64,000 bases of DNA from Theristus sp. LFF4_11 (Eukaryota; Nematoda; Chromadorea; Monhysterida; Xyalidae). This document shows positions 1 through 64,000 of the stretch, in pieces. The notes under the pieces were generated by a model. The model was not told where the DNA came from, ran no database searches, and saw only the letters and a list, made by a program, of their open reading frames with translations. The stretch's first letter is position 1. Each line of letters opens with the position of its first letter. Made by a program: the position numbers and the translations under genes. The stretch is taken from assembly GCA_030248135.1 (NCBI GenBank), contig JASANC010001886.1:62001-126000 (forward strand), given 5' to 3'.

Positions 1-156
1 CTGTAAAATAAAGACAAATAAATATGTGCAGTCTGACATGGTGATTCGTTTCATCAAGCGGTTCTTGAGCTTAGCTTTCAAGGTTCGAGCTCTGTGAGAG
101 GTTTGCGAAGTGAACCAAATAAAAGAAAAGAAAAAATGCAATTTCCTTTTCCGCAG

Positions 157-23690
<23,534 letters not shown>

Positions 23691-24302
23691 GCGAATTGCT
23701 TTGCTTCACGGTATTAGGTTGCTTTTGGCGTCATGAGATCACAACATTCAATAGATTTCCCTTCTCTCGTCAAGCAGTTTTCCATTGATTCGTACTGCAT
23801 GATTAATCAATCAATCAATCAATGTGGTGATATGACGTTTTTTGTTGTTAATCACTACTGAAAGATTTGTCTGAGTCTCGTGTACAGGTTGTTAATGCAC
23901 GATCTGTTTTGAGCTGTTCTTTTTCAATTGTTGCTGTAACGTTGGAAAATTCAGAATATTTTAAGAAATCAGTTGCGACATTAGTGTTCGAATTTTTGTG
24001 ATTTTTTACATCGGCCCAGAGGCCAGAAGCACTCATATTTGTCGAATATTTTTTCCTAGAATTTTTTGGACTCTTTTTGTGACTGTTTTGATTTTGGTAT
24101 TTTTCTGTTGCAGTTTCTCTTCTTTTTTTGTGTCACAGCAGACACACACGTGTGATCATACATTTCCATTCATGATTTCAAAAGTCGTGAGCTATTTATT
24201 GTCCGTGAAACCCGGTTCCAGATAAACTAAAATAGTCAAATATAAAAAAAGATTACAAAATGTTTTGCACACGTTCTTATTGCTTTAAAGTGAGTCAATA
24301 AA
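23691..24302 (+). promoter_or_regulatory. PI3K 3' UTR with poly(A) signal
   Basis: No coding potential. A canonical AATAAA lies at 24,297-24,302, about 610 bp after the stop, the first clear candidate downstream. A short AATC run is at 23,803-23,823. Confidence 0.6.
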
Positions 24303-24597
24303 CTGAAACGGAACACAGGTTTGAAACTTTGGGCGAATGTGAAGTTCGATAAAAATGCGTGACAACCAAAACGCAGTGCCATTATGTGGTGACACATTCA
24401 TTTTAATTTTTTTCTCATCTTGCATAATGGTAACTGACCATATACAGTCCCGCTGTGAAGACCATGCACTTTATTTTCCACGTGATCACAGACCAAAACA
24501 GTGCAGCTACACCAATGCGACTAAACAAAATAAAGTCCATGGTCTTCAGACAAAAGTGTTTACCGTAATAACGCCAGTTACTTGTCTGACTCAAGGT

Positions 24598-24692
24598 GCA
24601 TTCATGAAGCAGTGTTTGTGACCGCGTAACTATGTTTTAACTAACTGTCACTAACTAGCTAACTGTCACTAAATATTGTTTCATGAATGCCG
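24598..24692. mobile_element. Palindromic mini-MITE in the PI3K-BRAP intergenic region
   Basis: GCATTCATGAAGCAGTGTTT ... TGTTTCATGAATGCCG hairpin with internal duplications of TAACTGTCACTAA. The whole intergenic gap from the PI3K poly(A) signal to the BRAP start is only about 450 bp, so this element sits in the likely BRAP promoter region. Confidence 0.75.
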
Positions 24693-24754
24693 CTTTATGT
24701 GAATATGGAAAAAAAGGAAAACTCTCTGCGAGCAGATAGTCGAACCTGAATGGA

Positions 24755-24875
24755 ATGGCTCAGCCGAGTAAGTCCAGTTTCGACAACAACAACATCGGCT
24801 GGATTTCAATGGTGCTCGTGCGTATTGAGCTCTGCAGAAGTGCGCCTGGCTTGACTGATCTGTACTTCAATTGCT
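24755..24875 (+). CDS. BRAP: BRAP exon 1 (start codon)
   Basis: Starts [20 protein letters not shown], then [12 protein letters not shown], parallel to the human N-terminus (SLVVIRLELAEHSP). The donor GTCAGT leaves phase 1, matching exon 2. Confidence 0.85.
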
Positions 24876-27800
24876 GTCAGTTGTTGATTTTTTTATTAGA
24901 TTCAAGTTTTGAGGATTGTGTTTTCGGGTTCGCTTTTCAATGTGAAAGAGCTTGCGATCGATCGTGTGCTAATCTAATACTGTGGAGTAAAGCGGCTTTT
25001 GTGAATCCGTATTTGGTGGCGCGCAGCTACGCGTCAGTAAACACTGCTCAATGAATGCCCCTCAATGCGTTTGATTCTATTCGAATTGTGTTCCATTTTG
25101 CATTTGGCGTTGGGAGAATCAAAACGACGAAGATGATGCGAGGATTGGATAAACGAACCAATTCACCAACTTTATATCGAACTTTTGAAACAAAGAGCTT
25201 TTACTCGATGACCCCGTGTTTTTCAGACTCAGATTCGAACCAAACCGACACTGAAGCAGTGAAACTTGCGCCATCCCCATCCACCGTCGGCATGCCCGCG
25301 AGTAAAGGTCGATCGCAGAAAGCTCAGACGCGCGCGTCCGAATCTCCCGCCAAAACTGAGAGCCGTTCGAAAACCGGAACTGCCGGTGCGAGCCCGGAAA
25401 GTCCGTCGGCACTGCAGCCGAGCTCGTCGAGTTCAGCGATCGGGGGTAATTCAGAGCAGAAGTTGAAACTGAAAACATTGAAAAGGGAAAATTGAACTTG
25501 AAACTTGAATGTTGATTGAATGAAAGTGAAAATTTTAATTTTGGGAATTGGTCGATCAGTTATTTCGTGTGCCTTTGGCTGAAGGCTAGTTTATACTTAG
25601 GAATGCGTTGACGGCACGTCAGGTCAGGTCAGGTATCCTGTTTCAGCATGCTACCATTCATGCAGACATCAGGTCTCGTGTTATTGCGTCCATATGGAGA
25701 CGTGCCTTCGGAGACGTCAGCATACGTCAATATATGAGCTGGCCTTGAACACGTTTTGGTTGCGCCACTCCTTGACCGTTCAGGCATTTTATCGCAACAG
25801 CAGCAATTGGCGCGCGGACAGCGAATCCCGGTTGACTTGGTGGTGGAGACGTTTCGGTATCCGCTCGGCAGCGCCGCGGCCGACACGCAAGACGGTGAAA
25901 CGAACGCCGAGCAATTTGCTGGTTGGTGTCTGCGTGGTGGTTTTTTTCACGAAGGAAAGGAACGGTATCGAAGTTGGAAGAAAACATATGTTAGTCACAA
26001 ATGGGATGTTTGACTCAACCAAAACACGGTACATTCGTTCGCCATACCACATGCAGTTCAAAGTTTCGCATGCTCTGTATTCTGCAAAAAGTGACACGGT
26101 TAGGCAAACAAACTGAACATGACAGTGAATTCAGCGTTGAACTCTTTGATGAATTGGAGAAAAACAACGTAAGAAAACGACGAAACCACAAACCGAAACC
26201 ATCAAAGTGACTTTCAAAATGAATATGATTATTGAATTTGTGTTGTTGCAGACTTTATCGGTGAGAAATCGATTCCGTTCTACTCTGGCAATCCGTTCGT
26301 CGAAAAGACCACTGGTATTGTGCATCTGTACAAGGAGAAGTGAGTGCAGCGAGTGTTATTGTTATTGGCAAGCTTATTGTCACCGCTTATTGTCAAGCTC
26401 TAAATTATAGGGAATCAGCTGATTGGTTGGCATTATGGTATGCATGCTTTCTGTGCAAACCACCAAACTCCGCCCCCACAGCAATGCCTGCACAGAAAGC
26501 ATGCGTACCGTAATCCCAACCAATCAGCTTAATAATTTGGAGTTCGACTGGTTGTTTTAGCTGGGAGGAGTTGGGGAGGGGAGTTTTTCTTGTTTTATTG
26601 CCAACTCCGATCACGGTCCTTTTTTCTTTCGCGGGCTCTGCATTCTGCGTTACCGGATTAAACAGACGTACTGTCCGCACAACAAAACAATGAAAATAAA
26701 AATGCTTACAAAAGTGGGTCTCGACAGAAAAACGTTGCTTGGCACTATTCGCGCCTGATGTTTCATCAACGCTGTATATTCCGTGCGGCTCAAGTTTAAC
26801 TAAACATCATGTTCAGTTTGCGATTAACTCGCAGATTTTTTGTTCGCTTTTTGACTTCCGTGCGTCAAAAAGTGCTCCCAGGTTCAGCTTTCGTGAATTT
26901 AATGATTTGCAATCTGACTCTACAGTAAGTAAGGTTGCTAAAAAAGAAAATCATTATTTTTGTTTTTTTTTTACTTTTTATTTGTTTTTTAATTAAAAAA
27001 ACCACTTAGAAAACCAAAGTTGTGCCGAATCAATCGGGAGCCAGAAGAGTCACATTTGATGCGCAAACGTTATTGGCAGAGCCATTAGTCAGAAAAGTGT
27101 TTACAGCTTCATCTGACAGAAGCGTAACTTTGAAAAACTTGTTACACAGGGCTAAACAAACACTCATAACATATGAGTAGTACGTCCATCATGACGCGCA
27201 GCGGGGTTAAAACATGTACATTGTAGGTTAGGTACGCGGTCACTAAATACTGCTTCATGAATGCTCCTGTATACAGACCCCGACTCCACTCTCTACACGC
27301 ACACACCGTGTGCCATGATAAACAGATTATTTGAAGGTGCAGTCATGAATTATGAATAGAAATCGTTTAGCTGGCGCCGAAGTTCTGTGTTGATTTCATG
27401 AATGCAAAAAAAATCACTGCGCGATGGCATTTCCGCATGCGTCGCTGTTGCTAGCGCTAATGTTGACACATTTTACAGCTGTGCGTCGCTTGTGAATACT
27501 TTCTTTTCATTGCACGGGCACTTTTCAACCAAAAAAAAACCTTGTGTAATATTTCAGCGACCGCACTCTTCTGCCGAAAACTCCCGCAAAACAGAAGCAA
27601 CAGTCTTGCACGTCAACAACGCCCAACGGCGACGACGATGCGAAGCACGCTCCGGCTTCAGACAAGAGTCAGTGTGTGTTAGAAATTTATTCCTTCCGCG
27701 TTTTCAATTATTTTATTTGGGTCGCACACTCTGTTAAATCATCAAATAGACACACCAATCTTTACTATGAACGAAAAGGTGGGTTACCTGCCTGAATGGA

Positions 27801-30800
27801 ATAATGAAAAAAGTTACGTTTTTGCCGCGTAAACTGATTCACCAATGTCTGGATACAACGTGATGTGAGGAAACTGAAGTGTGTTATATCATAAGTTTAT
27901 TCAGGTACGCTTAGTAGTGGACTACTATTGGACTACTAAGCTCGATGACAAAACTTCGTCAGTTTTGTTTTTTTGTGAAATAAAATCTTCAACTTCAGAA
28001 AAAAAACTGCCCTCAAAAAATCCATTGCAGCCGACGCCAACGACGCCAACGATGGCGATCCAAAGTCGCACCGTAGCACCATGATCTGTATGCTGGCAGT
28101 GCCGAGTCGCATTTCGTGTCGAGAGTTGCTACAGTTTCTGGCGCCCGTCTCGAACAGCATCACTGTGATGCGTGTCATCAGGGACACACGACCGAACCAG
28201 TACATGGTGCTCGTGACGTTCAAGACACAGGTGTGCACTCGTACATACAGTCGAACACTAATAATGGGCAATCAGCTGATTGGTTGGTGGTCACGTGATG
28301 CATGCTCTCTAAGCACACCGACGGACAGCGCTCCACAGCAATGCCTGCACAGAAAGCATGCATCACGTGACCGCCAAGCAGTCAGCTGATTCCCATAGTA
28401 GTGCGACTGTAGTGTGTTTGTGTTTTGACCGGGGAAAACGGTGGTTTACCTGGGCAGCAATAACGGTCTGAATAACGGCGAACCCTGGGTACAAATGGTG
28501 GATTACCTGCGCAGATAGGTTTCTTGAGAAGTGTTGTTGATTTATTCACTTCATTGGTGGACGTTAGTTCTGATTGTACCGTATTACCTCTAATAAACCC
28601 CCATGGGGGTTTATTTCTTCAGCGACTTCTGGGGGTGGGGGTTTATTTTTGGGGGGGGGGGATTATTTTGGGGGGGGGTTTATTTGGAAACCATTTTTAG
28701 GGGTGAGCAAAATGGCAAAAATACTTTCCATGGCAGGAAGGAAGTCGCAGAAACTTCTACTTTTCACAGAGATTTCCTTTTGTAACAGCCTTTTGTAATG
28801 AAATTACCACTAACTCATCCCTTTGGGGCCTTTGGTAGCACAATTTCACCAATGTCACTGCATTCAGCCACTGAATTCGCTAGGTATGTGTTTCAAACAG
28901 GTTTCTAATAAACCCCCATGGGGGTTTATTTTTGGGGGGGGGGGGGATTATTTGGAAACTTGTCGAGGGGGTGGGGGTTTATTTTTGGGGGGGGGGTTTA
29001 ATTTTGGGGGGGGGGGTTTAATAGAGTTAATACGGTATTTGGGTCACAACGCAAACAAATAAGCAATCTGATATCAGAAAAATTATGATGTCAGGCAAAT
29101 CTCTTGTTTTCAAGGTTTACTTTAAGGTAAGCGTTACTAAAGTATAGGTGAGTGATGCAAACGTGAACAATTGGATCGCAGTCTTTCTTGTAGGTATTCA
29201 CAGCTTAGCTTAGGGTGGTATCGCAATCAGCCAAAGCTCCGCCTCTGTTCTCAGGCCGCCGCTGACCTGTTCTATCGAAGCTACAACGGCGCTCAGTACA
29301 ATTCAATCGAGCCGGATTTGTGCCATATGGCCTATGTGTCTAGGCTCGAAACGGCCAGAGAGCAAGATGTACGGTTTTTTTAGTTTTAGTTTGATTGCTT
29401 TCATTTTACTTCCACCAGTATGTTGCTTTGTGGGCTGCGTACTAACGAAGACCACTTGAGAGCCGTTCATACTTCTATGCGTATACGGCACGGCACGGCA
29501 CGTCAGGTCTCGTGTTATTGCATATTACCGTTCTTGGAGACGTGCCTTTGACGTACGTTGTTGTTCATGGCCCAACAGGTGGCAAAGGTAGTGACGCAAT
29601 TTGGCCGATCGAGCGGCGGCTCGGTCGGATGTGGACGCTGCGTAGGAGCTGCGTCGTTGTGCGCCTTTGATGCGCGTCGACTGCGCATACGTCCGTCACT
29701 ATGAACAGGCCTTGGGGATGCTGCATCTCCGGTTTCGCCTGGTAACTGAAGATGTGAAGAACACTATAGGCCCATTCATGCAAGCGCGCGCTGAAGCGCG
29801 CTGACGCGCGCTGACCAGCTTCATCATGAATGAAGAAATGAAGCTGCGTCAGCCGCTGCGGCTTTTTAGGTTTTTTGCCCATTCACGAACGCGCGCGCTG
29901 AAGCGCGCTGAAGCGCGCTGACGCGCTTCATCATGAATGATGAAGCGGCCTGAAGTGAAGCTGCGTCAGCCGCTGCGGCTTTTTAGGTTTTTTGTCCATT
30001 CACGAACGCGCGCGCTGAAGCGCGCTGAAGCGCGCTGACCAGCTTCATCATGAATGAAGAAATGAAGCTGCGTCAGCCGCTGCGGCTTTTGATGTCCGGA
30101 CCCCAAATGCCGCAGCGGCTTGTCTGAAAAATGAAACGTATTTGCATGATTTCTGCGCTTTCAATTGTGATAGATGCAGACCAAAAAGGGAATGAATTTA
30201 ATTGTGGTAAAATTAAATTAATTGAGGAATACAGTAAGTTTTATTGTGCTGCGTTTGTGAAAGAAACCAACAGATAAAAACGATAAAAACAACTGGGCTA
30301 AGACGGGTTTCGAACTTTGGCCTCTGTGCTGACAGGCACAACATGTTACCACTGCACTATAGTAGTTGACGGGTGGGAACCTCTCTAGGTGTTTGTTCAT
30401 TAAATGTTCAGTTTTATCGTTTTGTGCTGTTGTCTGTGTTGTCTCCGTACGTGCTGTTTAGTACACACTATATACCGCTTCGATTCGTTGTTTTCGCCGT
30501 TTCAGTGAATGTTTTGATCTTTTGATTTGTGCAACATTCACTAATCATGTGCTGCCGTTGAGGAAACTTTTTTGCAATGCTCTACACCGTGGCAAGGCTA
30601 AAAAAGGAAAAAGGTTTCACGCCAAACCGCAGTTGAAGAAAACAATCACTTCACATCACGGTGTGGGGTACCGATGTGCGCAGCCCTCAAAACCGGTGTG
30701 CAGGCCGCAAGAAATTTATGCGGCGGCACTGTTTCGACAGGGGTTTGAGGGCTGTGCACCACTTTGAGGGCTGTGCACCATTTTGAGGACTATGCACCAT

Positions 30801-33800
30801 TTGCAAGCAACGTGAAAGCAAATTGCATCCTAGAATGTTAAGTCAAAATGCAGAAATCGTACAAAATTGTTCATAAACAACTGTATTTTGCGGTGTAGCT
30901 TTCAAAGTTTTTCTTCACTTCGAAAGTCCATTTCACAATTTTTCAATAAATATGCGCCTAAGATCAGAAAACTTTTGGTGTGAAACAATAAAAAACAGTA
31001 CAAAAAAGCAAAAAAAACATAAATTTCTTGCACTATTTTTATGCTTTGTTGAGTATTCGTATTCTCACTGTCACACTTATTTTGAGACCAATTACGCTAT
31101 ACAATACTGTTCAGAATCTGTCAGAAAAGTACTAAATGATTTAACAAAAAAGTCTTGCAACATTTGTGAAAGATTGTCACTGACAGCAACAATCAGCGAT
31201 TTGCCACACAATTGATGTCCGGACATCAAATGCCGAGCGGCTGACGCAGCTTCATTTCATCTTCATGATAGCGCACTTCAGCGCGCGTCAGCGCTTCAGC
31301 GCGCGTTCGTGAATGGGCAAAAAACCTAAAAAGCCGCAGCGGCTGACGCAGCTTCATTTCTTCATTCACGATGAAGCTGGTCAGCGCGCTTCAGCGCGCT
31401 CAGCGCGCGCGTCGTGAATGCGCATGTGCTCCAAAACTGAAGCGCGCTGACGCACGCTGAAGCGCGCTGTTTTTTTGCTTCGTGAATGTGTAGCAAAGTG
31501 AAGCGCGTCAGCGCGCTTCAGCGCCTTCAACCTCCATGAATGGCGCTAGGAAAAGGGGGAAAGGGAAAGAGGGGGGAGGGAGGGAAAATATAGCGCCATT
31601 CATGGAGGTTGAAGCGCGCTGAAGCGCGCTGACGCGCTTCACTTTGCTACACATTCACGAAGCAAAAAAACAGCGCGCTTCAGCGTGCGTCAGCGCGCTT
31701 CAGTTTTGGAGCACATGCGCATTCACGGACGCGCGCGCTGAAGCGCGCTGAAGCGCGCTGACCAGCTTCATCGTGAATGAAGAAATGAAGCTGCGTCAGC
31801 CGCTGCGGCTTTTTAGGTATTTTGCCCATTCACGGACGCGCGCGCTGAAGCGCGCTGACGCGCGCTGAAGTGCGCTATCATGAATGATGAAATGAAGCTG
31901 CGTCAGCCGCTGCGGCATTTGATGTCCGGACATCAAATTTGTGTGTGCAAAATCGCTGATTGTTGCTGTCAGTGACAATCTTTCACAAATGTTGCAAGAC
32001 TTTTTTGTTAAATCATTTAGTACTTTTCTGACAGATTCTGAACAGTATTGTATAGCGTAATTAGTCTCAAAATAAGTGTGACAGTGAGAATACGAATACT
32101 CAACAAAGCAGAAAAGTAGTGCAAGAAATTTATGTGAAATTTATGTGAACTGTACCCGTGCGACGGTGTGGGGTACTGATTTGCGCAGCCCTTAAAACCG
32201 GTGTGCAGCCCGCAAGAACAAGCTTTGCTAGCTTTGCTTCATTACACCGGCTGCCTTGCAAACTGCAAAAAGGGCCAAATTCATTCAGAATGCTTTTTTG
32301 TACTGTTTTTATGGTTTGATGCACAGCCCTCAAAGTGGTGCACAGCCCTCAAAGTGGTGCACAGCCCTCAAAGTGGTGCACAGCCCTCAAAGTGGTGCAC
32401 AGCCCTCAAAATGGTGTACAGCCCTCAAAGTGGTGCACAGCCCTCAAAGTGGTGCACAGCCCTCAAACCCCTGTCGAAACAGTGCCGCCGCATAAATTTC
32501 TTGCGGCCTGCACACCGGTTTTGAGGGCTGCGCACATCGGTACCCCACACCGTGATGTGAAGTAATTGTTTTCTTCAACTGCGGTTTGGCGTGAAACCTT
32601 TTTCCTTTTTAGCGTTGCCACGGTGTAGAGCATTGCAAAAAAAGTTTCATCAACGACAGCACATGATTAGTGAATGTTGCACAAATCAAAAGATCAAAAC
32701 ATTCACTGAAACGGCAAAAACAACGAATCGAAGCGGTATATAGTGTGTACTAAACAGCACGTACGGAGACAACACAGACAACAGCACAAAACGATAAAAC
32801 TGAACGACATTTAATGAACAAACACCTAGAGAGCTTCCCGCCTGTCAACTACTATAGAGCAGTGGTAACATGTTGTGCCTGTCAGCACAGAGGCCAAAGT
32901 TCGAAACCCGTCTTGGCCCAGTTGCTTTTATCGTTTTTATCTAGTTGGCTTCTTTCACAAACGCAGCACAATAAAACTTACTGTATTCCTCAATTAATTT
33001 AATTTTACCACAATTAAATTCATTCCCTTTTTGGTCTGCATCTATCACAATTGAAAGCGCAGAAATTATGCAAATACGTTTCATTTTTCAGACAAGCCGC
33101 TGCGGCATTTGGGGTCCGGACATCAAAAGCCGCAGCGGCTGCCGCAGCTTCATTTCTTCATTCATGATGAAGCTGGTCAGCGCGCTTCAGCGCGCGCGTT
33201 CGTGAATGGACAAAAAACCTAAAAAGCCGCAGCGGCTGACGCAGCTTCACTTCAGGCCGCTTCATCATTCATGATGAAGCGCGTCAGCGCGCTTCAGCGC
33301 GCGCGTTCGTGAATGGGCAAAAAACCTAAAAAGCCGCAGCGGCTGACGCAGCTTCATTTCTTCATTCATGATGAAGCTGGTCAGCGCGCGTCAGCGCGCT
33401 TCAGCGCGCGCTTGCATGAATGGGCCTTATAGAAGACTATAGATGACTATAGAAGACTATAGTAACCTCGGGGACTCATGGGGGGGGGGGGTATTTTAAC
33501 ACCAACCACCAACCATTGACACCAAACCGCAATAATCATCAAAAGTAATCCCAGCAATTCACATATATTCAATTCGTGTAAACAAACCCTGAAATCGGCT
33601 TTCCAGAACGCCGCACTGGCAGTGGATGGTCACACGGAACTGCCGACGTGTCCCGTTTGTCTCGAACGAATGGACGAATCTGTGGATGGAATACTGACGA
33701 TCTTGTGCAATCACTCGTTCCATGGTGGATGCCTCTCGCAGTGGGGCGATACGAGGTTGGAGGGGGGGGGGGGGTGTTGGCTTGGTATTGTGGGCTAAAA

Positions 33801-36800
33801 ATTCTATTCATCTTACAGTAAAGTGAATTGGCAGAACTGTGGTCGGTGCAATTTTTTGGCCCACCCTGTATTTTTGTGCAGGCTCTTGGAGAATCCATGA
33901 TTCTACGGCATCAGTCTAGTCTTTTTGTTTTTTTTTATATTTTCTTCGCCTTCGCCACAGCCACATGATTTCGCCGTCTCTATGAGGCAATTCATTTCCA
34001 CAACTCCATCACTGTTTTAACGAGAAAACTCTTTCGCGGTTTCAAAAGTGTTGCCCCGTTTTTGGGTATGGGTGGAGTCGTGTCCAATTGATCACTAAAA
34101 ACAAAGTTATATTTATCTGTCAGGATTGATCTATTTTTTACCTCTGGTGGATTGTTTTTCAATTTTTGCTGCAAACATTTGACAGAATCTGATCATTTTG
34201 GTGAATCACTCAAAACAACACCTTCAGCAATGTCTCTGGCGGTCCGGGCTAGTAAGTTACCTTATCTTCTCAAAAATATTGGTCTGGTGGCTGGCAAGCT
34301 AAACTACTTTTTATGCAGTTCTCTATAGCAGGGCATGTGGCTTTTTGATGGCTTTGCCCGATTAAGTGTTTGTTTTTCAGTTGTTGCGTTTTAAGATCGG
34401 CTTTTTCAGAATACCGACCCCCCTTAGGCACAGTTTTTGAAAAGTTCTCAGATTTTGACGAAATTAGCACCAATCGAACCGCCTCGATGCGCTGAGTTCG
34501 AAAATCATATTTGTTTTTTAATTTGACCCTTTTTTATAGTCAAAAACAAGGAAAAACCGTTTTTTTTGAGCGACCTTCAGAAACATAGCTCTAACTCGCT
34601 TTTGCTTTGAGCTATTAACAAAATTCAAAAACCAATCGATTCTTCTTGTGCTCGCGCATATTTTTCGTAATAACATTGTTATACAAAAAAATGTTGTTTT
34701 ATGCTCTAAATTTGAGAAAAACTAAAAGAGTTTGTGGTTTTTGCTATGTTTAGGCACTTTTAAAGCGAGAACGGAGTAGGGTTGCCAAGTAATTCTGGAA
34801 GCCCTTGAAAAATGCTATATATATGCAAAAAATAAAAAAAAATCGATTGCCCATTAAGAAGTAACGAAGCATTACAATATCGGTCGCCCGCATGCGTACA
34901 GGGTATTTCCTGGTATGTCAACAAATTGTAGAGCAACGGAGACAAAAATCAAAATACGGGTATTAGGGCAACTTTTTGCGCTGAATCCAAAAAAATAAGT
35001 ACCGTTGCAAAATTTTGCTACAGTAACCCAATATTCGCAATTTTTGGCTTTTTTGGCCTTTTTTGGATTGTTTCTGGTCCGTGTGGTGTTATACTTGAAC
35101 TAATCAGGCCAAATTTGGTATCAATCGGCCCCCCTTGATAATACAAACAATTTCCATTCAGATAGCGCAACTGTATTGTGATTACCGTAACCCGCAGAGC
35201 AAGGTTTTTACCATTTTTCACCATTTTTAGGCCTGAAAGTGACATTTTTGATTCCTGTAGTGTTCTAGTTGTTCGAATTGAATCAAGTTTGTATCAGTCA
35301 ATTACTCTTGGTCAGGCAAACAGTTTTCATTTAGATACCGTAACCATAGCTTGACTTTCGTACCCCTTGAAGCACGGCATTCTACCAAGTTTTCACCATC
35401 AAGCATGAAATGGGCTTTATGGTCCATGCAGTGTTATACTTAAACGAATCTAGTCAAATTTAGCATCAATCGACTCCCTTTGATTAGGCAACAGCTTTCA
35501 CCCAGATACCGTAATCTTTGTTTGATTACTCCATACCTAAAAACGGTCTCTATGGGGATAAAAAATTTTTTTTTAATTTTTCTTGTTTTAATTCATATAG
35601 AAACCGTTTTTAGGGTGCGGAGTAATTCGTATGAAAAAATAAACAGCATATTCAAAGTCAGCAACCTTGATTTGTTGTTTGTAACACGGTTTCAGATTTT
35701 TTTGCGACGTTTTTTTAATTTCAAATTAATTATTAAAGGAATTTTTTTCCTCATCCCCATAGGGCAGATAGAAACATCGGGCAAAGTTCTAAGTAAGATT
35801 TTTGAACTCAGGTTTTGGACTTTTTCTAAGTAAAATTTCTTTTTACCCGAAATCCCCCTTTCGTTACGGTTTCAGCACCTGAGGTGGCCCCTAAAATTTT
35901 GGGAGGGGGGGGTGGGAGGGAACACACTGGGAACGGTAGTCAAGCAAGGATTACGGTATCTGAGTGAAAGTTGTTTGCCTGATCAAGGAGAGTGTATTGA
36001 TCGCGAATTTGATTGGACTTGTTCAAGTGTAACACTACATGGATTAAAACAGCCAATTTCAGGCTTGAAAGAGTTACAAAATTAGTAAAATACCGTGCTT
36101 TAAGAAATTCGGTAGTCAAGCAATAATTACGGTATTTGAATAAAAATTGTTCGTCTTGTCAAGGGGAGTCGATTGATGCTAAGTTTGACAAAGGGTGGGG
36201 TAGATTCGTTCAAGTATAACACTGCATAGACCATAAAGCCAATTTCATGCCTGAAAATGGTGAAAACTTGGTAGAATGCCGTGCTTCAAGGGGTACGAAA
36301 GTCAAGCTATGGTTACGGTATCTGAATGAAAGCTGTTTGCCTGACCAAGAGTAATTGACTGATACAAACTTGATTCAATTCGAACAACTAGAACACTACA
36401 GGAATCAAAAATGTCACTTTCAGGCCTAAAAATGGTTAAAATGGTAAAAACCTTGCTCTGCGGGTTACGGTAATCACAATACAGTTGCGCTATCTGAATG
36501 GAAATTGTTTGTATTATCAAGGGGAGCCGATTGATACCAAATTTGGCCTGATTAGTTCAAGTATAACACCAAACGGACCCGAAACAATCCAAAAAGGCCA
36601 AAAAAGCCAAAAATTGCAAATATTGGGTTACTGTAGCAAAATTTTGCAACAGTACTTATTTTTTTGGATTCAGCGCAAAAAGTTGCCCTAATACCCGTAT
36701 TTTGATTTTTGTCTCCGTTGCTCTACAATTTGTTGACATACCAGGAAATACCCTGTACGCATGCGGGCGACCGATATTGTAATGCTTCGTTACTTCTTAA

Positions 36801-39800
36801 TGGGCAATGGATTTTTTTTATTTTTTGCATACATATAGCATTTTTCAAGGGCTTTCAGAATTACTTAGCAACCCTACTCGGTTCTCGCTTTAAAAGTGCC
36901 TAAACATAGCAAAAACCACAAACTCTTTTAGTTTTTCTCAAATTTTTTCAAGCATAAAACAACATTTTTTGTATAATAATGTTATTACGAAAAATATGCG
37001 CGAGCACAAGAAGAATCGATTGGTTTTTGAATTTTGTTAATAGCTCAAAGCAAAAGCGAGTTAGAGCTATGTTTCTAAAGATCGCTCAAAAAAACGGTTT
37101 TTCCTTGTTTTTGACTATAAAAAAGGGTCAAATTAAAAAACAAATATGATTTTCGAACTCAGCGCATTGAGGCGGTTCGATTGGTGCTAATTTCGTCAAA
37201 ATCTGAGAACTTTTCAAAAACTGTGCCTAGAGGTGTGGAGGTCGGGTCGGTCGACTCAAAAAGCGAGTCTTAAAAGTTCTGTAAAAGCGAACTGATTCTC
37301 GACAAAAAGCGATATGGCAGCTATCATGAAGCAGTATTTGGTGACCCATAGTTATATTTTTAGCTCCGCGTCACTAAATACTGCACACTGCAATGTTGCT
37401 TCATGAATGTCCCTTGTAGTTTCGAATTTCATTTGAAAGACAAAAAATAATGACAAGAAAACGGCTTTAGTTTTGACGACTTTTACAGAACTGTGTCTTT
37501 GCTGTTTCCACTTCCCCGATTTCCTGTATGTTGTTGTGGTTGTGCAGTCAGTGCTACCGAAAACCCATTCGCACAATGCGAACTTCAGATTGTTTTTTTA
37601 TTTTTTTTTGCGATTTTTGATTCATTCACAGCGATACGAGCAACTCTGATGTTGTTAATTTCCGCAGACAAAATCTAGTAGTAAACCGACACATTTATCC
37701 TGAGTTTGGTCTGTTTTGAAGAAAAAAGGTGTCCGGCCAAAATGACGTCATGATCCGGAGAAAATCAACGATACCGAAAGTTTCGTGCTTGTGCATAATA
37801 TGCAGATGTAGACGTGACGTCATGTAAGGTTGGACACGTTCTGATGAATAAACGATACTTCTTTATTGATTCGGTCAAGATTCCACCGGTAGTTTCTTCA
37901 AAAGTAACAACTTTGATACTACACGCGAAAGCAGCCAATCAGTGCACTGCCATGTTTTTCGCAAACTCCCCAGACCGTCTGTAACGAAATGTTGTCCATT
38001 CATTCAACCATAGAATGATCAATTGCAGTACGCTGATTGGTCGCATTTTACTGGTGGAACCAATCAGCGCGACATCCGATTCAGCGACAAAACTGCGATG
38101 ATTTTGGTGTTTATGCCTGTGCACAACAACCCCAAAACAAAAAAAAGCCAAAAAGCTCAAAAAACTATTTTCAATTATTTTTTCAATTTTTCAGTTGCCC
38201 CGTTTGCCGGTACTCGCAGACGCCCGAGCTGACGCCGGAGCACCAGTGCATGGTGTGCAGTCGGCAGACGGACCTGTGGATCTGCCTCATCTGCGGCAAC
38301 ATCGGCTGCGGACGCTACGAGTCCGCCCATGCGTTCGAGTGGGGCAGTTTTTTCTGTCTCAGGGTTTTTGTTTCTTTGTTTGTTTGTAGATTTTTTGTGC
38401 TCGTTCAGTCGGTTATCCAGAAACTCGAGGATACAAAAAAAAAACGCCGGACCGTTGGATATTTCTATTTGTGGGGAAATGCTCGGCTAAGCGTCAGCGA
38501 ATGCCCTGGCAATGAGAAGAGGCCATCTCTTACCCCCTGTATTCAGTGGCCAGCCGCCTGAGGCGAATTTCGATTTCTGTCACTGACCATTGCGACAGTC
38601 GCAATCGGCCGTGAATCTGAACGTGCTAAATGTCGTGTTCTGGGTGATCGGAACGGAGAGGGAAGGGAAACGTGGAGGTGTCTGCTGTTCCATTCACACT
38701 CGCCCTCAATCAATTCCAATGGCCACTCCACTTGTAGCCTGCGTGCAGGCATTTTCGCGCGACGTCGCACACGTTCAGCCTGCAGGTCGGCACGCAACGC
38801 GTCTGGGACTACGCAGGCGACAACTACGTGCATCGGCTGATTCAGACGAAGGGCGACGGGAAGGTCGTCGAGTTTCAGCCGGCCAATCGACAGCCGGAGG
38901 ACGTGAGAATTGGCGTTCTGTTTTTCGATCGAGTGATTGTTTCTTTCGATGTCATTATGCAATTAGCTGATTGGCTGGTACACGCGCGATGCATCTCTTC
39001 CTTACTGTGCAGGCATTATTGTCGTGGAGGCGGAGTCCAGGATAATTGCAAAGAATGTGTGCATCACGAGCTCGCCGACCAATCAGTTAATTGCATATTA
39101 TGTAGTAACAAACTGTACCTTTGAATGCTTTATCAAATGTTTTTGCTGATTTGACAACAATCGGTTCTATTGTGTTGGCTCTGCCACTGCAAGTAGGGAT
39201 GGAAAAAACCGGTTTTCTATATTTTGTGAAAAGAAACCGGTTTCTTTTCACGGTTTTAAAACTGTTTTAAAACAGGACTTTTATCTCGAAAATGGTTTTC
39301 CAGCTTCACAATAATGCTCTGGATTTTGCCAAACACACATATGAGCAAGAAAAGCTGGCTAAAACCTGGGCTTGTCGGTTTTATGACTTTTATTACTCAA
39401 CTGGTTCAAGAGGGGCACATCACTGATGAGGCCACCCCTCTTCTGCATATGATGTTGGCCAGGCCGAAATGCGGAGAACCACCATACAAATTATTGGTTG
39501 ATTTGTGAACAATCATCAACGGTGTTCTAGTCACCAACAGGCATCAGAACTCAATAACACAATTGAGTGGTGGATTCGACGACTGAAAATTCAGATTTTC
39601 TGTTGGTATGAAGCGTTTTTTTTGGCGTGAAAAGAAACCGGTTTCTTTTCATGAAAAAAAGGTTTCTTTTCCGTGCCATCCCTAACTGTAAACAATTGTT
39701 TCTGAACTCCCAGTTTTCACGCGGAGATCTGTTTTTTTCAGTTTTTTTTGTTCATTTTTCAGGATGAAAAACTCGAAGCGGTCACACTCGAATACACGTA

Positions 39801-41419
39801 TCTGTTGACGAATCAGCTTGAATCGCAACGTCAGTATTACGAAGAGAAATTGGCGTCGTATGAGAAACTTGTGCTGGCTCATGTGAGTTTGGAAATTAAA
39901 GAGACACCGTGGTTTTCTTATCCGTGGTTATTATCATTTTTTCTAGACATGTTGAACGTTCGCTGACACACACAAACACACTGGCACACATGTGCAGTAA
40001 TGTGCGCAAGTGTGGAGGTGGAGCCGACGTGACTGACTGTGGGTGTTTGTTACAGTTTGAAATTACCATTTACCTTCAGACAAGAACCTTAGCTGCACAT
40101 AAAGGTGAATAAAGATGGAAAACGCAGCGTTTCAGACTTTCAAACATTATAGGTAATCAGCTGATTGGATGGATGGTGGCCGCATGATGCGTGCATTTTG
40201 TGCAGGACATAGGCTCCGCCTCCACAGCAATGCCTGCACAGATACAAACGCAGCACGTGTGATCACCAACCGATCAGCTGATTGCCTATAATTTAGAGTT
40301 CGACTGTAGTTGCACAGCATTTGTTGCACAGGTTGAAGAGGCGGAGCGTGGCGCGGCGGAGGCTCGGGCGCAGATCGCCGAGAAGCAACGAGATCTAGAA
40401 AAAGCTCACGACGAAAAACGTCAGCTGGAGCGGAAACTGCAACAGCAACAGCAGAAATCACAGAAATTAACCAGTGAACTGCACGATGAGCAACAGTTGA
40501 ACAAGATGCTGAGAGAGGATCAACAGAAATGGACAAATCAGGTGCAGAGCTTGGAGGAGAAACTCAGAGAGACGGTCGCTGCGAAGGAACAGGTGCGCGG
40601 ACGTTTTTTTTCTCCTTTCTCGGAAAAGTCCTAGTTTAAAGGCGTTACATTCGGTTATAACATTTGTTTTTTTGTTGTTGGGATTTTTAGGCGATGTTTT
40701 TAGCCACGGCTAACCCAGAGAAGCGTACAGAACGCCAATGAGTAGGGCGCCCAGCGAGTTTTCTCTGTCATTAAGTGCCTATACACCCCTCGGCGGGGCT
40801 CGATCCCCCGAGCGCACAGACGCACTACCACCAGGCCACGAGGGTGACTGTGGTTGTATAACATAGTGATGTTGTACAATAAGTCATGAAAAAACATACA
40901 CGCATACGTTATTGCTGCAGCGTGTGTAAGCGTATTTGTGTCAGCAGCCGGTGTTTGTGTGTGTTTGTTTGTGATTGTGGCAACAATATTGTGTTTGCGG
41001 TAATGTCTTTAGACTATGAGATTATTTGTTGATCTTTGCTCGGAAAGTTGGTGCACTACAGCTCCTTTCATGGAAATACCTCGCTTATTCCAGACTGTGC
41101 TTCAATTTTTTTCCAAAAAAGCCCATTACCAGTCTGTTTGTTTTAGCAAATTGGCGAGCTCGAAGAGCAACTCCGCGATCTGATGTTTCACTTTGAGGCG
41201 CAAGCAAAATTAGCGACTGAGGCTGAAAAGAGTAATAATGCAAACAAAAACGCGTCCAATTCTGACCAACAGTCTGCTGTTGAATCAGTGGAACACGATC
41301 AAGCAAACCCTGAACATCAGACGGCGATTGTGACGGCGGACGAAATTCAGAACGCGCATCTCGAAATTGGACCCACCGCCGGGCAGAAACCGGGAAAACG
41401 GAAAACAAGGAAGAGATGA
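24755..41419 (+). CDS. BRAP: BRCA1-associated protein (BRAP/BRAP2/IMP), RING + UBP-zinc finger E3 ubiquitin ligase, complete gene span
   Basis: Cytoplasmic E3 ligase; in other animals it is a Ras-responsive modulator of MAPK signalling and a cytoplasmic retention factor. Thirteen exons (24755-24875, 25227-25445, 25784-25894, 26252-26339, 27558-27671, 27999-28230, 29255-29368, 33607-33755, 38195-38338, 38749-38902, 39763-39882, 40332-40592, 41147-41419) sum to 2,100 nt: 699 residues plus stop, all phases matching. Domains: N-terminal VLVRIEL motif, BRAP2 RRM-like domain (about 165-330), C3H2C3 RING (about 348-388), UBP-type zinc finger (about 397-460), coiled coil (about 484-640) and a basic C-terminus (GKRKTRKR). 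Longer than human BRAP (592 aa), mainly through a low-complexity N-terminal insert. Introns hold two giant inverted repeats and several MITEs. Confidence 0.97.
25227..25445 (+). CDS. BRAP: BRAP exon 2, disordered N-terminal region
   Basis: Ser/Ala/Thr-rich, low complexity ([20 protein letters not shown] and on). Starts after gtttttcag in phase 1; ends in phase 1 at GTAATT. Membership rests on phase continuity rather than sequence similarity. Confidence 0.7.
25784..25894 (+). CDS. BRAP: BRAP exon 3
   Basis: Reads [20 protein letters not shown], resembling human HLGRREMTDVIIETMKS. Phase 1 in and out (GTGAAA); joins directly to exon 4 as [17 protein letters not shown]. Confidence 0.82.
26252..26339 (+). 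CDS. BRAP: BRAP exon 4
   Basis: Reads [20 protein letters not shown], matching human ISFFSGNPSVEIVHGIMHLY, the signature at the start of the BRAP2 domain. Ends in phase 2 at GTGAGT. Confidence 0.95.
26393..26552. mobile_element. MITE, CAGCTGATTGG family, near-complete
   Basis: GTCAAGCTCTAAATTATAGG, GAATCAGCTGATTGGTTGG, GCATGCTTTCTGTGCA and the inverted counterparts (TGCACAGAAAGCATGC, CCAACCAATCAGCT). A clear fold-back of about 160 bp in BRAP intron 4. Other copies: 1,713-1,856; 13,467-13,612; 28,247-28,412; 38,956-39,118; 40,139-40,309; 59,979-60,150. Confidence 0.88.
27558..27671 (+). CDS. BRAP: BRAP exon 5
   Basis: Charged, low-complexity segment ([14 protein letters not shown]...[15 protein letters not shown]) between HLYKEN and the RRM-like core. 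Starts after atatttcag in phase 2. The donor at GTGTGT after CA gives phase 2, matching exon 6. Confidence 0.8.
27999..28230 (+). CDS. BRAP: BRAP exon 6, BRAP2 RRM-like domain
   Basis: Reads [20 protein letters not shown], then [20 protein letters not shown] and [11 protein letters not shown], close to human MLCILTVPAAMTSHDLMKFV...IIRDSTPNQYMVLIKF. Ends in phase 0 at GTGTGC. Confidence 0.95.
28247..28412. mobile_element. MITE, CAGCTGATTGG family
   Basis: GGCAATCAGCTGATTGGTTG ... GTCACGTGATGCATGC ... and the inverse, ending near AGTGCGACTGTAG; in BRAP intron 6. Confidence 0.85.
28577..29037. mobile_element. MITE, TACCGTATTACCTCT family
   Basis: TACCGTATTACCTCTAATAA at the left, TTAATAGAGTTAATACGGTA at the right, G-run blocks inside. 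Opposite orientation to the 21,128 copy. In BRAP intron 6. Confidence 0.88.
29255..29368 (+). CDS. BRAP: BRAP exon 7, end of RRM-like domain
   Basis: Reads [20 protein letters not shown] then [14 protein letters not shown], matching human ADADSFYMTCNGRQFNSIEDDVCQLVYV. Phase 0 both ends; followed by a 4.2 kb intron that contains the large fold-back. Confidence 0.95.
30287..30372 (-). ncRNA. tRNA-like (Asp-like anticodon loop) segment in left fold-back arm
   Basis: On the minus strand there is an A-box-like TATAGTGCAGTGGTAACA, a TGTGC-CTGTCA-GCACA hairpin resembling a GUC anticodon arm, and a perfect B box (AGTTCGAAACCC). Acceptor pairing is poor, so it is probably a tRNA-derived SINE head or pseudo-tRNA rather than a working tRNA. 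Confidence 0.5.
32325..32470 (+). repeat. 19-bp tandem repeat in right fold-back arm
   Basis: About eight copies of GCACAGCCCTCAAAGTGGT, one with AATGGTGTA. The mirror position in the left arm (30,735-30,803) has only about three, so the array expanded in one arm after the palindrome formed. Confidence 0.93.
32838..32922 (+). ncRNA. tRNA-like segment in right fold-back arm
   Basis: Inverted duplicate of 30,287-30,372, differing by a few bases (ATAGAGCAGTGG for ATAGTGCAGTGG). The A box, anticodon-like hairpin and B box (AGTTCGAAACCC) are retained. Confidence 0.5.
33607..33755 (+). CDS. BRAP: BRAP exon 8, RING finger first half
   Basis: Reads [20 protein letters not shown] then [18 protein letters not shown]. 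This supplies CxxC, C-x-H-xx-H-xx-C of the C3H2C3 RING; the last CPVC is in exon 9. Starts after cgctttccag... (ttccag) in phase 0 and ends in phase 2. Confidence 0.97.
34425..37229. repeat. Second giant inverted repeat (2.8 kb) in a BRAP intron
   Basis: Begins TAGGCACAGTTTTTGAAAAG and ends with the complement. Arms run about 34,425-35,560 and 35,940-37,229 around a dissimilar centre (about 35,560-35,940). Inside each arm there are degenerate direct repeats of roughly 200 bp (blocks such as AAATTTGGTATCAATCGG and GATACCGTAA). The arms are diverged by point changes, so it is older than the 29,768 fold-back. No coding potential was recognised. Confidence 0.88.
37321..37410. mobile_element. Palindromic mini-MITE copy
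   Basis: ATCATGAAGCAGTATTTGGT ... GCGTCACTAAATACTGC ... GCTTCATGAATG hairpin, right after the second giant inverted repeat, in BRAP intron 8. The rest of the intron to 38,194 shows only AT-rich sequence and small CCAATCAG palindromes near 38,030-38,070. Confidence 0.75.
38195..38338 (+). CDS. BRAP: BRAP exon 9, end of RING and start of UBP zinc finger
   Basis: Completes [18 protein letters not shown] and then [30 protein letters not shown], essentially the vertebrate sequence. The donor GTGGGG is weak but is the only one giving HAFE-HF across the junction (phase 2). Confidence 0.95.
38749..38902 (+). CDS. BRAP: BRAP exon 10, end of UBP zinc finger
   Basis: Reads [20 protein letters not shown] then [20 protein letters not shown]. 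Zinc-binding His residues of the UBP fold are retained. Starts after gcgtgcag; phase 0 out at GTGAGA. Confidence 0.96.
38956..39118. mobile_element. MITE, CAGCTGATTGG family
   Basis: ATGCAATTAGCTGATTGGCT ... GATGCATCTCTTCC ... and the inverse CCAATCAGTTAATTGCAT; in BRAP intron 10. Confidence 0.8.
39194..39684. mobile_element. hAT-like MITE with 8-bp target duplication
   Basis: Ends TAGGGATGG and CCATCCCTA, followed internally by inverted GAAAAGAAACCGGTTTCTTT blocks. Flanked by ACTGCAAG (39,186-39,193) and ACTGTAAA (39,685-39,692), an imperfect 8-bp duplication. TAGGGATGG ends plus 8-bp duplication are typical of hAT elements. A 64-codon open frame inside (39,314-39,508) matches nothing I know. 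Confidence 0.75.
39763..39882 (+). CDS. BRAP: BRAP exon 11, start of coiled coil
   Basis: Reads [20 protein letters not shown] then [10 protein letters not shown], matching human EEKIDALQLEYSYLLTSQLESQRIYWENK. Phase 0 both ends. Confidence 0.96.
40139..40309. mobile_element. MITE, CAGCTGATTGG family
   Basis: ATTATAGGTAATCAGCTGAT ... and the inverse GATCAGCTGATTGCCTATAA, ending TTTAGAGTTCGACTGTAG. Ends only about 20 bp before the acceptor of BRAP exon 12. Confidence 0.85.
40332..40592 (+). CDS. BRAP: BRAP exon 12, coiled coil
   Basis: 87 residues of heptad-rich sequence ([54 protein letters not shown]). Starts after ttgttgcacag; phase 0 both ends (GTGCGC). Confidence 0.95.
40700..40865 (-). 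mobile_element. tRNA-derived SINE
   Basis: Minus strand: CGTGGCCTGGTGGTAGTGCG (A box) and GGGGATCGAGCCCCGCC (B-box arm), then a body (ACTCATTGGCGTTCTGTACG, CTCTGGGTTAGCCGTGGC) shared with 775-855 and 11,850-12,010. Lies in BRAP intron 12. Confidence 0.78.
41147..41419 (+). CDS. BRAP: BRAP terminal exon 13
   Basis: Starts [20 protein letters not shown], the conserved end of the BRAP coiled coil (EIQEQLRDVMFYLETQQ), then an acidic low-complexity stretch and [12 protein letters not shown] before TGA, like human SRKGRSKRGK. Confidence 0.96.
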   Translation, partial: QIGELEEQLRDLMFHFEAQAKLATEAEKSNNANKNASNSDQQSAVESVEHDQANPEHQTAIVTADEIQNAHLEIGPTAGQKPGKRKTRKR

Positions 41420-41512
41420 ATTTTTCTTCGTTTGACTTCTTGATTCGAGTATAATCAATTTTTCACGTGCTGCGACTCGATGCGTGTGTAGACGCAGAAA
41501 GGAAACTAATTT

Positions 41513-42280
41513 CAGTTTTCATGTGACAATTCAAAATCGCTTAAGTGACTCGGCCTTATTTAGGGGACTCGGGTCACTCTGCCAATTTTGAATTCCCGCG
41601 TCGCGCATGAAACTGTTTGCCTATCTATGCGCGCATTGAGTCTCGGGACCAAAATAAAAGATCATGGTTACTTCGGCTTGGTGCAACCAGAAAGGAAGTT
41701 GTAATGTTGTGTTTTTGTCTCCGTAGTTAAGCAATCGTTTTTGCGTGTCCTGCTGTTTGGATGCGTTATTTGAATGGGATGCTCTGATTGGCTGTGCTTT
41801 GTAAGTGTGTACGCAAAAAGTGAACTTTACTCAAGATTCAACTTCAGTGTTTTATTTTTTATCATTTTTCTTTTAGTCAAAAAGTTTGAATTTTTTTTGT
41901 TTTCGTAGTCTCATTATTCATGTCTGTGCTTTGTCTGTCTCACCACAAAATGTGAAACGCATGTTGTGACGCTCAGTTCCTAATGAAAAGTTTTTCGTGT
42001 TCTTCATTAGTCAACGCAGAGTTCATTCATCTTTGAGTCTGTGATAAGTGTAAATAGTATAAAACCATACTTGTGTTATTGACGAATGAATGAACGGATG
42101 TCTAATGAATTTATTGATAGTCAATAAATTGCGATCATACGGCAGTGCATGCACTAAATGATTTATAGGATATAAATTGGCACGACCGGGAATTCAAAAC
42201 TGGTACGGTGATCCGAGCCACCTAAATAAGGCCCAGTCACTTAGGCTGCCTTGAATTTCCGCATCAGGATTGAAACTGGT
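41513..42280. mobile_element. TIR element between the convergent BRAP and gene B 3' ends
   Basis: Inverted ends of about 90 bp (CAGTTTTCATGTGACAATTC ... GGATTGAAACTG, plus AGTGACTCGGCCTTATTTAG and its inverse). A related, reversed fragment is at 57,200-57,365. It contains AATAAA at 41,653-41,658 and 42,123-42,128. No transposase seen. Confidence 0.7.
41653..41658 (+). terminator. Candidate BRAP poly(A) signal (AATAAA)
   Basis: AATAAA 234 bp after the BRAP stop, inside the TIR element 41,513-42,280; a second lies at 42,123-42,128. If used, BRAP 3' end formation depends on an inserted element. Confidence 0.45.
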
Positions 42281-42520
42281 TTTCTTTCTGCGTATGCAAA
42301 CGCATTCAGTCGCAGAACCTAAAAAATTGATGCTAGTTGACTTCGCTTTTTTCTTGTTTCAGAAAAACTGCAATAGTTCGGAGACCCAATCACAAGTGAG
42401 AACATTTTTCGTGTTATTCTGCTTTTTAAGAACGCAGTGTATGACTATGTATCTGTAGGAAATTCATTTTTAAGTCGTGATAAGTGGAGATACAAAATGC
42501 TGGGCGTGTACGAAATGGAT

Positions 42521-42526
42521 TTTATT
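42521..42526 (-). terminator. Candidate gene B poly(A) signal (AATAAA on minus strand)
   Basis: TTTATT on the plus strand, about 380 bp downstream of the gene B stop at 42,908. Nothing else stands out between 42,281 and 42,907. Confidence 0.4.
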
Positions 42527-42907
42527 GGTCGACATTGATTTTAAAAACGTATCAGCAAACCATAAACCAAAAAGTTGGGAATAATCATCCTGTAAAGAGC
42601 GTATAGCTTTAATCATAAACTGCAAAGAAAACCTTAATCCAACTGTAACAACTGTAATAAAAACAAAATAATTCAAAACTGTTAAAAGAGAAAAACAATA
42701 AATAGAACGCAAATTGTGCTGTGTCGCAAAGGAACCGTGGTGACACAAAAGTAGCATGTTTGCTACAAAATTGTGAATGTTGTAGGTAAAGAAATATAAG
42801 GTAATAGTGAAGACCTAGATAGTATCCCATATGGGAAGTTTATCTTAAAAAACCAACACAATCACTGCCTAGCTATAAAAACCATGACCATACTAGATTT
42901 CTGCCGG

Positions 42908-43170
42908 TCAACCAACGGGAAATCGATCATTCGCTGGTGTTGTTGCGGTTACGCTCGCTCTGCGGCATTGTATCGGATGCGGATATGATGGCGTTTGCCA
43001 GCGACCACTGGGCATGCAGAATTCGACCAGGAACGGACGACGCTCCGGCATCAATTCGTACGCATCAGCGCACGTCACCTTCATCTGCGTGTTCGTCGGG
43101 AGGCGGCCGCGCGTTGCGGTCGCGTTATACGAAATTTGCATAGGCCACTCCGCTGCGCGTTTCGCACAGC
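42908..43170 (-). CDS. Gene B exon 10, sushi/CCP domain and C-terminus
   Basis: Four Cys at residues 761, 793, 811 and 828 with W817 (CMPSGRWQTPSYPHPIQC), N-x-T and G in the expected places: the sushi (CCP) signature of complement-type adhesion proteins. Begins after ctttttttag with two bases completing a codon, exactly the phase left by the 46,996 donor. Ends ...DRFPVG TGA. If not part of gene B it would be an orphan exon. Confidence 0.72.
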
Positions 43171-46100
43171 CTAAAAAAAGTTCAACGGCATTACACAAAT
43201 TGAGCGGGTGAAAAGTCTGAAAAGCCACACAAAAACGCGCTTCATCAAGTGCAAAATCGTTTCTTTTTCCTGATCTGTTTTCCGATCTGCAAACCTTTTT
43301 CCATTTTGAGTGTCTGTGCACTCCGCATGCGAACATTTTAAGGGGCATTCATGAAGCAGTATTTAGTGACCGAGTATTATCTTTATTATCTGAAAATGCG
43401 GGAGACGCATATAAAAGGAGGAATATGGCTTTGTGTAAGCAGTGACAGACTTGGCTCGACAACACTTTTCAAGTCTCTGATGTGGTACACACGGATACAA
43501 GTACATAATAGCTATATTTTTGCGCCGCGTTTGTTTTACTGAAAAGCGTAAAAACTTTAATTTTTTTAAATTGTCCTCTTCAGTTCAATCTAAAATCACA
43601 CCATGTGCGAAATTCTGTAAATTCTGTGCAAAAACAGAAAAATCAGAGATTGCAAAACATTGCTGCATGTAGCTTTATCGTTGTTACTAACGTACGCACC
43701 GCTGTGTACACACCAGAACCAGTGACAGAATGGTGTTGTCTGCCGTTGATTTTCACCCTTTTTACCAAACTCTTGTGGCAGGATAAACCGTCTGTCCCGT
43801 GAGTAATTGCCTTTGCCACAGATGGAAACCTTGCGTTCCGATATACCTCTGCGATACACTTTGTCCTGGGCAAAGCAGTGTCAGCGATCCAAAGTCTGAT
43901 CTGATGTTTTGCCCAGACCATAAGATCTGTCTGTGGTAAAACACCTTCGGTAGTTCTGCCTGGTGTCCGTCGCAGTGACGAGCCAGGGGACACCGCGGTA
44001 TGCGTCTACCTGGCGAAACCGCAAACAGCGAACATTATGTATTGATCGTTATTTTAGTGTTTTTAGTGGTCGCTAAATGCCCGAAATACCGCAAATGTGA
44101 AAGTTTCATTTGTCTACAAAGTACGAGGGTTGCCATGTGCAACCGAATTTAATGAATAAACGGCGCAAAAATATGGCTCTTATGTACTTGTATCCGTGTG
44201 TACCACATCAGAGACTTGAAAAGTGTTGTCGAGCCAAGTCTGTCACTGCTTACACAAAGCCATATTCCTCCTTTTATATGCGTCTCCCGCATTTTCAGAT
44301 AATATTCTGACTTTTACATGAGCCGCGAAGGTCGGACCAAATTCACAATTCGTTGGTCACACACATTCTTCTAAACCCCGGAGAACTCAGGTTTTTCATT
44401 TTTCGTTTTTGGGCCGATTTCGCCTATGCTATTTCCACGGCCGATTCGCCCGAAATCGTCACGGTTCAGTACCTAGAATTGCTCACATAAAAAAACTGAC
44501 CCAAAAGCCGTGATCGGCGCAATGAATTACCCTGGACAACACAATTTTCTTGTTTTTCATTTCTGGACCGATTTCGCCAATTTCCACGGCCGATTCGCCC
44601 GAAATCGTCACGATTCGGTATCTAGAATTGCTCACATAAAAAAACTAATCCAAAATCCGTGATCAGCGCATTGAATTACCCTGGAAAACACCGTTTTCTT
44701 GTTTTTCGTTTCTGGACCGATTTCGCCAATTCCACGGCCGATTCGCCCGAAATCGTCACTATTCAGCATTTAGAGTTGCTCACATAATAAAACTAAAAGC
44801 AAATTTGCGATCAGCGCATCGAAGAACCCCGCAATTCATTATTTTCTCATTTTTCCTTCATGGACCGATTTCGCCAAATTCCACGGCCGATTCGCCCGAA
44901 ATCGTCACGATTCAGCATCTAGAGTTGCTCACGTAAGAAAACTAATACAAAATACGTAATCAGCGCATTGAATTCCAACGGACTAGACAAGTTTCCTATT
45001 TTTTGTTTTTGGACCGATTTCGCCAATTTTCACGGCCGATTCGCCCGAAATCGTCACGATTCAGTATATAGAGTGCTCACATAAGAAAACTAATACAAAA
45101 TACGTAATCAGCGCATTGAATTACCCCGGACTACACCACTTTCTCATTTTGTGTTTTTGGACCGATTTCGCCAATTTCCACGGCCGATTCGCCCGAAATC
45201 GTCACGATTCAGTATGTCGAGTTGCTCACATAAGAAAACTAACCCGAAATCCGTGATCAGCGCATTGAATTACCCCGGAATACACCACTTTCTCATTTTT
45301 TGTTTTTGAACCGATTTCGCCAATTTCCACGGCCGATTTGCCCGAAATCGTCACGACTTTGGTTATTTAACAGCTATTCCTCAGATTTTTTTAAAAATAA
45401 AAGTCAAATTCAAACTCTCCGTTGTTGGTTACCCTTAGAAACTTTTTGATTTGTCAAATAACGGGTTGTTACACGCGCAGAAATCGCAAATACACGTCAA
45501 AATAAGCATTTTTCGTAATTTTGTACAAACAAGCTAAATTTTTAGCCTTGAGAAGCATCGGAGAAAAAAATGAATGCGAAATTTGAAAATCCCGAAGATT
45601 TTTACCCTAGAAAATGTTTTTCTCATAACAGTCAGAATTTTATTTATATCACTGAAACTGCGTACACATTTTATGACATGGTCGAAAAAAAGGGGTATAG
45701 AAGAATAAGAAACAGCGAATTCAGAATCGATGTTTTGCGCACACAGCGTGTGTAGAAGATCACCACGAAAAAATTTCTGGTGCACACAGTGTATCTGTGG
45801 ATTGTCTGCCTGTGTGCCGCAGAAAAAAATCTCAGCTCCTTTTATGTTCACAGAGCGAGGCAAAGTAAGTTAGGAATTTACGCGCGAGCGACTGACGGGC
45901 CATATTATGCCTGCATCCGCTGTCCGCTCCGGTCCGCTTCGCTCGCGAATGGGCATGATTATTAAACGTGACCCAATATGCGTTTGCACGCACAGATAGA
46001 GAAAATGTTTCATGGCTGCGCGGCAATTTGAAATCAGCGAAACTTAACGTGTTCTGACGGCAGATTTGTGCAAGAAATTGAGAAAAAAAAACAATTGGAA

Positions 46101-49100
46101 TTTTTTCTCATCACATAAATTTATTTTATTTCATATTCGAATTACGTCCAGGCGCGTTTTATTCAGGCGAATTACGAATTTTTTTTCAGCTGTGCGGCTT
46201 TTCCACACATCATTCAACATTACTCGGCCTCCTTCGTACGAAAATACATAGCACATAGCTATGTTTTCACGGGGGGGGGGTACAATTCCGGCCCGCTAAT
46301 TCCGGCCTGAAGAATTCCGGCCCGCTCATTCCGGCCCAAAGAATTCCGGCCCGAAGAATTCCGGCCCGGAGAATTCCGGCCCGGAGAATTTTCGCCAGCA
46401 CGAACAATATTAAACCACACGAAGTGATTTTGGTAATGAAATAATAAAATAAAAATATCGATGTTCACATGTTACAGTGTATTTTCAATGATGTTCGTCC
46501 TGTTTGCTTTTTTGGAAAGTGAAACCTTTTGGAAAAAAAGAAACTACAACTAAATTTTTAATTTTTTTTATCATGAACAGGATTTGTGACCCTTTTACCT
46601 TATCAAAAGGCTTGGCTTAGGATTAGGAACCTACAACAAGTCACTGCAAGCAAGTTCTAAACAAAAATAAAAAATCACTTTAAGAATTTATTTACCAAAA
46701 ATCACTTCGTGTGGTTTATTATTGTTCTTGCTGGCTAATTCTCCGGGCCGGAATTCTCCGGGCCGGAATTCTTCGGGCCGGAATTCTTCGGGCCGGAATG
46801 AGCGGGCCGGAATTCTACGGGCCGGAATTTCGCGGGCCGGAATAGTACACGAGCCTGTTTTCACACAGTTGCGTGTCACTAAATACTGCCTCATGAATGC
46901 AGCTTGACATTTTGAAGCGTAAACGGTCGTGTTTCTGACGTCTGTCTGTATGCGAGTGCGGGCATGTTAATCGTTCATGAAATGGGTGTTCTCACCGACG
47001 CCGCTGCTGCGTAATACGGCAACATGCGAACGCGCGTCAAATGCGCCGTCCGTTTTGATGTCACCGCCATAGAGAGTGCACGTGGACAGGGCACGATCGA
47101 TCCATGCGGCTGCAACACAGGACGGTGTGGCTGCGCACAGCTGCAACCGGTGTGCAATGTGTTTTTTAGCGGTGTGCATTCGTTTTTGACGGCAAAAAAC
47201 ACACGTGCGCAAAGCTGAAGCCAAAACCAAAGACATTTCACCCTGCAGCATGTCCGCTGATCAACGTTTTGTATCGGCGTGCCAACGCGATCACCGTTCT
47301 TCACCGTTGCAGCCGCGCTCCAGTTGCACGCGCGTTCATCGCTGTTGCATTGCTGATCAACGCCATTATTGTGATTTTCATTTGTCCACCAGCACTGCGA
47401 GTTTGGCACCAGATAGAAATCCCACTTCATATCGTCACCCGTAGTGCCTGGTGTGCCGAGAAAATTGTGTTTTTTTTAATCTGCACGATCGAACCTGTAC
47501 ACACACTGGGGTAAATGTTGCAATTGTGTCGATTTCGGTTGTTTTGTTTTATTGGAAACCGCTGTTTCCGAAAATTAGCAAGCGTTTCAAATTTTTGTTT
47601 GAATAAATTTTTTTCTGTTCAAATTCAAAATTCTGTTCCGAAATGGAACCAAATCACCAAAGAATTCGGAACAATTTCTTTCTTTGTTTGCTGGAAACAA
47701 GCTGGAAACAGAAAAACTGTGTGATGTGTTTTGCGGAAACAGTTTCTGAAAACACAGAGACTGAAGCTGAAAAGCGTGCCAATTTTGTGCCACCAACTTA
47801 GCGCTGTCAACTCGGGCATAAAGAAGCGTGTGTTATCGAACGTCGCCACTCCGCCGGCAAGCGACTTGAATCCGTAGCCGACTTGCAGCTGTTCGTTGAA
47901 GATGATGTTCTCATTGACGACCTCCTGCTGACGGTCGTCACTCGCGGCAGCATTCGACTTTGGCCACATTGAGACCGTCAAATACTGTGGTCGACCGTCA
48001 TCGTCTGTATCGTTGAGCTTTTTAAAGATGCGCGTTTCACCGTCGCACAGGTGTATGTAGGTGTATCTAATTTCGGACTTGTCGGGCAGATCAATTTTTG
48101 AGCAGAAATTCGTCGTTCGCGAGCAGCAAAACGCGAACAGTTCTGCGTGCTCGAGTGAATCGTCGATCGCCACTAAATCCGTAATCGATAACGCTGCGCT
48201 GCATCGACCGTAGTTCTGTGAGCGCCAGTGAAAGAGTTTCGTTCATCAACAGTTTGGCTTGAAGTTTTTTGTTCACTGCTTGAGAAATGTGTGGTGATTA
48301 TTCTGTTTTAGATTTTGCAACAGCACAAATTGGTTCGAGAACACTAAAATTTTGATGCACAGACAGCTTCAGAGCGTCACTTGCAATTTTAATTCAACGG
48401 TGCAAAATTCAACAAGTTCATGAGTTTGAATGAAAAGTGTATGAACGGAATCGGGACGAATCAATCTATGAAACGCGAGAAAGCACATTTGGCATGACCA
48501 GGAAGAGCCCGATCAACTGGCGTTTTTGTTTACTCGAAAAGAACATACATGTTGTTTGTGCAAATAGCTTGTGACCGTCCAGCGAGTTGTGGCATGTTTT
48601 GTTTCGTCAACACCCCCACTCATCGCTTTCTCAACCGACTCTCTATCTTTGCAGGAGTGTCTGTAAAACAATCTTTTATCCAAACATGCATTTCTGAGGA
48701 AACGCTTCTTGCAAACTCACATTTTTTCAAGTAGTTCGTGAATATTGTCTCTCCAATCAATGCCGTATTGCATGCTCTCCAGTGAACTCGACTTTGCAAG
48801 AATATCGGCTGCCCAGTCGACTCGATTGCGCTTCGTTATCTGAGAGATGCGATCAATAATTGGGCCCCACTACTCTGCGTGCTATTGTTCGCAGAATTAC
48901 GGAAAAGTCATTGGGTACACAAGCACACGCAGTCGTTGTTACCCGTTTCAGAGTTTCATCAACACCGTTTACGTCGCTCTTCTCTGCAGCGTGACAGACG
49001 CCAACCATTAGCCACAACTATAATTTTTAAAATGGCCATAATGCTGAAAAAAGCTTCAACAACAACAAAACGCTGTGAGCAAACACAGTCTTTACGAACA

Positions 49101-52100
49101 CTAGAAACTGTGTACAGCTTTTAAAACACAGTTTTCATTTTTACTGTTTGCAAATACTATTGAACGTGGTCTTTTCGAAGAATGTCAATTGAAATAAAAG
49201 ATCTGCAAAATTCCTGCACACACATTGTTGGTATGACTTTTAAAAAAAGCCACGGGACAGAACCTGTTTTACGTATCGCACAGCGTCGTTCCACAGGTTC
49301 GGATAGACTTCCGGAGGGACTTTTGAAAACGGCATCGGATAGTTGAATAGATGATCATAAAGGGAGCCCATCAGGGCACTTGGCTTCTTGACGACGCAGC
49401 GATGTTTGAGCGCATCGAGATCGCTAACGTGGTGCCCGTCGATGTAGTGCAACCAGTTGACAGCGTGCTGTTTTAGGGCATCAATCTTGAACAACAGGTC
49501 GCGAGTCACTTGTCCGATTTCATCAGCAAAGTCGGCAGAATCTAGTTCACGTCTGATCTCAGATTGCAGCGTCGTAAGCGCTCGTTTTTCAGCGTTCGCA
49601 AGTGCGACCGACGAGTCGTGCGTCAGTTCGTGTTCGTGTTCATCAGAGTTTGCGGCCAGCGCGTTGCCAGCGGCCAGAATCAGCAGCAGTTCGTTTGCGT
49701 TTGACGTTCGTTTCGCAATCCCTGCCAGCTTATCGGCGCTCTGTATTGAATATGCTAGTGCTACATGTTCCATGAAGTACAGCCTATCTCGCTAATATAT
49801 GCAACTAACTGATTGGTTAGCCAAAGCAATTCTCGGCGCTGATTGGTTGGTTATGAGCAATTCCCAGCCCTGACGTCATGTTGCATATATTTTTCAGATG
49901 GACTGTACACTGGGAAATAAAAAAAAACTCCTATGGGGCTTGAGATGGGTTGGGAAACAGTTCTTGTTTGCAAGTCCACGCACCAAAATCATACATTGTA
50001 AATGTCTCATAAAAGCTTCTGTTGTTGTGTATTTCCGAATATTTCATGATGTGATTCACGGAAACACTTTCGAAAATTTCAAAATGCTGAAAACATTTTG
50101 AAAAGCAGAGGCAGAGATACGTAGCTGAAACATATATGATCATGGTGCGTAGACGCGACTTGCATTTTGTAATAAAGTTTGCTGTTTGCGGTGTCGCCTG
50201 CCCGGTGCCCCCTGGCTCGGCAGTGGGATGGACACCAGGCAGAACTTCATAAGGTGTTTCACCACAGACAGATATGATATTATCTAAAAATGCGGGAGAC
50301 GCATATAAAAGGAGGAATATGGCTTTGTGTAAGCAGTGAAAGACTTGGCTTGACAACGCTTTTCAAGCCTCTGATGTGGTACACACGGATACAAGTACAC
50401 AATAGTAATATTTTTGTGCCGCGTTTGTTTTGCTGAAAAGCGAAAAAAAAACTTTAAAACTATTTTATAATTGTCCTCTCCAGTTTAGTCTGACATTCTC
50501 GAGCGAAATTCTGTAACTCTGTGCAAAAACACAACAATCAGAGACTGCGATTGCAAAACACTGCTGCGTGTAGCATTATCGTTGCTAACGTAGTGTACGC
50601 ACCGCTGTGTACACACCAGCACCAGTGACAAAAAGGTATTGTCTTTCGTTAATTTTCACCCTTTTTTACCAAACTCTTGTTGATTTGCGTGGGAGTATGA
50701 ATGTAGGCTAAACCGTCCGTCCCGTGAGCAAATTGCCTTTGCCACAGAAAGGGACATTGAGTAAACCAATGCCTCTGCGATACACTTTGTCCTGGGCAAA
50801 CCAGTGTCAGCGATCTAAAGTCTGATTGTTATTTCAGTGGTTTTAGCTTTAGTGGTCGCTCGCTAAATGCCCGAAATACCGCAAATGTGAAAGTTTCATT
50901 TGTCTACAATGTACGAGTACGAGGGTTGCCATGTGCAACCGAAATAATGAATAAACGGCGCAAAAATATGGCTCTTATGTACTTGTATCCGTGTGTACCA
51001 CATCAGAGGCTTGAAAAGCGTTGTCGAGCCAAGTCTTTCACTGCTTACACAAAGCCATATTCCTCCTTTTATATGCGTCTCCCGCATTTTTAGATAATAT
51101 TCTGACTTTTACATAAGCCCCGAAGGTCGGACCAAATTCACAATTCGTTGGGCACACATTCTTCTGAACTTTACATTCGGCAACAACACAGGTTTTTCAT
51201 GGGGCTGGGGTTGGGTTGGGGCAAAAAACTAATTATAATTTCAAAATCTATATATGAAATTACCCCAGGAAACATTTTTGGTCGGTTATGAGCCAATTTC
51301 AGACAAAAATTGAAAGGGCGACATTTGAAACCAGGCTAAAACTCCGAACATTTGAAAATGCCCAACGTTTTGCCCAAAAAGGGCCGGGGAAAAAGTAGTT
51401 GGATTTTCAAAATCTACGGATGAAATTACCCAGGAAACTGTTTTGTTCGGTTGTAAAACAACTTTAGACAAAAATTGCCCAATTTTTAACCCAAAAAGGG
51501 TCGGGGCAAAAAGTAACCGGATTTTCAAAATCTACGGATGAAATTACCTCAGGAAACTGTTTGTTTGATTATGAAACAATTTCAGACAAAAATTGAAAGG
51601 GCGACGTTTGTAACCAGGTCAAAACCTGCGAACTTTTGAAAATGCGCGATTTTTTGCCCAAAAAAGGTCGGAGCAAAAAAGTAATTGGATTTTTAAAATC
51701 TACGGATGAAACTACCATAGGAAACCATTTTGTTCGGTTATGAAACAACTTTAGACAAAAATTGCTCAATTTTTAACCCAAAAAGGTCGGGCAAAAAAGT
51801 AACCGGATTTTCAATATCTACAGCTGAAATTACCCGAGGAAACTTTTTTGTTCGGTTATGAAACAATTTCAGACAAAAATTGAAAGGGCGACATTTGAAA
51901 CTAGGTCAAAACCTCCGAACTTTTGAAAAGGCCCAATGTTTTACCCAAAAAAGTCGGGGCAAAAAAGTAATTGGATTTTTAAAATCTACGGATGAAATTA
52001 CCCAGGAAACTGTTTTGTTCGGTTGTAAAACAACTTTAGACAAAAATTGCTCAATTTTTTACCCAAAAAAGGTGGGGGCAAAAAAGTAATTGGATTTTTA

Positions 52101-55100
52101 AAATCTACAAATGAAATTACCCAGGAAAATGTTTTATTCGGTAGTAAAACAACTTTAGACAAAAATTGTCCAATTTTTAACCCAAAAAAGGTCGGGGCAA
52201 AAAGAAACCGGATTTTCAAAATCTACAGCTGAAATTACCCCAGGAAACTTTTTTTGTTCGGTTATGCCATAATTTTTAACCCAAAAAGGGTCGGGGCAAA
52301 AAAGTCGACATTTGAAACTAGGTCAAAACCTCCGAACTTTTGAAAATGACCAATTTTTACCCAAAAAAGGTCGGGGCAAAAAAGTAATTGGATTTTTAAA
52401 ATCTACGAATAAAATTACCCAGGAAACCATTTTGTTCGGTTATGAAACAACTTTAGACAAAAATTGCCCAACTTTTAACCCAAAAAGATCGGGACAAAAA
52501 AGTAACCGGATTTTCAATATTTACAGCTGAAATTACCCCAGGAAACTTATTTGTTCGGTTATGCCTAATTTTTAACCTTAAAAGGGTCGAAGCAAAAAAG
52601 TAATTGGATTTTTAAAATCTACAGCTGAAATTACCCCAGGAAATTTTTTTTGTTCGGTTATGAAACAGTTTCAGACAAAAATTGAAAGGGCGACATTTGA
52701 AACTAGGTCAAAACCTCCGAACTTTTGAAAATGCCCAATTTTTAACCCAAAAAAGATCGGGGCAAAAAAGTAATTGGATTTTTAAAATCTACGGATGAAA
52801 TTATCCAGGAAACTGTTTTGTTTGGTTGTAAAACAGCTTTAGACAAAAACTGCCCAAATATTTTTAACCCAAAAAAGGTCGGGGCAAAAAAGTAACCCGA
52901 TTTTCAATATCTACAGCTGAAATTACTCCAGGAAACTTTTTTGTTCGGTTATGCCCAATTTTTTACCCAAAAGGGTCGGGGCAAAAAAGTAACCGGATTT
53001 TCAAAATCTACAGCTGAAATTACCCCAGGAAACTTTTTTGTTCGGTTATGAAACAATTTCAGACAAAATTTGAAAGGGCGACAATTGAAACTAGGTCAAA
53101 ACCTCCGAACTTTTGAAAATGCCCAATTTTCTACCCAAAAAAGGTCGGGGCAAAAAAGTAATTGGATTTTCAAAATCTAGGGATGAAATTACCCAAGAAA
53201 ACCATTTTGTTCGATTATGAAAAAACTTTAGACAAAAATTGCCCAATTTTTTACCCAAAAAGGGTCGGGGCAAAAAAGTAACCGGATTTTCAATATCTAC
53301 AGCTGAAATTACCCCAGGAAACTTTTTTGTTCGGTTATGAAACAATTTCAGACAAAAATTGAAAGGGCGACATTTGAAACTAGGTCAAAACCTCCGAACT
53401 TTTGAAAATGCCCAATTTTTACCCAAAAAAGGTCGGGGCAAAAAAATAATTGGATTTTTAAAATCTACGGATGAAATTACCCAGGAAACTGTTTTGTTCA
53501 GTTGTAAAACAACTTTAGACAAAAATTGCCCAATTTTTTACCCAAAAAAGGTCGGGGCAAAAAAGTAACCCGATTTTCAATATCCACAGCTGAAATTACC
53601 CCAGGAAACTTTTTTGTTCGGTTATGAAACAATTTCAGACAAAAATTGAAAAGGCGACATTTGAAACTAGGTCAAAACCTTCGAACTTTTAAAAATGCCC
53701 AATTTTTTTACCCAAAAAAGGTCGGGGCAAAAAAAGTAATTGGATTTTTAAAATCTACGGATTAAATTACCCAAGAAAACCATTTTGTTCGATTACGAAA
53801 CACCTTTAGACAAAAATTGCCCAATTTTTAACCCCAAAAGGGTCGGGGCAAAAAAGTAACCGGATTTTTAAAATCTACAGCTGAAATTACCCCAGGAAAC
53901 TTTTTTGTTCGGTTATGAAACAATTTCAGACAAAAAATGAAAGGGCGACATTTGAAACTAGGTCAAAACCTCCGAACTTTTGAAAATGCCAGTTTTTTAC
54001 CCAAAAAAAGGTCGGGGCAAAAAAGTAATCGGATTTTCAAAATCTACGGATGAAATTACCCTAGGAAAGTATTTTATTCGGTTATGAAACCACTGTAGAC
54101 AAAAATGGAAAGGGCGAACACTTAAAACTGGTGAAAACCCTGCGAACTTTTAAAAATGCCCAATTTTTTACCCAAAAACAAGGTCTGGGTAAAAAATTAA
54201 CCCAATTTGCAAAATCTCCGGATGAAATTACCCCAGGAAACATTTTTGTTCGGCTATGAAAATGCCCCAGTTAAAAATTGAAAGTGCTAACACATCTTGA
54301 TGATATAGCTGAAAAAAAAGGAGAAACAAGAATAAGTAACCAAGATTTCAGAATAGGTTTTTCGTGTCTACAACGGACGTAAAGAAGTCTGATGGAATTT
54401 TCTCTTCGGCACAGTTAGCAACCACTGCAGGTCTCTTCGTGTGCACAGTAACAAGTTTCCAGCATGTATGTTCGTTGCTGTAGGACAACGCGTAAATTTT
54501 GAAAACCCGCGCAGATCCATGTCCAGCCATATAATGCGTGATGCGCTGTCCGCTCGCTTCGCTCGCTCGCGCATCCGCATGATAATTTTGAATAATTGGA
54601 TAATTGTTGCTTTTTAAAAGCAGTTGCAATTTGGGTAAGTTTTTACCGACCTTTACTGCAGTTATCTCAAGTTTCCCATTGATATCAGTCGTTACTTCGT
54701 CCAGAAATTGAAACGTCGCTGAAAATAGACTGTCCGTTTGACTCCGAAGACGTTTTAGCTCGTTCGAGATTTTGTTGAACGGATTAATGTTGCTGATGTC
54801 TTTGTTCAACAGTTGGTAGATGTCAGCATCGAATTGAATAACTTTCATTCGCATAATTAGCTGTGCCTCGAGTGCTTCTTTGATGTGGCTCATGATGTTG
54901 CCGTTGTTGTTTTGTGTTGCGCGTTTCTGTGTATTGTGTGAAGTAGCTGACAAAAGGTATTTATCGTCGGAGAAACGCATATTATTTTCAAATGCACGTG
55001 TATAGGCCACAGGGTTAAAGGGTTGGCAAAAAATGTAAGCTTTTTCAGTTAAAAAAAGTTAAAAATAAAAGTCTTTTGGGGGAAGCAAACAAAGATTTTG

Positions 55101-57922
55101 CAATTAACGCAGCCAAATTTTGGTTATTTTTAAAAACTGCATTTTCAGTAGTTTTTTGCGTTTTTATCAGTTTTTAACAAAAAATGTTTAACACAGCAAA
55201 TGGAGTCATTGACTCTACGTGGTTGCCCCGGTTTTCAATAACCGCGGACAAAACAATAACCAGCACACAAATGGTTTGGCATTGTAAGCAGGACAAAAAA
55301 AATAAAAATAAAAAATAAAACAAAAAATACCTGGTAGTGTTCGCGATTCCAGGCCGCACGTCGGCGACGATGGATGGCCGGCAACCGATTCCCATTTTGG
55401 TTTCCGTTGCGATTGAGCGGCACAAATTGGAAAATGTCCAAATTTTTTTCCGGCAAGCCGTCTGGGAACATTTTTTCGATGATCCTTTGGCAGTAATTTG
55501 TACACACCACGGTGCCATTGGCGGCGGGCAGCGCACGTTTTTCACGGTGGTGCTCGTTTTGTGGTGTTGCTGAGTTTAAAAAGGACATATCCATAATTTT
55601 TTGAATTTATTATTAGCGATTTCAGACACGTTTTCCGTTCAGAAACGACAAAAAAGGACATATCCATAATTTTTTGAATTTATTATTAGCGATTTCAGAC
55701 ACGTTTTCCGTTCAGAAACGACAAAAAAGGACATATCCATAATTTTTTGAATTTATTATTAGCGATTTCAGACACGTTTTCCGTTCAGAAACGACAAAAA
55801 AGGACATATCCATAATTTTTTGAATTTATTATTAGCGATTTCAGACACGTTTTCCGTTCAGAAACGACAATAACGAAGCTGTCAGCAACCCAAAATTGAC
55901 ACATACGTACCGGCACCAGCTGCGGTGAAAGTTAGCTGCAGAGTGTACGATGTAAGATCTTTCAAATCAGCAGTCAGTTGTTCACGCCTGTCGACCAGTC
56001 CCATCTTGTAGGCCAACTCGACCGCCCGCAGCTTTTCCTGAAGTGCGTTTGTGTTGGCACGCAAAACCGTGACCAAACTACAGTATGACATGTTCAATTG
56101 GACACACATCTTGCTTCAAATTTTTTAAACGTATGTCGCAATATGCATTTGCGCGCACAAGGAAAAAATATTTCACGGCTGCGCAGCAATTTGAAATCAC
56201 GAAAACTAAACGTATTCTGACGGCAGATTTTCCGAAAAAAAGAAAAAAGCGAATCAGTCTCTTTTTCATGCAGATGTTTTACATTTTTTCGGATGCCGTT
56301 CCGCCGCAAAACAGCGCGTTCGGTTTTTTAGCGGTGCGGTTTTTCCTCACTATACTTCGCCTCCTTCTAACTAAAAGGTAATAGCAGTATCATCCCTGAT
56401 GACACAAAACAGAGCTAAAGTGCATATAATTGGGCAGGTTTCAAAATGACAAAACCTGTCGTTGATTGAAGTAATCCTGTGTCGACAGTTCCACTTGTGC
56501 CATCTCATAGCGTGCCCAGTCGAGTTGCATCTTCTGCTGTTGATAATATTCGCGCAGCGCGTCAATGATGATTCGTGCTTCTTTTTCGTCACTCTCATTT
56601 GAGTTGACTGTTGTACGTGCGCCGAGTACACTAATGGCTGTTAGAACCTGTGTGTGTTTGTAACTATAATAACTTCACTCAGTGTTACTGTGAGATACGG
56701 TATGACCAATTAAACATGGCAGCATTTATCAAGGTGCAAAGGCGCGCGCGAAATTTGAATGAAAAAAGACGTTCAGAAATTCAATTGCATGTCAAATCTG
56801 CCGTGTTTTTTAAACTCATTGGTTCTTCGTGCTGTTCTGTTCATTCTTTGTTTTTTGCGCATATGATTTTAAAAAATCTTGGCATTTTTGAAAAAGACAA
56901 CTTCTAGTTTGCGAATGATTCCGCCTTGATTGAAAAGACCAGGACTGCCTTATTTTTTTCGGCCATACTGTAAGTATCGCAACACATGGACGTTTTTTGT
57001 CCCAAAGCGATTGTAAACGTTTTTCCACTTCAAGTTACACCGTTAGGTAAGTTTCCAATTCACTATTACATTTTACAGCTGTCCAATCAAATTCAAAACC
57101 TTGATTGGAATCGACTGATTTTTCTCTTATAGCAGAAAAGCGCAAAATTTTTCTGCACGTCATAAACGTTCAAAGCCCGACCGTCCGTACCGAATTACGG
57201 CCTTTCGCACGACACGTAGCTATGATCTTTTATTTTGGTCCCGCAACTCAATGCGCGCATAGATAGGTAAACAGTTTTATGGATGACGCGTGAATTCAAA
57301 ATTGGTAAAGTGATCCGAGTCCCCTACTTAGGTGACTTTGAATTGCCACATAAAGATTGAAACTACGGAATGGCCGAGCAAACATGGCAGCTTTTTTCAG
57401 GGTGCAAGGAGCGCGCGAAATTTGAATGAAAGAAAAAAGACCTTCAGACACCAAATTCTGTGTCTAATTTGACACGTTTTTTAAACTAATAGATTTTGTG
57501 TGATCAATCTTTCTCCGATTGCACACATGGTTAAGAATTATGTTGGCATTTTCGAAAAAAGACAACTCCCAGTCTGCGACTGATCCCCGCTGAAACTTGC
57601 GGAAACGCGTGCAAACAAAACTTTCAGTTTCCGAAAAAAAATTTTGCTTGAACATTTTATTTGCTCGGGAATTTTAAATTTCAAATATGAATCTGTCTCG
57701 ATCTTTTTTGGCAACATAACTCACTTCTAGTGGCGGTACCAATTGATGCTCATTGAAAACTGTTGTCACCATTGCCACACGTTGTTTATTGCGATGCACT
57801 GCAGATTTGTCAACGATGTTTAAAGCTGATGTTTCATGGAACAGTAATGTACTGCGAATCACTGCGGTCAACACCAAAATCACCAGGCTCTGTCTTCGCT
57901 CGTTGAATAGAGGCCACTTCAT
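42908..57922 (-). CDS. Gene B: unrecognised secreted protein with coiled coil, PAN/Apple-like and sushi domains, complete gene span
   Basis: Not recognised as a known family. Ten exons on the minus strand (57922-57725, 56647-56456, 56037-55911, 55569-55331, 54926-54651, 49740-49264, 48215-47798, 47447-47242, 47140-46996, 43170-42908) total 2,541 nt: 846 residues plus stop, all phases matching. Visible parts: signal peptide (hydrophobic 12-21), helical segment (67-172), RxKR site at 181-184 suggesting proprotein cleavage, coiled-coil-like helices (253-500), Cys-containing region (504-690), PAN/Apple-like core (about 690-731) and a sushi domain (761-828). Ignoring the last splice gives a 768-aa form stopping at 46,967. 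Gene C is its divergent paralogue. PAN and sushi domains suggest extracellular binding; the actual role is unknown. Introns 5 and 9 hold satellite-bearing units. Confidence 0.8.
43343..43375 (+). mobile_element. Single left arm of the palindromic mini-MITE
   Basis: GGCATTCATGAAGCAGTATT then TAGTGACCGA stops where composite copy 2 starts. The matching right arm (CACTAAATACTGCCTCATGA) is at 46,862-46,905, so 43.38-46.86 kb may have been inserted into one mini-MITE. Confidence 0.65.
43377..44309. mobile_element. TIR module, copy 2
   Basis: TATCTGAAAATGCGGGAGAC and its inverse bracket about 930 bp with the shared GTACACACGGATACAAGTAC block. The interior contains a palindromic stretch around CCTGGTGTCCGTCGCAGTGA. 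No transposase frame. Confidence 0.87.
44385..45360 (-). repeat. Satellite B array, about 6 copies, inverted
   Basis: ATTCGCCCGAAATCGTCACG recurs about every 150 bp. Reverse orientation to 18,718-20,030 and more diverged. Confidence 0.93.
46281..46848. mobile_element. TIR element with GGCCGGAATTC tandem repeats in its arms
   Basis: The left arm (46,281-46,440) holds seven AATTCCGGCCC-type units and ACACGAAGTGATTTTGGTA; the right arm (46,690-46,848) is the inverse with seven GGGCCGGAATTC units. The loop is about 250 bp. GTAC lies at both edges. Inside gene B intron 9. Confidence 0.85.
46862..46905 (-). mobile_element. Single right arm of the palindromic mini-MITE
   Basis: GTGTCACTAAATACTGCCTC then ATGAATGCAGC; partner arm at 43,343-43,375. 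Confidence 0.6.
46967..47140 (-). CDS. Gene B exon 9, PAN/Apple-like core, with two possible ends
   Basis: Reads LCAATPSCVAAAWIDRALST then CTLYGGDI, the C-x3-TP-x-C-x-A...C-x-LY pattern of PAN/Apple domains. A strong GTGAGA donor after 46,996 (phase 1) joins in frame to the sushi exon at 43,170. If unspliced, the frame ends at TAA, 46,967, giving ...GVGENTHFMND. Confidence 0.78.
   Translation of the reverse strand: MCAATPSCVAAAWIDRALSTCTLYGGDIKTDGAFDARSHVAVLRSSGVGENTHFMND
47242..47447 (-). CDS. Gene B exon 8, Cys-rich, leads into PAN domain
   Basis: Reads GDDMKWDFYLVPNSQCWWTN, GVDQQCNSDERACNWSAAAT and GTPIQNVDQRTCCR. Phase 1 in (after cacaccag), phase 0 out (GTGAAA). The final CC begins the PAN-like motif continued in exon 9. 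Confidence 0.78.
47798..48215 (-). CDS. Gene B exon 7, Cys-containing domain
   Basis: Reads NYGRCSAALSITDLVAIDDS, ELFAFCCSRTTNFCSKIDLP and RYTYIHLCDGETRIFKKLND, then NEQLQVGYGFKSLAGGVATF. Six Cys clustered in the first half suggest disulphides; no known domain recognised. The start after gctcacag and the donor GTTGGT (phase 1) are both set by phase. Confidence 0.75.
49264..49740 (-). CDS. Gene B exon 6, long helical exon
   Basis: 159 residues, mostly helical: ELLLILAAGNALAANSDEHE, ALTTLQSEIRRELDSADFAD, then VNWLHYIDGHHVSDLDALKH and CVVKKPSA, which corresponds to gene C THWINFLKHRDN...FVIKKCIIAEG. Phase 0 both ends; donor GTTCTG after ...RYVKQ. Confidence 0.82.
50279..51099. mobile_element. 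TIR module, copy 3
   Basis: TATCTAAAAATGCGGGAGAC at the left, complement at the right; long inverted arms with GTACACACGGATACAAGTAC. About 820 bp. No transposase. An adjacent inverted fragment (50,150-50,275) matches the interior of copy 2 near 43,890-44,030. Confidence 0.88.
51235..54280 (-). repeat. Satellite A array with a higher-order period of about 287 bp
   Basis: Inverted relative to 17,930-18,690. The block GAAAGGGCGACATTTGAAAC recurs at intervals of about 283-291 bp (51,318; 51,601; 51,888; 53,081; 53,367; 53,655; 53,946), with two longer spacings near 52,300-52,700. A full unit of about 170 bp alternates with a shortened unit of about 117 bp that lacks that block. Confidence 0.9.
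54651..54926 (-). CDS. Gene B exon 5, helical
   Basis: Reads FDADIYQLLNKDISNINPFN and KRLRSQTDSLFSATFQFLDE. Gene C exon 5 has VDREIYHTLENVYSKTEYTW and LHMEMAFKLSLLLSQM in register. The acceptor with phase 0 is acacag before AAACGC; an upstream tcag would not keep phase. Donor GTCGGT, as GTCAGC in gene C. Confidence 0.8.
55331..55569 (-). CDS. Gene B exon 4, with RxKR cleavage motif
   Basis: Reads ATPQNEHHREKRALPAANGT then VVCTNYCQRIIEKMFPDG. REKR at about residues 181-184 is a furin-type site; gene C has RVKR at the same place. Two Cys follow. Acceptor aaactcag; phase 1 in, phase 0 out (GTATTT). Confidence 0.82.
55580..55871. repeat. Four 73-bp tandem repeats making up gene B intron 3
   Basis: GGACATATCC begins at 55,583, 55,656, 55,729 and 55,802, an exact 73-bp period with essentially no sequence differences. 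They fill nearly all of the 341-bp intron. On the transcribed strand each unit holds GCTAATAATAAATTC, a possible branch-point sequence, so the duplication multiplied it. Confidence 0.95.
55911..56037 (-). CDS. Gene B exon 3
   Basis: Reads EKLRAVELAYKMGLVDRREQ and ends LKDLTSYTLQLTFTAAGAG. Gene C exon 3 ends LKRFTSYAVGLTPAGGTG with the same phase 1 donor. Helical, then a Gly/Ala turn. Confidence 0.85.
56456..56647 (-). CDS. Gene B exon 2
   Basis: 192 nt, identical in length to gene C exon 2. Reads VLTAISVLGARTTVNSNESD then EKEARIIIDALREYY; gene C has VLTAISVLGARLTNNSNESD. This is the strongest evidence of paralogy. Phase 0 both ends. Confidence 0.9.
56696..56972. mobile_element. MITE, ATTAAACATGGCAGC family
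   Basis: TACGGTATGACCAATTAAAC ... TTTTCGGCCATACTGTA, 277 bp, in gene B intron 1. Confidence 0.85.
57364..57590. mobile_element. MITE, ATTAAACATGGCAGC family, right end missing
   Basis: TACGGAATGGCCGAGCAAAC, then the usual body to CTGCGACTGATCCCCGC, where it breaks off. Preceded by a fragment (57,200-57,363) related to the 41,513 TIR element. Gene B intron 1. Confidence 0.75.
57725..57922 (-). CDS. Gene B exon 1, signal peptide
   Basis: Starts MKWPLFNERRQSLVILVLTA; basic then hydrophobic, a typical secretory signal. Ends ...HQLVPPLE in phase 0 at GTGAGT. Aligns along its length with gene C exon 1, sharing HET, S..RN..R..., and P.PE before the donor. Confidence 0.82.
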
Positions 57923-59728
57923 GGCGTCAGTTCAGGAAATGACTTTTTTTCGCTAATACAGGATGTCTGAAACACTACAATGAAAGCGTTTCGGTTTAGA
58001 GTTTGCTCAGGGAGTGTTGTCTGTAATTCGGAACGCAGTTCAAAAAGTGTTTGTTCGCCACTGATTGAGCTAAAAGTTTTTTGGAAAATTCAACCTGATT
58101 TGATGGACAGTGTTGAAAATGCAAGGTTCAAAATTGCAAGTGCAAGCAAAAAACCAATCTTTATATATGCATTTTCAGGAATGCTAATCGGGCGAAAAAA
58201 TTGGTCATTTTCATTCGTGTGACTTTACACGCAAATTTATGGGCATACGAATTATTCAGCGAGTAATTCTTGAACAAAGATGTGAACAACAATTATTTCA
58301 ACTTGCGATTGTTGGACGGGGGACCGACTCATTTCCGCACTAGTAAAACTGCTAAACATAGCAAAAACACATTTTTAGAGAGTGAGGAGCAAATGCCGTT
58401 CCGTAAATACATGTAACCGCTCTGAAACATGAGTTCGACGGTCATGCAAAAAAAAATAATCACGAAAAGTAAGAATGTCAGTCAAACGCCTTGAACGTAC
58501 ATATCTAACTTTTGAATTTATTTTTAACACCATAGTTTCACCAAAACCACCAAATAAGGCAATTGTATTTTCATCACTGATTAACCACACTCCATTGACT
58601 AAAATCTAAATGTGGGAACCGTGAAACTACAATGAATGCAATTCAGCATACCAACAGTTCCGTTTGATAAACGTTTTCTGGTATGACAAATATAACGAAA
58701 ACAGAAAGTATAAAAATAGAACATATGGCGTTGAACGAACAATGAAGAACATATTCCAAGCCTACGCAGTTTTATCGTTAGCTTAGTAAAACACTAAGTA
58801 ATCGTGCTTTTGTAATCGAGAATTTACAGATTGGCACATTCATAAAATAAATTCTTTTAGTAAGTCGAGAAAAACAGTTCGTTTACAGCTTTTGAAAGAC
58901 ACCATGACACAAAGGAAAATGAGTAACCTCACTTCTAGAGGCTGATTGGCTGTTCCGACTCATGTCTACTAGGTATATTAAAGCTGGTCTTTCCCTGAGA
59001 TGTTGTTATAAACTGGTTTTAAAATCTTATCGTTTATCAGTATACAATGGCGTGCACGTTTTGCGTTTGAAGTCAAGTGTTTTGTTCGACCAGTCTGACG
59101 GTTGGCGCTGTGCCCCGGCCCCCGCCATCCATCGTGTCCTTCGAAAGCCGGAGCACACGACACGTATGGTATGCACGATTAAACATGGCAGCTTTTTTCA
59201 GGGTGCAAGGTGCGCGCGATTTGAATGAAAGAAAAAGACGTTCAAAACCCGATTCTGTGTCAAATTTGACATGTTTCTTGAAATAAATTGGTTATTCGTG
59301 CTGTTCTGTTCATTCTTTATGCATTGCACACTCGATTGGCGAATATCTTGGCATTTTTTAGAAAGGCAACTCCTAGTCTACGACTAATCTCGCCTTGAAT
59401 GAGACTGCCTTATTTAATCGGCCATACTGTATAATCTCTCTGTATTACGACACTAATCTTGAGAATTTTACAGGTTTTGCATGTTTTTCTCAAACGTTCT
59501 CTGTAAAGAAACACGCGTGCTTTATGTAGCTTGAAGGGATCACCCGCGGTACTCGGCAGGTGCATGGCGCCTGTTGAATGAAAAGTCGTCATTTTTCATT
59601 TTTCACGTCCACGTCTACGTCACGTGACACACAGTGAAATGAAATGTTTTCTAATTCGTTCTGTTTTAGAGGCGTCCCGTTCAGCAAAGTAAACCGTCAT
59701 TTCATATCTTCCCCATTCTGACGCCACA
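57923..59728. promoter_or_regulatory. Shared upstream region of divergent genes B and C
   Basis: About 1.8 kb between the two start codons. No convincing gene; small open frames here look random. Holds one MITE (59,165-59,431). Promoters of both genes should lie here, but I see no reliable core elements. Whether it acts as a bidirectional promoter is inference. Confidence 0.45.
59165..59431. mobile_element. MITE, ATTAAACATGGCAGC family, in the B-C upstream region
   Basis: TATGGTATGCACGATTAAAC ... TTTAATCGGCCATACTGTA, 267 bp, about 300 bp upstream of the gene C start codon. Confidence 0.85.
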
Positions 59729-59917
59729 ATGTTGCCTCCGTCAAACAATTGGCGCCACGCTCTAATGCGGGCGTTGACCATGGTCGTTCTGTGCACCACA
59801 GCGATGCCTCACGAAACACCGCACCACATGGCTGAAATATCCGTTACGGAACGAAACAATAATCGCCTATCATCGGTGCTGTCCGTACTGAAAGAAGACT
59901 TACCTCCAATGCCTGAA
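59729..59917 (+). CDS. Gene C exon 1, signal peptide
   Basis: Starts MLPPSNNWRHALMRALTMVV then LCTTAMPHET; a secretory signal with probable cleavage after TTA. Ends DLPPMPE in phase 0 at GTAAGA. Aligns with gene B exon 1 (66 versus 63 codons). Confidence 0.82.
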
Positions 59918-62900
59918 GTAAGATGAAGCGTAAAAAGCTTGCAAAAGCTTGATCGACGAACAATGGCGCTGACAACAATAATTGATCAGCTGATTGACTG
60001 GTTGCGCTACACACGTGCAGTGTGACTGTGATGCATGCAATCTGTGCACGCATTGCCTCGGAGGCGGAGTCACTGCAATGCATGCATCACGAAATACGAA
60101 ACGTGTTCACCAACCAATTAATAAAAAAGCTAACTTTATTTTTTAGATGGACTGTAATTATCACCAATGATCTCAGTAAACCGCGAAACATGCAGGTTCT
60201 GACGGCGATCAGTGTGCTTGGTGCGCGATTGACAAACAACTCGAACGAAAGCGACGAAAAAGAACTGCACATCATCACCAATGCGTTACAAAACCACTAT
60301 AGACGCAAGAAGCTGAATGACGACTGGTTGCACGAAACGACACAAAGAGCTAGAGAGCTAATGTTGCAACATTCCAATCGCCGCAAGGTAATTTAATTTT
60401 ATGATGAATTTTTAATGTAGTTTTTAAAGCGAAGTTTTATTACTGTTATGCGCTGATTTTTAGGGGCTGCTGAAGAACTTCATGGCTGGACGGGACAGAA
60501 ACTGGAACACTCTAGACAATGAACGCAACGAACTCAAGCGCTTCACATCTTACGCTGTTGGTTTGACACCGGCTGGTGGCACTGGTATATAAACTATGTT
60601 TTTGAAAGTACCTATATACAGGGTGATCCAAAAAAACTACACGATAAAGAATCGGCTCTAGCTCGCCGTCGGCTAGATCGTTTGGACTGAAATTTTAACC
60701 AAGCATTACACAAAGCTTTTATTTTGTGTGTTAAAATTTCAGACGAATTGGTCAACCCTGTAATGAATGCAAAATGAAATAGTGAAAACGTAAAAAATTG
60801 ACTTTTTGCGCCAAATACAGCACGGTGCGCCTAGTGCACGTCCACCACTCACTCAGCGCTCAAGGAGATGTTTCAGCTTTCTGCTATGAATACCGTATTA
60901 CCTCTATTAACCCCCCCCCCCCAAATTAACCCCCCCCCCCAAAAATAAACTCCCACCCCCTCGACAAGTTTCCAAATAATCCCCCCAAAAATAAACCCCC
61001 ATGGGGTTTATTAGAAACCTGTTTGAAACACATACCTAGCAAATTCAGTGGCTGAATGCAGTGACATTGGTGAAATTGTGCTACCAAAGGCCCCAAAGGG
61101 ATGAGTTAGTGGTAATTTCATTACAAAAGGCTGTTACAAAAGGAAATCTCTGTGAAAAGTAGAAGTTTCTGCGACTTTCTTGCCTGCCATGCAAGGTATT
61201 TTTGCCATTTTTCAACAAACCCCCACCCCTAGCATTTGTTTGTAAATCAACCCCCAAAAATAACCCCCCCCCCCAAAATAAACCCCCACCACAGAAGTCG
61301 CTGAAGAAATAAACCCCCATTATTAGAGGTAATACGGTATTTGCTTTTTTCATAAAGAACAACACAGAACGCCTGCTTTCAGTTGTCCAATCCATTTTTT
61401 CACAAAATGTAGCAAAAAGAGAAAAAACTCGGAGGCTTGGCTGCTGCAACAAAAAACAGTGATTTCAGAGAAAAACGTGCCAGCAAATATATCAAAAACG
61501 ATTCCTGCGTTGTTACTTTTGAAAAAAAGCAAAAAGTCATAGCAGAAAGCTGAAACATCTCCTTGAGTGCTGAGTGGTGGACGTGCGTTAGGCGCACCGT
61601 GCTGTATCTGGCGCAAAAAGTCAATTTTTTACGTTTTTACTATTTCATTTCGAATTCATTACAGAGTTGTCCAATTCGTCTGAAATTTCAACACACAAAA
61701 TAAAAAGTTTTTTGTGATGCTTGGTTAAAATTTCAGACCAAACTATCCATCCGTTGGCGAGCTACAGCCGATTCTTATCGTGTAGTTTTTTTTGGATCAC
61801 CCTGTACATAGAATACAGAGTCCACGAAACATTGAACTACAGAAGAATGAACCGAACCGAATGGTTTGATCGGAATCAAAAATCCAATTTATGAAAAAAA
61901 TATATCTTTTTTCAATCCCTGTTCTGTTCTTACTTTTCGCGAGCTCTGTTACGGTATATACTCAAAAGATATATTGTTTAAGGAAACATACCGTATCAGA
62001 CACTAAACTCAGACGAATAATGCTGAGTGATTCAGACGCAGACGTTCGTTCGTGCTGATGCAGATGCAATTATTTATCAGTGTAGATTTTGTCAAAGTAA
62101 ACATTTTTTGCTCAAATTATTCTTGTTAACAAAAAAAAATTGATCTGCATACCGTATTACCTCTATTAAACCCCCCCCCCCCAAAATTACCCCCCCCCCC
62201 AAAAATAAACCCCCACCCCCTCGACAAGTTTCCAAATAATCCCCCACCCAAAAATAATCCCCATCCCCCATGGGGGATTATTGAAACCTGTTTGGAACAC
62301 ATACCCAGCGAATTCAGTGGCTGGTTGCCGTGAAAATGATGAAATTGTGCTACCAAAGGCCCCAAATGGATGAGTTAATGGTAATTTCATTACAAAAGGC
62401 TGTTGTAAAAGGAAATTTCTATGTAGAGTAGAAGTTTCTGCGACTTCCTTCCTGCCATGGAAGGTATTTTTGCCATTTTGCCCACTCCTAAAAATGGTTT
62501 CCAAATAAACCCCCCCCAAAATAAAGCCCCCCCCCCAAAAAAAATAAACCCCCACCCCCAGAAGTCGCTGAAGAAATAAACCCCCATGGGGGTTTATTAG
62601 AGGTAATACGGTATGTGTCAAAATTTGCATTGGTTTGTGCATCTACATCAATCAGTGCACAAACATTCGTATCTCAGTCTACATTCTTTTTGCGCGTGCA
62701 GCTCGGCTGGGCGAACGTCGCCGTGTGAAACGTTACGCAGCATTTCGACTTGCAGATGAAGTGAACCAATTAAGAAATGTGCTGATCAGACTTCTTCAAT
62801 GCCAGGTGCATAAATTATTTTTAATTTGAATTTCAGACATTTTTTGACATGCATTCAACGAGTCCAAACGCTTCTGCCGTTTTTATGGGGAACTGATTCA

Positions 62901-64000
62901 CTTGAAAATTTCTTGTCTTTTATCTGTTCAAGCTTTTTTCAGTACAACGGAATGACGTACAAAATGAATCAAATTTACGCACTGCAAGAAAAGTCCCTGC
63001 AAGTCGACCGGGAGATCTACCATACCTTAGAAAATGTGTATAGTAAGACAGAATACACATGGAAGAGAATGGATGATGTGTCCTCGCAAGTGAATCGCCT
63101 GCACATGGAAATGGCTTTCAAACTCAGTTTGCTTCTTTCCCAAATGCGCTGGGATGAAAAACAAAACGAACGAAGGCTTCAAATTTTGTCATCAAAGGTC
63201 AGCATTTCACATATCACGTGTTCAGCTTTTTTTACAGTCGTTGGTTTCTAAATACGAACGGACGCACGGTACTGTACAGGCATGTATACGTACACTGTAG
63301 TTGCCGCGGTCGCCGTTACCGTCCAAATTGTTGCGACTCGATTTTTTGAAACGCCGAAACCTCCATGAAACGGAAAACCGCGAGCGTACCGAAACCGCCA
63401 GTCTCATTTTTCAGAAAACCGCGCACCACCGCCATTTGCACTCGTTGCACTTTGCGTGCACAAAAAACGGGTTCCTATTCCTAAAGTTGACACTCGTTTG
63501 CGCCAGTGATAAGCCATCCCGCAATTGCATCTTTTCAGACTGTCAGTGAACTGTCAGAAGAAATCAAAAGCGCTTCCAACGAAACCAATCATCTGATTCG
63601 GACTATGTTTGCGAAAATGAGTGAAAACGCGGACAAACATCAACGAGAGACGGTAGATGCGATCAAGCACGCGACGAAAACACTCCTGGATGGACAACAA
63701 CACGCGTTAGAGGAGTTGCAACAGCAATTGAAGCAAAATACTGCTGCGCTGCAACACCAACTAAACCACAATACAACTGCGTTGCAACAGCAATTGAATG
63801 ATAATACAACGGCGCTGAGACAGCAAATGGATCAGAATACAAAGGCGATTCAGTGGTACTCTGCGCATCAAGCTGAACAAACCAAACTGAACCACGAAGT
63901 TCTACTGCACGAAACCCATTGGATAAATTTCCTCAAGCATCGCGACAACAAAACTAAGACGTTTGTAATTAAGAAATGTATAATAGCCGAGGGTAGGAGC
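59729..64000 (+). CDS. Gene C: paralogue of gene B, secreted coiled-coil protein, 3' partial
   Basis: Six exons are visible (59729-59917, 60196-60387, 60464-60584, 62702-62805, 62943-63197, 63539-64000+), 441 codons, truncated by the window. Exon phases (0,0,1,0,0) equal those of gene B. Features: signal peptide (hydrophobic about 11-25), VLTAISVLGAR exon, RVKR site at residues 175-178, a helical exon aligned to gene B exon 5, and a long coiled coil with four 11-residue repeats at 350-393 that gene B lacks. By homology the missing part should carry Cys-rich, PAN and sushi regions. The family is not recognised. Intron 3 contains a mariner-like element with a nested MITE and another MITE. Confidence 0.82.
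59979..60150. mobile_element. MITE, CAGCTGATTGG family, in gene C intron 1
   Basis: TTGATCAGCTGATTGACTGG, GATGCATGCAATCTGTGCAC, and inverse blocks ending CACCAACCAATTAATAAA. Fills most of the 278-bp intron. Confidence 0.78.
60196..60387 (+). CDS. Gene C exon 2
   Basis: Reads VLTAISVLGARLTNNSNESD then EKELHIITNALQNHY. Same length, phase and opening 11 residues as gene B exon 2. Starts after acatgcag; an open frame continues upstream but phase and homology select this start. Confidence 0.9.
60464..60584 (+). CDS. Gene C exon 3
   Basis: Reads LLKNFMAGRDRNWNTLDNER, ending LKRFTSYAVGLTPAGGT(G). Starts after tgatttttag in phase 0; phase 1 donor GTATAT, as gene B exon 3. Confidence 0.85.
60617..61806. 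mobile_element. Tc1/mariner-like TIR element, non-autonomous, with nested MITE
   Basis: TACAGGGTGATCCAAAAAAA ... TTTTTTGGATCACCCTGTA, TA at both ends, inverted arms of about 160 bp. A MITE (60,891-61,339) is inserted inside. No transposase residues seen. In gene C intron 3, starting 32 bp after the exon 3 donor. Confidence 0.85.
60891..61339. mobile_element. MITE, TACCGTATTACCTCT family, nested
   Basis: TACCGTATTACCTCTATTAA ... TTAGAGGTAATACGGTA. Splits the left arm of the mariner-like element, so it is younger. Confidence 0.87.
62150..62613. mobile_element. MITE, TACCGTATTACCTCT family
   Basis: Full copy, 464 bp, closely similar to the 21,128 copy in both sequence and orientation; ends about 90 bp before the acceptor of gene C exon 4. 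Confidence 0.88.
62702..62805 (+). CDS. Gene C exon 4, with RVKR cleavage motif
   Basis: Reads ARLGERRRVKRYAAFRLADE then VNQLRNVLIRLLQCQ. RVKR at residues 175-178 parallels REKR in gene B exon 4. Shorter than its counterpart (35 versus 80 codons) and lacks the B insert with CTNYC. Phase 1 in, 0 out. Confidence 0.82.
62943..63197 (+). CDS. Gene C exon 5, helical
   Basis: Reads YNGMTYKMNQIYALQEKSLQ and DREIYHTLENVYSKTEYTWK, heptad-like, aligned with gene B exon 5. Phase 0 both ends; donor GTCAGC. Confidence 0.85.
63539..64000 (+). CDS. Gene C exon 6, hendecad coiled coil, continues past window
   Basis: Open to the window edge. Contains four 11-residue repeats (QLKQNTAALQH, QLNHNTTALQQ, QLNDNTTALRQ, QMDQNTKAIQW) encoded by 33-bp units at 63,725-63,856, a pattern that favours right-handed coiled coils. 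Downstream HETHWINFLKHRDN...KKCIIAEG matches gene B exon 6 near its middle. Gene B lacks the hendecads. Confidence 0.85.

Follow-up and report, generated by a model that had tools for sequence, protein, structure and literature searches.

Two divergently oriented genes of the window (the whole stretch of 64,000 nucleotides analysed here), B on the minus strand and C on the plus strand, are homologous and carry their exons in the same order. Comparison of their sequences shows that they arose by an old inverted tandem duplication, in agreement with the head-to-head paralogous pair of the original prediction. Our overall reading, to which we assign a probability of about 0.55, is that this old inverted duplicate encodes secreted, RxKR-cleaved, coiled-coil oligomers with a Cys/Trp-rich head. 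We judge B and C to be a real, taxon-restricted family of two genes with an undescribed module.

The model of gene B comprises ten exons, several of whose boundaries are choices, with an open frame of 871 residues; the prediction of a clean frame over ten exons thus holds for the exon number and the open frame but not for the length of 846 codons. The model of gene C has 11 exons and 764 residues, without a stop, and runs past the window to about window coordinate 70022. Its exons 7-11 lie outside, at window coordinates 66462-70022 (contig C1216:128462-132022), and the interval 42908..64000, given earlier as the extent of the pair, therefore cuts C. The features located in the window are the following.

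57725..57922, minus strand: B exon 1; start codon and hydrophobic N-terminus (putative signal peptide), resembling C exon 1
56456..56647, minus strand: B exon 2; 192 nt, with VLTAISVLGAR at its start
55911..56109, minus strand: B exon 3; 5' end less securely placed
55331..55569, minus strand: B exon 4; putative convertase sites REKR and RRRR
54651..54926, minus strand: B exon 5; coiled-coil-like
49264..49740, minus strand: B exon 6; coiled-coil-like
48721..48839, minus strand: B exon 7; similar to C exon 7
47798..48198, minus strand: B exon 8; opens the conserved Cys/Trp-rich module, weak donor GTTGGT
47242..47447, minus strand: B exon 9; completes the module (CWWTNE...CC)
42908..43216, minus strand: putative B exon 10; carries one divergent sushi-like domain and ends in a stop, with 43216 (phase 0) and 43172 (phase 1) as alternative acceptors
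57923..59728, no strand: interval between the start codons of B and C, from gene-model coordinates
59729..59917, plus strand: C exon 1; start codon and an N-terminus of modest hydrophobicity
60196..60387, plus strand: C exon 2; 192 nt, with VLTAISVLGAR at its start
60464..60584, plus strand: C exon 3; similar to B exon 3
62702..62805, plus strand: C exon 4; putative convertase site RVKR
62943..63197, plus strand: C exon 5; coiled-coil-like
63539..64000 (to 64123 outside the window), plus strand: C exon 6; coiled-coil-like

The two start codons are 1.8 kb apart, and the interval between them is possibly a shared promoter region, its promoter function being putative. A four-copy exact tandem repeat of 73 bp lies 8 bases from the start of B exon 4.

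Homology of the two genes is evident from the local score of the whole proteins, 708, where the highest of 200 shuffles reached 65; identity is 33% over 699 aligned codons. When exons were compared one by one (1000 shuffles each), seven of nine comparisons stood out: the observed similarity was never reached for exons 1, 2 and 7, for B exon 8 against C exons 9 and 10 together, or for B exon 9 against C exon 11, and was reached by one shuffle for exon 6 and by four for exon 3. Exon 5 was not significantly similar (60/1000), exon 4 had no alignable similarity (778/1000), and a counterpart of C exon 8 hidden in B found no support (748/1000). The shared 192-nt exon opening with VLTAISVLGAR, also part of the prediction, is present in both genes: a degenerate coding pattern for its first seven residues matches twice in the window (mean of 0.00 in 100 shuffles), and one for its first ten residues matches only these two places in the whole genome. 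The exon phases agree as well, but because the splice sites were chosen with both genes in view, this agreement is consistent with the models rather than independent evidence for them.

The proteins share a Cys/Trp-rich module of about 150 residues, encoded by B exons 8-9 and C exons 9-11, with the motifs CCSRxTNFC ... ETRIFKKLND ... VSMWPKS ... CWWTNE ... CC. The C-terminal exons of C match those of B at 44-56%, and the alignment shows cysteines of the module common to both. Over 174 aligned codons, with 87 identical residues, dS is 1.46 and dN 0.37, a dN/dS of about 0.25 in a two-sequence test that cannot tell which copy is constrained; these values point to an old duplication under purifying selection. 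For exon 2 (44 aligned codons), pS is 0.76 and pN 0.22.

A difficulty in the model of C is its exon 6, where GG, not GT, directly follows the expected end and a canonical donor is absent. This might suggest that B is the working gene and C a decaying copy in which a splice donor is gone and possibly a sushi exon too, since no convincing one was found from C to the contig end (best E 0.5). We consider this quite improbable, given that the C model stays open through all its exons, that dN in the module is well below dS, and that the GG site could equally reflect a non-GT donor, use of a different donor or an error of assembly.

Turning to the architecture of the products, from which we infer their function, putative signal peptides and cleavage sites were judged by eye and by pattern. 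The N-terminus of B is clearly hydrophobic (mean of 1.64 over 19 residues) while that of C is only modestly so (0.99); the predicted kinship of the two putative signal-peptide exons is borne out as sequence similarity. An RxKR motif is present in both proteins, as REKR at residue 205 in B and as RVKR at residue 175 in C, near the start of exon 4 and at positions within the exon that differ by one residue. The claim that these sites occupy the same relative place is compatible with this, but it rests on exon order, because exon 4 is otherwise not alignable, and the second basic site of B, RRRR at 264, has no counterpart in C. Heptad-like periodicity, assessed with a purpose-made shuffle test rather than a COILS-type program, is marked in exons 5-6 of C (residues 202-481; reached by 0/500 shuffles) and modest in those of B (residues 277-527; 20/500), in support of the predicted coiled coil, but the earlier exons do not show it (B 67-205, 238/500; C 64-175, 53/500). 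There is a weak match of the C exon 6 open frame to the apolipoprotein A1/A4/E family (PF01442; E 1e-5, 25.8 bits), far below its cut-off of 90 bits, a match that we judge to be what amphipathic helical repeats would give.

Searches for relatives agree with the view of an unrecognised family. Pieces of B and C gave nothing above Pfam cut-offs, and a search of 5.8 billion proteins, which needed shared 5-residue words and used at most 100 of them, gave no match at E <= 10 (7990 and 1684 candidates scored); as a control, the neighbouring BRAP gene retrieved 3305 proteins, with nematodes among the 120 matches listed. The PAN domain proposed earlier had no Pfam match in the scanned pieces, up to E 1 and E 10 (C exons 1-4 and 7-9 lay outside the scan), and no result points to a lectin module. 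C1q, fibrinogen, lectin and other domains were rejected, with no match above cut-off in the scanned pieces. Against the PDB, B exons 7-10 found only four parvalbumin entries (E 1.5-2), and a B/C profile of the module and the exon 7 region none at E <= 10; an EF-hand reading of the DxDxDG-like loop in the parvalbumin stretch was rejected on these E values and because C has Gln in place of the third Asp. A module profile gave 71 pattern matches in prokaryotic genomes, 0 of them confirmed, and the C module as query gave no match in phages. Structure prediction for B exon 8 gave a model with a mean pLDDT of only 43.5, and a fold search with this poor model returned 162 matches at E <= 10 and none at E <= 0.001. 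Among titles and abstract openings, a literature search yielded no description recognised as this family.

These results could also be obtained if B and C were diverged members of a known nematode secreted or matrix family lying beyond Pfam profiles and a word-limited search; the distance between the two copies themselves and the poor predicted structures would fit this. An ordinary relative, however, would probably share the conserved stretches ETRIFKKLND, VSMWPKS and CWWTNE, and the scored candidates gave nothing where the BRAP control gave thousands, so we regard this explanation as unlikely. That the module is an undescribed extracellular domain (with a fold of its own or a known one in hiding), restricted to a nematode lineage that has been sampled little and borne on a coiled-coil stalk that is processed, we hold to be an even chance.

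With two genes found, the family is small: searches of the 159-Mb genome revealed no third copy, which runs counter to the predicted expansion. All five matches to the B N-terminal query, and all five to the module query, are on contig C1216; the C query had 16 matches with one elsewhere (C43, E 5.3), and the B C-terminal query 12 with five elsewhere. Of the latter, C3261 was rejected as a paralogue, since it carries sushi repeats, and C3108 (E 0.98), since its translation is unrelated; C779, C665 and C2186 (E 3-4.2) match within the exon-6 part of the query. As to the surroundings, the BRAP protein of the window falls in a 10-row clade with eight named nematodes and one other protein (100/99), a tree that puts the genome within Nematoda. 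TTR-52, a mostly nematode family, has eight matches above cut-off in the genome and is silent in 14 controls, and COX1 was not found in a genome search that was positive in 8/14 controls. SL1, sought as a nematode marker, was absent from the genome but gave no signal in any control genome either, and CUB_2 was likewise found neither here nor in the controls.

The sushi domain assigned to the end of B is less secure. The exon 10 frame has a four-cysteine pattern with a Trp before the last Cys, and is 32% identical over 62 columns to a real sushi repeat of the same genome, in an alignment that takes in three of the cysteines, from the first on, and the tryptophan. Its sushi score (PF00084) is nevertheless below the Pfam cut-off (14.2-14.3 vs 20.7 bits, E 0.056-0.061), the hormone-receptor domain HRM (PF02793) scores equally (14.0-14.3 bits, E 0.055-0.068), and its predicted structure is of low confidence (mean pLDDT 37.8). 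Unlike in sushi/CCP proteins, the domain is single and C-terminal, and it lies next to B and not C. It may be that B gains one sushi domain at its C-terminus by a putative splice link that rests on one acceptor choice. With somewhat less than an even chance, the exon would instead belong to another minus-strand gene and B would stop soon after exon 9. A 4-kb gap with repeats separates the two exons; of the two acceptors, the one preceded by the better pyrimidine run (tttag|GCTGTG, 43172) has phase 1, as in the C3261 sushi exon, whereas the end of B exon 9 is in phase 0; C lacks a convincing copy; and the minus strand has two more weak sushi-like matches further left (23949-23884, E 0.36; 12279-12229, E 0.74). 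The phase-0 acceptor at 43216, on the other hand, gives a single open frame to the stop, and BRAP, the only left neighbour recognised, is on the opposite strand.

With or without this exon, the reading of secreted oligomers would work as follows. The product of each gene would enter the secretory pathway and be cut at RxKR by a furin-like convertase, after an N-terminal part of roughly 175-205 residues; the long heptad-rich middle would drive oligomerisation, and the oligomer would display several copies of the disulphide-stabilised head, which would bind an extracellular partner. Such a mode would be like that of other "stalk plus head" secreted oligomers, the role being that of a matrix, cuticle, gland or immune-recognition protein. 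Proprotein processing occurs in some oligomers of this kind. B and C share with multimerins/EMILINs, angiopoietins and olfactomedins the order of putative signal peptide, predicted coiled coil and C-terminal Cys-containing head, but the pieces scanned have no Pfam match to C1q, fibrinogen, EMI or olfactomedin, and the likeness is one of plan only.

Deep nematode lineages are thinly sampled, and their taxon-restricted secreted proteins are therefore little described. Thin sampling of these lineages is also stated in the abstract of PMC6567515. The pair is of an ordinary kind among lineage-restricted gene families, and as a head-to-head pair under purifying selection it offers a clean start for a family search in sister species and for the structure of the head module. 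Should the module prove to be a known domain in disguise, the gene pair would be ordinary; if it is a new extracellular domain, it would add to the repertoire for matrix or recognition.

The window takes up bases 62001-126000 of one 169-kb contig, the whole eukaryote assembly being 159 Mb. It carries two genes, B and C, arranged head to head with start codons 1.8 kb apart. On each strand a 192-nt exon begins with VLTAISVLGAR. As a degenerate coding pattern, the first seven residues of this motif occur twice in the window, where no occurrence is expected, and the first ten are found genome-wide just at the B and C sites. The gene models and the left neighbour of B are as follows (window coordinates):

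about 28.1-41.4 kb, + strand, BRAP (BRCA1-associated protein), scattered exons, Pfam zf-UBP
57922 to 42908, - strand, gene B, ten exons, 871 residues in a stop-free frame
59729 to past the window end, + strand, gene C, 11 exons, 764 residues in a stop-free frame
66462-70022, + strand, exons 7-11 of C, outside the window

The CAG|GT at the end of B exon 6 corresponds to CAG|GG in C, which may reflect a non-canonical site, a mistake in the assembly or loss of the donor; the C frame is intact from exon 7 onward.

Alignment of B with C gave a local score of 708 (BLOSUM62) against a shuffle maximum of 65 (n=200), showing that the gene pair of the original prediction is real. The proposed paralogy was borne out by the exons, since 7 of 9 same-order comparisons (exons 1, 2, 3, 6, 7, B8 against C9+C10, and B9 against C11) were equalled by no more than four shuffles in 1000. 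Same-order similarity is not clear for exons 4 and 5, which were equalled by 778 and 60 of 1000 shuffles. In the all-pairs matrix the same-order exon is the best partner for six of the nine B exons; C exon 6 outscores that partner for B exons 3 (41 vs 33) and 5 (39 vs 35), and B exon 4 scores 26 with C exon 9 vs 18. The stretch of C that corresponds to B exon 8 is interrupted by two additional introns. In the models, intron phases agree at all eight pairable junctions and at the donor after B9/C11, an agreement of limited weight because splice sites were chosen with both genes in view.

In the Cys/Trp-rich C-terminal module (B exons 8-9, C exons 9-11), 87 of 174 aligned codons encode an identical residue (dS 1.46, dN 0.37). 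Synonymous sites are saturated in exon 2 (44 aligned codons; pS 0.76, pN 0.22), and exon 7 (33 codons) gives dS 2.3 and dN 0.55. These values indicate an old duplication and purifying selection on the protein in at least one line. A recent segmental copy was rejected as the origin of the pair, since the long stretches of DNA shared by the two sides are repeats (mostly satellite-like arrays, judging by position), and exonic matches are short. The family expansion originally proposed amounts to no more than two genes; beyond these, four protein queries of the whole genome, whose counts are lower bounds, found no third member.

Arrays of similar 148-149 bp units lie at 44392-45356, inside the last intron of B, at 18721-19965 and, beyond the window, at about 74.1-75.8 kb, with matching DNA downstream of C. 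In intron 5 of B a 287-bp unit is present in about ten copies (51213-54106). A 73-bp unit occurs four times in identical form (55578-55870), 8 bases away from B exon 4 on its upstream side; being 100% alike, the copies are probably recent. Elsewhere in the window are a phosphatidylinositol 3/4-kinase exon (17137-17514, +; PF00454, E 2e-13) and an open frame of 571 residues (9296-11008, -), which carries a reverse transcriptase domain (PF00078, E 4e-35) and is probably a LINE-like element.

Pfam had nothing above cut-off for the B and C pieces scanned, leaving the suggested PAN domain unsupported, and no result indicates a lectin module. Neither whole B nor a B/C profile of the C-terminal part matched any of 5.8 billion proteins at E <= 10. 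This search requires exact 5-residue words and can therefore miss distant relatives; a BRAP control showed that nematodes are present in the collection. The same profile found no relative in prokaryote genomes, the C module had none in phages, and PDB sequences returned only parvalbumins (E 1.5-2) for the C-terminal part.

The only off-contig match judged meaningful (C3261:17226-17420, E 0.02) concerns the last open frame of B, putative exon 10. It sits among six sushi-like frames in a row on another contig of this genome, two of which, scanned against PF00084, scored 37.7 and 37.9 bits. This match, together with 32% identity to a sushi repeat of that row (pairwise E 3e-11), supports reading the B frame as a diverged sushi domain. 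By itself the frame falls under the Pfam cut-off for sushi, and its scores for HRM and for a polymerase domain are similar; a good repeat of the row also matches HRM weakly. Several of the six frames are near-identical and spaced about 258 bp apart, which looks like recent exon duplication.

The joined BRAP exons had 3305 protein matches. In a tree of 31 rows (30 among the 120 matches listed, plus the window's BRAP), the window's sequence groups with eight named nematodes and one further protein in a clade of ten rows (support 100/99), neighboured by Plectus, ascarids and filariae (95/91); Trichinella, long-branched, lies outside the latter grouping. This single gene tree, which has long branches, assigns the genome to Nematoda well and to a position within it poorly. 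Exons of TTR-52, a mostly nematode family, occur at eight places in the genome; the silence of 14 controls is little informative.

The secreted coiled-coil plan originally read from the pair is supported. On this plan the product would be secreted and cut at RxKR, and the coiled coil would assemble it into an oligomer carrying the Cys/Trp-rich head. N-glycosylation patterns (six in B, ten in C) are compatible with an extracellular protein, although they easily occur by chance. Single-exon structure predictions (B exons 8 and 10) gave poor models, so we make no claim on fold. Secreted proteins restricted to a taxon are commonplace; what could lift the significance of this pair is its undescribed head module.
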